DNA of 64,000 nt, from contig NZ_CAJXNN010000013.1 of NCBI RefSeq assembly GCF_913057115.1, positions 1-64,000 of the forward strand, given 5' to 3'. Below the pieces are notes generated by a model. It was not told where the DNA came from and searched no databases. It saw only the letters and a list, made by a program, of their open reading frames with translations. A program made the position numbers and the translations under genes. The DNA is from an uncultured Roseovarius sp. Lineage in GTDB: Bacteria > Pseudomonadota > Alphaproteobacteria > Rhodobacterales > Rhodobacteraceae. Below are positions 1 to 64,000 of this stretch, in pieces (the stretch's first letter is position 1; each line of letters opens with the position of its first letter).

Positions 1-465
1 GACGCTAGCGGCAACCATCCGAGCGATAAGAACTACGCAACCCTGATCATGATCCCTCTGCCAGATCCCGACGTTTGCAACTAGCGCTGTACTTATTGCT
101 TCTCCCACATCGTGAAATAATATCGAGACCTCTAGCTGTTTCGGTCTGCCACGTTTGCCGTTGCCGGGGAACACCCAAGCCTTGGGACCGTCTTCCTCTA
201 GGTATACTGTCGAGTAGTAGATCGCAGCTTCCGCCAGAGCCTCCAGGAGTTGATGGTACTTGCTGGTTGCGCGGATAGATTGAAGTCTTTTCGCGATAGG
301 AGAGTGGCCGGCAGATTTGTCGGCTAGGTAAAGAAGGAGCTTGTGACTTATCCGCTCCGTCAAATCACGGCGGCTAATGTCGTCGTAAATGCCCGAGGCA
401 GGGACCTGATCCTCGTGCTTATTCGGAACACAAAGGGCTGCCACCGAAGCAGACAGTGTCGTCAT
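1..465 (-). CDS. Unknown protein, C-terminus cut off by the window edge
   Basis: I do not recognise this protein. From ATG at 465 the minus strand is open for 155 codons to the first base of the window with no stop, so the C-terminus lies outside. The ATG overlaps the TGA of the integrase gene (ATGA, 462-465), so the two are probably co-transcribed and translationally coupled. The visible part is soluble and rich in charged residues, with HKLLLYLADKSAG at residues 41-53, AAIYYSTVYLEEDG at about 80-93 and a basic GNGKRGRPK at 101-109. There is no signal peptide or membrane segment. Seen: the long open frame and the overlap. Inferred: mobile-element cargo or an integrase accessory. Confidence that it is coding is good because of the overlap and the length; its function is unknown. 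Confidence 0.7.
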   Translation of the reverse strand, partial: MTTLSASVAALCVPNKHEDQVPASGIYDDISRRDLTERISHKLLLYLADKSAGHSPIAKRLQSIRATSKYHQLLEALAEAAIYYSTVYLEEDGPKAWVFPGNGKRGRPKQLEVSILFHDVGEAISTALVANVGIWQRDHDQGCVVLIARMVAASV

Positions 466-1703
466 ACCTCAGCTCCAATTCGCACCACATCTGCGCCGTC
501 GACACCTTTCGCGTGCCCCATAGAGCAGTATGTGTCCCAAGCGTTCATCAGCCTGCGGCGCTTCTCGAAGAGTGTCCCACGCGCGTACGCGGCTTCAGCC
601 TTATCCTTGAGCTGATGCGCGAGCGCATGTTCGATTACCTCACGAGGAAAATTGGTGGTTTCACCAGCCCAGTCTCGGAACGTGCTTCTGAAGCCGTGAA
701 CTGTCACCGGAACGCCCATGCGCTTAAGTACTGCCCCCAAAGTCATGTCTGACAGCATCCCACCACGCGGGGCCTTGAAGATGATTTCATCATTTCCCTC
801 GGCTGGAAGTAGTCGCAAAATCTCCAGCGCCCTAGGTGGCAGCGGCACGCAGTGCTCTTTCCCTGCTTTCATGCGATGGGATGGGACGGTCCATTCGCCT
901 TTGCTCAAGTCAACCTCTGCCCAGGTCGCACCTCTAACCTCACCTGACCGTGCCGCGGTCAGTATGCAAAATTCTAATGCAAGTGCGGCTGTGCCTGATC
1001 TCTCGCGCAAAGCTGCCATAATAGCCCCAACTTCATGGTAAGGCAGGGCACTGTGGTGCTTCACCTTCCTGGTCTTGCTCGGCGCAGGTAGAACCTTATC
1101 TAGGTTTCCCTTCCAACGTGCGGGGTTTTCTCCGTCACGGTAGCCGTGCACCTTGGCCCAATCCAAAACGTTTTCGATCCGCCCCCGCAGTCGTGATGCA
1201 GTCTCGGTCTTGGTCTTCCAAATAGGAGCTAGCACGTCCTTCACGTGCGCAAGTTGAATGTCCTTCACAGCCAACTGTCCTATTACTGGTACCGCGTAGG
1301 TTTCTAGCGTGTTCTCCCACTGCTGACGATGCTTGGGGTTCCGCCATTCTGAGCTCTTATCAGCGAGAAACCGACGAACGGCTTCTGCGAAGGTCAAACG
1401 CATGCCTTGAGCCGCCTTCAGGGCGTCCTGTCGCTCTTGGCGTTCCTGTATTGGATCAATGCCGTTAGCAATCTGCATCCGCATTTGGCGTGCAGCTTCG
1501 CGTGCCATTGCGAGTGTGACGCCGGGATATCCTCCTAGCCCAATGTCTCGAACAATGTCGCCAACTTTACAGCGTAGTATCCAAGAGCGAGCATTTCCCC
1601 GCACCTGCAGAGCGAGACCTGGAATCACCCCGACAAAGTGTAGTCCGTTGCTTGTTAGTCGGGTGACCTCAAGCGCTGATAGCTCTTTTGCCTTTCTCGG
1701 CAT
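462..1703 (-). CDS. Tyrosine recombinase / integrase (P4-like, DUF4102 N-terminal domain)
   Basis: Site-specific integrase of about 413 residues. It has an N-terminal DUF4102-type arm-binding domain (ALEVTRL...GLALQV...ILRCKVG), a central SAM-like core-binding domain and a C-terminal catalytic domain. The catalytic residues visible are the first Arg in ILTAARSGEVRG, the box VHGFRSTFRDW and the nucleophile Tyr in AEAAYARGTLFEKRR near the end. I chose the ATG at 1703 (MPRKAKELSAL); the open frame extends 24 codons further upstream but that stretch (MPLSHSVTYSISQ...) does not look like protein. It reads leftward and overlaps the next gene by four bases, so the element it belongs to extends beyond the left edge. 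It differs clearly from the second integrase at 13136. The attachment site should lie between 1704 and 1954, but I cannot define it. Confidence 0.93.
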   Translation of the reverse strand: MPRKAKELSALEVTRLTSNGLHFVGVIPGLALQVRGNARSWILRCKVGDIVRDIGLGGYPGVTLAMAREAARQMRMQIANGIDPIQERQERQDALKAAQGMRLTFAEAVRRFLADKSSEWRNPKHRQQWENTLETYAVPVIGQLAVKDIQLAHVKDVLAPIWKTKTETASRLRGRIENVLDWAKVHGYRDGENPARWKGNLDKVLPAPSKTRKVKHHSALPYHEVGAIMAALRERSGTAALALEFCILTAARSGEVRGATWAEVDLSKGEWTVPSHRMKAGKEHCVPLPPRALEILRLLPAEGNDEIIFKAPRGGMLSDMTLGAVLKRMGVPVTVHGFRSTFRDWAGETTNFPREVIEHALAHQLKDKAEAAYARGTLFEKRRRLMNAWDTYCSMGHAKGVDGADVVRIGAEV

Positions 1704-1954
1704 AACCCATTTTCCTACCCATTTATGAATATGCGATTGAGAAATACTATATGTTACGCTGTGAGACAGCGGCAACCACTAAAGTGCATTTGAATCAATA
1801 ATTTAAGCAACAGCGAAATGCGTGCGTAGATGTTCGTACAGTGTCACATAGGTGTAGGTAAGTTATATGCAGGGGGACTTCGTCTCCGCCATCAATTCAA
1901 ACCGTGACGAGGGTCATTGCTTTTGCCGGGACGTTGGCGGCTTTTGCCTCGGCT
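1704..1954. other. Non-coding border of the first mobile element
   Basis: About 250 bases without a gene between the integrase start and the phosphorelay cluster. This is where an attachment site and integrase arm sites would be expected. A stretch at 1869-1893 (GGGGGACTTCGTCTCCGCC within it) resembles the T-arm and 3' end of a tRNA-like molecule, but I could not build a tRNA or tmRNA from it. No second copy is present in the window. The promoter of the integrase presumably lies here. Confidence 0.4.
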
Positions 1955-2404
1955 TTAGGTTGCTTTGGCTTGTTGCCAGATATCTTCGATTTGCGAGGAT
2001 AGCAGCATGGGGTCGACCGGTTTGGTGATGACCGCGAGCGCGCCTTTTTGCAGGAGTTCCTGGGAAAAGGAATCCTCGGCCTTGGCGGTCAGGAAGACGG
2101 CGGGCAGGCTGGCGGTTTCGGGCTTTGCTGTCAGTTTGCGCCAGACGTCTTCGCCCGACATATCGGGCATCATGACGTCCAGCAGCAATAGCTGTGGCTG
2201 GACGGACTCCACGGCGTCCACGGCCTCTTGCCCGCTGGCGAATTGGTGTACGTCGAAGGACCCAACCGTTTCGAGGGCCATTTTGATGATCGTGCGGATA
2301 TCGGCATCGTCATCAACGTGAAGGATTGTTTTCAATGGCTCGCTGGGCACGACAGCCTCCTGATTGGGAGCGATGGGGAAGTCTAGGATATTGGTAGAGG
2401 TCAT
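1955..2404 (-). CDS. Single-domain response regulator (CheY-like)
   Basis: Receiver protein of 149 residues with nothing but a REC domain after a 25-residue lead. Acidic pocket DDD at 31-33, phospho-acceptor Asp76 in LLLLDVMMPDMSG, conserved Thr in FLTAKAED and Lys in ITKPVD. The start is ATG 2404, which overlaps the TGA of the upstream kinase gene (ATGA). An earlier in-frame start would lie inside the kinase gene. Being translationally coupled to the kinase, it is probably that kinase's partner. Having no output domain, it must act by protein contact or pass phosphate on, for example to the Hpt protein at 5816-6196. The last part is inference from gene order. Confidence 0.93.
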   Translation of the reverse strand: MTSTNILDFPIAPNQEAVVPSEPLKTILHVDDDADIRTIIKMALETVGSFDVHQFASGQEAVDAVESVQPQLLLLDVMMPDMSGEDVWRKLTAKPETASLPAVFLTAKAEDSFSQELLQKGALAVITKPVDPMLLSSQIEDIWQQAKAT

Positions 2405-3552
2405 ATCGTCCCCGCCCTTGTTTTGCACGATGTTTGGGTTTCAATGACGAGGTGCGCCGGAACCCGGAACGAGAAAGTGCTGCCTCTCCCAACGTCGGAA
2501 ATCACCGCGACCGGGTATTCGAGGCGTTGCAGAATCGCGGCGACGATGGCGAGGCCAAGACCGGTGCCGGGACGATTGCTGCCATCGCTGGCGCGGGCTT
2601 GCGAAAAGGGTTTGAACAACGCTCTTTGCTCCTCCGGGGCAATGCCCGGGCCCTGATCCGTGACGGAAAAGATGATGCTGCGGTCTTCTTGGGCTATGCT
2701 GAACTTCACGGTGCCGCCTTTTGGCGAGTACTTTATGGCGTTCGAGGCGAAATTGGTGATGACCTGCCCCATACGATCAGCATTGCCAAGCACTGTGGCG
2801 CTGGTCAAGCAATTGTCGATTTCAAGGGTGACCTCATGTTCGGCTGCAACCCCCGAGACAAGCTCCACCGTGTCGCGAAGGCACTGAACGAGGTCCATCT
2901 CGTTGATCGAGAAGTCCATCTTGTTGCATTTGATTTTTTCGAAATCGAGAATGTCGTTCACGATCGACAGGAGGCGGTCGGTGTTGCGCGATGCGATATC
3001 GACCACGCTATGGGTCTGATCGTCAAGTTTGGCGATAACGCCGGCCTTCAGCAACCGCAGGGCGCCGTGGATGGAGGTAAGCGGTGTGCGCAATTCATGG
3101 CTAACGGTGGAGACCGTTTGAAGTTTGGCATTTTCCAGGGATTTCCGGTCGGCCAGGTCTCGGACAGTGGAGACGAAGAAGCTGCCTTCGCCTGCGATGG
3201 TGACGAGCTTCGTGGTCACCTCGATTGGCCCGGTGGGGAAGGTGAGCTCAACAGTCAGTTCGGCTTGGCTGCCGTCCAAGAGCGCGGCGGTTTTTCGGTG
3301 AAAGGCGTCGATATCGAAAGTGGCGACGGTATCGCAGATGGTTTTGCTTGATGCGTCTTGCAGGCTCCAGCCGACGCGGTGACGGGCGGCTTGGTTCACG
3401 TAGCGGATGCGCAGCGTTTCGCAGCAGTAAACGTAGACCTCGTGCTGCAAATCTTCGAGTACAGCTTCGAGAAATGAAGGATCTGCGGTTTGTTTTGACG
3501 GCGGAGTTGTCACTACATCCAAGTGGTTTGGACTCTTAACTTTCTGTTGCAT
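2401..3552 (-). CDS. PAS-containing sensor histidine kinase (soluble)
   Basis: Histidine kinase of 383 residues without membrane segments, so a cytoplasmic sensor. Order of domains: a PAS fold at about 27-135, HisKA with the phosphorylated His152 in the H box VSHELRTPLTS, then a HATPase_c domain with N box ASNAIKYSPKGG, G1 box DQGPGIAPEE and G2 box GTGLGLAI. It is a plain transmitter with no fused receiver. The gene overlaps the single-domain response regulator that follows by four bases. It lies 125 bases downstream of the CHASE-type kinase. What the PAS domain senses cannot be read from the sequence. Confidence 0.93.
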   Translation of the reverse strand: MQQKVKSPNHLDVVTTPPSKQTADPSFLEAVLEDLQHEVYVYCCETLRIRYVNQAARHRVGWSLQDASSKTICDTVATFDIDAFHRKTAALLDGSQAELTVELTFPTGPIEVTTKLVTIAGEGSFFVSTVRDLADRKSLENAKLQTVSTVSHELRTPLTSIHGALRLLKAGVIAKLDDQTHSVVDIASRNTDRLLSIVNDILDFEKIKCNKMDFSINEMDLVQCLRDTVELVSGVAAEHEVTLEIDNCLTSATVLGNADRMGQVITNFASNAIKYSPKGGTVKFSIAQEDRSIIFSVTDQGPGIAPEEQRALFKPFSQARASDGSNRPGTGLGLAIVAAILQRLEYPVAVISDVGRGSTFSFRVPAHLVIETQTSCKTRAGTI

Positions 3553-3677
3553 CGTTACCTTTCCGAACCTCGGATTTAATCCGGACTGTTCAATAAAAAA
3601 ACCATATGATGGTCATTGGGCTGGATAATGGAATTCTTGGGGCAAGCTCCCTTTGCTCATAACATTGTACGCGGTCG

Positions 3678-5744
3678 TCATGCCGCTATCTCCAGTTCAT
3701 TTGCATTAATCGGAATGGAGATGGTGAAGGTGCTGCCGCGACCCAGGTTGCTTTCGACGTCGATCTTGCCGCCGTGCAATGCGATGATTTCCCGTGTGAT
3801 GGCGAGCCCAAGTCCCGTGCCGGAATTGCGTCGGGTCACGGTGGCGTCGACCTGTACGAATTGGTCGAAGATCTGTTCGAAGTCCTCGGCAGAGATACCG
3901 CAGCCTGTGTCGCGTACCATGATGCGGACATGGCTTTCGTCGTGTTCGGACGAGATGTGGATGCCGCCGCTCTCGGTGAATTTGATCGCGTTGCCCACCA
4001 CGTTGATCAAGGCTTGTCTGAGGCGCTTGGGGTCTGCGACCATGGGCACCGCGGCGACGTCGGTTTGCAGAGTGAGGCCTTTTTCCGCGGCCTTGATTTC
4101 AAGCCCTGTGGTGACGGTTTTCACCAGGTCTTTGAGATCGAGGGGCTCGGGGTGCAGTTTTATCTTCTCGGCTTCGAGCTGGGCGCGATCCAGAATGTCG
4201 TTGATGAGATTCAACAAGTGATCGCTGGACGTCGTGATACGGTTCGACATGGATGCGACCTCGGAGTGCAATTCGGCGAGGGCGCGTTTGCGGGTCTCGA
4301 TATCGCAGCTGGTGGTCATGGCCTGTTCGAGGGCCTTGTAACTGCGCAGGACCGATAGGTTTTCAAGGAAACGGGCATAGCCGATGACAGAGGTCAGCGG
4401 CGTGCGCAGTTCGTGGCTGATGATGTTGAGGAAGTTGTTCTTGGCCTGGTTGGCGGCCTCGGCCCGCTGCTGGGCTTGTTTGAGTTCGGTGACATCAACC
4501 CGGAAACCCACGGTGTTGCCTTCCGGTGACCGTGTTTCCGCGACCTTCAGCCAACGTCCGTCTGCCAATTTCTGCTCGACCGGTTCGGTGGGGTTTCTGT
4601 GGGCCGCGAGGCGTTCCTTGAGCCACTCTTCTTCTCGGCCGATGGCTTCGGAGTATTGGCCGGCTTTCAGGCCGGCGCGCAGGATGTTTTCGAAGGTATT
4701 GCCGGGAAAGATCGCATCGTGGGTCAGATTGTAATAGTTTGCGTATTTGTCGTTGGCGAAGACGAGGCGATCGTCTTGGTCATAAAGGGCGAAGCCGTCT
4801 TCGATGGAATTGATCGCTGAGCGCAGTTGATTTTCGACCGTCCTTTTGGACTTGTAAATCGTCCAAAGCGCCAGCAAGAGAAAGCCGATCACGCCGCAGG
4901 TTACGGCGGATAGCGCCCAGACCAAAGCGGAGGCGCTGACGTCTTTTGGCCAACCGTCGCTTGGCACAAGGCCGATTTGCCAGGCTTTGGAGCCGATCGG
5001 CAGACTGTTCAGCACGGGGCTTTGTTTGAAGACATCGTCGTTTCCGTAGAGAATCCCGGAGGGATTGGAGTTTGGATCCAGCTTGCGTATGGCGACGTCA
5101 TGATCGCCGATGCCGTGGCCTTCGACGATCCGGGACAAGAGAGTTTCGCGGTCGATGATCACCGAAATCACGCCGGACGAGGGGGATGAACCGCTGCCGT
5201 CACCCTCGATGAAGTATGGAGACCGTTGAACAAACGCGGTTCCGCCTTGTATCAGATCGACCGGGCCGAGGAGCGTGGTTTCGCCGCTGTTCAGGACGTG
5301 GTCGATGCCTTCAATCTGGGTAGGCAGCGTGCGGTAATCCACGCCGAGCACGGATTCGTTACCCTCAAAGGGAAATACCCGGTCAACGACGTACCCACTG
5401 GAAAGCCCCACATTGATCACCGAAGGAGAGGTTTCGACCAACGGTGCCACAAGGTCTTGATATTCCGATTGGCTCAGGTTTGGTTGCCGCTCGATGACGG
5501 ACCGGATTGCTTGAGCGATGACCTCAAACTTGATCAGTTCGTGTTGTAGGGCGTGTCTAATCGCTTCGGCGTGGTTGGTTGTGTCTTGGAGTGCCTCTTG
5601 TCGTGAATTGTTCAGCAGATAGGAGTTGACCCTCTCCGCCATGAAGGTGGTCAGTAGAAGCGTGAGCGCAATCGTGACGACGAGCGCTATTGGAAAGTCG
5701 CGTGGCTTCAACACCCTGATAAGACTGTCCGTTCGTCCAACCAC
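3678..5744 (-). CDS. CHASE-domain sensor histidine kinase (membrane-bound)
   Basis: Membrane histidine kinase of 688 residues. A transmembrane helix at about 17-36 is followed by an extracytoplasmic CHASE-type sensor (about 40-265, including the motif VSASALV before the second helix), a second transmembrane helix at about 272-296, a PAS domain (about 305-420), a short coiled coil (LKQAQQRAEAANQAKNNF) and HisKA with His444 in IISHELRTPL. The HATPase_c domain has GNAIKFTESGG, DTGCGIS and GTGLGLAI. There is no receiver domain, so its phosphate must go to a separate protein, most simply one of the two receivers in this cluster. CHASE domains typically bind small ligands in the periplasm; the ligand here is unknown. 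Confidence 0.92.
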   Translation of the reverse strand: MVGRTDSLIRVLKPRDFPIALVVTIALTLLLTTFMAERVNSYLLNNSRQEALQDTTNHAEAIRHALQHELIKFEVIAQAIRSVIERQPNLSQSEYQDLVAPLVETSPSVINVGLSSGYVVDRVFPFEGNESVLGVDYRTLPTQIEGIDHVLNSGETTLLGPVDLIQGGTAFVQRSPYFIEGDGSGSSPSSGVISVIIDRETLLSRIVEGHGIGDHDVAIRKLDPNSNPSGILYGNDDVFKQSPVLNSLPIGSKAWQIGLVPSDGWPKDVSASALVWALSAVTCGVIGFLLLALWTIYKSKRTVENQLRSAINSIEDGFALYDQDDRLVFANDKYANYYNLTHDAIFPGNTFENILRAGLKAGQYSEAIGREEEWLKERLAAHRNPTEPVEQKLADGRWLKVAETRSPEGNTVGFRVDVTELKQAQQRAEAANQAKNNFLNIISHELRTPLTSVIGYARFLENLSVLRSYKALEQAMTTSCDIETRKRALAELHSEVASMSNRITTSSDHLLNLINDILDRAQLEAEKIKLHPEPLDLKDLVKTVTTGLEIKAAEKGLTLQTDVAAVPMVADPKRLRQALINVVGNAIKFTESGGIHISSEHDESHVRIMVRDTGCGISAEDFEQIFDQFVQVDATVTRRNSGTGLGLAITREIIALHGGKIDVESNLGRGSTFTISIPINANELEIAA

Positions 5745-5815
5745 TATTGCGCCCTTTCTTGCATCCTGTCCTGTTTCGTCATTGGTGCCGCTGATAGCCG
5801 CACCGCCGGCATTAC

Positions 5816-6196
5816 TCAGATGTCCGAGAGTTCTTGTTCCAGAAGGTCGAGGAAACTGTTGATCTCCTCATCGAGTTGGCTGATCTCTTCGGCTGGCAAA
5901 GCGCCTTTCGGAGCCTGCAATATGCGCATTTCCAGCGCATAGGCCCGTTGTCCGATGTCAGGCAGACCGAGGCTACCGGCGATGCCGCTGATGCGGTGCG
6001 CGTCGGCTTCGATCACGGCGAGCGCGTCGCTTGTACTGCTGTGACCGGCGCGCGCATTGGCCCAGGCGGTTTCCATCCGGCAAATGCGTTCATCCAGTCC
6101 GGCGCAGAAGGATTCCCGCAAGGCGTGAAGCGTATTGGCGAGGCTGGCGTTGGTCTGGTTTTGTGGCGTCGCCATGGTATGGCTGTCTTGGGTCAT
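5816..6196 (-). CDS. Hpt (histidine phosphotransfer) protein
   Basis: Small protein of 126 residues, nearly all one helical Hpt domain. The likely phosphorylated residue is His67 in EADAHRISGIAGSLGL, which matches the Hpt signature of a His followed by a small, glycine-rich helix contact. Its ATG at 6196 overlaps the stop of the upstream response regulator (ATGA), so it is made together with that protein. In a phosphorelay such a protein carries phosphate between two receivers. Here receivers exist on both sides in the cluster (6193-7149 and 1955-2404), so a relay between them is plausible but inferred. Confidence 0.85.
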   Translation of the reverse strand: MTQDSHTMATPQNQTNASLANTLHALRESFCAGLDERICRMETAWANARAGHSSTSDALAVIEADAHRISGIAGSLGLPDIGQRAYALEMRILQAPKGALPAEEISQLDEEINSFLDLLEQELSDI

Positions 6197-7149
6197 GCGA
6201 TGGCCTTTTGAATGAAGTCGTCGTCACGGTGATCCAGGCCCCTTGCGGCGCGGCGCGCGCGGCTGATGAGGGTGGTCGGGCACTGCAACGGGATAAAGCG
6301 CGCGCGGACCGGTTCGCCGATGCGCAGGCTGGGAAGCGTCATGCCGATGGCGTCATACCGCGTGCGGAGTTTGGCAAGCTCGGCATCGAGAGCCTGTTCG
6401 AGACGCGTTTGGTCTGTGTGGGTCTGATTGAGAAGAAGCGCTACGATGTCGCCCTTCCCGGGACAGACGAGCATATGAGGCGTTCCCGAAAGCGCCTTGG
6501 AGATGGCAAGCGCCAGATCGCTGAGCAAATCGGCATAATAGGCCGGGTCCAACATGCGATAGTAGCTTTCGGCCATGGGGATATGGAAGCCGATGGCACA
6601 GCTTTGGCGCAGGCGCATGTTGCCTTCCTTCAGCAGGAAGTTTTCCATCGAAACCATGCGAATGGCGCTTTCCACGTCGTCGAGGAAAACCTCGCTGTCG
6701 AAGCCCGGGGAGGCATATCGCGTCGCTTCCTGCTTGAGCAGCCGGTCGTGGAGCAACCGGGCCTGTGCGCGCTCGGCCAGAATGGATTTCGCCATTTCGA
6801 GCCGCAGTTTCAATTCCACGCTGTCCAGCGGTTTGGTGATGAAGTCGTTGGCCCCGGCGATAAAGGCCGAGTCCACCGACGCCTTGTCGGTCAGAGCCGA
6901 GATCATGATGATCGGGGTGGCCTGGTGATGCGGAATGGCGCGCAGCTTGCGCACGACTTCTATTCCGTCCATTGGCGCCATTCGAATGTCGACAAGAAAG
7001 CATTCGAACGGGCGATCTTCAGTCGCCACGCGGTCGAGGGCTTCGGGGCCGCTGTGGGCGGTTGCCAAATCAGTGAAGCCAAGATCAGCAAGCCGTGTCT
7101 TCAGCAGGTTACAGAAGAGAGGTTCATCGTCTATCGCCAGTATGCGCAT
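6193..7149 (-). CDS. Response regulator with degenerate GGDEF-like C-terminal domain
   Basis: Protein of 318 residues and first gene of the leftward cluster. Residues 1-120 are a complete receiver: Asp7/Asp8, phospho-acceptor Asp54 (FLVDIRMAPMDG), SA at 84-85 and Lys106 in TKPLD. The rest has the size and pattern of a GGDEF domain (LLSDLALAISKAL followed by a strand and a turn), but the active-site turn reads GKGDI at about 231-235 instead of GG(D/E)EF, so diguanylate cyclase activity is unlikely. It may bind nucleotide or a partner. The assignment to GGDEF rests on pattern only. The following Hpt gene overlaps by four bases. Confidence 0.82.
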   Translation of the reverse strand: MRILAIDDEPLFCNLLKTRLADLGFTDLATAHSGPEALDRVATEDRPFECFLVDIRMAPMDGIEVVRKLRAIPHHQATPIIMISALTDKASVDSAFIAGANDFITKPLDSVELKLRLEMAKSILAERAQARLLHDRLLKQEATRYASPGFDSEVFLDDVESAIRMVSMENFLLKEGNMRLRQSCAIGFHIPMAESYYRMLDPAYYADLLSDLALAISKALSGTPHMLVCPGKGDIVALLLNQTHTDQTRLEQALDAELAKLRTRYDAIGMTLPSLRIGEPVRARFIPLQCPTTLISRARRAARGLDHRDDDFIQKAIA

Positions 7150-7363
7150 CGTTTCCCAGCCCCGGGTAATTCAAAGTTCTCGCTCTGATTGTTCACGGCT
7201 AAATCGGGCGAAAATGTGGCGTGAGACCGCAAAAGGGAGAAAATATCCGGGTAAATCACCTTTGAGGCGAGGAGTTTGGCCATTGAGGAGGCTAAGAATT
7301 GACCTTACGTTGCGTCAAGTGCCTCTGGTTTTCCGGGCGGCGCGCTTGGTGTTCTGTGCAGGG

Positions 7364-8377
7364 TCAGAGTTCATCCCCGGCGGTCACGCCGCTGATGAGT
7401 TGGTAAGCCAGCAAATCACGGATGTCATGGGGGGAGCGAACCAGAGGGGCAAGCATCCCCCGCAGGGCTTTGCGATGTGCGGTGGCGTGGCGTTCGGCGG
7501 TGATCGCCTCATCCAGCGAAATGAAACGAAAGCGCAGCGATGCGCCCGGGCTGGCCTGTACGACCTTGGGAAGGTCGCATGGCAGCACCGAGGCAATCCG
7601 CGGGTAACCGCCGGTGGTTTGGCATTCGCTGAGCAAGACGAACGGGGTACCGTCGCCGGTGATCTGGATATCACCTGGGACGACCACTTCGGACAGAACG
7701 CTGAGGCCGGCGTCACTGTGAAAGCCTATATCGTCCGAGGTCAGGCGCACGCCCATGCGGCTGCCCTTCGCGTCGCGCTTGAAATCGGTTTCCTCGAAGC
7801 GGGCGACCTCGGACTCGGGGAAGAAATCGGTCTGAAGGCTTGGTACAACGCGCACCTCGCCGCCCTCGAACCTTGAATTCACGGGCAGCAGCCGATTGAC
7901 CATGCCGGGCGCGTGATCCTGGGCGATGTCAAGTTGTGTTCCGGCTTGAACCAGCGTGCCGAGGCCGCTGGCCAAATGCGCGCTGCAGGAGCCAAGCTGT
8001 TGCGGGGCGGTGAATCCGCCGCCGACGTGCAGGTAGCCATATGAGCCCGTTTCGGCGCCGCCGATTGTCAGCTTGGCCCCCTGTGGCAATGCATGGCTGG
8101 CGTTCCATGCAATGCGGGTGCCGTCGATCGCCGCGCGCATCGGTGCGCCGGTGAGGGCGATGCGCAGGTCTTGCGCCGCCTCGAAGTCACCGCCCATACC
8201 TGCCATTTCAAGCGCGGCGAGGTCGTCGCCTTGGCCCAATAGCGCCGCACCTTCGGCAAGCGCCAAGCGGTCCGCCGCGCCACCACGTGACAAGCCAAAG
8301 CCCAAGTATCCAGGGCGACCAAGATCTTGCAGGGTCAGGCTTGGCCCGGCACGGTGAACGATGAGGCCGCCGCTCAT
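7364..8377 (-). CDS. pxpC: 5-oxoprolinase subunit C (biotin-dependent carboxyltransferase family)
   Basis: About 337 residues, PxpC/KipA family. With PxpA and PxpB these proteins hydrolyse 5-oxoproline (pyroglutamate) to glutamate using ATP. Family features visible: LTLQDLGRPGYLGFGLSRGG near the start, GGFTAPQQLGSCSAHL in the middle and GDGTPFVLLSECQTTGGYPR towards the C-terminus. Start chosen at ATG 8377, which overlaps the stop of pxpB (ATGA); the open frame upstream belongs to pxpB in another phase. It is the last gene of a TRAP-pxpB-pxpC transcription unit. No pxpA (LamB/YcsF family) gene lies beside it. Confidence 0.9.
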   Translation of the reverse strand: MSGGLIVHRAGPSLTLQDLGRPGYLGFGLSRGGAADRLALAEGAALLGQGDDLAALEMAGMGGDFEAAQDLRIALTGAPMRAAIDGTRIAWNASHALPQGAKLTIGGAETGSYGYLHVGGGFTAPQQLGSCSAHLASGLGTLVQAGTQLDIAQDHAPGMVNRLLPVNSRFEGGEVRVVPSLQTDFFPESEVARFEETDFKRDAKGSRMGVRLTSDDIGFHSDAGLSVLSEVVVPGDIQITGDGTPFVLLSECQTTGGYPRIASVLPCDLPKVVQASPGASLRFRFISLDEAITAERHATAHRKALRGMLAPLVRSPHDIRDLLAYQLISGVTAGDEL

Positions 8378-9141
8378 GTCAGCACCTTGGAGGTCGCCCC
8401 GCCGTCGGGATCGTCTTGCATGGCCGCGAGGCGTTCGCGCGAGACCGGATCGAAGCGAACCTCGTCGCCGGGCCGCAGAACGAAGGGGGTGTCGCTTTCC
8501 GGGCGAAACAGGCGGAACGCGGTTTGCCCGATATGCCGCCATCCTGTGGGGGTGCTGACCGAGAAAAGCACCAACTGTCTTATGGCGACGGTGAGCGCCC
8601 CTTCCGGCACCCGATCCGTCAGGGCCTTTTGGCGGGGTATGTCCCACGCCGGGTCCAGTTCACCGAGGTAGGGTTGCCCGGCGGCGAAGCCGATGGTTTG
8701 AACCCTGACGCGGGATTCGGAGATCGAGGTGATCGCCTCGTCCCGGGTAAGGCCCGCGGCGGCGGCGGCTTCGTCGAGTTGCGGGGCGAGGTCGGTGCCG
8801 AAAACGGTCGGGATACGCCACGCGCGCCGCCCCGATGGGAGGCTGGCCTTGTACCAATCCTGCCGGTCGAGCATGGCTTGGACTTTGCCGCGCAGCTCCT
8901 TGTGATCGGTATGAAGAGGATCGAAGCGCAGGTAGGTCGAAACCAGCGAGGTCGAGGTTTCCTCGATCCCGTCTGGCGTGGAGGTGTCGAGTGCCGCGCG
9001 GAAGGCCAGCGCGGCGCGATTGGCCGGTTCGCTCAGGCTGTTGCCGAAGCTGACGAGCAGGCCGTCCACCCCGACGGTGCGGACCTGCGGCCAGTCGCCG
9101 GGTGCGCTGCGCCGGGGGGCATTCTGTGTTTGGTTAGACAT
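8374..9141 (-). CDS. pxpB: 5-oxoprolinase subunit B (KipI / allophanate hydrolase subunit 1 family)
   Basis: About 255 residues of the PxpB/KipI family, partner of PxpC. Visible family marks are the N-terminal LVSFGNSLS, the middle TSISESRVRVQTIGFAAGQPYLGELDP and the C-terminal RPGDEVRFDPVSRERL. Start at ATG 9141 (MSNQTQNAPRR), the point where the coding pattern begins; further upstream in this frame lies the end of dctM in another frame. It sits 80 bases after the TRAP large permease gene and overlaps pxpC by four bases. This suggests that the transporter brings in a substrate handled by these enzymes, either 5-oxoproline or a related lactam or acid. Confidence 0.9.
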   Translation of the reverse strand: MSNQTQNAPRRSAPGDWPQVRTVGVDGLLVSFGNSLSEPANRAALAFRAALDTSTPDGIEETSTSLVSTYLRFDPLHTDHKELRGKVQAMLDRQDWYKASLPSGRRAWRIPTVFGTDLAPQLDEAAAAAGLTRDEAITSISESRVRVQTIGFAAGQPYLGELDPAWDIPRQKALTDRVPEGALTVAIRQLVLFSVSTPTGWRHIGQTAFRLFRPESDTPFVLRPGDEVRFDPVSRERLAAMQDDPDGGATSKVLT

Positions 9142-9221
9142 CACTTTGGGTCTCTCAACGCCTTGGTTGGGAATATCGCGCCGGATGCGTTGGTTGCCGT
9201 CTCGTCCTTGGCCCGCGCATG

Positions 9222-10517
9222 CTACATCTGCCCCGGCAAGTAGGTGACGATCCCGGGGAAAACCGAGATCAGGATCAGGGCAAGAACCATCAGGCAAAAG
9301 AAGGGCAGGGCCGCCATGGCCACGAACAGGATGTCGCGGCCGGTCAATGATTGCAGCACGAACAGGTTGAAGCCCACCGGCGGTGTGATCTGCGACATCT
9401 CGACAACGATCACGAGGAAGATGCCGAACCACATCGGATCAATCCCGGCCTGCGTGACCATGGGCATGATGACCGAGGCGGTCAGCACGACGACCGAGAT
9501 GCCGTCCAGAAAACACCCCATGATGACGAAAAATACCGTGAGGGCGGCAAGCAGCGTGAAGGTTGAAAGGCCAAGTGACCCGATCCATTCGGCGAGTATG
9601 CGCGGGATGCCTGTAAAGCCCATCGCCACTGTCAGGAACGAGGCCCCGGCGAGGATGAAGGCGATCATGCAGGAGGTGACGGTGGCCCCCATCAGTCCGT
9701 CGAGAAAGCTTTGCTTGGTGAGTGATCCGGAACTCCAGGACAGGATCAGCGCAAGGACGACGCCCACGGCGGCGGCATCGGTGGGTGAGGCGAGCCCTGC
9801 GTAGATCGAGCCGATGACACCAAGGATCAATAGCACCACGGGGATCAGGCGACGTGAGCGGCGCAGCCTTTCGGCGAAGGTCACGTTCAGGGTTTCGTCG
9901 GGCAGGCTTTTGCGGTTCAGAAAGGCCCATAGGACGACAAATCCAACAAACAGCCCGACAAGCAGAATACCGGGCAGGACGCCAGCCACGAAAAGCCGTG
10001 CAATGGATTGTTCGGTGGCCACGCCATAGACGATCAGAATGATCGACGGTGGGATCAGCAGGCCCAGTGTGGCGGAGCCCGCCAAGGTGCCGATCACCAT
10101 TTTTTCCGGGTAGCCGCGTTGCGAAAGCTCCGGGATGGAGAGCTTGCCGATGGTGGCGGCGGTGGCCGCTGACGATCCGGAGACGGCGGCGAATATCCCG
10201 CAGGCGAAGATATTGACATGCAGCAGTTGCCCGGGCAGGCGCGTCAGCCACGGTGAGAGGCCTGCGAACATGTCATCCGACAGCCGCGAACGGAACAGGA
10301 TTTCCCCCATCCAGATAAAGAGTGGCAGGGCGGCCAGCGCCCAAGAGTTGCCGTGACCCCAAAGCGTGGTGGCCATCACCAGCCCGATGGGCGCACCGCT
10401 GTAGAGTGCCATGGCGGCAATACCGACGCCCAGAAGGGCAAAGGCCACCCAAAGCCCCGCCCCGAGGAAAGAGAACAGCAGGACGAGGAGGATGACGGAG
10501 AGAAGTGCGATGGACAT
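9222..10517 (-). CDS. dctM: TRAP transporter large permease (DctM)
   Basis: Inner-membrane protein of 431 residues with the hydrophobic, glycine-rich pattern of about 12 membrane helices typical of TRAP DctM subunits. Family stretches include AAVSGSSAATAATIGKLSIPEL and LIPPSIILIVYGVATEQS in the first half, and the conserved TPPVGFNLFVLQ near the C-terminus. It drives sodium- or proton-coupled uptake of an organic acid delivered by the periplasmic binding protein. It follows the small permease gene by nine bases and is cotranscribed with it. Confidence 0.95.
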   Translation of the reverse strand: MSIALLSVILLVLLFSFLGAGLWVAFALLGVGIAAMALYSGAPIGLVMATTLWGHGNSWALAALPLFIWMGEILFRSRLSDDMFAGLSPWLTRLPGQLLHVNIFACGIFAAVSGSSAATAATIGKLSIPELSQRGYPEKMVIGTLAGSATLGLLIPPSIILIVYGVATEQSIARLFVAGVLPGILLVGLFVGFVVLWAFLNRKSLPDETLNVTFAERLRRSRRLIPVVLLILGVIGSIYAGLASPTDAAAVGVVLALILSWSSGSLTKQSFLDGLMGATVTSCMIAFILAGASFLTVAMGFTGIPRILAEWIGSLGLSTFTLLAALTVFFVIMGCFLDGISVVVLTASVIMPMVTQAGIDPMWFGIFLVIVVEMSQITPPVGFNLFVLQSLTGRDILFVAMAALPFFCLMVLALILISVFPGIVTYLPGQM

Positions 10518-10526
10518 GGCTGGGCC

Positions 10527-11075
10527 TCACTCGTTCAAAAGGTTTTCGCCCTTGCCAGTCCAACTGGCCGGGTGACCGCGCAGGAGGCTGACGAGTTCGT
10601 CGGCCAGCGCGAGGGTAAGGACGAGAAGGCCCAATGCGACCGGCACCTGTGGAATCCAAAGCGGGACCGAGACCATGCCCGCGCTTTTGTCGCCGAACTC
10701 ATGCGATTCCATGACCAGCAGGATCATGTAGTAGGTGCCGAAGGCGGACATGGCGAGGGCCACAAGGGTCACGATGATCTCGGTCACGCGACGGGTTTTG
10801 CTGCTAAGTGTCCGCGTGACGAGCGTGACCCGGATATGCCCGCCCGCCCGAAGCGTGTAGGCCAGAGCCAGGAAGCTGGACGCGGCAAGGAAAAACCCGG
10901 TGAAGTCAGCATAAGAGGGAATCGTTACGCCGAGGCCTGAGCCGGTGATTGCGGCGGTGATCTTGTCAGCGAAGTTGAGGCCGACCTGCGCGAAAACCAG
11001 CGCCACGATCGCCACGATGAAAAGTGCCGCAAGGCCACCGGCCGCGCGATAGAGCATGTCGAGAACGCGCCGCAT
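10527..11075 (-). CDS. dctQ: TRAP transporter small permease (DctQ)
   Basis: Membrane protein of 182 residues with four predicted helices (about 10-32, 60-80, 97-120 and 145-167), the normal size and shape of the DctQ subunit that pairs with DctM. An RBS-like GGGAG stands before the ATG at 11075. It lies between the binding protein and the large permease in the order dctP-dctQ-dctM. No substrate information can be read from this subunit. Confidence 0.92.
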   Translation of the reverse strand: MRRVLDMLYRAAGGLAALFIVAIVALVFAQVGLNFADKITAAITGSGLGVTIPSYADFTGFFLAASSFLALAYTLRAGGHIRVTLVTRTLSSKTRRVTEIIVTLVALAMSAFGTYYMILLVMESHEFGDKSAGMVSVPLWIPQVPVALGLLVLTLALADELVSLLRGHPASWTGKGENLLNE

Positions 11076-11151
11076 GATTGTCGTCTCCCTGTGGGTGGAG
11101 GGGCGCCCGGGCGCGTCTTGGTGCGCGCCTCGGGCTTTTGGTCAGCTTGCC

Positions 11152-12123
11152 TTAGCCTTGGTAGGCGTCGAGAAGCTGCTGTCCGGTCTCGCCGGCGTCT
11201 TCTTTCCAGCTTTCGAGCATCTGTGCGCCGATGTCACGCAGACCGTTCATCAACTGATCCGAAGGCTCGACCACGGTGATGCCGTTTTCTTTGAGGACCT
11301 CGACCATTTCAGCGGATTCCGCCTTGCTCATCTCCCAGCCGCGGGCTTCGGCGGCGGCAGCAGCTTCGAGGACAGCGCTCCGGGTTTCCTCGTCAAGCCG
11401 ACGGAACGCACGCTTGTTCACCACGACGATGTTCTTGGGAATCCAAGCCTGAATGTCGGTGTAATGCGACAGGAAATCCCAAGCCTTGGAGTTCACACCG
11501 GTGGAGGGCGAGGTGATCATCGCCTCGACGCGCCCGGTGCTGAAGGCCTGCGGGATATCGGGGACTTCCACCTGTGTGGGGGCCGCGCCAGCAAGGTTGG
11601 CGAACTGTTCGAGCGTGGCGTTGTAGGTGCGGAATTTGAGGCCCGCGAGGTCATCGACCGAGGTGATTTCCTTGGTTGTGTAAAGCCCCTGCGGCGGCCA
11701 CGGCACAGCGTAGAGCGGCATCAGGCCTTGCTCATCCAGAAGCTCGGTGATGACGCTTTCCTGTGCCTCCCACAGCTTCATCGCCTCATCATAGCTGGTG
11801 GCGAGGAAGGGCAGGGAATCCGCGCCGAAGGCCGGGTTGTCGTTGGCCAGCAACGACAGGAAGAACTCCCCGGCTGGAACCTGACCGCTGCGAACCGCTT
11901 TGCTGATTTCGGGGTGTTTGAATAGGGAGCCGGCCGAGTGGACCTTGATCGCCAGATCGCCGCCGGTGGCGTCTTCGATGTCCTTGGCGAATTCGTGGAT
12001 GTTCTTGGTGTGGAAGGTCGCGTCGGGATAGGGGGTTGGCATATCCCATGTTTCGGCGGTTGCCGGAATGGCCAAGCCAGCCAAGGCTAAGGCTGCGCCG
12101 CTCAGAAGGTTCGTCATGTTCAT
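11152..12123 (-). CDS. dctP: TRAP transporter substrate-binding protein (DctP family)
   Basis: Periplasmic binding protein of 323 residues. A signal peptide (MNMTNLLSGAALALAGLAIP, cleaved after ATAE or nearby) precedes the mature domain. Family features: HTKNIHEFAKDIEDATGG, the region LKFRTYNATLEQ with the Arg that binds the substrate carboxylate, and the MITSPSTGVNSKAWDFL loop. The start at 12123 has a GGGAGCAAG ribosome site; 18 extra codons upstream look non-coding. First gene of the TRAP-pxpBC unit. By the genes downstream the ligand may be 5-oxoproline or a similar small acid; this is inference. Confidence 0.92.
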   Translation of the reverse strand: MNMTNLLSGAALALAGLAIPATAETWDMPTPYPDATFHTKNIHEFAKDIEDATGGDLAIKVHSAGSLFKHPEISKAVRSGQVPAGEFFLSLLANDNPAFGADSLPFLATSYDEAMKLWEAQESVITELLDEQGLMPLYAVPWPPQGLYTTKEITSVDDLAGLKFRTYNATLEQFANLAGAAPTQVEVPDIPQAFSTGRVEAMITSPSTGVNSKAWDFLSHYTDIQAWIPKNIVVVNKRAFRRLDEETRSAVLEAAAAAEARGWEMSKAESAEMVEVLKENGITVVEPSDQLMNGLRDIGAQMLESWKEDAGETGQQLLDAYQG

Positions 12124-12166
12124 CAGTCTTGCTCCCTGTTGTTTTATAGTAGCGGAACACTGACGT

Positions 12167-12189
12167 AACGTTGGCAAATTGTCAACGTT
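12167..12189. promoter_or_regulatory. 23-bp near-perfect palindrome, likely operator of the MarR-like regulator
   Basis: Half-sites AACGTTG and CAACGTT enclose CAA-TTG, giving a palindrome that breaks only at its centre and one symmetric pair. A further TTGTCAA follows just to its right. It lies 44 bases upstream of dctP, in the 210-bp divergent region shared with the MarR-like gene at 12334. The geometry fits binding of a dimeric winged-helix repressor controlling the TRAP-pxpBC unit and possibly itself. The link to that regulator is inference. Confidence 0.65.
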
Positions 12190-12333
12190 TTGTCAATTTG
12201 TTCTTCTGTGCTACCGCGCATCCCGCTGGGTCGGCGGTTGGGCTGGCGCAAGGTGCGGGCGATTGTCTTGCAAACTAAAATATGAAAAAGTCAGCGAAAC
12301 GCAGGTGTTTTAACAACGATAGAGGCTGAAATC

Positions 12334-12855
12334 ATGGCGCAATCCCAATCTGAAAGCCGTCGCATCGTTTCTTCGCGGCATTTGGCGGAAGGCGAAGGCT
12401 GGGAAATGTCGGAGTTCGAATTCGGCCTGATTATCGCCTTCAATGCCTTCTCCCGTTGGACGGTGCGGTGCATGGCGGCGGCTGGTCAGGGGGATTTGAA
12501 CCCGCTGGACATCCTGATCTTGCACAACACGAACCACCGAAACCGCGACAAGCGATTGTCGGATATCTGTTTTTTGCTCAACATCGAGGATACGCACACC
12601 GTCAACTATGCGCTTCGGAAGCTTTCGAGGGCGGGGCTGATTGTCTCGGAAAAACGCGGCAAAGAGGTTTTTTACCGCACCTCCGAAGAGGGCGAGGCGC
12701 TTTGCGAGGCTTATCGCGATGTTCGGCGGCAGTGCCTGCTGGATGTCTCGGGCGGTGCGGGTCTATCGGGTGAGGAGCTTCGTGAGTTCGCGCGCATCCT
12801 GCGCGGCCTCTCGGGGCAATACGATCAGGCAAGCCGCGCCGCGGCATCGCTGTAG
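12334..12855 (+). CDS. MarR-like winged-helix transcriptional regulator
   Basis: DNA-binding regulator of 173 residues. The winged-helix core covers about 55-135, with recognition elements in LSDICFLLNIEDTHTVNYALRKLSRAGLIV and a wing in SEKRGKEVFYRTSEEG. A GAGG ribosome site stands before ATG 12334. It is divergent from the TRAP-pxpBC unit and is its most likely regulator. The N-terminal 50 residues (SRHLAEGEGWEMSEFEFGL) form the usual dimer helix. The ligand is unknown, possibly the transported acid. Confidence 0.85.
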   Translation: MAQSQSESRRIVSSRHLAEGEGWEMSEFEFGLIIAFNAFSRWTVRCMAAAGQGDLNPLDILILHNTNHRNRDKRLSDICFLLNIEDTHTVNYALRKLSRAGLIVSEKRGKEVFYRTSEEGEALCEAYRDVRRQCLLDVSGGAGLSGEELREFARILRGLSGQYDQASRAAASL

Positions 12856-12863
12856 AGCGACTC

Positions 12864-12886
12864 GATCAACGGATTTCCCGTTGATC
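12864..12886 (+). terminator. Hairpin after the MarR-like gene
   Basis: Perfect 9-bp stem GATCAACGG / CCGTTGATC with a five-base loop, starting nine bases after the stop codon at 12855. There is no long T run behind it, so it is a weak intrinsic terminator or an RNA-stabilising hairpin. Confidence 0.5.
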
Positions 12887-12946
12887 TACGCCGATTCGTA
12901 GCGGCAGGCAGGTCATTTGCGTTACCGTCGAAAGGTTCAGGATGAC

Positions 12947-12992
12947 TGGCGATCCCGCGAGGACTCGAACCCCGAACCTGCTGATTAGAAGT
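12947..12992. repeat. attL: 46-bp copy of the tRNA-Arg(TCT) 3' part
   Basis: Identical over 46 bases to 22503-22548, which is the CCA end, acceptor strand, T-arm and variable region up to the anticodon of tRNA-Arg(TCT). On this side the sequence then diverges (TATCTGCTATATTG), so no tRNA can be formed here. Together with the copy at 22503 it bounds a 9.6 kb insertion. The integrase gene begins 144 bases to its right. Confidence 0.95.
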
Positions 12993-13109
12993 TATCTGCT
13001 ATATTGTAGCACTGCGTTGCATGTCGGGTCACATATCCCTATATTTTATTGTAATATTAGCCGTCAAGCGTCGCATAGCGTTGCACTTGATATCACTCCA
13101 TTACGCCAA

Positions 13110-13131
13110 TTTTGGCACCCATATGGCACCC
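13110..13131 (+). promoter_or_regulatory. Integrase arm-type site, left copy
   Basis: Twenty-two bases with two GGCACCC words 11 bp apart, repeated exactly at 22433-22454 just inside the other end of the element. The site ends five bases before the integrase ATG. Direct-repeat words placed near both att sites are typical of arm sites bound by the N-terminal domain of P4-like integrases. The position over the start would also let the integrase repress its own gene. The repeat is seen; the binding is inferred. Confidence 0.7.
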
Positions 13132-13135
13132 AAAC

Positions 13136-14296
13136 ATGCCCAAGACATCCTCAGTTAGACTCACCGACACTTCTGTCAAAAACCTGAAACCGCAGGGTAG
13201 AAGGTTTGAAGTATTCGATGCCCAAGTTCCGGGCTTCGGGGTCCGCGTAGCGCCTAGCGGACGCATAACGTGGATTGCCTTTGGGCGCCAGCATGGGCGG
13301 CGTGCTCGAGCGACGCTTGGTACATACCCAGCGATGTCTTTGGCCGAGGCCCGATTGGCCGCTACCGAGGCCCTTAAGGCGATGCGTGACGGTGTTTTCT
13401 CGAGCGATAAATCATCCCGACTGTTTGAGGACGTCCTCTTGGATTGGTACGACCGCGAACAACGGCAACGCAGAAGCTTTAAGCAAGTTGAGACTGCAAT
13501 AAAACTTCACGTGCTGCCACATCTAAAAGGCCGAGAAATTCAGGATATTCGCAAATCTGATCTGGTCCGTATCATCGATCGCGTGGCAGACAGTGGCGCA
13601 CGAACACAAGCCAATCGAGTGCGGGCGTTTGTGACGCGTTTCTTCAATTGGGCAGCCGAACGGGACCTGATCGAGCACTCTCCTGCTGCATCACTGCCCA
13701 AGGTCCAAGGAGAAAGGTCTCGCGACCGTGTGTTGACCGAGTCTGAGCTACGGTCGGTGTGGCATGCGGCTGACGCTATCGGCTACCCGTTCGGGCCGAT
13801 CGTGAAGCTTCTGATCCTCACAGCGCAGAGGCGTGACGAGGTGGCTGGGATGACGTGGAGCGAGCTGGACTTGGATCGGGCAACTTGGACCATCGGAGCA
13901 GAACGCGCAAAGAACGGTCAGGCGCACACCGTTCATCTATCACCTGCGGCGCAGGCCATCTTGGAACAGATACCGCAGCGTTTGGACAGCGATTTTGTTT
14001 TTACGACAACGGGAAAGAGCGCTGTCTCAGGCTTTTCGAAAGCGAAAGCGCGGCTGGACAAACTCTCCGCTGTAAACGAATGGCGGCTGCATGATCTGCG
14101 GCGCACAGCTGCGACGATGATGGCCGAGCAACTGGAGCTCAGCCATGTGATCGTCGACCGAATCTTGAACCACCGCAGTGGCGCGATTCGTGGCGTTGCC
14201 GCAGTTTATTTACGCGGTGAATATTTGAAAGAACGCGAGCATGCCTTGGGCTGTTGGAGCGAGTTTGTGCAGAAACTGGTTTCTGCACACAACTAG
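13136..14296 (+). CDS. Tyrosine recombinase / integrase of the tRNA-Arg element
   Basis: Integrase of 386 residues and the likely enzyme that moved the 12947-22548 element. N-terminal DUF4102 domain (VRLTDTSVKNLKPQGRRFEVFD...GFGVRVAPSGRITW), central core-binding domain (about 95-180), catalytic domain with LILTAQRRDEVAGMTW, LHDLRRTAATMM, LNHRSG and the nucleophile Tyr in AAVYLRGEYLKERE. I chose ATG 13136 (MPKTSSVRL) because the eight codons upstream read through the GGCACCC arm site. It is next to attL and reads into the element, at the end opposite the tRNA gene. The opposite placement is more usual. Confidence 0.95.
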   Translation: MPKTSSVRLTDTSVKNLKPQGRRFEVFDAQVPGFGVRVAPSGRITWIAFGRQHGRRARATLGTYPAMSLAEARLAATEALKAMRDGVFSSDKSSRLFEDVLLDWYDREQRQRRSFKQVETAIKLHVLPHLKGREIQDIRKSDLVRIIDRVADSGARTQANRVRAFVTRFFNWAAERDLIEHSPAASLPKVQGERSRDRVLTESELRSVWHAADAIGYPFGPIVKLLILTAQRRDEVAGMTWSELDLDRATWTIGAERAKNGQAHTVHLSPAAQAILEQIPQRLDSDFVFTTTGKSAVSGFSKAKARLDKLSAVNEWRLHDLRRTAATMMAEQLELSHVIVDRILNHRSGAIRGVAAVYLRGEYLKEREHALGCWSEFVQKLVSAHN

Positions 14297-14560
14297 AAAA
14301 CAATAATTATACAATAAAAGCAGATACTTGGTTCTTTTTAGCCCCTTGTGACGGTACGCACCTTTGTGCTACCTTATGAATGGAAATAGCGCACCGCGCC
14401 CGGGACATGTTGCCGGCCAACAGCATGCACAGGTCTTAACGCCAGCCGTTCAAATGGCGTTCCGGGAACGTACCGCCGGTAACGGGCACGCGGAGGTCTG
14501 ACGCACACCCCTCCTCCCAATCTCAGCGTCTCCATGAAAACTGAATTTTGGAGGTGACCG
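14297..14560. other. Control region between integrase and alpA-like gene
   Basis: 264 bases without a gene. The first 40 bases are AT-rich (AATAATTATACAATAAAAG). An inverted repeat AACGCCA (14438-14444) / TGGCGTT (14455-14461) and several GGTA/TACC words follow. GGAGGTGACCG directly before 14561 is a strong ribosome site. This is probably the promoter and operator of the alpA-helicase unit. Confidence 0.45.
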
Positions 14561-14749
14561 ATGCCCCCGTTTGTACCCCGGTACATTGGCCGTCCCGAGT
14601 TGCTCAAACAGCTTGGTATTTCCAAGGCTACGCTTTTGCGCTGGTCTAAAAAACGTGGCTTTCCTGCGGCGCTACCTGCGTCAGGAAAGATGCCGATTTA
14701 TGACCTTCAAGAAGTCGACGCGTGGCTGCGGAATTCTCCGAACACGTAA
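14561..14749 (+). CDS. alpA: AlpA-family helix-turn-helix regulator / excisionase-like protein
   Basis: Small DNA-binding protein of 62 residues. IGRPELLKQLGISKATLLRWSKKRGFPAAL is the MerR-like helix-turn-helix of the AlpA/excisionase group, and GKMPIYDLQEVDAWLRN is the usual second half, in which the wing leads to a helix. It has an excellent GGAGGTG ribosome site. In P4-like elements AlpA activates integrase or acts as excision factor. The place between integrase and replication gene supports the same job here. Confidence 0.88.
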   Translation: MPPFVPRYIGRPELLKQLGISKATLLRWSKKRGFPAALPASGKMPIYDLQEVDAWLRNSPNT

Positions 14750-14853
14750 ATCCCATTCGCCGGGCTGCGCGGACGGGTAAAACGTGAGTTCACCGAATGG
14801 ACGATTTACAGAGACGTCGCTGCGCGCCTTGGGCAAACACCTGAGGAATGAAA

Positions 14854-17646
14854 ATGGCTAACATAACGATAGTAACCGCGACCAAGCCTACGCGTCTATC
14901 AAAAGGCTTTGAGCTTGATGACAATGGTCATCTAAAAACGCTACCCGGAGGCAACCTTATCACGGGTGCTGCCGAGGTGAAAGAAATCGCATCTCTGGAA
15001 GACTTGGCGGCGATCCTAAAACCGCTTACGTCAGCGAACGCCCTGATTTATGGGGTGCCAATCAATGAGGCCGAGCGGGTTGTGACCCGCAAAATGTTCG
15101 CTGATGCTGGAAGTCCCACTGGGGTGACTACACGTACCAACGATGCTTTCCAGTGGCCGAATGGTCTCGGTGTTTTGATGTTGGATTATGATCCCGACGA
15201 CGAGGGTGACCCGCTGACCCGTGATGAACTCGTTTGGGAGATAAAGGCTGCCGCACCCGGTTTGGCTGATGCTGCTATGCTGTGGTGGTCTTCCGCTTCG
15301 TCATGCATATGGGCTGATGACAAAGAGTTGCGCGGCGTCCGGGGTCAGCGTCTCTACATACTGGTGAAGGATGCGAAGGATATTCCTCGCGCAGGCAAAG
15401 CGCTTTTTGACCGTCTTTGGTTGGCGGGCCGGGGATATATCAAGATTAGCAAATGCGGCTCGCTTTTGCCGCGTACGGACGTAGATGCAGCAGTGTGGCA
15501 GCCTTCCCGCTTCGATTTCGCGGGCGGTGCGGCATGTGCTGCAGGGCTTGATCAACGGCGAGGCGCCCCTGTCATCATTCCCGGCGCGGCGCAGATCATC
15601 GATACAGTAATCGCCTTGCCAGAGCTGACACCAGATGAACGGAAAAAGCTTTCAGCACTTCAGGTAGCAGCGAAGAGTGTGGTAGAACATGAGGCTGCTA
15701 GTGTCCGAGACGCGTGGGTCTCGGCGCGTGTGCACGAGATGCTCACAAGTGTGGACCGTGAAGACCCTGAAAAATTTGCAGAAGCCGAGCGCATCGCACG
15801 TCACGCTCTTGAAGCAAGTGTGTTGGCGGGTGATTTCGTGGTACCGGTCGAAGTCAACTCAAAGATTGAAATGGTCTCGGTTGCTATGCTGCTGAAGCAT
15901 CGCGATCGCTATCACGGCGCTTTGACCTTGGATCCTTTGGAGCCTGAGTATGATGGCGGCCGGCTCGTAGGTCGGCTTTATCTGAAGCAAGCACGCCCCG
16001 TTCTGTATTCGTTTGCGCGCGGGGGGAGGACCTTCAACCTGCAACGCGCCCGCGTGCGGGTTCAACTGGTGAAGGGCCGCACTGCCGAGGCTGCAACAGA
16101 GACATTGGATCTTTTACGCAATGATCCCGTTGTCTTTGATTTCGGCGGCCAGCTCGTCTTGGTCGATAAAGGGCGCCCCCACCCCTTGTGTGAACACACG
16201 TTAGCTCACCATTTGGGCAGTGTAGCGCAGTACTGGCGCGCCACAAAAAAGGGTGATGGCGAGCGTCAGAACGATGTGGACCCACCTGCTACGCTATTGA
16301 AGATGATTATCTCTTTAGGCGAGCGCCGCGGCCTCAAACAGCTTGAGGGCGTAATTTCTGCTCCAACGATCCGGCTGGACGGTAGCGTCTTGGATACACC
16401 CGGCTACGACAGCAAAACAAAGCTTCTCTATGATCCGGGAGAGGACGACGGGCCCAAGATTCCAGTCGCTCCCACTATCGCGGATGCGCACGAGGCACTT
16501 GCCATACTGCTGGAGCCGTTCAAGGAATTTCCATTTGTAACGCCGCAGGCAAAAGGCGCGTTGCTCGCAGCGCTCCTAACCGCAGCGGTGCGGCCTGTAC
16601 TCCCGACTTCCCCGGCATTTGGGTTTGATGCGCCAATTCAAGGCAGTGGGAAGACTTTGCTTGCGTCTTGCATCGGTGCGCTGACCGAAGGCAGGAGCCC
16701 CGAAGTATGGCCGCATACGCAGGGCCGTGACGACGAAGAAACCCGGAAACGTTTATTCACAGCCCTGCGGGGTGGCAAACGTGCTCTTGTCTGGAACAAT
16801 GTCGTGGGCACACTGGATAGTGCCAGTATGGCATCGTTCATTACCAGCGAAGCGATGGCGGATCGAGTGTTGGGGAAGTCGGAGAGTATTCGCATCCCGA
16901 ACAGAGCTATGCTTATCCTCACTGGAAACAATTTATGTCTGGCTGGCGACCTGCCGCGCCGCGTCATCATTTCGCGGATTGATCCCGAGACAGATCAACC
17001 GTTCGCCCGTGAATTCGCGTGTGATCCATTGGAGTACGTCCTCCAAAACCGGGTGAAGATGTTGGCGGCGGCATGTACCCTGATCCGGGCAAGATACGCA
17101 AACGCAAAAGAGCGCGCACCCGGACGGCTTGCATCCTTTGAGGGTTGGGATGATCTGGTTCGGCAGACCGTCGTGTGGGTGGATACTACGCTTGAGCCTA
17201 TGGCTTTCGGAGATCCGATGGACCTGATCCGTGCTGCGCAGGCAGAAGATCCAGTAGCAGATGCTTTGTTTGCGTTACTGGACGCTTTGAAGGCCAAGTT
17301 TAATGACAGTGAATTCAACGCGAAGGAAGTTCAGGCCGCATCAGAGTTTCAGGGTTTTGAGACTCCACTTGCTTCTGCGTTGCGAGATATTGGTGGTGAT
17401 CGGGCGAGCGTGTCGGTGAAAAGTATTGGGAAAATTCTAAAATATCGCGAGGGCCGTATCATTCACGGTCTTCGCCTGACCGGACGCCACGATCCCCGTA
17501 CCAACACCCGTGTTTATCGGGTCATCAGTGATCGCCCTGATTTGGATGCTGAGCGAGCGTGCATGCATGATGATGGCTGTGAGATTGAGCAGCAGAACGA
17601 AAAAACCGGCGTGCGGCAGTGGAATATGTTTGAGGGGCTCGAATGA
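14854..17646 (+). CDS. Helicase-primase of a satellite-like element
   Basis: Large protein of about 930 residues. The N-terminal third has a primase-like motif LGVLMLDYDPDDEGD (about 105-120) followed by SASSCIW and RLYILVKD, the pattern of archaeo-eukaryotic-type primases in mobile elements. The C-terminal half is an ATPase: Walker A APIQGSGKTLLAS near residue 600, then DDEETRKRLFTALRGGK, ALVWNNV as a Walker B-like strand, and the sensor ILTGNN. This is the architecture of phage and satellite replication proteins (P4 alpha / D5 group), but the motifs are divergent and the exact family is uncertain. ATG 14854 is preferred to 14848 because GAGGAAT then has normal spacing. It would act on an origin in the same element, best candidate 21346-21460. 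Confidence 0.8.
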   Translation: MANITIVTATKPTRLSKGFELDDNGHLKTLPGGNLITGAAEVKEIASLEDLAAILKPLTSANALIYGVPINEAERVVTRKMFADAGSPTGVTTRTNDAFQWPNGLGVLMLDYDPDDEGDPLTRDELVWEIKAAAPGLADAAMLWWSSASSCIWADDKELRGVRGQRLYILVKDAKDIPRAGKALFDRLWLAGRGYIKISKCGSLLPRTDVDAAVWQPSRFDFAGGAACAAGLDQRRGAPVIIPGAAQIIDTVIALPELTPDERKKLSALQVAAKSVVEHEAASVRDAWVSARVHEMLTSVDREDPEKFAEAERIARHALEASVLAGDFVVPVEVNSKIEMVSVAMLLKHRDRYHGALTLDPLEPEYDGGRLVGRLYLKQARPVLYSFARGGRTFNLQRARVRVQLVKGRTAEAATETLDLLRNDPVVFDFGGQLVLVDKGRPHPLCEHTLAHHLGSVAQYWRATKKGDGERQNDVDPPATLLKMIISLGERRGLKQLEGVISAPTIRLDGSVLDTPGYDSKTKLLYDPGEDDGPKIPVAPTIADAHEALAILLEPFKEFPFVTPQAKGALLAALLTAAVRPVLPTSPAFGFDAPIQGSGKTLLASCIGALTEGRSPEVWPHTQGRDDEETRKRLFTALRGGKRALVWNNVVGTLDSASMASFITSEAMADRVLGKSESIRIPNRAMLILTGNNLCLAGDLPRRVIISRIDPETDQPFAREFACDPLEYVLQNRVKMLAAACTLIRARYANAKERAPGRLASFEGWDDLVRQTVVWVDTTLEPMAFGDPMDLIRAAQAEDPVADALFALLDALKAKFNDSEFNAKEVQAASEFQGFETPLASALRDIGGDRASVSVKSIGKILKYREGRIIHGLRLTGRHDPRTNTRVYRVISDRPDLDAERACMHDDGCEIEQQNEKTGVRQWNMFEGLE

Positions 17647-17860
17647 GAGGGTGCTGGTATGTTCGGAGGATCGGAGATGTCCGGCCGCGTGGCGCGGCGC
17701 TGCCGGGAGTACTGGATTTACCGGGTTTATTTCCAGTCACACGGAAATCAATTTTAAACGGATGCGCATATAGCCACGGGCAGAGTTGGATATAAACCCG
17801 ACAAACCCGGCATTCCCGGTAAAACATGCTGACAAGACCGTTGGAACGGCGCCTTAACGT
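17647..17860. other. Intergenic region with nested inverted repeats
   Basis: 214 bases between the convergent ends of the helicase-primase gene and the HGGxSTGP gene. CGGGTTTAT (17722-17730) is matched by ATAAACCCG (17792-17800), and CCGGGAGT/ACTGG words flank both arms (CCCGG again at 17806-17819). It could be a bidirectional terminator or a protein-binding site; no T run supports a simple terminator. Confidence 0.4.
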
Positions 17861-18214
17861 CTAATCAAATTGATCCCGCCACCCCGGCTTCAACCAACCG
17901 CGAGCCAAGGCCAGACCTTCAATGTCGCGCAGCTCCGCCCGGATCTCCCGCCCGACCTGAGCCCGCCGCTTTGCCTCAGCGCGCGCCTCTTTCGTCAGCC
18001 GCCCGTGCTTCAGCTGCGCCGTTGCGATCCTCGCGCGTCCGGCCTCGGTCCGTGGTCCGGTGCTCGATCCACCATGATTGCGGCAGCGCGACCGGCCTTT
18101 CATGGCGGCCTTTTTGCACGGTGTGCCTGCCCGTGTTTTGGCCCCGCAGCGGCGGCCCGGCCAATCAGGCCCAAAGCGCGTGGGTTTGCCGATCTGATTG
18201 CCTTTGGTGAACAT
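17861..18214 (-). CDS. HGGxSTGP-motif protein
   Basis: Basic protein of 117 residues carrying the hallmark CRNHGGSSTGPRTEAGRARI at about 44-63, preceded by RRCGAKTRAGTPCKKAAMKG. The spaced Cys and His residues (C23, C32, C44, H48) suggest a small zinc-binding fold. Proteins with this motif are common in phages and islands of Rhodobacterales and other proteobacteria, but I know of no proven function. The tail (EARAEAKRRAQVGREIRAELRDIEGL) is helical. GAGGAG stands before ATG 18214. It is the only leftward gene in the element. Confidence 0.8.
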   Translation of the reverse strand: MFTKGNQIGKPTRFGPDWPGRRCGAKTRAGTPCKKAAMKGRSRCRNHGGSSTGPRTEAGRARIATAQLKHGRLTKEARAEAKRRAQVGREIRAELRDIEGLALARGWLKPGWRDQFD

Positions 18215-18379
18215 GAAAGCTCCTCGACATGGTCCCTTCTACGGAGTGTTACTCTATAACACATATTTATTTGAGTGCAGAGGCCGAGTTCCAAGAACCT
18301 TGTACCCCGGACCACGGGACGCACGGCAAATTCCTCGGTCCGCGGCACGTGGCCGACAGCTAAGGAACAGACTTCACGT

Positions 18380-18597
18380 TCCGTGGCCTCTTTCTTGCGC
18401 TTTGCAAGGGTCCTGAGGCGATGGCCGGCGGGTCGTTGATCAGCCTGCAACTGAAGCTGATTAAGATCGGGGCACGCGTCGTGCGCCACGCCCGCGCCAT
18501 CACCTTCCAACTGGCCGAGGTGGCCTTCACCGGTCCGATGGTGCGCGCCATCCTCGTCGCCATCCGCCGATTGCGAGCGCCAGCGCTATGCCCATGA
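18380..18597 (+). pseudogene. IS1380-family transposase, C-terminal remnant
   Basis: From ATG 18421 the frame reads SLISLQLKLIKIGARVVR, then RAITFQLAEVAFTGPM and AILVAIRRLRAP and ends with TGA at 18597: this is the C-terminal end of IS1380-type transposases. Just upstream FLRFARVL in another frame matches the preceding part of the same protein, so a frameshift lies at about 18400-18415. All the rest of the transposase and the left end are missing. It is dead. It marks a past insertion beside the acyltransferase gene. Confidence 0.8.
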
Positions 18598-18844
18598 CCG
18601 CGATCCAAGCCAAAACTGAATGAAAGCGGCAGAACAAGTCTGCCCGATGCGCTGAAAAATTCCGCCTATGGGTTAGGAGCCGACGGTTTCCCGGTCTGAT
18701 CTGCCACGTCCCAGCAGTTGGACCAACCGCAGAGGCCACTTGGCGTGAAAAAGGCTTGCTAATCGACCAGATTCAGGCGAAACCGCAGTCGGCAGGCCAC
18801 TTGTGGGATGTCGGTTTCACAGACAAGCGGATGGTGCGCACCCG

Positions 18845-20806
18845 ATGAGCCAGATTGGCTATCGTAGAGAGCTGGATGGAATACGCGCTGTCGCGGTGAC
18901 GAGCGTGCTGCTTTTCCATCTGGGTTTTCCGGCGATGGCGGGGGGCTTTGTCGGGGTCGACGTGTTCTTCGTGTTGTCGGGCTACCTGATCTGCGGGCAG
19001 ATTTACCTGCAGCTCGGCGACGGCAGCTACAGTGCGACCGAGTTCTTTGCCCGGCGCATTCGGCGCCTGTCGACGGCCTATTTCGTGTGTTTTTTTGTAA
19101 CGGCTTTGATAGCACAGGCCCTATTCCTGCACTCGGAACTGGACATGCTGTTCCGCAACTTTCTGGGCTCTATCACCTTTACCAACAATTTCAACCTCTT
19201 GCACAGCCAAGGCTATTTCAACTATTCGGCGCACGAGAATCCATTCCTGCACACCTGGTCGCTGTCGATTGAAGAGCAGTTCTACATCGTGCTGCCCTTG
19301 ATCGTGCTGTTGCTTCAGCGCAGCCAGACCGCGTTCGCCCGGGTCTTGGGGTTGATTTTCGTGCTGACGCTTGCACTGACGCTGTTTTCGGGCGACTTGA
19401 TCCATGACCGCGAGGAACGGTTCTTTTCCTCTCTCTTCCGCGCGTGGGAACTGGCGGCTGGTGCGCTGGTCTTTATCGCAATGCAGCGATTTGCGCATCT
19501 GCCTCGCTGGCCTGTGCTGGCGCTGGTCGGGCTGGTGCTGGTGATCGCGCCTGTGGGTCTGATTGACGAAAGTTATCTCTATCCCGGCTGGGCCACGCTG
19601 ATGCCGGCCATGGGCACGGCGTTGTTGCTTTATGCGGCGCACCCTGCCAGCTCGCGCACCGCGCGGGTGCTGGGCACGCGGCCGATGGTCTATGTCGGGC
19701 GGATTTCCTATGGCACGTATATCTGGCATTGGCCGCTGATCGTTTTCGCGCAGTACGTTGACGTCTACATGACGGATGTGATCCGCACCGGCCTGTTCTT
19801 TGCGGCACTTGGGCTGGGCGCGCTGTCCCACCACCTGATCGAAGCGCCCGTCCGGCGTTGGGACACCGCCCACCACAAGGGGCGGCTTTACCGGTTGTTT
19901 GCTGTGCAGACAGCGATCCTGCTGGTGCTGACAGGGTATATTTACCAGCAGGCGAACCGGGTCGATCTTGACGAGGATGCGGCCGTCGCTCGGATCAAGG
20001 CGGCGAGGGATGCGCATCATGCACGCTGGCAGAACTGCTGGGGAAAGACCGAACCCGCGGATTTCTGCCCCGTCGGAAATCTCGCGGAGGTGCCGGATTT
20101 CGTAGTCTGGGGCGACAGCATGGTCAACAGCGCGGTTCCGGCCTTCGATGCCTATGCGCATGGCAGCAATCAAGGCGGGTACGTCTTGCCGACGCCGGGA
20201 TGTGCGCCGCTGTTTGGCGTTGTGCGCGATCATTCCGGGGCCGAGGGTTGTCGCAACGTCAATCGCGCCATCCTGGCCTATCTGGACCAGGCGCCGCCGA
20301 TGCAGGTGATCCTGTTTGCGCGCTGGCCCTTCTATGCCGAAGGCTATGGCAATGTCACAAGAACGCATTCCGCCCCGGTCGGACTTCTGGATGACAGCGG
20401 GGCGCGCACCGGCGCTCATCCGTTCGACGGATTCGCCCTGGCCCTGCGCGAGACGCTGCGCCGCATTCCCGAAAAGCACAGCGTGACGATCATCGGCACT
20501 GTGCCCGATTACCCTTATTCCGTGCCGGATGCGATGTTGAAGGACATGCGTTTTGGCCGGGTACGTCCACCGGCGACGCGCCTGACCTTCGAGGCCGAGG
20601 CCGGGCGCACGATTGCCGTGATGCAGCGCGTTGCGCGGGACATGGGCACGCGGCTGGTGGAGCCGGACCGGGTGTTCTGCCCCTATGAGACCTGTCTGCA
20701 GGAGATCGACGGCGATCCGCTTTATGCCGATCACACGCATTTGTCGGCACGCGGGAACGTCTTGCTGCTTGACGTGTTGCTCAAGGACCTGCCACGGCGT
20801 GATTGA
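18845..20806 (+). CDS. Acyltransferase 3 / SGNH fusion (sugar O-acetyltransferase, OafA-like)
   Basis: Membrane enzyme of 653 residues. An acyltransferase-3 domain of ten or so helices (about 1-350) begins YRRELDGIRAVAVTSVLLFH with the catalytic His, then GGFVGVDVFFVLSGYLI. The C-terminal half is a periplasmic SGNH hydrolase-like domain with the Ser in WGDSMVNSAVP and the Asp-His pair in YADHTHLSARGN. Such fusions acetylate O-antigen, exopolysaccharide or peptidoglycan sugars. ATG 18845 (MSQIGYRREL) is preferred over an upstream start that adds 14 unlikely residues. Changing surface sugars can alter phage adsorption, which makes it sensible cargo; this is inference. It sits alone between an IS remnant and non-coding DNA. 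Confidence 0.92.
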   Translation: MSQIGYRRELDGIRAVAVTSVLLFHLGFPAMAGGFVGVDVFFVLSGYLICGQIYLQLGDGSYSATEFFARRIRRLSTAYFVCFFVTALIAQALFLHSELDMLFRNFLGSITFTNNFNLLHSQGYFNYSAHENPFLHTWSLSIEEQFYIVLPLIVLLLQRSQTAFARVLGLIFVLTLALTLFSGDLIHDREERFFSSLFRAWELAAGALVFIAMQRFAHLPRWPVLALVGLVLVIAPVGLIDESYLYPGWATLMPAMGTALLLYAAHPASSRTARVLGTRPMVYVGRISYGTYIWHWPLIVFAQYVDVYMTDVIRTGLFFAALGLGALSHHLIEAPVRRWDTAHHKGRLYRLFAVQTAILLVLTGYIYQQANRVDLDEDAAVARIKAARDAHHARWQNCWGKTEPADFCPVGNLAEVPDFVVWGDSMVNSAVPAFDAYAHGSNQGGYVLPTPGCAPLFGVVRDHSGAEGCRNVNRAILAYLDQAPPMQVILFARWPFYAEGYGNVTRTHSAPVGLLDDSGARTGAHPFDGFALALRETLRRIPEKHSVTIIGTVPDYPYSVPDAMLKDMRFGRVRPPATRLTFEAEAGRTIAVMQRVARDMGTRLVEPDRVFCPYETCLQEIDGDPLYADHTHLSARGNVLLLDVLLKDLPRRD

Positions 20807-21345
20807 AGGCCCGAATGGGTGCGGCGCCTACCTGTGGGGTCGATCTTGATCCGCCTGGGCCAGACCGCGCGGATATGATCGGGCAGGGCGCGCGCTACAC
20901 CTTCCTCTCTGAAACAACAGCACCATACTCTGGTACCAACGGGAGGGGCGGGCTATTCCATAAAATACACGCACTAACTTTCTTGATTGAGTTCTGGAAC
21001 GGAATAATGCTGCAATACCTTAACTATCCGGTTCTTTTCGTTCAACAACCGAGCAACTTCCAACGGGCGGTTTGGAGTGTCCGCCAATTCAGGTCCACGT
21101 ACCAAAAGCCAAGGCTTCAGCTGCCCGCAACTCGTTCACTGCACCAATTGGTCGCTGGTAAGCAAAAGCAGTAACTTGCGGCTGGGGCCTCGAAGCGGTA
21201 ACGCAACCCCCCTTTCCCCACCCGTCAGGGCCCCGCGGTCTTTGCGTGTCAGTCCACGGATAGTTGTTCTTGGTTCATTCTAAAAAACGGCCTGTAGGGT
21301 TTTTCGTTGTGTCGACTCGTCCCACCACTCAATCGGCAATTTTGC

Positions 21346-21460
21346 CGTAGAAACGTAGAAAATCCCTTTTAATCCCTTTTTTGTCATTTCTGTACAATGA
21401 CTTAACTGTTCTACACTTTTTCTACTTCAGGTGTATCGTTCTACACCTAAAACGTAGAAA
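21346..21460. other. Candidate replication origin with GTAGAA iterons
   Basis: Six GTAGAA words in 115 bases: forward at 21347, 21355 and 21454, reverse (TTCTAC) at 21409, 21420 and 21439. The first two are in tandem as CGTAGAAA. A tandem AATCCCTTTT pair (21361-21380) and an inverted AGGTGTA / TACACCT (21429-21448) lie among them, and AT-rich DNA follows. This is the usual make-up of an iteron origin, in an element that encodes its own helicase-primase. Function is inferred. Confidence 0.55.
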
Positions 21461-21663
21461 ATACATCTCGCAACTGCGGGTATTTACTTTTTCTCAACTC
21501 AAAGTTTCACCTAACCTAACAAAAAAAGACTATAGGGGCGCAGATTTACCAAATGGTTAAAATCTTGTGGCACCTTGAGTGTACCGACTTGTTGTCGTCA
21601 TATACGCACTCCGCCGCGGCATATGGAAGATTATTATGCCAAGGCGCAAGGCCCCAGCCCTGT

Positions 21664-22296
21664 GGACCAAGCTGCGCGGACCACGTATCACGGACCTTGC
21701 GGCGTCTTCTCTGGACCTCAGAGCTGCTAGCCTTCATCTTGGACCTCAACCCACAACCAAGCCTCTCCGACCTCTATCCCCGCACCTCGGCCCAAACACA
21801 TCGTCCCACGGACCACGGGCCAAGGACCTTGGTCGAGGATTCTTCCAAACACCAAATGAAATTACCGATAGCTGTACCTGCGCTCGTATCAACCAAGGGC
21901 GTTCTCCAGACGCAGGGGCGCCGCTTTAGGGGGGGATGGGGGGGGGCGCCCATTGGTCCGTGGCTGGGTGGCAAACGGCCCAAGTAACCCCTCAACAGGC
22001 AACACATGCTACAGCAGCACCCAGCTCCAAGGTCCGAGGAACTTGCTGCACGCGCCTCGGGCCACGGATAGCAGTTCTTGGGCATTGGTGTATGACGTCA
22101 GGCCCTTGGGCCACGGACCGTGGATCATGGTATTTGTTACGCGGACCTTGGAAGCTGGGCTAGAGAGACAGCGCAGCCTCCGCCACGCAAGACCCAAACA
22201 GAACTATCCATCGTAAAATCTGCCGTTCGATCAACCAAGGGGTCTGAGCAAGCCGCAGGGGGCGGTTTTCGGGGGGATGGGGGTGGCGGTTGGTCC
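21664..22296. repeat. GGWCC-rich degenerate repeat block
   Basis: Twelve GGACC/GGTCC words within 633 bases (21664, 21678, 21692, 21713, 21741, 21810, 21824, 21955, 22031, 22115, 22143, 22292), most inside longer words such as CACGGACC or GGACCTTGG. Two diverged units can be aligned: ATCAACCAAGGG...GGGGGATGGGGG...TTGGTCCGTGG...AAGTAACCCC at about 21888-21990 and again at 22229-22330. Function unknown. Confidence 0.6.
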
Positions 22297-22432
22297 GTGG
22301 TCAAAGTGTTGAGGGGCTGAAGTAACCCCGATGGGCTTTCGAAAATACCAAGCTCGGTGGAGCCTAACCAAGGGAGTAAGCTGCTTGAGAATGCGAGATT
22401 CTTTTGCTGCTTTCCGGGCTTGGAATAATTAT

Positions 22433-22454
22433 TTTTGGCACCCATATGGCACCC
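22433..22454 (+). promoter_or_regulatory. Integrase arm-type site, right copy
   Basis: Exact 22-base copy of 13110-13131 with two GGCACCC words 11 bp apart, in the same orientation, 48 bases inside the right attachment repeat. See the left copy for reasoning. Confidence 0.7.
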
Positions 22455-22502
22455 GCGCAAACAGATGAGCCGCTAAATTCCGACCTAAGTCATTGATTTA
22501 TA

Positions 22503-22579
22503 TGGCGATCCCGCGAGGACTCGAACCCCGAACCTGCTGATTAGAAGTCAGCTGCTCTATCCAGTTGAGCTACGGGACC
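22503..22579 (-). tRNA. tRNA-Arg (anticodon TCT), also attR of the element
   Basis: Complete cloverleaf on the minus strand: acceptor GGTCCCG pairs with CGGGATC, D-arm GCTC...GAGC, anticodon arm CTGACTTCTAATCAG with anticodon TCT, T-arm GGGGTTCGAGTCCTC, and an encoded CCA at 22503-22505. Its 3' 46 bases (22503-22548) are the attachment repeat also found at 12947-12992. The tRNA stays intact because the integrated element brought or restored the 3' part. Confidence 0.97.
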
Positions 22580-22636
22580 GCTTGAGTTTTCGTTTAGCGG
22601 GGTCTGGGGCTGAGATCAAAGGCAAATCGCCGGGCA

Positions 22637-23404
22637 TCAGGCGAAGGGATCATCCGGGTAGCCGACGCCAGCCAGATAAAGGCCGTACGGCGGGCAGACC
22701 GGGCCGCATGCGGCGCGGTTGCGGGCCTCAAGCGCGCATTTCACATCCTCGGGTGCCCATGCGCCTGCCCCGACCCGCTCCAAGGTGCCCACGAAACTGC
22801 GCACTTGGTTGTGCAGGAAGGAGCGGGCGCGCAGATGGAAATGGATTTCCGGGCCTGCGAGGCCTTGCGCCTCGGAAATCTCAAGCGCGTCGAGGGTTTT
22901 GACCGGGCTTTTCGCCTGACAGATGGTTGAGCGGAAGGTGGTGAAATCATGGTGCCCGATAAGGTGGGCCGCCCCTGCGCGCATGGCGTCGGCGTCCAAA
23001 GGCTGTGACACTTGCCAGACCAGCCCTTTGTCGTGGGTGGCTGGCGCGCGGCGCATCAGCAAGCGGAAGAAATAGCGCCGTTCGAGGGCGGAAAACCGGG
23101 CGTGCCAATCCTCGTCTACCTGTGCGCAATCGATGATCGCCACGGGATCGGGTTTGAGGTGGTAGTTGAGCGCCTCGGACAGCCTGAAAGGTGTCCAGTC
23201 TTTCTCCAAATCGCAATGCGCCACCTGCGCCAAGGCATGGACGCCGGCATCAGTGCGCCCTGCGGCGGCGATGGTATGATCGCGCGGTTCCAGCTTGGCC
23301 AAGGCGGCCTCGATCGCGCCTTGCACTGAAGGCTGGTCGGCCTGCCGCTGCCAGCCTGCGAAGGGGCCGCCGTGGTATTCGACTTTGAGCGCGTATCTGG
23401 GCAT
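22637..23404 (-). CDS. truA: tRNA pseudouridine synthase A
   Basis: Makes pseudouridine at positions 38-40 of the tRNA anticodon arm. About 255 residues. Catalytic motif [16 protein letters not shown] with the nucleophilic Asp, substrate-binding stretches [12 protein letters not shown] near the start, RRYFFRL and [13 protein letters not shown] towards the end. Start at ATG 23404 ([12 protein letters not shown]), the normal TruA start; 12 further upstream codons lack support. It reads toward the tRNA-Arg gene, 57 bases away, and is divergent from ycjX. Confidence 0.96.
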
Positions 23405-23517
23405 AGCGGGGCATTTAGCGTGGCGCGGATGGGGGAACAATCCCCCAAAGCTCCCCTCTGGTATCGCGCGGGTTGCGTGGCTATCTTCAAGGCAAGACGG
23501 GCAAGGGGGCAGGTCTT

Positions 23518-24933
23518 TTGATCATCACCGATATCGCCGATGGCCTGACACGCGGGGTCGAGAATGTGACCGACACCCTGTCGGAGACATTCTTTGAGCC
23601 GGTTGTCCGGCTGGGTGTCACGGGGCTCAGCCGTGCGGGAAAAACCGTTTTCATCACCTCGCTTGTTGCGAATTTGATGAACAGGGGGCGGATGCCGGGG
23701 CTTGTCGCCGCCGCCGATGGCCGGATTAGCGCGGCCTTCTTGCAGCCACAGCCCGACGATACGGTACCGCGTTTCGATTACGAGGCGCATTTGGCTGCCG
23801 TGACCGGGCAAGACCCCCGTTGGCCCGAAAGCACGCGGGCGGTGTCGGAGCTGCGTTTGTCGCTTCGGGTGCAGGCCACGGGGCTTTTGGGCGGGCTTTC
23901 GGGGCCGCGCACCGTGCATCTGGATATCGTGGATTACCCCGGCGAGTGGCTGCTTGATCTGGCGCTCTTGGACAAGACCTATGCCCAGTGGTCCGAGGAA
24001 GTTTTGACCCGGATCGAGGCGCGCCCTCAGTCGGAGGACTATTTGGCGCAGGCCAAGGCCGCCGATGCGGCCAGCAAGTTGGAGGAACCCGTGGCGCAGG
24101 GGTTGGCGCGGGGGTTTACCGAATACTTGCAGGAGGCGCGGCTGGCCGGATTTTATGACTGCACGCCGGGGCGCTTTTTGCTTCCCGGGGATTTGGCGGG
24201 CTCTCCCGCGATCACCTTTGCACCACTTCCCGCGCCCGACAGCCCGCCGCGCAAGTCCCTGTGGCGGGAGATGGAGCGTCGGTTCGAGGCCTATAAGGCG
24301 CAGGTGGTCAAACCCTTCTTTCGCGATCATTTCGCGCGGATCGACCGGCAGGTTGTTCTGGTCGATGCTTTGGGGGCCATTCACAGTGGCCCGCAGGCGG
24401 TGGAGGACATGCGCCGCGCCATGGCGGAGATTCTGGGCGCATTCCGGCCCGGCAAGAACGCCTTTCTGTCGCGGCTTTTGCTGGGGCAGCGGGTGGAAAA
24501 AATCCTGTTTGCCGCCACCAAGGCCGACCATCTGCATCACAGCCAACACGCCCGCCTGACCAACATCATGGCGGCCCTGACCCGCGATGCCCGCGACCGG
24601 GCGGATTTTGCCGGGGCCGAGACACAGGCCATGGCATTGGCCGCGCTGCGCGCCACGGTCGAGGAAACCATCGACCATGATGGCACGCCCTTGGACTGCG
24701 TGCGCGGGCGGCTGTTGAGCAGCGGCAAACAAGCGGCCTTTTATCCCGGTGATCTGCCGCAAGACCCCGCGCGCCTTTTGGGGCCAGCGCGGGAGGGGGC
24801 GGAAAAATGGCTGGATGCGGATTACGAGGTGATGAATTTCGCGCCTGCCAAGCTGTCGCTCAGGCCCGGGGAAGGGCCGCCGCATATCCGGCTGGATCGG
24901 GCGGCGCAGTTCCTGATCGGGGACAAGCTATGA
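23518..24933 (+). CDS. ycjX: YcjX/DUF463-family GTPase-like protein
   Basis: About 471 residues, YcjX family. P-loop [17 protein letters not shown] near residues 34-50, the family block [16 protein letters not shown] (Walker B-like) at about 140-155 and [13 protein letters not shown] as the NKXD-like guanine specificity motif. These proteins are inner-membrane-associated stress GTPases usually paired with YcjF. No ATG fits; TTG 23518 (giving [10 protein letters not shown]) follows GGGGGCAGG, while an earlier TTG at 23473 would add 15 residues. The stop overlaps the next gene's ATG by four bases, so it is the first gene of a three-gene operon. Confidence 0.9.
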
Positions 24934-25373
24934 GGTTGGGGCAGGGGCATATCGGCCATGTGCCGCGGCTTTTGGCGATCTTGTGGGCCTTCACGCGCGG
25001 CACGGCGTGGTTGCCGAAAGTTCGCTCGCGTTTCACCGATCTGCGGATGATCTGCACGGTCCTTCGGCGGGGCTGGGTGCGGGTGGCCTATGAGGGCGCG
25101 CGCCCCGTTGGGTTTATCGTGCGCGAAGACAGCCGGATCCATGCGCTTTATGTCCACCCAAAGGCGCAGGGGCGCGGTGTGGGACATGCGCTTTTGCAGG
25201 AAGCCAAGGCCGAGGTGGGGCATCTGGATTTATACGTTTTGCAGCAAAACCGGGGCGCTTGGGCGTTTTATGCGCGCGAAGGCTTTGCCGAGGCCGGGCG
25301 CGGTATCGGTGCGGGCAATGATGAGAACTTGCCGGATTTGCGGATGATCTGGCACGCGCAGGAGGCGCTTTGA
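24930..25373 (+). CDS. GNAT-family N-acetyltransferase
   Basis: Acetyltransferase of 147 residues. Motif A, IHALYVHPKAQGRGVGHALL, contains the acetyl-CoA pyrophosphate loop (Q-x-x-G-x-G), and FYAREGF is the usual motif B. It starts at ATG 24930 by overlap with the ycjX stop (ATGA) and ends two bases before the next ATG, so it is made together with YcjX and the TIGR01620 protein. The substrate is unknown; a protein or small amine of the envelope stress pathway is possible but unproven. Confidence 0.9.
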   Translation: MRLGQGHIGHVPRLLAILWAFTRGTAWLPKVRSRFTDLRMICTVLRRGWVRVAYEGARPVGFIVREDSRIHALYVHPKAQGRGVGHALLQEAKAEVGHLDLYVLQQNRGAWAFYAREGFAEAGRGIGAGNDENLPDLRMIWHAQEAL

Positions 25374-25374
25374 C

Positions 25375-26376
25375 ATGACCAAGGGGCCGATCCTGATTGA
25401 TTTGGAAGGCAAGGAGGCCGCAGCGAGGCCGGATAGCGCGCCGCCCGTGCCCGACCCCGAAATGCCGGTGCCGCCCGAGGGGCGTGCGATGCAGACGGTG
25501 GCGACCTTGGCGGCGCGCCGCCCGTCGCGTTTGGCGAGGCTGTTTTGGGGGCTTTTGCTGACCATTTTGGGCGCGGTTATTTCGGTGGCCGCGTGGGATT
25601 TCGTCACCGGGTTGATCGCGCGCTCGCCTGTTTTGGGCTATGCCATAACCGGCCTGATCGCGGCCTTCGTCGTGGTCTTGCTGGTCATCGCGCTAAAGGA
25701 GTTGGCGGCGTTCTCGCGGCTGTCGCGGATGGACCGTTTGCACCGGCAGGCCGAGGAGGCGCTTGGCGAAGAGGATTTGGCCAAGGCGCGCGCCGTGGTC
25801 CGCGACCTCAACGCGCTTTACAAGGGGCGGGAGGATACCCGTTGGGGCCGCGATAAACTGGCCGAGTTGCAGGGCGATCAATTCGATGCCTCTGGCCTTC
25901 TGGGTTTGGCCGAGGCGGAGGTTCTGGCCCCCTTGGATGCCGCCGCCGCGCGTGAGATCGAAGCCGCCGCCCGCCAAGTGGCAACGGTGACCGCTGTTGT
26001 GCCACTGGCCTTGGCCGATGTGGTGGCCGCATTAACGTCAAACCTGCGGATGATCCGGCGGATTGCCGAGATCTACGGCGGGCGGTCCGGTACTCTTGGC
26101 AGTTGGCGCTTGGCGCGGGCGGTGATGACCCATTTGGTGGCCACCGGGGCCGTCGCCGTGGGCGATGACCTGATCGGTTCGGTCGCGGGGGGCGGGGTTT
26201 TGTCGAAAATCTCGCGCCGCTTTGGTGAGGGGGTGGTGAACGGTGCGCTGACCGCCCGCGTTGGCGTGGCCGCGATGGAGGTCTGCCGCCCCTTGCCGTT
26301 CACGCGGGGCAAGCGGCCCTCGGTCACCGGCTTGGTCAAACGCGCGCTGACCGGGTTGTTTGGCCGGGCCGCATGA
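25375..26376 (+). CDS. ycjF: TIGR01620 / YcjF-family inner-membrane protein (DUF697)
   Basis: Protein of 333 residues with two membrane helices at about 57-80 and 88-107 (LLLTILGAVISVAAWDF, YAITGLIAAFVVVLLVIAL). A helical cytoplasmic part and a C-terminal DUF697-type region with VVPLALADVVAALTSNLRMIRRIAEIYGGR follow. YcjF is the regular partner of YcjX, and the two probably act together at the inner membrane. A typical start ATG 25375 lies two bases after the GNAT stop. Their biochemical role is not settled. Confidence 0.9.
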   Translation: MTKGPILIDLEGKEAAARPDSAPPVPDPEMPVPPEGRAMQTVATLAARRPSRLARLFWGLLLTILGAVISVAAWDFVTGLIARSPVLGYAITGLIAAFVVVLLVIALKELAAFSRLSRMDRLHRQAEEALGEEDLAKARAVVRDLNALYKGREDTRWGRDKLAELQGDQFDASGLLGLAEAEVLAPLDAAAAREIEAAARQVATVTAVVPLALADVVAALTSNLRMIRRIAEIYGGRSGTLGSWRLARAVMTHLVATGAVAVGDDLIGSVAGGGVLSKISRRFGEGVVNGALTARVGVAAMEVCRPLPFTRGKRPSVTGLVKRALTGLFGRAA

Positions 26377-26424
26377 TGCGTTTCGGCAATGGCCCCCGTT
26401 CATCATTCGTGTTAGGCCAAAGCT

Positions 26425-28680
26425 ATGAGCCAAATGCCCTCCAAAGACGAAATCCTGCAATGGATTTCGGATAACCCGACCCTCACCTCGAAACGCGATA
26501 TCGCCAAGGCCTTTGGCATCAAGGGCGCTGCGCGGATCGACCTCAAGCGTATCCTCAAGGAGCTTGAGGAAGGTGGCCATCTTGAGAAGCGCAAGAAGAC
26601 CTATCGCGACCCGGACAAACTGCCGCCGGTGAGCGTGTTGCAGGTTTCGGGCATGACAAATGACGGGGAGCTTCTGGCCAAGCCCTTGGAATGGCAGGGC
26701 GAGGGCGTAGAGCCTGTTGTACTGTTGATCCCGCGTGCCAGTGATCCGGCACTTGGCGAGGGCGACCGTATCTTGGCCCGGCTGCAAGAGGTGAAGGGCG
26801 AGGATCACCATTACGAGGCGCGGCTTATTCGCCGGATCGGGGCCAACCCGCGCAAGGTGCTGGGGATATTCCGCAAGCGCTCGGAAGGCGGGCGGATCGT
26901 GCCCATCGACAAGGGCGACGGCAAGGAATGGCAGGTGCCCGAGGATGCCACAGGCGGCGCCAAGGATGGCGAGTTGGTCGAGGCCGAACAATCCGGCCCC
27001 AAGGGCCGGATGGGCCTGCCGCGCGCGCGGGTGGTGGAGCGGTTGGGCGACCCGTCAGAGCCCAAGGCGGTGTCGCTCATTGCCATTCATCAGCACGGGA
27101 TTCCCGATGATTTCCCAGACGAGGTGATCGCCGAGGCCGACCGCATGAAACCCGCGGGCCTCAAGGGGCGCGAGGATATGCGGGATATGCCGCTTGTCAC
27201 CATCGACCCAAGCGATGCCCGCGACCACGATGATGCGGTTTGGGCGCATGACGATGACGACCCCAAGAACGAAGGCGGCTATGTGATCTGGGTCGCGATT
27301 GCCGATGTGGCGCATTACGTCACGCCCGGTAGTGCATTGGATGGTGAGGCCCGCAAGCGCGGAAATTCCAGTTACTTCCCCGACCGCGTGGTGCCGATGT
27401 TGCCGGATCGGCTGTCGGGTGACCTGTGTTCGCTGCACGAAGGGGTGCCGCGTGCCTGTATCGCCGTGCGGATGCAGATTGCCGCGAATGGCGAAAAGGT
27501 GGGGCACAGGTTTGTGCGCGGGCTCATGCGCTCGGCGGCGTCCCTTAATTACCAACAGGTACAGGCCGCCATGGACGGGGAGCCGGATGAGCAATGCGGC
27601 CCGCTGATGGAGGATGTGATCCGCCCGCTTTACGGTGCCTACGGGGCGCTTGAAAAGGCCCGCGCGCGGCGGCAGCCGCTCAATCTGGACCTGCCGGAGC
27701 GCAAGGTGATCCTGAGCGAGGAGGGCAAAGTTCTGTCGGTGAATTTCGCCGACCGTCTGGATGCCCATAAGCTGATCGAGGAATTCATGGTGCTGGCCAA
27801 TGTGGCCGCCGCCGAAACCTTGATCGCCAAGAAATCGCCGCTGCTGTTCCGGGTGCATGAAGAACCCTCGCCCGAGAAGCTGGACACCCTGCGCGATGTG
27901 GCCGATGCGGCGGGCCTGACGCTGGCCAAGGGGCAGGTGCTGAAAACCGCGCATCTCAATGCGTTGCTAGAGGCCGCCGAGGACACCGATCATTCCGAAG
28001 TGATCAACATGTCCACCCTGCGGTCGATGACGCAGGCGTATTATGCGCCCAGCAATTTCGGGCACTTCGGCCTTGCATTGCAGGCCTATGCGCATTTCAC
28101 CTCACCCATCCGGCGCTATGCGGATCTGGTGGTGCATAGGGCGTTGATTCTGGCGCATGGCTGGGGCGACGACGGGTTGCGCCCGCAGGATATCGACAAA
28201 CTGGAGACAACGGCACAGCATATTTCCGACACCGAGCGACGGTCGATGACCGCCGAGCGGGATACAACCGACCGCTATCTTGCTGCCTTCCTGTCGGAAC
28301 GGGTGGGCGAGGAATTTACCGGGCGGATCAATGGCATCGCCAAGTTTGGGGCCTTCGTGAAGCTGGATGAAACCGGGGCCGACGGGTTGATCCCGGTGCG
28401 GTCCTTGGGGCGGGAGTTTTTCCATTTTGACCGGGATGCCGGCACGCTGATGGGGGACGATACGGGCCTGACCATCCAGTTGGGCCAGCGGGTGACGGTG
28501 AAACTATCGGAGGCGGCACCGGTGACGGGCGGGATCGCGCTTGAGCTGATCAGCATCGAAGGCGAGAAGATGCCGCGCGGCCCAGCCAAGGGGCGGGGCA
28601 AGCCGCCCCGACGCAAGCAGGCCAAGGCCAAAAGGAAGGCTGATAAGACCAAACGCAAGGTGAAGCGAAGCCGCCGCTAG
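26425..28680 (+). CDS. rnr: Ribonuclease R
   Basis: Processive 3'-5' exoribonuclease of 751 residues that degrades structured RNA. N-terminal winged helix (SKRDIAKAFGIKGAARIDLK), cold-shock-type OB folds, the RNB catalytic domain with metal-binding aspartates in VTIDPSDARDHDDAVWAH, the conserved FTSPIRRYADLVVHR, an S1 domain (EFTGRINGIAKFGAFVKLDE) and a lysine/arginine-rich tail typical of RNase R. It is a full-length gene. The ribosome site is weak (TTAGGCC) but the start MSQMPSKDEILQWI is standard. Confidence 0.97.
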   Translation: MSQMPSKDEILQWISDNPTLTSKRDIAKAFGIKGAARIDLKRILKELEEGGHLEKRKKTYRDPDKLPPVSVLQVSGMTNDGELLAKPLEWQGEGVEPVVLLIPRASDPALGEGDRILARLQEVKGEDHHYEARLIRRIGANPRKVLGIFRKRSEGGRIVPIDKGDGKEWQVPEDATGGAKDGELVEAEQSGPKGRMGLPRARVVERLGDPSEPKAVSLIAIHQHGIPDDFPDEVIAEADRMKPAGLKGREDMRDMPLVTIDPSDARDHDDAVWAHDDDDPKNEGGYVIWVAIADVAHYVTPGSALDGEARKRGNSSYFPDRVVPMLPDRLSGDLCSLHEGVPRACIAVRMQIAANGEKVGHRFVRGLMRSAASLNYQQVQAAMDGEPDEQCGPLMEDVIRPLYGAYGALEKARARRQPLNLDLPERKVILSEEGKVLSVNFADRLDAHKLIEEFMVLANVAAAETLIAKKSPLLFRVHEEPSPEKLDTLRDVADAAGLTLAKGQVLKTAHLNALLEAAEDTDHSEVINMSTLRSMTQAYYAPSNFGHFGLALQAYAHFTSPIRRYADLVVHRALILAHGWGDDGLRPQDIDKLETTAQHISDTERRSMTAERDTTDRYLAAFLSERVGEEFTGRINGIAKFGAFVKLDETGADGLIPVRSLGREFFHFDRDAGTLMGDDTGLTIQLGQRVTVKLSEAAPVTGGIALELISIEGEKMPRGPAKGRGKPPRRKQAKAKRKADKTKRKVKRSRR

Positions 28681-28779
28681 GCAAGTCGGCGATGTTTCGC
28701 GGCGGTTGGTAAGTTTTCTTTCGATTCGAGAATATTCGCGCTACCATGGCCTAAAACCCAGAAACAAAGGGGTCGAGCA

Positions 28780-30129
28780 ATGCCAAATGGTGGTGTTTGG
28801 TCCGCACTTGTGGCCATGTCTGCTGTAACAATGGCGCATGCCGCGCCGGTCGAAACCTCTTTGCGACCACAGGCGAGACCGGGATCGGGGCTGATCAGCG
28901 AAGCGGCGATCATGGTGATCGATACACCTGTCAGCAGTCTGCGCCCGGTGGCGCGCCCCTCGGATTTGGGCGCCGATGCAAATGTGCTTCAGGTATCGAC
29001 CTCGAACCGGGCGTTCCAGCGGTGGATTGATGGGTTCCGGGGCCGCGCGCGGGCGCAAGGCATCAGTTCGCGGGTGTTCGACCAAGCCTTTCGTGACGTC
29101 CGCTACAACACCAGCGTGATCCAGAAAGACCGCAACCAATCGGAATTCACCAAGAAGATTTGGGATTACCTCGATAGCGCAACCAACCCTGTGCGTGTGC
29201 GCGACGGGCAGCAAATGCTGCGTCGTCATAGCCGGACGCTCAATGCGATCGAGCGGCGCTATGGTGTCGAGAAAGAGGTTGTCGTGGCCGTCTGGGGGAT
29301 GGAAAGCTCCTATGGAGACAGGCGTGGAACATTGCCCGTGATCGAGTCCCTCGCGACCTTGGCCTTTGATGGGCGGCGTGGAAAATTCTTTGAATCTCAA
29401 CTGGTTGCGGCTTTGAAAATCCTGCAGTCCGGGGATGTGACGCCGGGCAATATGAAGGGGTCATGGGCCGGGGCCATGGGCCATACGCAGTTTATCCCGA
29501 CTTCCTACGAAGCCTATGCCGTGGATTTCACCGGGGATGGCAAACGCGACATCTGGTCGGATGATCCGACGGATGCCTTGGCCTCGACGGCGGCTTACCT
29601 GAAACGCTTTGGCTGGACCAAGGGGCAACCTTGGGGCGTTGAAGTGCGGGTGCCGCGCGGGTTTAGCCCGGGGCGTGCGAAACGCAGCAACACGGCGATG
29701 CCGTCTTATTGGGCGACACAAGGTGTTGTGGGGATGGATGGGGAACCCATACGAGATTTTGGGCAGGCCTCGATCATGCTTCCGGCGGGGACGGGGGGAC
29801 CGGCCTTCATGGTGTTCGACAACTTCCGGGTCATTGAACGGTACAACAACGCCGATGCCTATGTGATCGGGGTGGGGCATCTTTCGGACCGGATCAAGGG
29901 TGGCCCGCCGATTCAGGCAAGTTGGCCGCGTGGGTATAAGCCCCTGAGCTTCAACGAGAAAAAGGAACTTCAGCGCCGGTTGAAACGAAAGGGCTTTGCC
30001 GTCGAAAAGATCGACGGTTTGATCGGGCCGAACACGGTGGGCGCGATTCAGGCCTTCCAACGCTCAATCGGTGTAAAGGCCGACGGGCACCCCAGTCAGA
30101 CGGTTCTGGGACACCTGCGCCGCCGCTAA
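28780..30129 (+). CDS. Lytic murein transglycosylase, MltB family, with peptidoglycan-binding domain
   Basis: Exported enzyme of 449 residues. Signal peptide MPNGGVWSALVAMSAVTMAHA is followed by an SLT_2-type domain. The catalytic Glu is in VVAVWGMESSYGDRRG, with SWAGAMGHTQFIPTSY and DIWSDDPTDALASTAAYL, the standard MltB blocks. A C-terminal PG_binding_1 domain (ELQRRLKRKGFAVEKIDGLIG) closes the protein. It cleaves glycan strands with formation of 1,6-anhydro-MurNAc. The signal peptide has no lipobox, so it is soluble in the periplasm. RBS AAGGGG. Confidence 0.95.
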   Translation: MPNGGVWSALVAMSAVTMAHAAPVETSLRPQARPGSGLISEAAIMVIDTPVSSLRPVARPSDLGADANVLQVSTSNRAFQRWIDGFRGRARAQGISSRVFDQAFRDVRYNTSVIQKDRNQSEFTKKIWDYLDSATNPVRVRDGQQMLRRHSRTLNAIERRYGVEKEVVVAVWGMESSYGDRRGTLPVIESLATLAFDGRRGKFFESQLVAALKILQSGDVTPGNMKGSWAGAMGHTQFIPTSYEAYAVDFTGDGKRDIWSDDPTDALASTAAYLKRFGWTKGQPWGVEVRVPRGFSPGRAKRSNTAMPSYWATQGVVGMDGEPIRDFGQASIMLPAGTGGPAFMVFDNFRVIERYNNADAYVIGVGHLSDRIKGGPPIQASWPRGYKPLSFNEKKELQRRLKRKGFAVEKIDGLIGPNTVGAIQAFQRSIGVKADGHPSQTVLGHLRRR

Positions 30130-30136
30130 GGATTTT

Positions 30137-30208
30137 GTACGAGTCGTACGCTTTCCCCTCTGATTTCGTACGAAAACAAGGGTGTGCCGGAAAAGTTTCG
30201 TACGAAAC
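30137..30208. promoter_or_regulatory. Three TTTCGTACGAAA-type palindromes between convergent genes
   Basis: GTACGA-G-TCGTAC at 30137-30149, TTTCGTACGAAA at 30164-30175 and GTTTCGTACGAAAC at 30195-30208. All are perfect palindromes. They lie between the 3' end of the transglycosylase gene and the 3' end of the leftward gene at 30344, so they are not an ordinary promoter operator. Related words occur at 40844-40875. Confidence 0.6.
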
Positions 30209-30343
30209 GCGGGGAAACGGGCCACCGCGCGCCCGGATTCACCCTTTGGCAAGATGATCGTGCCAGCCTGATCCTGCGCAGGTTCGGAACCACGGAGGCG
30301 AAGGGCATGGATATCGGGCAACGGCAAGACCGATCAGGAGGGG

Positions 30344-30931
30344 TCAACGTTGTGGCTTGCAGGGGCCACCCCGGAAACAGTCAACCACCGTTTCCAGCAC
30401 CTCTTTGGACGGAGCCGCAAACCCCATGCCGCCGCAGGCGTTGATGTCGAGTTGATAGCTGACGCCGGACGCGGATTGGCCTGTTGCACCCAAGCCCGAT
30501 GGCGCGCCGGTTCTGCGCAAAAAGGCAAGGTAGTCTGTTCCGGATTTGGCACTGGCGCACCAAGGGCCAAGACACTGGACATTGAACATGATCGGCCGGC
30601 TGAAACGCGCGACAAACCCTTTCCGCGTCAGCGATTTACCCTCAAGCCGTGCCGGGATCAGGGTGTCGGGCGGTGTCTTTTGCTGGTTTTGCCAATCGGT
30701 TTTCGGCAGGCGCGACTCATCGAAGGTCAGGGTGCCATGAACGACGATATAGGTCTTGTCGGATTGGGCGGCCTGTTCGTAGGTCCGGGCGACATCATGG
30801 GGCAGGCAACTGAGCGCATGGGCCGGGGCGAAGGCCAGGCTGCATAGCGACAGGACAGCAAGACCGGTGGCTGGCCGCAATGGGCGTTTTGATATCACCC
30901 CGCGCAGGCCCCACCGGGCAACTGCGAGCAT
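30344..30931 (-). CDS. Secreted protein of unknown function
   Basis: I do not recognise the family. From ATG 30931 it has 195 residues: an arginine-rich start, a hydrophobic signal segment (ATGLAVLSLCSLAFAPAHA) and a mature part beginning LSCLPHDVARTYEQAA. It contains TYIVVHGTLTFDES, VQCLGPWCAS and CGGMGF with five or six Cys, suggesting disulfides in the periplasm. An in-frame ATG at 31003 would add 24 residues and begin 12 bases from the 116-bp repeat. Similar short Cys-containing proteins are widespread in roseobacters as far as I can tell, but this is not checked. Confidence 0.75.
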   Translation of the reverse strand: MLAVARWGLRGVISKRPLRPATGLAVLSLCSLAFAPAHALSCLPHDVARTYEQAAQSDKTYIVVHGTLTFDESRLPKTDWQNQQKTPPDTLIPARLEGKSLTRKGFVARFSRPIMFNVQCLGPWCASAKSGTDYLAFLRRTGAPSGLGATGQSASGVSYQLDINACGGMGFAAPSKEVLETVVDCFRGGPCKPQR

Positions 30932-31014
30932 TGCGTTGTGAATCTGATGGTGAGTACCGGCTTTCGGGGAAAGCGGATGGCGAGACGTGGCGGTATCACT
31001 CATGACAGGCCCTC

Positions 31015-31130
31015 TAAAGCGTTCCGCCTTTGACCTGAGGGATCAGCGGAAGGCGGAACGCGTGCAACGATTGAGCGTTGCGCTGCATTTCGCGAAAATC
31101 TGCGATTCAGGTTTTTCGCGAAACGCTTTA
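31015..31130 (+). repeat. 116-bp cloverleaf repeat, copy 1 (diverged)
   Basis: Ends TAAAGC...GCTTTA. Three hairpins: a perfect 12-bp stem GCGTTCCGCCTT/AAGGCGGAACGC, then GCAACG-6-CGTTGC, then an 11-bp TTTCGCGAAAA/TTTTCGCGAAA stem around TCTGCGATTCAGG. It aligns without gaps to the copies at 41239 (reverse) and 53006. Many stem bases differ but stay paired. It is located between the gene at 30344-30931 and rppH. Confidence 0.85.
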
Positions 31131-31255
31131 ACAATCGACACGGTCAGCATGCCACGGCGCGGCAGGCGGGGAAAGCCGGGTGGCAAGGGCTTGCCAGTAG
31201 AAGGCCAAGCGGTTCTTGCCCGTAGCGGGAGACCCCGGCGAAGGGCGCAAACGCC

Positions 31256-31738
31256 TTAGAGCCGCGCTTTGAACTCGGACAGAACATGCTCATAGACGAC
31301 GCGTTTAAAGGGTACGATCTGATCCAGAAGATCCTTGGGCGCAATCCAGTGCCATTCTGAAAACTCGGGATGCTCGGTTTCGATATTGATATCGCTGTCG
31401 GATCCATGGAAGCGCAGCAGGAACCATTTTTGTTCCTGCCCCTTGTACCGGCCCTTCCAGATGCGTGGTACGATGTCATGCGGTAGATCGTAGGGCACCC
31501 ATTCGGTGGTTTCGGCCTCGACCGTCACCAAGTTTGAAGGCACGCCGGTTTCCTCCCACAGCTCGCGCAGGGCAGCGTCGCGAGGCTCTTCACCGGGATC
31601 GATCCCGCCTTGGGGCATTTGCCAGGCGGGGGCTTCGCTGTCGATACGTTGACCGGCGAAGACCTCATTGCGGTCATTCACCAGCATGACCCCGACACAG
31701 GGCCGATAGGGCAGTTTGGCGATTTCTTCCGGGGTCAT
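31256..31738 (-). CDS. rppH: RNA pyrophosphohydrolase (Nudix)
   Basis: About 160 residues. The Nudix box [23 protein letters not shown] matches GX5EX7REUXEEXGU completely, and [11 protein letters not shown]...QMPQGG is the RppH/NudH pattern. The enzyme removes pyrophosphate from the 5' end of RNA and starts decay. I chose ATG 31738, with GAGG six bases upstream, giving the usual RppH length; ATGs at 31750 and 31771 are alternatives. In many roseobacters this gene directly follows ctpA (recalled, not checked); here an orphan binding protein and a ClC gene stand between. Confidence 0.93.
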
Positions 31739-31791
31739 GGGCGGCCTCATGGGTTGCTTTGGCCTTTTCATGCGGTGTGACGCGCGCGGGG

Positions 31792-32844
31792 TCAACCGCC
31801 ATCGCCGCCACGCGCGAGCCAAGCCTCGAACCGTCGTTTACGCAGGTCGGCGGTGTGGCTGTGCCAAAGGCTGTCGCGCACGAGGTAGTTGGGCCCGTGT
31901 TGCGGCGCGTTTGGAAGGTGATCGCGCATCGGAATGCCGGTGCCGGGTTGCAAGCCGATGCGGGGCAGCGCGCTTTGCCGGGCGGGGCCATAGGGAATGC
32001 GCTCGGAGAGGCGTGCCATGCTGTCGGGCCTTGTGGCAAAGCGTATGAAGGCGCGGGCGGACTCGGGCGCGTCGGTGCCTTTCGCTATGCTCCAGACCTC
32101 ATGCCCGATGATGCGCCCATCCCAGACCACGCTGAGCGCTTTGCCGGATTGCTGAGCGGCGAAAAAGCGCCCGTTGTAGCCACTGGCCATGCTGGCGCGC
32201 CCTTCGGTCAAAAGGCGAGGCGGGTCGGCGGCATCCTGCCACCAAATGATGTGCTCGCGGATTTGATCGAGCTTGCGAAAGGCAAGCCGGAGGCCCCTGT
32301 CGGTGCTGAGAAGGTCATAGACCTGCGCCGGCGGCACGCCTTCGGACAGGAGCGCCCATTCGAGAATGTCATCCGGGCTTTTGCGGATGGCGCGTTTGCC
32401 CGGGAAGCGGGTGGTATCGAAGAAATCCGCGATGCTGGTGGGTTTGATGCCGGGATAGGCATCGGGGTCATAGGCCATGACCGTGGCGAAGACGTTTTGC
32501 GGCATTGAACATTCGCGGAGTTTGGCCGGGGCGAAATCGGCGGGCCCTTCTGTCAGCGCGGCGTGGTCAAGCCGCGCCAGAAGCCCCGCGTCGCAGGCGG
32601 AAATGGCCGTGGGTTCCAGCATGTCGATCACGTCCCAGCCTTCCGATGCGGCGCGGGCCTTGAGCGCCGTCAGGCTACCGTCGTACCGGGCCGTGGTGAC
32701 GTCGATGCCCGTGGCTTCGGTGAATGGGGCGAAGATGGCCTGTTGCTGGGCGGCTTCATAGGCCCCGCCCCATGTCACGACGGTCAAGTCTTCGGCCTGA
32801 ACGGGGGCGGCGAGGACGGCGACGAGGGCGCTAAAGAACCGCAT
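31792..32844 (-). CDS. Orphan polyamine-type ABC substrate-binding protein (PotD-like)
   Basis: Periplasmic binding protein of 350 residues. Short signal peptide [17 protein letters not shown], then [24 protein letters not shown], the opening of family-1 extracellular binding proteins for spermidine/putrescine or iron. Other conserved stretches: [21 protein letters not shown] and [11 protein letters not shown]. It lacks any permease or ATPase neighbour: its 5' end overlaps the ClC gene by 14 bases and rppH follows. It may use a transporter encoded elsewhere or serve as a sensor. Ligand not predictable. Confidence 0.88.
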
Positions 32845-34549
32845 TTTCTTCGCGCCTCAGGGATTGGGAGATGTCGAGATAGGCTTCGATGACCGAGGCT
32901 TCGGAGACCACGCCGATGAGAGTGCCGGTATCGCGATGCACAACCGGGATGGCGTCGCCGATAAAACCGCGCAGGGCCTGCATGGCCTCAAGTACCGTCG
33001 TGCCGTCATGAAATTGCAGGTTTGGAACGTGCGGTTTTCTGGCGCTTCGGGACAAGACCCCGGTAAAGCGACCGTCGCTATCGGTCAGGTAGGCCTCGGA
33101 CCAAGGGGAGCTGTCGAGTCGGGCGTGGATCTCGTCGACCGGCGTGTCTTGGGTTGCGACGATGATATCGCCGGTCAGGCAGGTCGACACGGGCATGGCC
33201 TGAAGGCGGGCGCGGTCGCGTCCGGCCGAGAGGTCGGCCCCGGCGCGGGCCAGTTGCACATCAAAGAGAGACCGGCCAAAGACGCGGTGCGCGATAAGGT
33301 TCGACACCACTACCGAGACCATGGCGGCAATCGTGATGTCGTAGTTGCGGGTCAACTCGAAGACGATGAGGATGGTTGTGAGGGGCGCGCCGATGACCGG
33401 GCTGGTCAGTGCCATCATCCCGCAGATCGCGTAGACCGCGATGCCCGAGGTGGACAGGGCGCCGGTGCCGTCGATCGCCGTCCAGAACAGCGCGCCGAAG
33501 AGGATGCCGATCAAGAGTGCGGGGCTGAAGACGCCCCCGGCGAAGCCAAAGCCGATGCATAGGGCGGTCAGCGCGATCTTGGCCGCCACGAGCACCGCCA
33601 GTTCGCCCGCCCCGAAGGCGCCTTCGATGGTGGCAAAACGCAGCGCCTCCTTGCCGACGCCCAGCACATCGGGCAGCCATAGCGCCGTGAGCCCAAGCGC
33701 CAGCCCGGCCGCGGCGGGCCGCAATACCTGTGGAATTCCTGATTGAGCGGCCATGGCAGTGATCCGCAGCACCAGCCGCATGAACAAAATCGCCAGCCCG
33801 GCACAGAGCACGCCCAGTGCGCCGAACAAAAGGAACTCGTGCCCGTGCTGGACGCCTTCGAACTGCACCAGAAAGAGCGCCGGCCGCTCGAATATGACAT
33901 TGGCCAGAACATAGCCGGTGACGGCGGAAATGGTGGTGGGGGCGAAGGCCTGTGTCGAATAGTGCCGCAACACTACCTCATGGGCAAAGACCAGACCCGC
34001 GATCGGCGCGTTGAAGGCGGTGGAAATCGCCGCCGCGACGCCGCATGCCACGGCGATCGCGGGCAGGTTCGGAACCCCAAGGCGCAATCGCCGCACCACG
34101 CCGCCCAGCATCGCCCCGAGATACACCATCGGGCCGTATTGCCCCACCGACGCACCGAACCCCATAGACACCATGGCCGCCAGCGTGGAGGTCACACCGC
34201 TGCGCAGGTCCGGCAACGGGGTCTCGAACTGCACCGACTGGATCACCGCCGGTGGCCCCAATGGCCGCCCTAGGGGTGACAGGTACCGCAGCATCAGCGC
34301 CACGATCAGCCCGCCAATCGCTGGCACGCAGACGGTCGCCAGCGGCACGATTATCCCGGCGTCCTCGTATTGCACCCGGGCGCGCGGCGCGATCAGCAAA
34401 ACCCGATTGAGCCACTCCACCGCCTCGATCAGCGCGATCGCCGCCAAGGAGGCCGCACCTCCGATCCCGAGCGCACAAAGCGTCAGGATCAGCATACGCT
34501 GCGCGGGCGGGGCCACCTCGGGCGCGTGGTCAAGTTCGTCGGCCACCAT
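32831..34549 (-). CDS. ClC-family chloride channel/antiporter with CBS pair and altered gating site
   Basis: Membrane protein of 572 residues. The ClC core has about 12 helices (20-430) with GVPNLPAIAVACGVAAAIS and GFGFAGGVFSPALLIG (the GxFxP motif). A C-terminal CBS-domain pair (about 455-565) contains VSTCLTGDIIVATQDTPVDEI and DAIPVVHRDTGTLIGVVSEAS. The loop that normally reads GREGP reads GQYGP at 136-140, putting Tyr138 where the gating/proton Glu sits. The gene is intact. It overlaps the orphan binding protein gene downstream. The substrate is presumably chloride or fluoride-like anions; with no gating Glu it is more likely a channel than an antiporter, which is inference. Confidence 0.9.
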   Translation of the reverse strand: MVADELDHAPEVAPPAQRMLILTLCALGIGGAASLAAIALIEAVEWLNRVLLIAPRARVQYEDAGIIVPLATVCVPAIGGLIVALMLRYLSPLGRPLGPPAVIQSVQFETPLPDLRSGVTSTLAAMVSMGFGASVGQYGPMVYLGAMLGGVVRRLRLGVPNLPAIAVACGVAAAISTAFNAPIAGLVFAHEVVLRHYSTQAFAPTTISAVTGYVLANVIFERPALFLVQFEGVQHGHEFLLFGALGVLCAGLAILFMRLVLRITAMAAQSGIPQVLRPAAAGLALGLTALWLPDVLGVGKEALRFATIEGAFGAGELAVLVAAKIALTALCIGFGFAGGVFSPALLIGILFGALFWTAIDGTGALSTSGIAVYAICGMMALTSPVIGAPLTTILIVFELTRNYDITIAAMVSVVVSNLIAHRVFGRSLFDVQLARAGADLSAGRDRARLQAMPVSTCLTGDIIVATQDTPVDEIHARLDSSPWSEAYLTDSDGRFTGVLSRSARKPHVPNLQFHDGTTVLEAMQALRGFIGDAIPVVHRDTGTLIGVVSEASVIEAYLDISQSLRREENAVL

Positions 34550-34595
34550 TTGGCCACTCTTCCGTAAGTCCAGCAGCCTTGCAATGCCGCCGGTC

Positions 34596-34627
34596 TTCTT
34601 CTGTTCACAAATATCCCCGCCGGAGGC
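34596..34627. repeat. Rhodobacteraceae-type intergenic arm (CCCCGCCGGAGGC)
   Basis: TTCTTCTG...AAATATCCCCGCCGGAGGC, here as a single arm in the ctpA-ClC intergenic region. The same word forms one side of the inverted repeat at 58114-58190. I know similar words from gene ends in this family. Confidence 0.55.
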
Positions 34628-34735
34628 CTCCCAACGCAGGCCACCACACCAAGGCTCGCGCAGCGCGCCCCGCCCGCCGCAGGCGCCGAGGGGCCCGCTG
34701 AAGGCGGACCCGAGATCCCGGTGCCGAAAACACGA

Positions 34736-34762
34736 GCGGCCCGCCGGTGAGGGCGGGCCGCC
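34736..34762 (-). terminator. Terminator of the gpmI-envC-ctpA unit
   Basis: Ten-base perfect stem GCGGCCCGCC/GGCGGGCCGC with a seven-base loop. On the minus strand it is followed by TCGTGTTTTC. It lies 19 bases after the ctpA stop codon. Confidence 0.8.
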
Positions 34763-34780
34763 TGTCTGGTTTTCCGGGTG

Positions 34781-36124
34781 CTATTGCTTGGAGTTGCCGT
34801 TCAAGGTGGTGAGGCCCTTGAGGATGTCGATGGCATAGGCCAGTTGATAATCCTCTTCGCGCAGTTTGGCGATCTCTTCTGCGCGGGCCTGTTCCTCCTC
34901 GATCTGGCGGACCTCGTCCTCGCTCAGGCTGTCGTTGTCGAGGCTGCCGCGCAGGTCCGCTTCGAAGCGCGCACGCGGTGTGGTGCCTTCCTCATCCTCT
35001 TCGCTTTCCGGCGCGCGGCGGGGTTGTTCGACCACGATGTCGGGTGAAACGCCCAAGGCCTGGATCGACCGGCCCGACGGTGTGTAATACCGCGATGTGG
35101 TCAGGCGCATCGCGCCATCACCGCGCAGCGGCATGACCGTCTGGACCGAGCCCTTGCCGAAGCTCTTGGTGCCCACGACCACCGCACGGCGGTGATCCTG
35201 AAGCGCGCCGGCGACGATTTCCGAGGCCGAGGCCGAGCCGCCGTTGATCAGCACGACCATCGGCTTGCCGTCGATCAGGTCGCCTTCGGTGGCATTGAAG
35301 CGCTCGCCATCCTGCGGGTTGCGCCCTCGGGTCGAGACGATTTCACCTTCTTCAAGGAAGGCGTCGGAAACCTTGATCGCCTGAGTCAGCAGGCCACCGG
35401 GGTTGTTGCGCAGGTCAAGCACGACGCCATTGACGTTTTCCGCTCCTCCAGCCGCTTCGATTTCCTCGGCCAGACCATCGGCAAGGTTGTCGTAGGTTTG
35501 ATCGTTGAAGGTGGTCACGCGCAGCACCACGGTTTGTTGTTCGGTGCGTGCGCGCACCGCCGTCAGTTTGATGGTGTCGCGGATGATCGACAACTCAAAG
35601 GGTTCGGCTTCGCCTTCACGGACGACGGTGATGACGATCTCGCTACCCACCGGGCCGCGCATCTTGTCGACGGCTTCGTCGAGGGTCAGGCCCAGTACGC
35701 TTTCGCCATCGACATGGGTGATGAAATCGCCCGCTTCGACGCCTGCGTTATCGGCCGGGGTGCCGTCGATGGGCGAGACCACCTTGACGAACCCGTCTTC
35801 CTGCGTGACCTCGATGCCCAGACCGCCGAATTCGCCGCGCGTCTGTACGCGCATGTCGGCGGCGTCTTGTGGGCTGAGGTAGCTGGAGTGCGGGTCGAGC
35901 GAGGTCAGCATACCGTTGATCGCCGCCTCAATGAGGTCGGCCTCGTCCACTTCCTCGACGTATTGCGAGCGGATTCGCTCGAAGATATCGCCGAACAGGT
36001 CGAGTTGTTCATAGACATTGGTTTGCTTCTCGGCTTCCTGCGCCAGCAGGGGTGCGGCGACCTGTGTGGTCACGACGATGCCAGCCAGTGTTCCGGCGAC
36101 TGCGGCCATCAGGAATTTCTTCAT
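34781..36124 (-). CDS. ctpA: Carboxyl-terminal processing protease (S41 family)
   Basis: Periplasmic, membrane-anchored protease of 447 residues. Signal/anchor segment MKKFLMAAVAGTLAGIVVTT, a PDZ domain (about 85-165: FGGLGIEVTQEDGFVKVV...DFITHVDGE) and the S41 catalytic domain with the nucleophile Ser in INGGSASASEIVAGALQ and the Lys in SFGKGSVQTV. A glutamate-rich tail (LSEDEVRQIEEEQARAEEIAKL) follows. It trims C-termini of periplasmic substrates, often peptidoglycan hydrolases or their adaptors. That fits with the EnvC-like protein encoded seven bases upstream. Confidence 0.96.
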   Translation of the reverse strand: MKKFLMAAVAGTLAGIVVTTQVAAPLLAQEAEKQTNVYEQLDLFGDIFERIRSQYVEEVDEADLIEAAINGMLTSLDPHSSYLSPQDAADMRVQTRGEFGGLGIEVTQEDGFVKVVSPIDGTPADNAGVEAGDFITHVDGESVLGLTLDEAVDKMRGPVGSEIVITVVREGEAEPFELSIIRDTIKLTAVRARTEQQTVVLRVTTFNDQTYDNLADGLAEEIEAAGGAENVNGVVLDLRNNPGGLLTQAIKVSDAFLEEGEIVSTRGRNPQDGERFNATEGDLIDGKPMVVLINGGSASASEIVAGALQDHRRAVVVGTKSFGKGSVQTVMPLRGDGAMRLTTSRYYTPSGRSIQALGVSPDIVVEQPRRAPESEEDEEGTTPRARFEADLRGSLDNDSLSEDEVRQIEEEQARAEEIAKLREEDYQLAYAIDILKGLTTLNGNSKQ

Positions 36125-36131
36125 GGGTCGA

Positions 36132-37274
36132 TTATCCTTCGTCTGTCTGGAACCACTGGGCGGGGTCCACGGGTGAGTTGTCTTCTCGGACCTCTATATA
36201 GAGGGTTTCGCTGCGTTCGGCATCCGTCTCTTGTGCAGAGCCGGAGGATACAAGATCTGCTGCGGGGGTGGTTCCCCCCATGAGGCCCACCGGGCTTCCC
36301 CCGGGAAGCACTTGGCCGGTGTCACCATAGACCACGTCGAGCCCTGCAAGCACCAGCAGAATTCCGGCCTGCGGTTCGAGGATGATCACGTTTCCGTAAT
36401 CCAGAAGCGGCCCACGATAGCGAACGGTAGCAGGCGCAGGCGTTGTGACAAGGGCGCGCGGCCGCGTGGCCATGACGATGCCGGGCCGGGCGATGCCCGC
36501 GGCGTCCTGTTCCCCCGCGCGGCGCAGGATGCGGCCTTCTACGGGAAGGGGAAGCTCACCCTTGCGGTCGGCAATGCCCGGCAGGCTGCCGGGCGCTTCG
36601 TCCACCGCGATTTCGCTGAGCCCACTTGCGAACCCCTCAAGCGTTTCGGTCGAGGCGATCAGAAGCGCGGTTTTCACCGGGTCTTCGGTAAAGCGGCGCG
36701 GCAGGTCGGTACGGTCGGCGATGGCTTGGCTGAGGGCGGTGCGGGCCTTTTGTGCGCCTTGCAGGCCATTGGCCAGCGTGTCGGCGGCGGTTTCTTGCAG
36801 GCTGCGCAGGATGGCGACCTCGTTCAGCCTTTCGCGCAAATCCGTGGCGCGGGCGTTGAGCGCCGGGGTCACCTCGGCCACGATCATGCCCGAACGGGCG
36901 GTGCCAACGGGGCCGGAGGGGTGCAAAAGCAGCACCGGGGCGGGGGTTTCTCCCATGGCCATGAGGACGCCGAGCAGGCGGGCGATGTCATCCTCGCGCG
37001 ATTGCAAGTCGCGCGTCAGGGTTTCTTCGCGGATGGCGGCGCGGCGCAGGCCCTCGCGCATGGCTTCGAGCCCGTCCTCATAGGCGCGGACGGTTTCCGA
37101 CAGGGCCTTGACGCGATTGCGTGCGCTTTGCGCATCGTCCAGCATCTGGCCTGCGCGCGACAGTCGTTCGGCGGCGGCGCGGGCATTTGCGGCAGGGTCA
37201 GGCGTGGCCGCGGGTTCCTGTGCGGCGACGGCACCGGCCATGAGGATCCCTGCGAATGCGGCCAGTGGCTTCAT
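36132..37274 (-). CDS. envC: EnvC-like murein hydrolase activator (degenerate LytM/M23)
   Basis: Protein of 380 residues. Signal peptide MKPLAAFAGILMAGAVAAQ, a long coiled coil (about 30-250, heptads rich in Arg and Glu), then a LytM-like domain. The expected zinc ligands of M23 peptidases (HxxxD and HxH) are absent: VRYRGPLLDYGNVIILEPQAG replaces them. So it is an activator of amidases, not an enzyme, like EnvC. ATG 37274 overlaps the gpmI stop (ATGA). Together with ctpA it forms a cell-division or separation unit. Confidence 0.9.
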   Translation of the reverse strand: MKPLAAFAGILMAGAVAAQEPAATPDPAANARAAAERLSRAGQMLDDAQSARNRVKALSETVRAYEDGLEAMREGLRRAAIREETLTRDLQSREDDIARLLGVLMAMGETPAPVLLLHPSGPVGTARSGMIVAEVTPALNARATDLRERLNEVAILRSLQETAADTLANGLQGAQKARTALSQAIADRTDLPRRFTEDPVKTALLIASTETLEGFASGLSEIAVDEAPGSLPGIADRKGELPLPVEGRILRRAGEQDAAGIARPGIVMATRPRALVTTPAPATVRYRGPLLDYGNVIILEPQAGILLVLAGLDVVYGDTGQVLPGGSPVGLMGGTTPAADLVSSGSAQETDAERSETLYIEVREDNSPVDPAQWFQTDEG

Positions 37275-38788
37275 GCGATCAGGCACTCCCCGGTCATCTC
37301 GGGCGGTTGCGGCAGCCCCATGAGGTGCAACAGGGTTGGGGCGAGGTCGGCCAGACGGCCTGGATTGAGCGATGCGCCCGCAGGCCCGCCCACGAGGATC
37401 ACCGGTACGGGGTTGAGGGTATGGGCGGTGTGCGGCCCGCCGGTTTCGGGGTCGATCATGGTTTCGCAATTGCCGTGGTCGGCGGTGACGATCATGGCAC
37501 CCCCCGCTTTCTGAAGGGCCTCAAGCACCTTGCCAAGCCCTTCGTCCACCGCCTCGCAGGCGGCCATGGCGGCCTTCAGGTCGCCGGTGTGGCCAACCAT
37601 GTCGGGGTTGGCGTAGTTGACGACGATCAAGTCATAGCCGTCTTCGATGGCGCTGACGAAGTGTTCGGTCACTTCGGGCGCGCTCATTTCCGGTTGCAGG
37701 TCGTAGGTGGCAACCTTGGGGGAGGCGGCCATGTAGCGTTCCTCACCCGGTTCGGGGTCTTCCTTGCCGCCGTTCAGAAAGAAGGTGACATGGGGGTATT
37801 TCTCGGTTTCGGCGAGGTGGAATTGTGTTTTGCCCTGTTTGGCCACCCATTCACCCAGCGTGTTGACGATGTCGCGGGCGGGGAAGACCGTTTCCATGAA
37901 ATGGTTATGCATGTCGGAGTATTCCACCATGCCCAAAAGTGCAGCCCAATCAGGGCGTTGGCCTGCATCGAAGGCGTCAAATCCCGGCTCGCCCATGGCG
38001 CTTAGGATCTCGCGGGCGCGGTCGGCGCGGAAGTTGAGGCAGAAAAACCCGTCGCCATCCTTGGCCCCGGTATAATCGCCCACAACTGTGGCGGCGATGA
38101 ATTCATCGGATTCGGAGCGCGCATAGGCGTTGGTGACGGCGGTGCGGGCGTCTTTGGCGCGGATGCCCTCGCCGTGTATCATTGCCTCATAGGCTTCCTG
38201 CACGCGGTCCCAGCGATTGTCGCGGTCCATGGCGAAATAGCGGCCTGTGACGGTGGCGACGCAGGCGCCATTGGGCAGACCGTCTTCCAATGCCTCCAAG
38301 AAGGGACGAGCGGAACGCGGCAGCACATCGCGGCCATCGGTGATGGCATGCAGGGCCACGGGCACGCCCGCCTCCGTGATGGCCTTGGCGGCGGCGAGGA
38401 TGTGGTTGAGGTGCCCATGCACGCCACCGTCCGAGACCAGCCCCATCAAGTGCGCGGTGCCGCCTGTTTTTTTCAATTTCGAAACAAAGGCTTGCAGGGC
38501 TTCGTTTTTGAAGAACGACCCGTCTTCGATTGCGAGATCAATTTGCCCCAAGTCCATCGCCACGACCCGGCCCGCGCCGATATTGGTATGGCCTACCTCG
38601 GAGTTGCCCATCTGCCCGCGGGGCAGGCCCACGTCCGGGCCGTGGGTGATCAGGGTGGCGTTGGGGCAGGTCTGCATGATCCGGTCGAAGTTCGGTGTCT
38701 GCGCAAGTACGGGGGCGTTGGCCTCGGACGCGTCCGAGAGGCCCCAGCCATCAAGAATGCACAGGACAACGGGTTTCGGGGGGGTCAT
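37271..38788 (-). CDS. gpmI: 2,3-bisphosphoglycerate-independent phosphoglycerate mutase
   Basis: Interconverts 2- and 3-phosphoglycerate in glycolysis and gluconeogenesis. 505 residues, full length. Metal-binding and catalytic blocks: LCILDGWGLSD near the start, QMGNSEVGHTNIGAGRVV with the phosphorylated Ser, VHGHLNHI, FRADRAREI and the C-terminal IVTADHGNCE. AGGAG stands before ATG 38788. First gene of the gpmI-envC-ctpA unit. Confidence 0.97.
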   Translation of the reverse strand: MTPPKPVVLCILDGWGLSDASEANAPVLAQTPNFDRIMQTCPNATLITHGPDVGLPRGQMGNSEVGHTNIGAGRVVAMDLGQIDLAIEDGSFFKNEALQAFVSKLKKTGGTAHLMGLVSDGGVHGHLNHILAAAKAITEAGVPVALHAITDGRDVLPRSARPFLEALEDGLPNGACVATVTGRYFAMDRDNRWDRVQEAYEAMIHGEGIRAKDARTAVTNAYARSESDEFIAATVVGDYTGAKDGDGFFCLNFRADRAREILSAMGEPGFDAFDAGQRPDWAALLGMVEYSDMHNHFMETVFPARDIVNTLGEWVAKQGKTQFHLAETEKYPHVTFFLNGGKEDPEPGEERYMAASPKVATYDLQPEMSAPEVTEHFVSAIEDGYDLIVVNYANPDMVGHTGDLKAAMAACEAVDEGLGKVLEALQKAGGAMIVTADHGNCETMIDPETGGPHTAHTLNPVPVILVGGPAGASLNPGRLADLAPTLLHLMGLPQPPEMTGECLIA

Positions 38789-39147
38789 GATCTGCTCCTG
38801 CCTCGGGTTGCGGAGGTTCTAGCGCCTCGCGGCGGCGGGGTGAACCCCTTGCCGCAAGGTTATGTAGGGGCAAATGCGCAGCTTTGGAACCGGGCCGGGG
38901 CGTCGGGCCGCAGGCGCAACCGTTCCGGGGAGGGCCAGTCTGCTTATCAGCCCTGACGGGCTTCTTCGCAATGCTCGGCAACGCCACGAGGGCAGTCGGA
39001 AGGCGGTCGTCTTCAGGCTTGGAGTGCGAAAGGCGCTACGAGTGTTTTTCTTCAAGTCGCGGTCGCACCGACCACCTGCTGTCGGCGTGGTTTTGTCAGG
39101 CATTGGAAACTGGCCTGGCGCGTCATGCTTTAACTTGCCTGAATTAG
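38789..39147. other. Intergenic region before the asparagine-synthase-like gene
   Basis: 359 bases. The left part holds the promoter side of gpmI. A 24-base word (ATCAGCCCTGACGGGCTTCTT and three more bases) at 38946-38969 recurs at 40943-40966 on the far side of the next gene. No gene is visible. Confidence 0.5.
38946..38969 (+). repeat. 24-bp direct repeat flanking the asnB-like gene, left copy
   Basis: Identical to 40943-40966 and in the same orientation. It contains a small hairpin AGCCC-TGAC-GGGCT followed by TCTTC, so it could be an intrinsic terminator as well as a repeat. Confidence 0.6.
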
Positions 39148-40641
39148 GTGCCTGCTGATACTCAGACATCTAACTTTGCAAGGTTGGATACTGTGAACAG
39201 TCAAAGCCCGTCCTATTCCATTCCGTGCCTGGCACAGATCAAGGCACAAGCGAGTGATCGGGATTTCGCGGAACTCTTCCGCAATCAATATGTCCTTGAT
39301 CCGCATTCCAATGTCCGCTTTCCGGGGTGGTCCAGCAAGTCTTTGAACGGCTGGACGCTGCATCACGGTTTTGCGTTGCGCGTTTTGGAGATACTGGACA
39401 AGAACAAGACGCAGGTCGGGTTCCTGCTGGGGCACGCGCTTTATGCTGACAGCGGCTTGGTGCGCGATTGCCTGACGATAACCTCCGGGATCGAAGATGC
39501 CGGGTTCTGGCCATCGGTTGAGGCGCAGATTTCAGAATTGTCGGGGCGGTATCTGGCGATCATCGTGACGCCGCGGTTTCAGCGTATCCTGCCCGACCCG
39601 GTGAGCGATATCCCGGTCATTTACAACCCCGAGATGTCACGGGTGGGCAGCAGTCTGGGGCTTGTCTTGACACGGCCGATCCGCAGGAACCCGCTGTTTG
39701 ATCCGCGCAATGTGCTGACCGGAAAGCAGACCTTGAGCTTTGGGCAAACGCTGGACAACGAGGTTTTCCGGTGCCTTCCGAACCATTTTCTGGATTTGTC
39801 GGATTTTTCGAGCCACCGGTTCTGGCCGCGAGAGGATACGGTTTTAACGGTCGCACCACGACGGGTGAGGCGAAACATCGTCGAAATCACTGAGCGCCTC
39901 AGCGCGCATATGGCGAGTTGGATTTCGGAATTCAAATGCGCCATGCCGGTGACCGGCGGAAAAGATTCGCGGGCGCTATTAGCCTGTTCGCAGGAGCATC
40001 TGGGCGAAATCACCCAGTTTTTTGCGCATCGGTTCAACAACAACACGCGCCGGGACGCCATCACCGGCCAGCAGATCATGGCCGAGCTTGGCTATCCCTT
40101 TGAGCATTATTTCCGGCGAGATGCCAGTTTGCGGCAAAGGGCCGACATGCGGTTGAAGATGGGGTGGTCGGGTTACCGGGGAGAGCTGGGCGCATTGCAT
40201 GCGCTTGAAAGCTATCCCGAGGATTACATCATCCTGCGCGGTAATATCATGGAATTGATCCGCGCCAATCAGTATCGGGGTGATCGGTTGCATGGCGAGG
40301 TTCATATTGCGCATGGCATTCGGCGTACCGGAGCGCCGGAGGGGGAAGTTCATCGAGAGATTGGCAAGTGGCAGGATTTATACATGGCATGGTATGATAC
40401 CTTGCCAAGCGCGGCGCAGGCCCGACCCTATGACTTCGGCTTCATCGAGCATTTGCTGCCCAACACCCAAGCCTCGTATTTCACCGCCATGCATCGCGGG
40501 CCGTTCATTAACCCGTTCAATGATCGCAGGCTCATTCAATTGGCGATTTCGATCCCGCCCGACATACGGTACCGGAAGAATCTATACGAGGAAATCATCC
40601 TGCGGCGGGCACCGGACTTGATGAATATTCCCTTCAACTAG
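39148..40641 (+). CDS. Asparagine-synthase-like (PP-loop) protein, orphan
   Basis: About 480-497 residues. The C-terminal half has the PP-loop of the asparagine synthetase fold, AMPVTGGKDSRALLACSQ (around 265-282), plus FAHRFNNNTRRDAITGQQI and the helix-rich end GPFINPFNDRRLIQLAIS typical of AsnB-type proteins. The N-terminal half occupies the place of a class II glutaminase but has no N-terminal nucleophile Cys, so it is not a normal glutamine-dependent synthetase. Starts are GTG 39148 (no ribosome site) or, more likely, GTG 39193 behind AAGG. It stands alone with 350-740 bases of non-coding DNA on both sides. Probable role is ATP-dependent amide or amidine formation on an unknown small molecule or sugar; inference. 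Confidence 0.8.
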   Translation: MPADTQTSNFARLDTVNSQSPSYSIPCLAQIKAQASDRDFAELFRNQYVLDPHSNVRFPGWSSKSLNGWTLHHGFALRVLEILDKNKTQVGFLLGHALYADSGLVRDCLTITSGIEDAGFWPSVEAQISELSGRYLAIIVTPRFQRILPDPVSDIPVIYNPEMSRVGSSLGLVLTRPIRRNPLFDPRNVLTGKQTLSFGQTLDNEVFRCLPNHFLDLSDFSSHRFWPREDTVLTVAPRRVRRNIVEITERLSAHMASWISEFKCAMPVTGGKDSRALLACSQEHLGEITQFFAHRFNNNTRRDAITGQQIMAELGYPFEHYFRRDASLRQRADMRLKMGWSGYRGELGALHALESYPEDYIILRGNIMELIRANQYRGDRLHGEVHIAHGIRRTGAPEGEVHREIGKWQDLYMAWYDTLPSAAQARPYDFGFIEHLLPNTQASYFTAMHRGPFINPFNDRRLIQLAISIPPDIRYRKNLYEEIILRRAPDLMNIPFN

Positions 40642-40770
40642 CGGCAAAGCATCCGGGGGCTTGGCGGCGGGATTGCGACGGGGCGGACGCGGTGCCGCAG
40701 GGCGCGGCGTTAAGATTTGGGCGAATCGGCAGCAAACCCTTGGTTAACAAGAAAAAGGCCAGGCTGTAAC

Positions 40771-40803
40771 GCGTCGGTAAAGCGTCGGTATCGCGTCGGT
40801 ATC
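40771..40803 (+). repeat. Three GCGTCGGTA units at 11-bp spacing
   Basis: GCGTCGGTA at 40771, 40782 and 40793, separated by two bases (AA or TC), so one unit per helical turn. Such phasing puts all units on one face of the DNA and suggests binding by a repeat-reading or cooperative protein. Confidence 0.6.
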
Positions 40804-40843
40804 TTTCGCGGTGTCACGGCGAGTTAACAGGGCGCGCGGTGGG

Positions 40844-40875
40844 TTTTGTACGAAATGTACGGGCGTTTCGTATGG
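40844..40875. promoter_or_regulatory. Two further GTACGAAA/TTTCGTA words
   Basis: TTTTGTACGAAA at 40844-40855, one base away from TTTCGTACGAAA, and TTTCGTATGG at about 40865. These are degenerate copies of the palindromes at 30137-30208. Both locations also contain the word GGGCGCGCGGTGG (one of them inverted). Confidence 0.45.
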
Positions 40876-40942
40876 TTCGGGTTTTTGGGTGTGAACGGTG
40901 GATTTCAGCCCTGAGCGGACATCGTGCAAGCCGTCACGGCTC

Positions 40943-40966
40943 ATCAGCCCTGACGGGCTTCTTCGC
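40943..40966 (+). repeat. 24-bp direct repeat flanking the asnB-like gene, right copy
   Basis: Identical to 38946-38969, preceded here by another dyad, AGCCGTCACGGCT. Confidence 0.6.
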
Positions 40967-41238
40967 GAGGAGTGGCCGGTCGATGGGGCGAAGGTCGGCA
41001 GAGCGGGACAGAGCGGAGGTTGCCTCGCGCCGAATCAAGGGCCGCCGGCCCGCCGCGCATCGTCATGCTGGAAGCATGCCTTTGGCGTGACGGCACGGCG
41101 ATTGGGTTAGGTTTGACGCTTGGATTGGAGGTTTCGCGCCAGTGGCTGGGATAAAGCGCTTCAGCTCAGTCGTTTGATCGCCGCGCCGCGGCCCTGCGAT
41201 GCGCGGCCGGTGAAAAGATGCGTAGAGATTGCGCACCC

Positions 41239-41354
41239 TAAAGCCTTCGCCCCAAACCCTGGGTCACAGCTTTGCGGCGAAGGCCGCGCAACATATGACT
41301 GTTGCACGCGCCCTGCCTTTATCTGATGTGTCAGGTTAAAGGCAGGACGCTTTA
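41239..41354 (-). repeat. 116-bp cloverleaf repeat, copy 2 (reverse orientation)
   Basis: Reads on the minus strand. Ends TAAAGC/GCTTTA; hairpins GCGTCCTGCCTT/AAGGCAGGGCGC, GCAACA-6-TGTTGC and CTTCGCC...GGCGAAG around CTGTGACCCAGG. It is more than 90 percent identical to copy 3 at 53006. Located just after the 3' end of the histone-deacetylase-family gene. Confidence 0.9.
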
Positions 41355-41384
41355 GGGAAGGCTCAAAACCCGGCGCTTTGGGCC

Positions 41385-42314
41385 TCAGCCTTTCCCTCGC
41401 TCGATCAGCACATCCACATGGGCCCCCGCGCTGGCGGCCAGAGCGTCGAGGTTGTAGCCGCCTTCGAGGACCGAGACCACGCGCCCCTGACAGTGTTTGT
41501 CGGCGATATCGCAGAGGCGCTCGGTGACCCATGCGAAATCGGGCTCGGTGAGTTCGAGTTGTGCCAGCGGGTCGTCGCGGTGGGCGTCGAACCCGGCGGA
41601 GATGATCACCAGTTCGGGGGCGAAGGCGTCGAGGCGGGGGAAGACGCCTTCCTCGTAGGTGGCGCGGAAGGTTGCGCCATCTGTCATCGGGTCAAGCGGC
41701 ACGTTGAGCACGTTGTTATGCGCGCCGGTTTCATCGGCGCGGCCGGTGCCGGGCCAAAGCGGGAACTGGTGCGAGGAGACAAAGAGCGTGCGCGCCTCGT
41801 CCCAGAGCAAATCCTGCGTACCGTTGCCGTGGTGGACGTCGAAATCCACCACCGCCACCCGCGACAGGCCATGGCGATCGAGCGCGTGCTTGGCCGCGAT
41901 GGCCGCCGTGCCGAAAAGGCAAAACCCCATGGTTTTCCGGGTTTCGGCGTGGTGGCCGGGCGGGCGCATGGCGCAAAAGGCGTTTTGCGTCTTTCCGGCA
42001 AGAACCAGATCGGTGGCGCGCAGGGCCGCGCCCACGCCGCGCAGGGCGGCATTGACCGAACCGGGGGACATCCATGTGTCGGCGTCCAGTTGGATGATGC
42101 CTTCGGCAGGCTCGGAGGCTTTTATATGGTCGATATGGGCCTGTGGATGGCAGAGGCGCAGATCGTCGTTGCTGGCCAGCGGGGCCTCTTCACGGGCAAG
42201 ATCCTTGCTGGCGAGAGCCGCCCAGACCCGTTCCAGTCGGGCGACCTGTTCGGGGTGGCCGGGGGGGGTGACGTGCTTAAGGCCATCGGCATGGGTCAGT
42301 ATTGTGGTTGTCAT
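41385..42314 (-). CDS. Histone-deacetylase-family protein (acetylpolyamine/acetoin type)
   Basis: Zinc-dependent deacylase of 309 residues. Catalytic His pair in MRPPGHHAET, zinc ligands in VDFDVHHGNGTQDLLW and the third ligand Asp in IISAGFDAHRDDPL; GGYN near the end is the transition-state Tyr region. Bacterial members hydrolyse acetylpolyamines or other acylated amines. Start ATG 42314 (MTTTILTHADG); the longer frame upstream is not protein-like. It is divergent from mscS, about 100 bases away. Confidence 0.93.
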   Translation of the reverse strand: MTTTILTHADGLKHVTPPGHPEQVARLERVWAALASKDLAREEAPLASNDDLRLCHPQAHIDHIKASEPAEGIIQLDADTWMSPGSVNAALRGVGAALRATDLVLAGKTQNAFCAMRPPGHHAETRKTMGFCLFGTAAIAAKHALDRHGLSRVAVVDFDVHHGNGTQDLLWDEARTLFVSSHQFPLWPGTGRADETGAHNNVLNVPLDPMTDGATFRATYEEGVFPRLDAFAPELVIISAGFDAHRDDPLAQLELTEPDFAWVTERLCDIADKHCQGRVVSVLEGGYNLDALAASAGAHVDVLIERGKG

Positions 42315-42417
42315 CGGCTGTCTCCGCGTCCTCGTGTCGGGGCACAGCATGACCGCGTGAGGACGCGATTGTCCAGTCGGTGCTTGTTGAGACGCGCGGG
42401 GCGTGTAATCTGAGGCC

Positions 42418-43767
42418 ATGGAAGAGGAAATCATCACGGATGGCCTTTCGCAGGCCATTCCGCAGGACACCCAGGAAATCGCCCTTGGGCTGTGGGCGCA
42501 GGCGCAGGATTTTGCCATGACGCTCTTGCGGCCGTGGAACGCCTATCAGGTGGGAATCGCCATTGGCGTTTTCATTTTGGCGGCGGTTTTGGCCAGAGTT
42601 GTTGCGCCGTGGTTTCACGACTGGATGCGCAGGCGCGAGGGCTGGCCCAAGTGGCGGATGCGTTTTCTGGTGATGATTCATCGCCGCATGCGGTTGATCC
42701 TGTTTGTCATGATGATCTGGCCGGTGGTTTGGGTGATGCAGGCGGTGACATGGCCGTCGCATTCTTACCTGCTTGGCATCTTCGCCAGCCTTGCCCTGGC
42801 GTGGCTTCTGATCACGGTGATCACACGGTTTATCGTCAACGGCTTTTTGCGCAGTCTGGTGCGCTATGCGGCCTGGACTTGGGTGACGTTGAGCATTCTG
42901 GGGTTGACCGAGGAGGTTGAGCAGCTTCTGGACAGTGCGGCGATAAGTGTGGGGGATCTGCGCCTGTCGGTCTGGATGGTGTTGCAGGCGGTTGTGATTG
43001 TCGCTGCCCTGATGTTCGCGGCGCGTTTCGTGTCGAAAACCACCGCTTCGCGGATCCGCAGCAACGATGAAATCTCGCCTTCCATGCAGGTTTTGGCCGT
43101 GAAATTCGTGCAGCTTTTGCTGTATGGGGCTGCGTTTTTTATTGGGTTGCGTGCTGTGGGCGTGGACCTGACGGGGCTTGCGGTGCTGTCGGGGGCGATT
43201 GGTGTGGGCCTTGGGTTTGGCCTGCAAAAGGTGGTTTCGAACCTTGTGTCCGGTGTCATCCTGCTGTTGGATCGGTCGATCAAGCCGGGCGATGTGATCA
43301 GCCTTGGTGAGACTTTTGGCTGGATCAACAGCCTTGGGGCGCGCTACGTGTCGATCACCACGCGCGACGGGCGGGAATATCTTATTCCGAACGAGGATTT
43401 GATCACCGGTCAGGTGGTCAACTGGTCCCATTCCAACGACTACGTGCGGTTGGATATCTATTTCGGCACCGCCTATGGCGACGATCCGCACAAGGTGCGT
43501 GCCTTGGCCATAGAGGCGGCCAAGGGGGTGGACCGGGTGTTGGAGTTCAAGCCGCCGGTGTGCCATATCGTGGGGTTTGGGGACAGCAGCGTGGATTACA
43601 TCCTGCGGTTCTGGATCAGGGACCCGACCGGCGGGCTGACCAATATTCGCGGCAATGTCTATCTGGCTTTGTGGGACAGTTTTCAGGAAAACGGTATTTC
43701 CATTCCCTTCCCGCAGCGCGAGGTTCGGATGTTGGGGGATGCGGCAGATGGGGCACAGGGCACCTGA
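42418..43767 (+). CDS. Mechanosensitive ion channel, MscS family
   Basis: Membrane protein of 449 residues. Several N-terminal helices (about 40-65, 88-112, 120-140, 185-205, 228-250) precede the MscS pore helix (LAVLSGAIGVGLGFGLQKVVSNLVSG, 258-283) and the cytoplasmic beta domain with IKPGDVISLGETFGWINSLGARYVSI and LIPNEDLITGQVVNWS. It opens under membrane tension to release solutes. It carries more N-terminal helices than E. coli MscS, as in medium-size homologues. Confidence 0.95.
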   Translation: MEEEIITDGLSQAIPQDTQEIALGLWAQAQDFAMTLLRPWNAYQVGIAIGVFILAAVLARVVAPWFHDWMRRREGWPKWRMRFLVMIHRRMRLILFVMMIWPVVWVMQAVTWPSHSYLLGIFASLALAWLLITVITRFIVNGFLRSLVRYAAWTWVTLSILGLTEEVEQLLDSAAISVGDLRLSVWMVLQAVVIVAALMFAARFVSKTTASRIRSNDEISPSMQVLAVKFVQLLLYGAAFFIGLRAVGVDLTGLAVLSGAIGVGLGFGLQKVVSNLVSGVILLLDRSIKPGDVISLGETFGWINSLGARYVSITTRDGREYLIPNEDLITGQVVNWSHSNDYVRLDIYFGTAYGDDPHKVRALAIEAAKGVDRVLEFKPPVCHIVGFGDSSVDYILRFWIRDPTGGLTNIRGNVYLALWDSFQENGISIPFPQREVRMLGDAADGAQGT

Positions 43768-43863
43768 GCCTGCGCAGGGTTTTATTGAAATGGCCCGTTT
43801 CTGTTGCTACCTTGGACATATGCCCGGCGCCGGGGCTGAGCGGCGCTTTTGAGAAGGAGGACG

Positions 43864-43920
43864 ATGTCCTGTCTTTTACGGCTGACGCGGCACAGGCCGC
43901 TGAACAGGGGGCGCCCATGA
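43864..43920 (+). CDS. Possible 18-residue leader peptide overlapping rsfS
   Basis: ATG 43864 stands three bases behind a strong AAGGAGG and encodes 18 codons (starting MSCLLRLTRHRP). Its stop TGA overlaps the first ATG of rsfS (ATGA). It could couple translation of rsfS to a leader. Alternatively AAGGAGG serves an in-frame CTG at 43869 with ideal eight-base spacing and the leader is accidental. There is no protein evidence. Confidence 0.35.
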   Translation: MSCLLRLTRHRPLNRGRP

Positions 43921-44294
43921 TGGCGCCCGGCACTGGCGCAAATAGCGAAGCACAGCTTGCGCGCATCCTGAAATCCCTTGATGACGACAAGGCCGAAGAC
44001 ATCGTGCAGGTTGACCTGCGCGGCAAATCGGCGATGGGCGATTACATGGTGATCTGCTCAGGGAGATCGGCACGGCAGGTCACGGCGATTGCCGAGAAGC
44101 TGGCCGATCGTCTGAAGCAGGAGTATGGCATCCTGTCGAAGATCGAGGGCAAGGAAACGGGCGATTGGGTGCTGATCGACACGGGCGATGTGATTGTCCA
44201 TGTCTTCCGCCCCGAAGTGCGTGACTTCTATCAGCTTGAGAAGATGTGGCTTTCCGGCGGCGCGGCTGCCCCGGTGCCAGCCACCGAGAGCTGA
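43917..44294 (+). CDS. rsfS: Ribosomal silencing factor RsfS
   Basis: Binds ribosomal protein L14 and keeps the subunits apart in poor nutrient conditions. 125 residues with the family pattern ILKSLDDDKAEDIVQVDLRGKSAMGDYMVICSGRSARQ and WVLIDTGDVIVHVFRPEVRDFYQLEKMW. The start is uncertain: ATG 43917 or 43920 give a family-like length, but both lack a ribosome site; the strong AAGGAGG is 57 bases upstream. rlmH follows directly, as is usual. Confidence 0.93.
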   Translation: MMAPGTGANSEAQLARILKSLDDDKAEDIVQVDLRGKSAMGDYMVICSGRSARQVTAIAEKLADRLKQEYGILSKIEGKETGDWVLIDTGDVIVHVFRPEVRDFYQLEKMWLSGGAAAPVPATES

Positions 44295-44765
44295 ATGAAG
44301 GTGCATATCTGCGCGGTGGGCCGGTTGCGGGCCGGCCCGGAGCGTGCTTTGCTTGACGATTACCTGACCCGATTTGACAAGACGGGCCGAGCCTTGGGGC
44401 TTGGCCCTGTTTCTGTGCACGAGGTCGAGGACAAGAAAGGAGGCGGCATGGTCGCCGAGGCCGCTCTGTTGGAGCGGGTTATTCCCAAGGGCGCGGTTCT
44501 GGTGGTGATGGATGAGCGCGGCCGCGTCATCCCGTCGCCGGAGTTTGCCGGGAAGCTGGGTGCGTGGCGCGACGAGGGGCGCGGCGATGTCGCCTTTGTC
44601 ATTGGTGGTGCGGACGGGGTGGACCCATCCTTGCGTGCCAAGGCAGATTTCAAGCTGTCCTTTGGCGCGATGGTCTGGCCGCATATGTTGGCGCGGGTGA
44701 TGCTGTCGGAGCAGCTTTATCGGGCGGCGTCGATTTTGGCGGGAAGCCCGTATCACAGGGTGTAA
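44295..44765 (+). CDS. rlmH: 23S rRNA (pseudouridine1915-N3)-methyltransferase
   Basis: SPOUT-class methyltransferase of 156 residues acting on helix 69 of 23S rRNA in assembled ribosomes. The SAM-binding knot is VAFVIGGADGVDPSLR, and the C-terminal LSFGAMVWPHMLARVMLSEQLYRA ends SPYHRV, exactly the family end. ATG 44295 is adjacent to the rsfS stop, giving the common rsfS-rlmH pair. Confidence 0.97.
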   Translation: MKVHICAVGRLRAGPERALLDDYLTRFDKTGRALGLGPVSVHEVEDKKGGGMVAEAALLERVIPKGAVLVVMDERGRVIPSPEFAGKLGAWRDEGRGDVAFVIGGADGVDPSLRAKADFKLSFGAMVWPHMLARVMLSEQLYRAASILAGSPYHRV

Positions 44766-44846
44766 TGGACCCCATCACCCGAATCCGCTTTAAATCAATG
44801 CTGCGCTGCGGTATGACCCGCCCACTTTTGGAAACGGAGAACTCAG

Positions 44847-45869
44847 ATGGGTTACAAGGTCGTCGTCGTGGGCGCCACGGGCAACGTGGGCCGCGAAATG
44901 CTGAACATTCTGGCCGAGCGCCAGTTCCCTGTGGACGAGATTGCCGTGCTGGCAAGCCGCCGCAGCCTCGGGACCGAGGTGAGCTTTGGTGACAAGACCC
45001 TGAAAACCGAAGATCTGGATACATTCGATTTCACCGGCTGGGACATGGCGCTTTTCGCCATTGGCTCTGACGCCACCAAGAAATATGCACCCAAGGCGGC
45101 AAGCCAAGGCTGTGTCGTGATCGATAACAGCTCGCTTTACCGCTATGACCCGGACGTGCCGCTGGTGGTGCCCGAGTGCAACCCCGAAGCGGTGGATGGC
45201 TATGCCAAGAAGAACATCATCGCCAACCCCAACTGCTCGACGGCGCAGATGGTTGTGGCGCTGAAGCCTTTGCATGATCGCGCGACGATCAAGCGGGTTG
45301 TGGTGAGCACCTATCAGTCGGTCTCGGGCTCGGGCAAGGACGCGATTGACGAGCTCTGGGACCAGACCAAGGCGGTGTACAATCCGACCGATGATTACGA
45401 GGCCAAGGTTTATCCCAAGCAGATCGCCTTCAACGTGATCCCGCATATCGACGTCTTCCTTGAGGACGGATCGACCAAGGAAGAATGGAAGATGGTCGCC
45501 GAGACCAAAAAGATCGTCGACCCCAAGATCAAGGTCACGGCGACCTGTGTGCGGGTGCCGGTCTTCGTGGGGCACTCGGAAGCGATCAACCTTGAGTTCG
45601 AGGATCATCTGGACGAGGAAGAAGCGCGCGACATCCTGCGTGAGGCCCCCGGTATCATGGTGATCGACAAGCGCGAGGACGGTGGCTACGTGACGCCGGT
45701 GGAATGCGTGGGTGATTTCGCCACCTTCATCAGCCGGATCCGTCAGGACAGCACGATTGATAATGGTCTGAACCTGTGGTGCGTGTCGGACAACCTGCGC
45801 AAGGGCGCGGCGTTGAACGCGGTGCAGATTGCCGAAACGCTGGGCAAGCGGGTTTTGAAGAAGGGCTGA
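44847..45869 (+). CDS. asd: Aspartate-semialdehyde dehydrogenase
   Basis: NADPH-dependent reduction of aspartyl phosphate to aspartate semialdehyde, the branch point to lysine, methionine, threonine and diaminopimelate. 340 residues. N-terminal GATGNVGREML binds NADP, and the active Cys is in NPNCSTAQMVVAL. The substrate-binding region is CVRVPVFVGHSEAINLEF. CGGAG stands before ATG 44847. Followed by a good terminator. Confidence 0.97.
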   Translation: MGYKVVVVGATGNVGREMLNILAERQFPVDEIAVLASRRSLGTEVSFGDKTLKTEDLDTFDFTGWDMALFAIGSDATKKYAPKAASQGCVVIDNSSLYRYDPDVPLVVPECNPEAVDGYAKKNIIANPNCSTAQMVVALKPLHDRATIKRVVVSTYQSVSGSGKDAIDELWDQTKAVYNPTDDYEAKVYPKQIAFNVIPHIDVFLEDGSTKEEWKMVAETKKIVDPKIKVTATCVRVPVFVGHSEAINLEFEDHLDEEEARDILREAPGIMVIDKREDGGYVTPVECVGDFATFISRIRQDSTIDNGLNLWCVSDNLRKGAALNAVQIAETLGKRVLKKG

Positions 45870-45895
45870 GGGCCTTTCGCGGTGAACAATTTGAC

Positions 45896-45927
45896 CGGCC
45901 GGTGCGGGGAACCGCGCCGGCCGTTTT
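45896..45927 (+). terminator. Rho-independent terminator of asd
   Basis: Twelve-base stem CGGCCGGTGCGG/CCGCGCCGGCCG (one G-T pair), loop GGAA, then TTTT. It starts 27 bases after the stop codon. Confidence 0.85.
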
Positions 45928-46033
45928 GCGTTTCGCATGGGCGGGGTTTTGCCGTGAGCCGCGACATGCGGCTTGCCAAGCGGTGGATGCTCTGCCCAAG
46001 TAGCGACGTGAGGTTTTTGTCAGGAGGTCCGGC

Positions 46034-47659
46034 ATGCGTATCATCTATCCCCTTGTTTTCATGGCATTGCCGGTGGCGGCATGGGCCGAGGATATCCCGC
46101 TGACAAGCGAGGTGAGCGAGGTCACGCTTTATCCGCAAGGGGCCACGGTGGTACGCGAGGTGGAGTTCAGCGTCCCCGCCGGGCAGCATGACTTGATCCT
46201 GACGGATTTGCCGAAAAATACGCCCTTGGCCGCGGTGCGCGTTTCCGTGGATGGGGCGGTGATGGGGAGCGTCACGGCACGCGATGACTTCGTTCCGCCG
46301 CGTGACCCTGACATGAGCGCCGCACGCGAGGCTGCGCGTGCCGAGGTGGAGCGGCTGGAAGCCGCGCTGCGCGATGGCGAGGCTGATGTGCGGGCGATCA
46401 CGCTCGAGGTGCAGGCAGCCAAGGCGCGGGTGGCCTTCTTGGAACGGCTGGGCCAAGGCGAGGCCGTTGCTGGCATGAATACCAACGACCTGCGCGATCT
46501 GGTCGGGATGATCGGCGAGGAGAGCCTTTCGGCCATGCGCGCCGCCCATGAGGCCGAGCGCCGGGCCGGGGAGGCGGACCGCGCCCTGACCGACCTGCGC
46601 AAGGAGTTGGAGGCGGCGCGCGCCGCCCTGCGCGCGCTTGTCCCCGAGAAGGAGGAACGGGCGATGCTGGCCGTGGCGGTCACCGCACAGGAGGCGACGC
46701 AAGGCACGGTGCGGGTGAGTTACACCATCCGCGAGGCTGGATGGACGCCGGTCTACGATCTGCACCTTGCACGGGATTCGGGCGATCTGCGGATTGAGCG
46801 CGGCGCTTTCGTGCGACAATCCACGGGCGAAAACTGGCGTGATGTGGCGATGACCCTGTCGACGGTGCGCCCGTCCGAGCAGGTTTCGCCCAGCGAGGTG
46901 TTCCCGTGGCTGCGGCGTGTCTTCGACCCCGAGGCGATCCGGCCCAAGACGCTGCAACGCAGTCAGGCCGATGGTATGGCCGAGATGGCCGCACCACGGG
47001 CCGAGCCGATGGCGGTGGAGACCGCGCAGGCGAATTTCGATGGGCTGGCCGTGACCTATGATTACCCCGGCGATGTTTCGATTGCGACGGGGGCGGACCG
47101 TGTTCGGCTGGCGCTGGGCACGCTTGAAACGCAGGCGCAGGTCGAGGCGCGGGCGGTACCCTTGTTTGACCCCAGTGCCTTCCTGATGGCGCGGATTGAG
47201 AACGACACGGGCGAATTGATCCTGCCCACCGGTGAGGCGATGTTCTATCTGGATGGGCGGTTCATCGGCAAGCAGTTCCTTGAGATGATCCCGGCGGGCG
47301 GAGAAGCGGACCTGTCGTTCGGTCCCATCGACGGGCTGCGCCTGACCCGGACGGTTCTGGGCCGAGAGGAAGGGCAGCGGGGCGTCATCACCCGATCAAG
47401 CGATTTTACCGAAGCGGTGAAGATCGAGGTGGAGAATCTGACCGGGCAGGCGTGGCCTGTGCGGGTCGTCGACCGGGTGCCGCATTCCGAGCAGGAAGAG
47501 CTGGAGGTGGAATGGAACGCCTCGCCGCGGGCCAGCGAGGTTGATGTCGATGGCAAGCGCGGGGTTCTGGCGTGGTCCTTTGACATCACCGCAGGTGAGA
47601 CCCGCGAGATCGGGTTGGAGTATGACCTGCAATGGCCCGAGGGCAAGGTTCTGCGTTAA
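46034..47659 (+). CDS. DUF4140/DUF4139 protein (mucoidy-inhibitor-like)
   Basis: Exported protein of 541 residues. Signal peptide MRIIYPLVFMALPVAAWAED, N-terminal DUF4140 (SEVTLYPQGATVVREVEF), a central coiled coil (about 95-205), then DUF4139 (VRVSYTIREAGWTPVYDLHL...). It ends in DITAGETREIGLEYDLQWPEGK, the normal C-terminus. The family is found in many proteobacteria and in fungi (MuiA), and its molecular function is unknown. AGGAGG stands before ATG 46034. A terminator follows. Confidence 0.92.
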   Translation: MRIIYPLVFMALPVAAWAEDIPLTSEVSEVTLYPQGATVVREVEFSVPAGQHDLILTDLPKNTPLAAVRVSVDGAVMGSVTARDDFVPPRDPDMSAAREAARAEVERLEAALRDGEADVRAITLEVQAAKARVAFLERLGQGEAVAGMNTNDLRDLVGMIGEESLSAMRAAHEAERRAGEADRALTDLRKELEAARAALRALVPEKEERAMLAVAVTAQEATQGTVRVSYTIREAGWTPVYDLHLARDSGDLRIERGAFVRQSTGENWRDVAMTLSTVRPSEQVSPSEVFPWLRRVFDPEAIRPKTLQRSQADGMAEMAAPRAEPMAVETAQANFDGLAVTYDYPGDVSIATGADRVRLALGTLETQAQVEARAVPLFDPSAFLMARIENDTGELILPTGEAMFYLDGRFIGKQFLEMIPAGGEADLSFGPIDGLRLTRTVLGREEGQRGVITRSSDFTEAVKIEVENLTGQAWPVRVVDRVPHSEQEELEVEWNASPRASEVDVDGKRGVLAWSFDITAGETREIGLEYDLQWPEGKVLR

Positions 47660-47683
47660 GCGGGGCAACGCGATGTGCCGGGG

Positions 47684-47719
47684 CCGAAATCCTTGAAAGA
47701 TTTCGGTCCGTTTTCTTTG
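47684..47719 (+). terminator. Rho-independent terminator after the DUF4139 gene
   Basis: Stem CCGAAATC/GATTTCGG with a seven-base loop, followed by TCCGTTTTCTTT. 25 bases after the stop. On the other strand it also faces the carbonic anhydrase gene end. Confidence 0.85.
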
Positions 47720-47744
47720 CAAGAGAACGGGGCGCGCGGTCGGT

Positions 47745-48395
47745 TCAGATCGGGACGAACTGTCGGCTATCGGCATTGTATTGTTCGACGCTGCCTTCGC
47801 CGATGTCGTGCCAGATGCCGTGCAGGCTCAACTCCCCCGCTTCGACGGCGCTGGCCACGAAGGGGAAGGTCATCAGGTTTTCCAAGGACACGATCACCGC
47901 CTCTTTTTCCAAGGCGCGGCTTTGGGCCGTTTGGTCGCTGATGTCTTTCACCCGCTCGTAGCCGGGGCGCAGGATGTCCATCCAGCGGCCCACGAAGCTG
48001 CTTTTTTCTTCCAGTTGCGGGGCATTGCCGGAACACATGTCAAGGCAGCCCTGCACCCCGCCGCACTTGGAGTGCCCCATGATGATGACATGCGCCACCT
48101 TGAGCGCGGTCACCGCGTATTCCACTGCCGCCGATGTGCCGTGCTGGTTGCCATCGGGTTCATGCGGCGGGACGAGGTTGGCGATGTTGCGGTGAATGAA
48201 GAACTCGCCCTGATCCGCCCCGAAGATCGAGGTGACGTGCACGCGGCTGTCGCAGCAGGAGATCATCATCGCGCGGGGGCGCTGACCCTCATCCGCCAAG
48301 CGGCGATACCAGGCTTGGTTCTCGGCATAGGCCGTGGCTTTCCACCCGTGATAACGATGCACAAGATAGGTGGGCAGCGGGCGCGCGTGTTTCAT
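47745..48395 (-). CDS. Beta-carbonic anhydrase
   Basis: Converts CO2 to bicarbonate. 216 residues. Zinc-site residues are in MISCCDSRV (Cys, Asp, Arg) and in IIMGHSKCGGVQGC (His, Cys). IWHDIGEGSVEQYNAD is the C-terminal block. ATG 48395 (MKHARPLPTYLVHRYH) is preferred over a longer frame that would add 22 unlikely residues. It is convergent with the DUF4139 gene. Confidence 0.95.
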   Translation of the reverse strand: MKHARPLPTYLVHRYHGWKATAYAENQAWYRRLADEGQRPRAMMISCCDSRVHVTSIFGADQGEFFIHRNIANLVPPHEPDGNQHGTSAAVEYAVTALKVAHVIIMGHSKCGGVQGCLDMCSGNAPQLEEKSSFVGRWMDILRPGYERVKDISDQTAQSRALEKEAVIVSLENLMTFPFVASAVEAGELSLHGIWHDIGEGSVEQYNADSRQFVPI

Positions 48396-48555
48396 TATGG
48401 TCCCTCGGTACGGCTTTTCCTTGGGTTGATAGAGCGTATTCGCAGAGAATTCGAGAGACAAATTCCAAGCGACTTTGCCTGCCGGAAAGGATTTGGGAAC
48501 CTTTGACAGGCCAGATTGGCCTTTGTCCGTGGGGGCAGTTCGAAGGGGTGAGATT

Positions 48556-48936
48556 GTGAAACAGGTTACATTGTTGACTCAGGATGAGGTTGTGCATCTG
48601 GATCCTGACCGCTTGGAGGATTTGTACGATCAACTTGGCGAGAGGGGCGCGGAAAACGTGGTGTGTCGCGCGCTTGAAGAATTGGCCGCGCGATTATCGC
48701 ATACCGAGCGGTGCTATCGTGAGCGGCGCATCGAAGACATGCGCAAATCGGCCCGCGGCCTGATTGCCATCGCCGAGCAGATCGGCATGTGGATGCTGGC
48801 CCGGGTGGCCCGCGATGTCACCCAGTGCATTGACGCCGGCGACCCTGTGGCCCTGGGCGCGGTGCTGGCGCGGTTGTTGCGGATCGGCGAGCGGTCGTTG
48901 AGTGAAGTTTGGGAATTGCAGGACCTTTCGATTTGA
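48556..48936 (+). CDS. Conserved hypothetical protein, Hpt-like helical domain
   Basis: 126 residues from GTG 48556 (MKQVTLLTQDEVVHLDPDRLEDLY), with AAGGGG upstream. It is predicted all-helical, and the part RKSARGLIAIAEQIGMWMLARVARDVTQCIDAG resembles an Hpt four-helix bundle but has no phosphorylatable His at the expected place. So it may be a docking or inhibitor protein. It is soluble and has no signal peptide. It lies upstream of the M17 aminopeptidase gene and may share its transcript. Confidence 0.75.
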   Translation: MKQVTLLTQDEVVHLDPDRLEDLYDQLGERGAENVVCRALEELAARLSHTERCYRERRIEDMRKSARGLIAIAEQIGMWMLARVARDVTQCIDAGDPVALGAVLARLLRIGERSLSEVWELQDLSI

Positions 48937-49000
48937 TGCCTTGCAGGCGCGAATGACTGGGCTAGGCTGTGCGCGACGACCTTGATGACAGGAGCGCGCC

Positions 49001-50386
49001 ATGGGACTGACGTTTGCCAAAGCGGCCGAAGCGGCCATTCCACTGCATGTGGTGGAGCAAGACAGGCTTGACGACTGGCTTGCAGGACAGCCCGAGCGCG
49101 TGACCCGGTGGGTGCGCGCGGCGGGGTTTGCCGGGGCTCTGGGCAAGGTTTTGATGGTTCCTGGCGAGGATGGCCGCCTTTTGATGGCCGTCGTGGGCTA
49201 TGGCACCTCCGAGGCGCGCGCCCTTGGGCGGTTCCATCTGGCTGCGGCGGCTGTGGCCCTGCCGGAGGGCGTCTATCGTTTCGAGGGCTTGCACGAAGAC
49301 CGCGCTGACGAGGAAGCGCTGGGCTGGCTTTTGGCGGGCTATGTCTTTGACCGCTATCGCGCGCAGACCGTACCGGGTGCGCAGCTTGTCGCGCCCGAGG
49401 GTGTGGATGCTGCCCGGATCGAGGCGATTGCGGCGGGTGAATGCCTGACCCGTGATCTGATCAATACCCCCACCAGCGAAATGGGACCGGCGGAACTGGA
49501 AGCGGCCTGTGTCGCGATGGCGGCGCAGCACGAGGCCGAGATCGAGGTGATCCGTGGCGAGGCCCTGTTGGAGCGGAATTTTCCGTTGATCCACACGGTG
49601 GGCCGGGCCGCCGCCCCGGAGGCCGAACCGCGCCTGATTGACATGCAGTGGGGTGTCGCGGGGCCGTTGCTGACCCTCGTGGGCAAGGGCGTGTGTTTTG
49701 ACACCGGGGGGCTGAACCTCAAGCCCGGCGGGTCAATGGCCCTGATGAAGAAGGACATGGGCGGTGCGGCCACGGTTCTGGGGCTGGCGCAGATGATCAT
49801 GGAGCTGGGCCTGCCCTTGCGCTTGCGGGTGCTGATCCCGGCGGTGGAGAATGCGGTCAGCGGCAATGCCTTCCGGCCCGGTGATATCCTGACCGCCCGC
49901 AATGGCCTGACCGTGGAGATCAACAACACCGATGCGGAGGGCCGTTTGGTCTTGGCCGATGCCTTGGCCTATGCGGCCGAGGCGGAGCCGGACTTGATGC
50001 TGTCCATGGCCACCCTCACGGGGGCGGCGCGGGTGGCTGTGGGCCCTGACCTTGCCCCGTATTTCAGCGATGACGTGGATTTCGTGCATGCCATAGAGGC
50101 CGCGGCCGAACAGGTAGCCGACCCGGTGTGGCGGTTGCCGCTCCACTTGCCGTATGAAGCGATGATCGAGCCGGGCATCGCCGATCTGGACAATGCCCCG
50201 AAGGGTGGTTTCGCCGGGGCGATCACCGCCGCCTTGTTCCTGCGCCGATTCGCGGGCGGCAGGCGCTATGCGCATTTCGACATCTACGGATGGAACCCCG
50301 AGGCGAAACCGGCCCGGCCCAAGGGCGGTATCGGCATGGGGTCGCGGGCGATCTTGCAGGCGATTTCCAAGGTTCTACCTGCATGA
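49001..50386 (+). CDS. Leucyl aminopeptidase family (M17) peptidase
   Basis: Metallopeptidase of 461 residues. The catalytic domain has LVGKGVCFDTGGLNLKPGGSM (metal Lys and Asp), MKKDMGGAATVLG and the signature NNTDAEGRLVLADALAYA. Cytoplasmic, releases N-terminal amino acids. AGGAGC stands before ATG 49001. Its stop overlaps the next ATG (ATGA). The following genes encode an NlpC/P60 peptidase and an agmatinase-like enzyme; in peptidoglycan recycling such a pair would cut murein peptides, which is inference. Confidence 0.95.
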   Translation: MGLTFAKAAEAAIPLHVVEQDRLDDWLAGQPERVTRWVRAAGFAGALGKVLMVPGEDGRLLMAVVGYGTSEARALGRFHLAAAAVALPEGVYRFEGLHEDRADEEALGWLLAGYVFDRYRAQTVPGAQLVAPEGVDAARIEAIAAGECLTRDLINTPTSEMGPAELEAACVAMAAQHEAEIEVIRGEALLERNFPLIHTVGRAAAPEAEPRLIDMQWGVAGPLLTLVGKGVCFDTGGLNLKPGGSMALMKKDMGGAATVLGLAQMIMELGLPLRLRVLIPAVENAVSGNAFRPGDILTARNGLTVEINNTDAEGRLVLADALAYAAEAEPDLMLSMATLTGAARVAVGPDLAPYFSDDVDFVHAIEAAAEQVADPVWRLPLHLPYEAMIEPGIADLDNAPKGGFAGAITAALFLRRFAGGRRYAHFDIYGWNPEAKPARPKGGIGMGSRAILQAISKVLPA

Positions 50387-51180
50387 ATTCGGCGCTTGAG
50401 GATGGCGGCACTTTCGGTGCCGGCGCGGATCATTTTTACGTGGCAAAACCCGTGGCGGACCTGCGCCAGCGGCCAGACTTGGGCCGCGACAGGCAATTGC
50501 GTTATGGTGAGCATTTCGGGCTGGGGGAAAGCCGCAGGGATGGATTCATTTTCGGGCGCTCGGAGGACACGCAGCACAGCGGATGGGTCGCGGAAGGCGA
50601 TGTTCTGCCCGCGTCCGCGCGTTCGGCGCCAACCCATCGGGTCTGGGTGCGGCAAACCCATGCCTATTCCGAGCCGGACTTCAAATCCCCCGAGGTGGCC
50701 GCTTTGCCGCATTTGGCGAAACTGGTGGTCAGTGGGCAGGACGGGCGGTTTTCGCGAACCGAACTGGGCTGGATTCCCACGGTGCATCTGAGTGACGCCT
50801 ATGCCAAGGACCCGGTGACTGTGGCTGAGCTTTACCTTGGCGTGCCTTATCTTTGGGGCGGCAACAGCATTTGGGGGCTGGATTGTTCCGGTCTGGTGCA
50901 TGCCGCGCTGATGGCTTGCGGGATGGAGTGCCCCAGCGACAGCGGGATACAGGAACGGGCGCTGGGAGAAGAGCTGTCGCCCGACACGTCACCCCGGCGC
51001 GGCGATTTGCTGTTCTGGAAAGGGCATGTTGCATGGGTTGTGGATGACGCGACGCTTTTGCATGCTAATGCCTATCACATGGCCACGGCCTATGAGCCGA
51101 TCTCGGAGGCGATCCAGCGGATCGAGGCGCAGGGGGATGGGCCGGTCACGGCGCACAAACGATTGGGAGGACAGGGATGA
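50383..51180 (+). CDS. NlpC/P60 family cell-wall peptidase with SH3-like domain
   Basis: 265 residues. N-terminal SH3-like binding domain (about 20-80, VAKPVADLRQRPD...SRRDGFIFG), a second SH3-like stretch, then NlpC/P60: catalytic Cys in WGLDCSGLVHAALMACG, His in LLFWKGHVAWVVDD and the third residue in LLHANAYHM. It cuts gamma-D-glutamyl-diaminopimelate bonds in murein peptides. There is no signal peptide, so it acts in the cytoplasm on recycled muropeptides. ATG 50383 overlaps the M17 stop, and its own stop overlaps the next gene. Confidence 0.93.
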   Translation: MNSALEDGGTFGAGADHFYVAKPVADLRQRPDLGRDRQLRYGEHFGLGESRRDGFIFGRSEDTQHSGWVAEGDVLPASARSAPTHRVWVRQTHAYSEPDFKSPEVAALPHLAKLVVSGQDGRFSRTELGWIPTVHLSDAYAKDPVTVAELYLGVPYLWGGNSIWGLDCSGLVHAALMACGMECPSDSGIQERALGEELSPDTSPRRGDLLFWKGHVAWVVDDATLLHANAYHMATAYEPISEAIQRIEAQGDGPVTAHKRLGGQG

Positions 51181-52133
51181 GCGATGGATTCTTTCAGCCG
51201 GTGAGCGGCTTCGAATTGCCGCGGTTTGCGGGGGTGCCGACCTTCATGCGGTTGCCGCATGTGCCGCTTGAGCATGAGCGTTTGGGCGAGGTGGACATCG
51301 GGTTGATCGGCGTGCCGTGGGACAGCGGCACGACGAACCGGCCCGGCCCGCGCCACGGGCCGCGGCAGTTGCGCGATGCCTCGACCATGATCCGCGCGCA
51401 GCATGCCACCAGCGGGATGCGCCCCTTCGAGGCGGTGAACTGTGCCGACTTGGGGGATGTGGGTCCGAACCCGGCGGATATCATGGACAGCATGGAGCGG
51501 ATCACCGCGTTTTACGACAGGGTGAAGACGGCAGGAGTCCGGCCTTTGACGGCGGGGGGCGATCACCTCACCTCGCTTCCGGTTTTGCGGGCCTTGGCCA
51601 AGGACGCAGCCCTTGGCATGGTGCATTTCGACAGTCACACGGACCTGTTTCACAGCTATTTCAACGGCACGATGTACACCCATGGCACGCCCTTCCGCCG
51701 GGCGGTGGAAGAGGGCCTGCTGGACCCCAAGCGGGTGGTGCAGATCGGTATCCGTGGCACGATGTACGACAGCGAGGACCGCGATTTTGCCAAGGCCGAG
51801 GGCATTCGGATCATCGAGATCGAGGAGTTTCATGCCCGCGGCGTCGAGGACGTGATGGGAGAGGCGCGCGAGATTGCGGGCGATGGGGCGACCTATGTGA
51901 GCTATGACATTGATTTTGTCGATCCGACCTTCGCCCCCGGCACTGGCACGCCCGAGGTGGGTGGCCCGAACAGTTATCAGGCCTTGCAGGTGTGCCGCGA
52001 GTTGCGGGGCCTGAACATCGTGGGCGCCGATATGGTCGAGGTTTCGCCGCCCTTTGACCAATCGGGCGGCACAGCCTTTCTTGGCGTGTCGATCATGTTC
52101 GAGATCCTGTGCGTCATGGCGGCGCGGGGTTAG
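51177..52133 (+). CDS. Ureohydrolase-family protein (agmatinase-like)
   Basis: Manganese-dependent ureohydrolase of 318 residues. Metal ligands: TAGGDHLTSLPVL, MVHFDSHTDLFH and SYDIDFVDPTFAPGTGTPEVGG. In the second motif Ser replaces the usual Ala of DAHxD and the loop FHSYFNGTMYTHG is longer than in classical agmatinase. So the substrate may be agmatine, guanidinobutyrate or a related guanidine. The gene starts at ATG 51177 inside the previous stop (ATGA). It is convergent with the DUF4149 gene, with a four-base overlap of the stops. Confidence 0.9.
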   Translation: MSDGFFQPVSGFELPRFAGVPTFMRLPHVPLEHERLGEVDIGLIGVPWDSGTTNRPGPRHGPRQLRDASTMIRAQHATSGMRPFEAVNCADLGDVGPNPADIMDSMERITAFYDRVKTAGVRPLTAGGDHLTSLPVLRALAKDAALGMVHFDSHTDLFHSYFNGTMYTHGTPFRRAVEEGLLDPKRVVQIGIRGTMYDSEDRDFAKAEGIRIIEIEEFHARGVEDVMGEAREIAGDGATYVSYDIDFVDPTFAPGTGTPEVGGPNSYQALQVCRELRGLNIVGADMVEVSPPFDQSGGTAFLGVSIMFEILCVMAARG

Positions 52134-52525
52134 CCCCCGGCCAGCCGAAGTATGACGACCGCCGCCGCCACGATTTGCGCCAAGGTGATCGCGACCGATA
52201 GCCCGTGCAGCCACTTGAAACGGGTGGTTTGCCCGCTTTCAGTGGCTGTATTGATGGCGGGCATCAGGCTTTGCCTTGCATAGACTGTGCTGAGGGCGAT
52301 CCCGATCATTATGCCGGCGGCTTGCCTGTCTTGGGGGATCAACAAGAAGGCGGCGGTCAGTGAGCAGGCCAGCACGAACAGGTAGAAAATCGGAAAGGCC
52401 TGTCGGATCAGTGGCCCGGCAGTCTTTGCGGGCAGGGCATTGACCACAAAGGTCGCGAACCCGAAGGAATAAAACGTCATTCCGCCGAACAGCAGCGCGG
52501 TGACCAAAAGTGTAAGACTGTCCAT
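52130..52525 (-). CDS. DUF4149-like small membrane protein
   Basis: 131 residues with four membrane helices (about 3-24, 45-63, 70-88, 104-128) and the central FATFVVNALPAKTAGPLIRQAFPIFYLFV, typical of the DUF4149/TMEM205-like group. Function unknown. Start ATG 52525 has AAAGG seven bases upstream; ATG 52531 is too close to it. Confidence 0.8.
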   Translation of the reverse strand: MDSLTLLVTALLFGGMTFYSFGFATFVVNALPAKTAGPLIRQAFPIFYLFVLACSLTAAFLLIPQDRQAAGIMIGIALSTVYARQSLMPAINTATESGQTTRFKWLHGLSVAITLAQIVAAAVVILRLAGG

Positions 52526-52603
52526 CGTCATGCCTTTCGATACCCTTTTGCCTCAGAGCTAGGGCAGGACAGCACGGTGACCAGTGAGAAATGAGACGAT
52601 GTG

Positions 52604-52948
52604 TCAGTCGACCGCACGGATCAGTTTGCGTTCGAGCACGCGCAGCACGGTTTTGAGGTCGTGGCCGCGTTTGAGGATTTGGCCATCCATGCCGATCACC
52701 GCGTATTGCCCTTGCTTGTTGCGCAGCTTGGGGCGTTTTTCGATACGGTAGAGCGGGTGTTCGGCGGTGCGCCGGAAGACCGAGAAGACGGCCACGTCAC
52801 GCAGCGAGGAAATACCGTAGTCGCGCCATTCCCCGGCGGCGACCATGCGGCCATAGAGTGACAGGATCACCGCAAGTTCGGTGCGGTGGAAGGCCACTTG
52901 ATCCTGTCCGCCTTTGGCGGGGAAGGGGCTGGGCGATTGGAATGTCAT
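52604..52948 (-). CDS. DUF2794 protein
   Basis: 114 residues of the alphaproteobacterial DUF2794 family. It starts MTFQSPSPFPAKGGQDQVAFHRTELAVILSLYGRMV and has the family end ILKRGHDLKTVLRVLERK. Small, soluble, no known function, often a conserved core gene. ATG 52948 is the family-like start; 15 more codons upstream are not. Confidence 0.88.
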   Translation of the reverse strand: MTFQSPSPFPAKGGQDQVAFHRTELAVILSLYGRMVAAGEWRDYGISSLRDVAVFSVFRRTAEHPLYRIEKRPKLRNKQGQYAVIGMDGQILKRGHDLKTVLRVLERKLIRAVD

Positions 52949-53005
52949 GGCGTCAGAGTTGCGCCTCTGGGGCGGCAAATCAAGGAAATTCATGCACCCA
53001 TTGCC

Positions 53006-53121
53006 TAAAGCGTCCTGCCTTTAACCTGACACATCAGACAAAGGCAGGGCGCGTGCAACAGTCATATGTTGGGCGGCCTTCGCCCCAAAGCTGTGACTCA
53101 GGTTTTGGGTCGAAGGCTTTA
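53006..53121 (+). repeat. 116-bp cloverleaf repeat, copy 3
   Basis: Exactly 116 bases, aligned without gaps to copies 1 and 2. Its last base (53121) is next to the imuB stop codon (53122-53124). The inner stems are GCGTCCTGCCTT/AAGGCAGGGCGC, GCAACA/TGTTGG and CTTCG-CCCAAA/TTTGGG-CGAAG. Confidence 0.9.
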
Positions 53122-54753
53122 TCAGGCAAAGCGCCCCTGACAGAACCAGCCTGAACTGAGTGCACCGCCGTGGGCATAAAAGAGCCACAGGCGTGCGCCG
53201 GTGGTGGTGATGACATGCCAGTAATCGCGCGTGCCGCTGCGCCAGTTTGGGTCATCGAGCCACCATTCGGGCGCGATGCGTTCGGGGCCTGTGGCCTGCG
53301 CCGGGGCGTGGGTTTGGCCGCGCCAGCGGAACTGTTCGGGCAGCGCGGGGCGGTCGGGGGCCAAGACCGGTTCGGGCCGCCAGATCAGCAGCGGGCGGGG
53401 CCGGGGTGGGGCTGGCCAATCCCCTGCGGGAGAGGACCATGCGGCGGCCATGGTTTTGGTGGTTTTCTCGGGAATGTGGCTATCGGCGGGGTGTTGGCGG
53501 GTGATCTGGTCAAGGCCCACACGCGCGCCGATGCGCGTCATCAGGTCGTCGATTGCGGTGGCGTTATCGTGCTGGCGGGCGCGGGCGGCGGCTTCGGCAT
53601 GGCCGGAGGTTTGGCGGGCGTGGATCGGTTCCACGCCCGTGGCCTCAAGCCGGAGCAGGTCGATGCCGAAGCCAGCGTCGATTTGATCGAGCTTCATGGC
53701 GAGCAGCGGGGTGATCTGATCGGGGCTGTGGCTGGCGCTGGCAAGGCCCGCGGTGAGGCTTTGGCCGGTACCGTCGCAGCGGGTGAGGTCAAGCCGCAGG
53801 TGGCGCGCGCCTTGGCCCTTGTCGCGCAGTCCTTGGCAGAGCCTGGGCACCATGCGGTCAAGCGCGGCCAGCAGATCATCGCGCAGCCCGATGGGATCGG
53901 GGAAGGTGAGGCGGACGGCAAAGCGTGGCGGCGGTTTGGCGGGCGAGATGGGTTCGGGCACGGCGCCCATGGCCTGATCGAGCCGCAGGGTGAGGTCCGG
54001 GCCGAAGCGGCGGGCCAGCGGCGCGCGTGGCTGGCCCAGAAGGTCGCCGATGCAGCGCAGGCCGAGGCGGGCGAGGCCTTGGGTGATCTCGGGCGGCAGG
54101 CGCAGGGCGGCGACGGGTAGGGGGGCAAGCGCGCTGTGTGCTTGTCCCGGTGGGGCGATGCGCGGGGCGGCGGCCCCGTTGGGCAGGCTGGGGGCCGCGC
54201 GCCGCTTGGCCGCGCGGGAGCGGGTGGCGCGGGCCTCTTGATCTATTGCGTCGCCTGTGCGCTGCGCGTGGGGCGTGGCATCGCCGTAGCGGGCCAGCGC
54301 CCAAGCCGCGCCGGGTGTATCGGCCAGCCCGCAGCGCGCGGTGAGGCCCAGATCGGCGGCCTGTTGGGTGAGGGTTTGGGCCATGGCCTCCTCGCCGCCG
54401 AAAAGATGCGCGCAACCGGTGATGTCGAGCATGAGCGCATCGGGGGGCTGTGGGGCCACCCAAGGCGAGAACCCTTCGGCCCAGCGGGCAAGCGCCGTGA
54501 GAAACCCGGCCTCGGCGCGCGGCTGCCGCGCGTGCGTGACCAGTTGCGCCGAGATGGCATGTGCATCGCGCAGCGGCTGGCCGGGGTAAAGCCCTAGCCG
54601 TGCCGCGCGGGGGGAGACCGAACTGAGCACTTGCGCCTGCCCCCGTTCATCGGCCACGGCAAAGGGCCCTTCGGCCAGATCGGGGCGATGGCGCAACAGG
54701 CGTTCGGCCCCGAGGTGGGGGAACCACGCGGAAAGGATGCGGCGGGCGGGCAT
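53122..54753 (-). CDS. imuB: ImuB, inactive Y-family polymerase-like mutagenesis protein
   Basis: 543 residues. Y-family fold: [17 protein letters not shown] at the start, palm region [15 protein letters not shown], then a helix-hairpin-helix ([20 protein letters not shown]) and a little-finger-like domain. In active polymerases the palm reads SIDE; here LDITG has no catalytic Asp-Glu pair, as expected for ImuB, which bridges DnaE2 to the clamp. ATG 54753 lies 15 bases from a LexA box. The usual partners imuA and dnaE2 are not adjacent. Confidence 0.93.
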
Positions 54754-54767
54754 GGGCAGCAGACTAA

Positions 54768-54782
54768 GTTCATGTTTTGTTC
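54768..54782 (-). promoter_or_regulatory. LexA (SOS) box upstream of imuB
   Basis: Exact GTTC-ATGTTTT-GTTC on the plus strand (GAAC-N7-GAAC for the imuB strand), the alphaproteobacterial LexA site, 14 bases from the imuB ATG. This places imuB under SOS control. Confidence 0.9.
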
Positions 54783-54828
54783 TCAAATTAGACTGGCATC
54801 TGTGCGGAGTCGAGTCCTCACATGCAGG

Positions 54829-55101
54829 TCAGCCGCACCAGATGCGGGTAATGCGGCCGTCCTCATCCAGATCGACATTCAGGCGGTCGGGACGGTGGTC
54901 CATTGTCATGGCCGACCCGGGGGGCAAGATACGGGTGGGAGCCTCAACGCTCATGCTATCGAATGCGCTTCGTGGTTCGCCCAAAAGGTGTTGCAGCGCA
55001 TCGGCGCCGCAGCTTTCCGCCATATCGGGTGGCGTTTCGGCTTCAGGTTGGCAGGCCGCGAGGGCGAATGCCCCAATCCCAAGAAAAACAAGCCGCAACA
55101 T
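54829..55101 (-). CDS. I78-family peptidase inhibitor, lipoprotein
   Basis: 90 residues. Lipoprotein signal [17 protein letters not shown] with the modified Cys at 17. The mature part has [20 protein letters not shown] and [26 protein letters not shown], the I78 inhibitor pattern with one disulfide. It would protect the periplasm against serine proteases. It is divergent from the formaldehyde dehydrogenase gene, 138 bases away. Confidence 0.88.
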
Positions 55102-55239
55102 GGCGTTACCCTCCGGTGTGTTCCCGCTTGCAGAGTTGGTTATTCGTCGGCCCTGCACAAGCAGGTGTCGCACATTGTATTGAAACCCTGCGACATTTCG
55201 CCCAAAGTCAGGGCAAATCATATTCGGGAGGACAGATTG

Positions 55240-56352
55240 ATGCGCACCACAGCCGCCGTTGCCGTCGAAGCGGGCAAACCGCTTGAGATCATGGAAGTGA
55301 ACCTGGACGGCCCCAAGGCCGGTGAGGTTCTGGTCGAGGTCAAGGCCACGGGCCTGTGCCACACCGACGACTTTACCCTGTCGGGGGCTGATCCCGAGGG
55401 GCTTTTCCCGGCGATCCTTGGCCATGAGGGCGCGGGCGTTGTTGTGGAAGTGGGCCCCGGTGTGACCTCGCTGGAAGTGGGCGATCACGTCATCCCGCTT
55501 TACACGCCGGAGTGCCGGGAGTGCGAATACTGCCTCAACCCCAAGACAAACCTGTGCCAGTCGATCCGCTCGACCCAAGGGCAAGGCCTGATGCCCGATG
55601 GCACCAGCCGGTTTTCGATGCTGGATGGCACGCCGATCCTGCATTACATGGGCTGCTCGACCTTCGCCAACCACACGGTTCTGCCGGAAATCGCGCTGGC
55701 CAAGGTGCGCAAGGACGCGCCCTTTGACAAGATTTGCTATATCGGCTGTGGCGTGACCACCGGCATTGGCGCGGTGATCAACACCGCCAAGGTGGAAATC
55801 GGATCAACCGCGATTGTCTTTGGTTTGGGCGGTATTGGCCTCAATGTCATTCAGGGCCTGCGCCTTGCGGGAGCCGATCAGATCGTGGGTGTCGACCTGA
55901 ACCCCGGCAAGAAGCCCATGGCCGAGAAATTCGGTATGACCCACTTCGTCAACCCCGAAGAGGTGGATGGCGATTTGGTGGCGCATCTGGTGGAGCTGAC
56001 CGGTGGTGGCGGCGATTACACCTTTGATGCCACCGGCAATGTGGGTGTCATGCGCGCGGCGCTGGAATCGGCGCACAAGGGGTGGGGCGAAAGCGTGATC
56101 ATCGGCGTGGCCCCGGCGGGGGCCGAGATTTCGACGCGGCCTTTCCAACTGGTCACGGGCCGGGTTTGGAAAGGCACCGCCTTTGGCGGCGCGCGGGGCC
56201 GGACGGATGTGCCGAAGATCGTCGATTGGTACATGGACGGGAAGATCGAGATCGACCCGATGATCACCCACACCATGGGCCTTGAGGATATCAACAAGGG
56301 CTTCGACATGATGCACGCCGGTGAATCGATCCGCTCGGTCGTGGTGTACTGA
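55240..56352 (+). CDS. S-(hydroxymethyl)glutathione dehydrogenase (class III alcohol dehydrogenase)
   Basis: NAD-dependent oxidation of the glutathione adduct of formaldehyde to S-formylglutathione. 370 residues. Catalytic zinc: Cys in [10 protein letters not shown] and His in [11 protein letters not shown]. Structural zinc: the four Cys in [20 protein letters not shown]-binding [17 protein letters not shown] stands before ATG 55240. A longer open frame upstream is an accident. It is upstream of a GST gene. Confidence 0.96.
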
Positions 56353-56375
56353 CGCCTTTCAAATGGATCATTCAG

Positions 56376-56409
56376 GGCGCGTCCGGGGCAACTTGGGCGC
56401 GCCTTTTTT
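56376..56409 (+). terminator. Rho-independent terminator of the dehydrogenase gene
   Basis: Six-base stem GGCGCG/CGCGCC with a long loop, followed by six T. 23 bases after the stop. Confidence 0.75.
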
Positions 56410-56500
56410 GTGCCGCACATGGGATTGTGCGGGCCTGCACCTTGCGCATCGGCGTGCTTTGGTTACCTCTTGGGCAACTGAAGAATGACAGGAGCGCGCG

Positions 56501-57370
56501 ATGAGTGATGATGCATATACCCCGCCGAAAGTCTGGCAATGGGAGGAGCCCTCGGGAGGGCAGTTTGCCTCGATAAACCGGCCGGTTTCCGGGGCGACCC
56601 ATGAGGCAGACTTGCCGGTGGGTGAGCATCCGTTTCAGCTTTATTCCATGGGCACGCCCAACGGGGTGAAAGTGACCGTGATGTTCGAAGAGCTTTTGGC
56701 GGCCGGGTATGATGCGGAATATGATGCGTGGCTGATCCGGATCACCAAGGGCGATCAGTTCGGCAGCGGGTTCGTGGACGTGAACCCCAACTCCAAGATC
56801 CCGGCCATGGTGGACCGCAGCGGGGATGCTCCGGTACGGGTGTTTGAATCCGGGTCGATCCTGCTGCATCTGGCGGAAAAATTCGGGGCGTTCCTGCCTG
56901 CAAGTGGCGCGGCGCGGACCGAAGTGATGAATTGGCTGTTCTGGCAGATGGGCAGCGCGCCTTACCTTGGCGGCGGCTTTGGCCATTTCTATCACTACGC
57001 GCCGGAAAAGTGGCAGTACCCGATTGATCGCTTCACCATGGAGGTGAAGCGGCAGATGGATGTGCTGGACAAGCAATTGGCCGAGCATGAGTTTGTTGCC
57101 GGGGATGACTATTCGATTGCCGATATGGCGATCTGGCCGTGGTATGGGAACCTTGTGCTGGGCCGGCAATATGGTGATGCGGCGACCTTCCTTGAGGCCG
57201 ACAGTTATACCCACCTCAAGGCATGGGCCGAGCGGTTGGACGCGCGTGAGCCGGTGAAGCGGGGCCGGATGGTCAACCGCACCATGGGCGAGCCGCATGA
57301 GCAACTGCACGAGCGCCACGCGGCGAGCGATTTCGAGACCAAGACGCAGGACAAGATCGGCGAAAACTAA
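56501..57370 (+). CDS. Glutathione S-transferase, YghU-like disulfide oxidoreductase
   Basis: 289 residues of the YghU/nu-class GST group. Thioredoxin-like N-terminal domain after an extended lead (YTPPKVWQWEEPSGGQFASINRP...GEHPFQLYSMGTPNGVKV), NSKIPAMVDRSG as the cis-Pro loop, and ESGSILLHLAEKF as the glutathione contact. A helical C-terminal domain follows (MADYSIADMAIWPWYGN-like block). It uses two glutathione molecules to reduce disulfides or peroxides. AGGAGC stands before ATG 56501. Convergent with livF. Confidence 0.93.
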   Translation: MSDDAYTPPKVWQWEEPSGGQFASINRPVSGATHEADLPVGEHPFQLYSMGTPNGVKVTVMFEELLAAGYDAEYDAWLIRITKGDQFGSGFVDVNPNSKIPAMVDRSGDAPVRVFESGSILLHLAEKFGAFLPASGAARTEVMNWLFWQMGSAPYLGGGFGHFYHYAPEKWQYPIDRFTMEVKRQMDVLDKQLAEHEFVAGDDYSIADMAIWPWYGNLVLGRQYGDAATFLEADSYTHLKAWAERLDAREPVKRGRMVNRTMGEPHEQLHERHAASDFETKTQDKIGEN

Positions 57371-58056
57371 ACGCCGATATAGCGGGTTGTGATGTCTTCG
57401 GTGAGGGCATCGAACCCGCCGGTCCAGACGGTTTCGCCGCGCTGAAGGATCACGGCGCGGTCGGCGACTTGGGCCAGCTCGGTGATGGATTTGTCGATCA
57501 GAAGGATCGCCAGCCCTGTGTCGCGTTTTAGAGTGGCGATGGCCGCCCAAATCTCTTGCCGGACAATGGGGGCCAGCCCCTCGGTCGCCTCGTCAAGGAT
57601 CAGGAGGCGCGGGTTGGTCATCAGGGCGCGGCCAATGGCGAGCATTTGCTGCTCCCCGCCCGAAAGGGTGGCCGCGCCTTGGTCGCGGCGCTCGGCCAGA
57701 CGCGGGAATAGCCCTGTGACACGCTCCATGTCCCAATGGCCCGGACGGGCCGCGGCGGTTAGATTTTCCGCGACCGTGAGATTGGGGAACACCCGGCGGC
57801 CTTCGGGCACAAGGCCAATGCCCAAGTGCGCGGCGCGGTGAGAGGGCAGGCGGGTCAGGTCATGGCCGTCGAACTCCAGCCGCCCGGCACGCGCGGGCAG
57901 CATCCGGCAGATGGTTTTCACCGTGGTGGATTTGCCCATCCCGTTTCGGCCCATCAGCGCCAGCACCTCGCCTTCGGCCAGCGAAAGCGAGACGCCAAAG
58001 AGCGCCTGTGTGGGGCCGTAGAAGGCGGTGACGTCTTGCAGGGTGAGAAGGCTCAT
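57367..58056 (-). CDS. livF: Branched-chain amino acid-type ABC transporter ATPase (LivF)
   Basis: 229 residues. Walker A GRNGMGKST, Q loop, ABC signature LSGGEQQMLAIGRAL and Walker B LLILDEATEGLAP, as in LivF. Start ATG 58056 (MSLLTLQDVTAFYG); the open frame continues upstream only through the hairpin repeat. Last gene of the liv unit. Its stop overlaps the GST stop by four bases on the other strand. Confidence 0.95.
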   Translation of the reverse strand: MSLLTLQDVTAFYGPTQALFGVSLSLAEGEVLALMGRNGMGKSTTVKTICRMLPARAGRLEFDGHDLTRLPSHRAAHLGIGLVPEGRRVFPNLTVAENLTAAARPGHWDMERVTGLFPRLAERRDQGAATLSGGEQQMLAIGRALMTNPRLLILDEATEGLAPIVRQEIWAAIATLKRDTGLAILLIDKSITELAQVADRAVILQRGETVWTGGFDALTEDITTRYIGV

Positions 58057-58113
58057 GGCCCCAAGCCCTCCTTTGGACATGGGGGCGTTGCCCCCGCCGC
58101 CCTGCGGGCGACT

Positions 58114-58190
58114 CCCCCAGGATATTTTGGAACAGAAGAAGATTGGCGCGCGCCTGTTTTCTTCTGTTTCCAAATATCCCCGCCGGAGGC
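58114..58190. repeat. Inverted repeat between livG and livF
   Basis: Arms GGATATTTTGGAACAGAAGAA (about 58120-58140) and TTCTTCTGTTTCCAAATATCC (about 58159-58179) with GGCGCGCGCC between, extended by CCCCGCCGGAGGC. The right arm shares its core with 34596-34627. A long hairpin in the livG-livF transcript; it may lower or stabilise downstream mRNA. Confidence 0.7.
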
Positions 58191-58231
58191 ATCCGACATT
58201 GGCCGCGAGGTGCAAAGGGTGCTTTTCCGGG

Positions 58232-58981
58232 TCATGCGGTTTCCCCCAGATAGGCGGCGCGGACTTGCGGGTTGTTGCGGATTTCGTCGACCGTGCCGGT
58301 GGCGATGATTTCGCCATAGACCAGCACGCTGAGCCGGTCGGCCAGGGCAAAGACCGCGTCCATATCGTGTTCGACCAGCAGGATCGGCGCCTCATCGCGC
58401 AACTCGCCCAAGAAAGCGGTCATCCGGTGGGAGCCTTCGGTGCCCATCCCGGCCATGGGTTCGTCCATCACGAAGGCGCGGGGCGAGAGGGTGAGGGCGA
58501 CAGCGACTTCCAACTGGCGGCGTTGTCCGTGGGACAGTTCGGCGGTGACGGTGCTGGCCTGCCCGGCGAGGCCCACGCGGTCAAGGGCGGTCATGGCTTT
58601 ATCGTGCAGGTCTTGATCTTTGAGGGCGTTGCGCAAGAGGCCCAGTGGCCCACCGCGCGCGCCCAAAGCCCCAAGGGTGACATTTTGCAGGACGGTATCT
58701 TCCATCGCCAGCGCCGAGATTTGGAAGGTGCGGGCAAGGCCCATTGCGGCGCGTTTGCGCGTGGGCAGGGGCGTTACGTCTTGGCCGAGAAATTCCACCC
58801 GCCCCGCATCTGGTGCAAGCCCGCCGCAGATTTGCGCGATGAGGGTGGATTTGCCAGCACCATTCGGGCCGATCACGGCGTGGATTTCGCCCGGTTGCAG
58901 CGACAGGGATATATCGCGCGAGGCCTGTACCGCGCCGAAAGATTTGGTGATGCCATGGGTGGCAAGAACGGGATCAGTCAT
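58232..58981 (-). CDS. livG: Branched-chain amino acid-type ABC transporter ATPase (LivG)
   Basis: 249 residues. Walker A GPNGAGKSTL, signature LSHGQRRQLEVAVAL, and Walker B AFVMDEPMAGMG, as in LivG. Overlaps livM by eight bases. The longer Q-loop region FLGQDVTPLPTRKRAAMGLARTFQ is standard. Works with LivF as the ATPase pair. Confidence 0.95.
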   Translation of the reverse strand: MTDPVLATHGITKSFGAVQASRDISLSLQPGEIHAVIGPNGAGKSTLIAQICGGLAPDAGRVEFLGQDVTPLPTRKRAAMGLARTFQISALAMEDTVLQNVTLGALGARGGPLGLLRNALKDQDLHDKAMTALDRVGLAGQASTVTAELSHGQRRQLEVAVALTLSPRAFVMDEPMAGMGTEGSHRMTAFLGELRDEAPILLVEHDMDAVFALADRLSVLVYGEIIATGTVDEIRNNPQVRAAYLGETA

Positions 58982-59957
58982 GCGCCACCTTCCGTCCGGC
59001 CAGCAGCCCGATCACCCCGCCGCGCGCAAAAAGCACCACGCCGAGAAGAAGCGCGCCAAGGTAGATGTGCCAGAACTCCGACAGCCCGCCAAGGAAATGC
59101 TCAAGCGTGATGAAGAGCGCGGCCCCCGCCACCGGGCCATAGAGGCGGCCCACGCCGCCCAAGATAATAAAGACCATGATCTCGCCGCTCATTTGCCAGC
59201 TGAACATGGTGGGAGAGACAAAGCGGTTAAGGTCGGCAAAAAGCGCTCCTGCCAGCCCGGTGATCGCACCCGAGATCACGAAGGCTGCCAGCCGCAGGCG
59301 GAAAGGGCTGAGGCCCACGGTTTCCACGCGTTGTGCGTTTTGCCGCGCCGCGTTGAGCGCCAGCCCGAAAGGAGACCGCGCCAGCCGGGCATTGAGCCAC
59401 AGCGCCAGCACCAGCAGGGCAAAGCAGATGCCGAAGAACTGGATCGGGTCGAGTGTGTTAAGGCCCGGAAAATCATTGCGAATATAGATCGAAAGGCCAT
59501 CCTCGCCGCCGTAGGCCGGCCAACTGATGGCGAAGAAATAGAACATCTGCCCGAAGGCCAGCGTGATCATGATGAAATAGACGCCGGAGGTGCGCAGGCT
59601 GAGAACGCCAATCAGCAGCGCGGCGAGGGCCGAGGCAACGACTGCCGTGATCCAGATCACCGGCATGGATTTGGTGCCTTCGATGAGGAAGGGCACCTCC
59701 ATCAGCGGGGTGTAGCTTTGGGCGTGGCTGGCCAGAATACCCATGGCATAGCCGCCGATCCCGAAAAACGCCGCGTGCCCGAGGCTGACCAGCCCGCCAA
59801 GGCCCAATGCGATGTTCAGGCCAACGCCTGCCAGCGCCAGAATCGCCACGCGGGTGGCGAGCGTGATGGTAAAAGGCTCATCCGTGGCCCAAGCGTAAAG
59901 CGGCACGGCGGCGAGGCCCAGCAGGAGGGCGGCGTTTATCAGGCTTTCGCGGCTCAT
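58974..59957 (-). CDS. livM: Branched-chain amino acid-type ABC permease (LivM)
   Basis: Membrane protein of 327 residues with about nine or ten helices. Family stretches LALAGVGLNIALGLGGLVSLGHAAFFGIGGY and GLAGALFADLNRFVSP. ATG 59957 overlaps the livH stop (ATGA). Pairs with LivH to form the channel. Confidence 0.95.
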   Translation of the reverse strand: MSRESLINAALLLGLAAVPLYAWATDEPFTITLATRVAILALAGVGLNIALGLGGLVSLGHAAFFGIGGYAMGILASHAQSYTPLMEVPFLIEGTKSMPVIWITAVVASALAALLIGVLSLRTSGVYFIMITLAFGQMFYFFAISWPAYGGEDGLSIYIRNDFPGLNTLDPIQFFGICFALLVLALWLNARLARSPFGLALNAARQNAQRVETVGLSPFRLRLAAFVISGAITGLAGALFADLNRFVSPTMFSWQMSGEIMVFIILGGVGRLYGPVAGAALFITLEHFLGGLSEFWHIYLGALLLGVVLFARGGVIGLLAGRKVAHD

Positions 59958-60874
59958 GCTTGGCCCCCGAACAGCCCTTGGGGCTTCCAGATCAGCACGC
60001 AGGCCATGAGGATATAGATCAGCATGGAGGCCAGTGCCGAGCCTGTGGTGCTGGCGGCCGAGGCTTCCATGAAGAGTTTGAACAGTTCGGGGAGCAGCAG
60101 CCCGCCCAGTGTATCGGTCAGCCCCACGAGGATCGCGCCGATAAGCGCCCCTTTGATGGAGCCGATGCCGCCGATCACGATCACCACGAAGGCAAGGATC
60201 AGCACCGGTTCGCCCATGCCAACCTGCACCGATTGGATGGCCCCCACCATGGCCCCGGCCAGCCCGGCGAGCGCCGCCCCGAGGGCAAACACCACGGTGT
60301 AGAGTTTCGAGATATCGACGCCGAGGGCGGCAATCATTTCCCGGTCGGATTCACCGGCGCGGATGCGCACCCCTAGCCGGGTGCGCGAAATCAGCCAAAA
60401 GAGGCCCGCGGCGATCACAAGCCCTGTGCAGATGATGGTAAGCCGGTAAAGCGGGTATTCTATCCCGCCCGGCAGGGTGACGGGGCCGGAGAGGTAATCG
60501 GGGATGTCCAAGAAAAGCGGGAAGGAGCCGAAGACCCACCGCGTGCCTTCGGAAAAGATCAGGATCAGCGCGAAGGTGGCCAGCACTTGATCAAGGTGGT
60601 CACGGTCATAAAGCCTGCGGATCACCACCAGTTCCACTATGGCCCCGGCGGCGGCGGCGGCGGCCAAGGCGGCGACCAGCGCCAGTAAAAACGAGCCCGT
60701 TGCCCCGGCTACGGCAGCGGCGGCGAAGGCCCCCACCATGTATAGCGAGCCATGCGCCAGATTGATCAGCCCCATGACCCCGAACACAAGCGTCAGACCG
60801 GCGGCCATGAGGAAAAGCATGACCCCGAACTGAAGCCCGTTGAGGACCTGTTCGATGAAAAGAATGGCTGTCAT
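59954..60874 (-). CDS. livH: Branched-chain amino acid-type ABC permease (LivH)
   Basis: Membrane protein of 306 residues with about eight helices; LTLVFGVMGLINLAHGSLYMVGAF and GESDREMIAALGVDISKLYTVVF are typical LivH blocks. It is separated from the binding-protein gene upstream by about 70 bases that include a strong hairpin. The permease and ATPase genes are therefore probably expressed less than livK. Confidence 0.95.
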   Translation of the reverse strand: MTAILFIEQVLNGLQFGVMLFLMAAGLTLVFGVMGLINLAHGSLYMVGAFAAAAVAGATGSFLLALVAALAAAAAAGAIVELVVIRRLYDRDHLDQVLATFALILIFSEGTRWVFGSFPLFLDIPDYLSGPVTLPGGIEYPLYRLTIICTGLVIAAGLFWLISRTRLGVRIRAGESDREMIAALGVDISKLYTVVFALGAALAGLAGAMVGAIQSVQVGMGEPVLILAFVVIVIGGIGSIKGALIGAILVGLTDTLGGLLLPELFKLFMEASAASTTGSALASMLIYILMACVLIWKPQGLFGGQA

Positions 60875-60892
60875 TGGTGGCTGGTGCGTCGC

Positions 60893-60913
60893 GTCCCGGG
60901 CTTGACCCGGGAC
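60893..60913 (-). promoter_or_regulatory. Hairpin between livK and livH
   Basis: Perfect 8-bp stem GTCCCGGG/CCCGGGAC with a five-base loop in the middle of the livK-livH gap. On the transcript it follows the binding-protein gene. This is the usual place for a hairpin that stabilises the binding-protein mRNA or attenuates the permease genes. Confidence 0.65.
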
Positions 60914-60943
60914 CTCATGACAAGGCCCCGGATCGGTTTTTCC

Positions 60944-62086
60944 TTACATCTTGCAGTCTTCGACATAGACGTTGGAGTGATCCTCCAGCGCGGTGCCGAT
61001 GATCTTGTTGGTGTAAACCTCACCTTCCTTGATCACTTCGCGGACATAGATGTCCTGGATCGGGTGATTGTTGCTATCGAAGGCGAAATCGCCCCGCGTG
61101 CTGTCAAAATCGGCCTCTTTCAGCGCGGCACGGAAGGCTTCGGCGTCGGAGACATCGGCTTTTCCCATGGCCGAGAGCAGCAGATTCGCCGTGTCATAGC
61201 CTTGGGACGCATAAAGCGAGGGCAGGCGGCCGTATTCGGCTTGGAAGGCTTCGACGAAGGCCTTGTTGGCTTCGTTGTCGATGTCCTTGTTCCATTGGCT
61301 GGTGTTCTTCACGCCCATGGCCGCGTCGCCGACGGCTTGCAGGATGCCTTGGTCAAAGCTGAAGGCGGGGCCGACGACCGGCAGGTCAAGGCCGCTGTCG
61401 GCATATTGCTTGAGGAAGGAAATCCCCATGCCACCTGGCAGGAAGAAGTAGACGCTATCGGCGTCGGAGGCACGGATCTGGGCAATCTCCGAGGCATAGT
61501 CTTTCTGGCCCAGCTTGGTGAAGACCTCGCCCGCCAGCTCCCCTTCGTAGATGCGCTTGTAGCCGGTCAGGGCGTCTTGGCCCGCCGGGTAGTTGGGTGC
61601 GAGGATGAAGCTGTTCTTGAAACCGGCGGAATTGGCATAGCCGCCCGCGGCCTCGTGCAGGTTGTCGTTTTGCCACGCCACGTTGAAATAGTTGGGGTGG
61701 CAGCCTTTACCGGCCAGCACCGAGGGGCCGGCATTGGGCGAAAGGTAAAACTTCCCCTGTGCAGTAGCGGCGGGCACCACGGCCATGGCGAGGTTCGACC
61801 AGATGATGCCGGTCAGAACGTCCACTTTTTCGGATTGGATCATCTTGTCGGCCAATTGTACGGCGATGTCAGGTTTGCGCTGATCGTCCTCAACCACGAT
61901 CTCAAGGTTGTCATTCCCGGCCATCTTGGCGGCCAGCAGGAAGCCGTCACGCACGTCGATGCCAAGGCCTGCGCCGCCACCCGAAAGCGTGGTGATCATC
62001 CCCACCTTCACCTTGTGGTCGTCGGCAAGGCCTGCCGTGGCCATCATCGCGGCACAGCCTGCCGCCAGAAGCGTTTTCATTTTCAT
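60944..62086 (-). CDS. ABC transporter substrate-binding protein, branched-chain amino acid type (LivK-like)
   Basis: 380 residues. Signal peptide MKMKTLLAAGCAAMMATAGLA, then DDHKVKVGMITTLSGGGAGLGIDVRDG, the type I periplasmic binding fold. Ligand-binding stretches YLSPNAGPSVLAGKG and VVGPAFSFDQG. GGGAG stands before ATG 62086. First large gene of the liv operon. The ligand may be an amino acid or another small amide; the sequence cannot decide. Confidence 0.93.
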   Translation of the reverse strand: MKMKTLLAAGCAAMMATAGLADDHKVKVGMITTLSGGGAGLGIDVRDGFLLAAKMAGNDNLEIVVEDDQRKPDIAVQLADKMIQSEKVDVLTGIIWSNLAMAVVPAATAQGKFYLSPNAGPSVLAGKGCHPNYFNVAWQNDNLHEAAGGYANSAGFKNSFILAPNYPAGQDALTGYKRIYEGELAGEVFTKLGQKDYASEIAQIRASDADSVYFFLPGGMGISFLKQYADSGLDLPVVGPAFSFDQGILQAVGDAAMGVKNTSQWNKDIDNEANKAFVEAFQAEYGRLPSLYASQGYDTANLLLSAMGKADVSDAEAFRAALKEADFDSTRGDFAFDSNNHPIQDIYVREVIKEGEVYTNKIIGTALEDHSNVYVEDCKM

Positions 62087-62111
62087 ATCTGTCTCCCTGT
62101 TGGTCGTATCT

Positions 62112-62348
62112 TCAGAACGCCTTGAAGGTCAGCGTTGTCTCGGTGCGTTCGATCCCTGCGATATCAAGCAGGTTTTCGTTGATATACTTGCCCACGTCCT
62201 CGCCCTCGGGCACGTAAAGCTTTAGCAGAAGGTCAAAGGGGCCGGAGGTGGAATAAAGCTCGGAATGGATTTCGCGCAGGGCGATTTCCTCGGCCACCCG
62301 ATAGGAGGTGCCGGGCTTGCAGCGGATGTTCACGTAGACGGGGCGCAT
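62112..62348 (-). CDS. Stand-alone AsnC/Lrp-type ligand-binding domain protein
   Basis: 78 residues covering only the RAM (regulation of amino acid metabolism) domain of Lrp/AsnC regulators (VYVNIRCKPGTSYRVAEEIAL...VPEGEDVGKYINENLLDIAGIERTETTLTF). There is no helix-turn-helix. Such proteins bind amino acids and may act as sensors or partners of full-length Lrp proteins. It lies 26 bases upstream of the livK-like gene in the same direction, so probably one transcript. Confidence 0.9.
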   Translation of the reverse strand: MRPVYVNIRCKPGTSYRVAEEIALREIHSELYSTSGPFDLLLKLYVPEGEDVGKYINENLLDIAGIERTETTLTFKAF

Positions 62349-62487
62349 GGTTGACCTCTGGATGAATTGCGCCGGTATTTAAACGCGAAACCGCGCGGGA
62401 AGGAAACGGCGAATTTCACCCCTGCACCCATGGGTTGATTGATTGCGCGACTTTGGGCTTTTCCTTGATGAAAATTCCCTGGGGGTC

Positions 62488-62504
62488 CGGGGGTGAAACC
62501 CCCG
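62488..62504 (-). terminator. Hairpin after the L,D-transpeptidase gene
   Basis: Stem CGGGGG/CCCCCG with a five-base loop, 11 bases past the stop codon of 62515-62925. On that strand AGGGAATTTTC follows within 20 bases. Terminator-like. Confidence 0.6.
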
Positions 62505-62514
62505 AAAGGGACAG

Positions 62515-62925
62515 CTAATCCACGATCTCGATCAGGGTTTCGGAGGGGCCCATCTGCCGGATCAGGTTATAAAGCGTTTCGGCGTTGTCAGGGTGCAGGC
62601 GGACACAGCCCGCCGAGGCGGGGGTGCCAAGCCTGTCCACCTGCGTGGTGCCGTGGATTGCGAAATTACCGTAGAAAAACACTGAAAAGGGCATCGGCGC
62701 GTTGTCGTAGAGCGTCGAGTAATGCATCCGCTTCATAGCTTGCACATGAAACAGTCCGGTTGGGGTGAACTTGCCCGCCCGCGCGGTCGAGACAGGCCAG
62801 TGGTGGATCGCCTTGCCCTCATAGACCACGGTCATTTCCTGATCCGACAGGTCGATCCGCGCCTCAAGCTGCGCGGCCTGAACAGGCCACGCAAGCAATA
62901 GCAGAAGGGTCAGTGCCGCCCGCAT
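62515..62925 (-). CDS. L,D-transpeptidase (YkuD domain)
   Basis: 136 residues. Signal peptide (MRAALTLLLLLAWPVQA), then a short YkuD domain. The catalytic motif FAIHGTTQVDRLGTPASAGCVRL has the His and the Cys nucleophile. It forms 3-3 crosslinks or attaches proteins to murein. ATG 62925 shares a base with the TerB stop codon (TGATG). It lacks a LysM domain, so this is the short type. Confidence 0.93.
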   Translation of the reverse strand: MRAALTLLLLLAWPVQAAQLEARIDLSDQEMTVVYEGKAIHHWPVSTARAGKFTPTGLFHVQAMKRMHYSTLYDNAPMPFSVFFYGNFAIHGTTQVDRLGTPASAGCVRLHPDNAETLYNLIRQMGPSETLIEIVD

Positions 62926-63350
62926 CAAAGGGTCATGTGCCGTGCGCGCGCGCCCCGTTCGATGGCCGCGGCGTGCAGGCGGTCGATGCTGAGTTCATAT
63001 CGGATTTCCTCCAGCAGGCGCAGTTCGTCCTGCTGAATGGCACCATCCGCGGCGGCGACGTCGCAGGCCAGCGCATAGGCTGTCTCGTAAAGCTGTTCGG
63101 GAAGGTTGTCGCGGATCAGGCCGAAGAGCGCATCCAGCCCGTCCTCGACCGAGAAGAGATCGAACACGGTTTGCGCGGCGATATTCATCCGGTCCAGATC
63201 GTACTTGCCGAAAACCGGCAGGTTGTTCACGGCTGTTTCGATCTTGACCAGTTCGGCGGTGCGGATGTCCTGATCGGAGGCCGAGACCGCGATCATCACA
63301 GCGACAAGGCAATCTTCGGGCGAGAGGGGGTGTGGGATCTGCTCGGTCAT
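62925..63350 (-). CDS. TerB-family protein
   Basis: 141 residues, all helical. DCLVAVMIAVSASDQDIRTAELVKIETAV and LACDVAAADGAIQQDELRLLEEI are the two metal-binding D-rich repeats of TerB (tellurite resistance domain). Cytoplasmic, of unclear role; often a general stress protein. AAAGGA stands before ATG 63350. It precedes the L,D-transpeptidase gene. Confidence 0.88.
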   Translation of the reverse strand: MTEQIPHPLSPEDCLVAVMIAVSASDQDIRTAELVKIETAVNNLPVFGKYDLDRMNIAAQTVFDLFSVEDGLDALFGLIRDNLPEQLYETAYALACDVAAADGAIQQDELRLLEEIRYELSIDRLHAAAIERGARARHMTL

Positions 63351-63480
63351 GGTGGTCCTTTCGCCCGCGGGGCGTTGAATTCCTGTTGCGGTGCAGAATA
63401 TTGACTGTCCGGCCCCTCGGCAATAGGAAGCGGGCGGCGCTGCGCGCGCTTTTGCGCGCAGGAATTATGGGAATGAGCAC

Positions 63481-64000
63481 ATGTCAGATATCCGCGATGC
63501 CGCGATGAATTCGAAAGCCTGGCCTTTTGAAGAAGCGCGCCGTGTGCTCAAACGTTATCAAAAGGCCCCGCCCGAGAAGGGCTATGTGCTGTTCCAGACG
63601 GGTTATGGCCCCTCGGGCCTGCCGCATATCGGCACCTTCGGCGAGGTGGCCCGCACCACCATGGTGCGCCGCGCCTTCGAGGTGCTGAGTGACATTCCCA
63701 CCAAGCTGATTTGCTTTTCCGACGATATGGATGGCTTGCGCAAGGTGCCGGGCAACGTGCCCAACCAGGAGCAGATGGCCGAAGATCTGAACCTGCCGCT
63801 GACCAAGGTGCGCGATCCTTTCGGCACCCATGAAGGGTTTGCCCAGCATAACAACGCGCGTCTGCGGGCGTTCTTGGATAGTTTCGGGTTTGAATACGAG
63901 TTCGCCTCGGCCACCGAGTATTATACCTCTGGTCGCTTTGACGAGATGCTTCTGGTGGCCTTGGAGCGGTTCGACAAGATCATGGAGATCATGCTGCCGA
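63481..64000 (+). CDS. lysK: Lysyl-tRNA synthetase, class I (5' part only)
   Basis: The first 173 codons are in the window and the gene runs off the right end. Class I signature [20 protein letters not shown] (HIGH motif at about 44-47), followed by [19 protein letters not shown], as in archaeal-type LysK used by many alphaproteobacteria. Charges tRNA-Lys. Divergent from the TerB gene; ATG 63481 has GGGAATGAG before it. Confidence 0.93.

Follow-up and report, generated by a model that had tools for sequence, protein, structure and literature searches.

A 116-bp dispersed repeat of Roseovarius, very probably a MITE derived from an IS630-family insertion sequence, with co-varying hairpin arms that the insertion sequence lacks

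The closest known kind of element to the repeat analysed here is RUP of the pneumococcus. As far as the cited parts of its description go, RUP is a dispersed repeat of 107 bp that occupies TA-containing targets, also inserts in IS elements, has terminal repeats like those of an IS630 element, and is a MITE attributed to IS630-Spn1 (PMC2229807). It differs in that its host is unrelated, that it is found in a single species and that it is described as intergenic, and we liken it by description, not by sequence. Co-varying hairpin arms are a feature of the Roseovarius element, and the passages cited mention none for RUP (PMC2229807). ERIC, the 127-bp enterobacterial repeat, is similar in habit, i.e. 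it is described as having stable stem-loops, TA ends and a TA duplication, and as lying sometimes inside genes (PMC2759123, PMC10969869). These passages name no parent transposon for ERIC, whereas the ends of the Roseovarius element match those of IS630, and kinship is claimed in kind only, by description. MITEPye1 of Paracoccus yeei is a MITE of the same order, with long stem-loops and terminal inverted repeats in common with an IS, but its description attributes it to IS1182 and gives 1–3 chromosomal copies (PMC11578231). In Brucella, Bru-RS1 and Bru-RS2 are likewise palindromic alphaproteobacterial repeats linked to an IS, namely IS711, which duplicates the TA of YTAR and reportedly favours these repeats; they are, however, described as hot spots for IS711 insertion in the portion cited, and the likeness is again one of description, not of sequence (PMC2266754). 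REPINs are described as REP doublets (PMC3116915), and the Roseovarius element resembles the REP/RAYT systems in its pair of inverted hairpin units, whose foot and loop are conserved. It differs from them in the TA duplication, in the probable DDE-type IS630 parent and in that no link to RAYT was found. The Roseovarius element would thus be a further IS630-descended MITE of the RUP kind.

The window, i.e. the whole stretch of 64,000 nucleotides of an uncultured Roseovarius sp. (the host) that was analysed, contains three copies (Table 1). A preliminary description, made from the letters of the window, had reported that all three have 116 bases and align without gaps. Both points were borne out by an alignment of 116 columns that is free of gaps inside the element, and by a search of the window with a covariance model (R1) built from 15 host copies. 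At E ≤ 0.1 the three copies were the only matches (six rows, i.e. three places on both strands, all with E ≤ 1.8e-14). The element consists of two inverted units, and the reverse strand also matches R1; it has the terminal inverted repeats TAAAGCG...CGCTTTA, and as a whole it is an imperfect palindrome. The outer part of unit A resembles the right ends of IS630-type IS, of the class TAAAGC-N11-AACCTGA-NNCA.

Table 1. Copies of the repeat, parts of copy 1, and empty sites in the window; G046 is a related Roseovarius genome.
Feature	Position	Strand	Target	Remarks
Putative MITE, copy 1	31015..31130	+	CTAA	116 bp including both TA duplicates
Putative MITE, copy 2	41239..41354	-	CTAG	116 bp; subfamily with GCGTCCTGCC stem
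Putative MITE, copy 3	53006..53121	+	CTAT	116 bp
Copy 1, unit A (hairpin 1)	31015..31061	+		outer 28–30 bp like the right end of an IS630-type IS
Copy 1, central hairpin 2	31062..31083	+		GTGCAACG...CGTTGCGC
Copy 1, unit B (hairpin 3)	31085..31130	-		read on the other strand, like the left end of an IS630-type IS
Empty site in the host	46053..46054	none		G046 carries the element there, in frame, at codon 7; the gene starts at 46034
Empty TA within a stop codon in the host	57368..57369	none		G046 carries a second, 106-bp element there

The three hairpins that had been described for each copy are confirmed by folding. On the strand on which the repeat was described, the folding z-scores of copies 1–3 are -6.75, -8.57 and -7.81, with none of 200 shuffled sequences folding as well, and the energies are -60.2, -69.0 and -62.9 kcal/mol versus -56.9, -57.4 and -49.7 kcal/mol on the other strand. 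The loop CTGYGAYTCAGG, which had been described as kept, is present in copies 1 and 3, but copy 2 has CTGTGACCCAGG. Both sides do switch at all seven stem pairs for which double changes had been reported (element positions 9/43, 11/41, 55/62, 76/107, 77/106, 80/103 and 81/102). In the 15-copy alignment, 89.7% of the cells are paired, versus 83.4% in a shuffle control and 34–45% with slid partners; 11 of the 42 pairs have two-sided changes (8.2 in shuffles, of which 12 in 500 attain 11). Covariation scores 0.232, versus 0.127 in shuffles, none of the 500 attaining the observed value. With 24 further pair types, however, the alignment does not exceed the shuffles (26.2). The double changes in the host mostly separate two subfamilies, so that few events are counted many times. 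In a comparison of 21 copies, those from other genera have the same plan with quite different stem letters. For 27 chosen copies, Watson-Crick pairing between the arms of the same copy is 89.2% for hairpin 1 and 88.1% for hairpin 3, versus 71.7% and 68.0% when arms of different copies are paired, both being scored at the best register. Stem changes that break pairs, which the earlier test for refutation had named, do occur in further copies, but the overall pairing exceeds that of the cross-pairing control. The compensatory stem changes are real and reach across genera.

In the host genome (3.44 Mb in 76 contigs), R1 found at least 33 distinct places at E ≤ 0.01, i.e. 26 strong ones with at least 62 bits and seven weaker ones; this is a lower bound, as 150 of 1660 candidates were scored. 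The host included, matches were found in 31 of 60 Roseovarius genomes (E ≤ 1e-4, 61 candidates scored per genome) and in 6 of 198 genomes in a family survey with one genome per genus (E ≤ 1e-8, 18 candidates scored per genome). An exact pattern search of genome contigs yielded 48 stretches, carried by Roseovarius, Celeribacter persicus, a Loktanella MAG, a Rhodophyticola MAG and two further Rhodobacteraceae. The element belongs to Roseovarius and some other Rhodobacterales. A plasmid search gave no match with copy 3 as the query, and four records with a G046 copy as the query, one of them covering 40% of it. No element match was found in phages or, with the exact pattern, in viral contigs. A literature search by titles and abstract openings, with most subscription journals outside its scope, found no paper about this repeat.

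For an analysis of targets, 81 places were compiled, 26 in the host and 55 further ones, with nine place-repeating rows and the weakest partial or nested matches left out. The loci L027 and L043 are true element copies and were kept. All 81 places differ in the element plus its 10-bp flanks. The copies are 116 bp long in 66 cases, 115 bp in eight, 90 bp in five, and 113 and 117 bp in one each. TA is present at both ends in 64 of the 81 places. The rebuilt target is YTAR in 56 of these 64 and CTAG in 25, although only 2.1% of the window's TA sites are CTAG (for CTAG, binomial p about 2e-25). Identical copies at different places form groups of four, three, two and two. One group of two lies in the host, and the group of four comprises three copies of G046 and one of the Loktanella MAG. 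Such identical dispersed copies may be counted as a sign of recent movement. The identity of the Loktanella copy (L177, 587-702) with three Roseovarius copies suggests a recent intergeneric transfer or a contamination of the MAG. G046 has many near-identical copies, among which 17 have a mean difference of 3.2 bases.

Ten places were compared with relatives, mainly G007 and G046, in 16 comparisons. The check for target-site duplications that the preliminary description had proposed came out in favour of a duplicated TA. At two of the ten places (#41 and #50) the duplication is exact, i.e. the G046 copies lie at CTTAGCG and GCTAGG sites, and the G007 counterpart has exactly one TA at the empty junction. 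At three places (#1 and #42 in two relatives each, and #29) the empty site is as long as expected but differs by one to three letters at the junction, two (#4 and #14) have a near match to an empty site, and #3, #24 and #63 gave no clear reading. Copy 1 is missing at the orthologous site in both G007 and G046, and taking out 114 bp leaves equal lengths. At the place of copy 3 the element is absent from both genomes, the intergenic DNA there being too diverged for the target to be read. The repeat has the features of a MITE, i.e. it is short, has many copies and no coding capacity for a transposase, and it is bounded by terminal inverted repeats and a target duplication that is supported by empty sites.

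Three genomes, with two contigs each, were searched with a foot-plus-loop pattern, i.e. TAAAGCG, 10 free bases, AACCTGA, two free bases and CA. The matches were pairs at the spacing of the element and some single ends. In G050, one unpaired end precedes an IS630/DDE_3 domain match by about 0.5 kb. The protein there was identified as a transposase by its matches to NCBIfam NF033545 (IS630 family transposase, E 7.1e-40) and Pfam DDE_3 (1.2e-28). Ends of the same form occur at annotated relatives that are carried by plasmids of Roseivivax, Sulfitobacter, Paracoccus and Roseovarius, and a relative on a Microvirga plasmid has a weaker version of them. We scanned 37 transposase places, i.e. 30 loci from a transposase search, six plasmid loci and one more G046 contig. 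With up to three substitutions, both ends are present 1.05–1.16 kb apart at 13 places, unpaired ends only at 17 and none at seven; with up to two substitutions the values are 7, 13 and 17. Many of the 24 places that lack both ends at three substitutions are fragments or diverged subgroups. A control of 1.64 Mb of G007 contained no spaced end pair, and 60 single hits (nine at the stricter cut-off). The target of the elements with both ends is YTAR in 12 of 13 cases. In 11 of 13 elements, and in seven of seven at the stricter cut-off, unit B is the better match for the upstream end and unit A for the downstream end, the exceptions among the 13 being one tie and one wrong order; some of these margins are 1–2 of 30 bases, and some of the IS are near copies of each other. 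In most of these IS630 elements, the repeat thus has its ends in common with the IS, left with left and right with right.

We therefore regard it as very probable that the 116-bp repeat is a MITE, i.e. a miniature transposon that is not autonomous, and that it descends from an IS630-family insertion sequence. Of the possibilities named in the preliminary description (structured RNA, REP/MITE-like element, protein-binding junction), the MITE stands, the RNA has little support and the REP/RAYT version falls. Unit A would carry the right end of the IS and unit B, on the other strand, its left end, and after loss of the transposase gene the two would be joined by hairpin 2, a short filler that is palindromic. 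Movement would depend on an IS630-type DDE transposase that acts in trans and probably recognizes each end by the foot TAAAGC and the inner motif AACCTGARNCA. This enzyme would cut the outer ends between TA and AAGCG and insert the 114-bp unit into the TA of a YTAR target, whereby the TA would be duplicated.

Most element-bearing genomes are without the transposase. In the 60 Roseovarius genomes, IS630 transposases of several subgroups (E ≤ 1e-15) were found in 8 of 31 carriers and in 10 of 29 non-carriers (Fisher p 0.58). The host genome has no transposase match at this threshold, only a decayed IS630 relative. DDE_3 was found in 4 of the 10 genomes of an initial check and was absent from G046, which at E ≤ 1e-15 contains transposase pieces only; two elements lie in or just before them. 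One of these copies (L345, 1887-2002) precedes GGAGG and the start of a piece of an IS630 transposase gene, and the other (L346, 3664-3779) lies inside an IS630 remnant; insertions in IS are also reported for RUP. The picture in G046 fits a MITE that has outlived its source, with an IS630-type transposase as the putative enzyme of the recent bursts.

Other explanations have to be weighed against this origin. A MITE moved by an IS5/IS427-type (IS711-like) transposase would also duplicate TA in YTAR, and IS711 in Brucella offers a parallel, with its YTAR target, TA duplication and preference for Bru-RS in the portion cited (PMC2266754). PF13340 (OrfA-type) genes are present in 5 of 10 genomes tested, but absent from G000, G031, G054, G008 and G007, and the convincing ends, found at 5 of 13 loci, read GG(G/C)T..., unlike those of the element, which match IS630. 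An IS5/IS427-type parent was rejected for this mismatch and is largely refuted by the IS630 end match, so that we find it hardly credible. At all five loci where a PF13340 gene has such ends (L274, L276, L279, L281 and L283), Y precedes and R follows the TA. A REPIN, i.e. a REP doublet moved by a RAYT (a Y1 tyrosine transposase) that binds the hairpins as single-stranded DNA, would account for the abundance and dispersal of the copies and for their inverted hairpin units, two in each copy, with conserved foot and loop. However, Y1_Tnp is absent from the host genome, exceeds the Pfam cut-off in four of the 31 carriers but in seven of the 29 non-carriers, and is not linked to element-rich genomes; the TA duplication, the palindromic YTAR target and the match to IS630 ends also speak against it. 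To our knowledge, a TA duplication with a palindromic YTAR target is not expected of RAYT. A RAYT/REPIN origin was rejected as largely refuted and is extremely unlikely.

A family of structured regulatory or small RNAs, copied around for a useful RNA function, would explain the very stable folds, the better folding of the described strand in three of three copies, and the pairing that is kept though the stem letters differ between genera. However, an Rfam search of the window found one tRNA only, in agreement with the earlier remark that the element was not recognised as a named family; a loose match to copy 3 (E 3.5) scored 14.2 bits versus a gathering score of 74. The spread is patchy, i.e. 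6 of 198 family genomes in the survey described above, and the target and ends are those of a mobile element. A wobble test of the 42 pairs in 60 distinct copies counted 67 G-U and 67 A-C cells, and this overall equality does not favour a plus-strand RNA. By hairpin, the G-U/A-C counts are 24/15, 29/26 and 14/26 for hairpins 1, 2 and 3, and in 27 cross-genus copies they are 23/7 for hairpin 1 and 10/17 for hairpin 3. Reading the units in their own orientation swaps G-U and A-C for hairpin 3, and hairpins 1 and 3 then both lean to G-U (together 50 versus 29 and, for the cross-genus copies, 40 versus 17). Part of this lean comes from one pair next to the foot that has a fixed base (11 of 23 in hairpin 1 and 4 of 17 in hairpin 3). 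There may still be a weak strand effect. All in all, an RNA family is very unlikely, and we do not count the element as a new class of RNA.

What surprises is that hairpins absent from the parent IS are kept up in the repeat. For 16 ends of eight IS, the best inner pairing is 4–7 of 13, and shuffled sequence gives 5.6–6.9; for the MITE units it is 12 of 13. As the IS ends have no inner arm and the MITE units are paired, we ascribe the pairing to the MITE itself, where it persists through changes of the letters. The arms that would turn the ends into hairpins may have been kept complementary by selection, e.g. for transcript termination or stabilization or for the handling of single-stranded DNA, or by hairpin-templated repair. 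The earlier claim of selection on structure remains plausible, given that pairing is kept across genera, but hairpin-templated correction of DNA would give the same pattern, and both explanations fit. A tentative reading, which we consider somewhat less probable than its opposite, is that the arms are a selected trait of the MITE. Copies with folded ends, acting as RNA barriers or stabilizers after stops or in single-stranded DNA, would persist and spread better; their stems would change on either side of a pair, without change to foot and loop, and the element would be tuned for harmless landing. If so, it would land at stop codons and bring its own TAA on both sides, and its net 114 bp would even be readable in frame.

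The gene context was derived with a simple codon-score finder. Of the 81 places, 76 could be classified (35 convergent, 33 tandem and eight divergent), three are inside an ORF and two at edges; for comparison, 263 of 1405 gene pairs in G007 are convergent. This finder is a crude tool. The terminal TAA of the element is the stop codon of a neighbour in 34 of the 76 places (on one side in 30, on both sides in four), a count in which an ORF cut by the insertion can end on the element by chance, versus 230 stop codons among 1200 non-coding-or-stop YTAR sites of G007 (binomial p 3e-7). An annotated plasmid of Aliiroseovarius offers a parallel, with putA ending on the element. As YTAR equals its own reverse complement and TAA opens the consensus end, a stop codon split by the insertion is restored, even for two convergent genes that have one YTAR in common. 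Insertion into a TAA or TAG stop would therefore leave a working stop, and such a stop-restoring filter would act together with the target preference to bring copies to the ends of genes and into the gaps of convergent pairs. The G046 copy at codon 7 is open in frame and adds 38 predicted codons.

Several related and shortened elements were observed. The second element of G046 (L120, about 10175-10292) has 106 bp including both TA, TAGAGCGTCTCCAG...CTGGAAACGCTTTA; its outer ends, TAGAGCG...CGCTTTA, are similar to those of the 116-bp element, and it sits at the TA of a stop codon. In the host, a relative of it adjoins a 116-bp copy (C3, L027). Its 49-bp core (L273, 5001-5049), with the inverted repeat GCATCGCCAAT...ATTGGTGATGC, has matches on plasmids in 33 records, 26 of them typed as conjugative; among the 30 matches listed, 26 are to the core only. 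In one plasmid examined, the core lies near a ParB-like gene. In the recurrent 90-bp variants (L059, L062, L165, L167 and L182) the tip of hairpin 3 is missing from between two TTTCGCGAAA-like repeats, and a 51-bp copy (L308, 2017-2067) is a single unit with both feet. The 90-bp and 51-bp variants have the appearance of deletions that took place between direct repeats of short length.

A repeat that about half of the searched genomes of a common marine genus carry thus receives a very probable parent, a target and a direction of movement, so that such repeats need not pass for regulatory RNAs. Paired stem changes in a transposon provide a clean case, and a caution, for covariation-based RNA discovery. 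The landing at stop codons suggests how a compact genome tolerates dozens of insertions.
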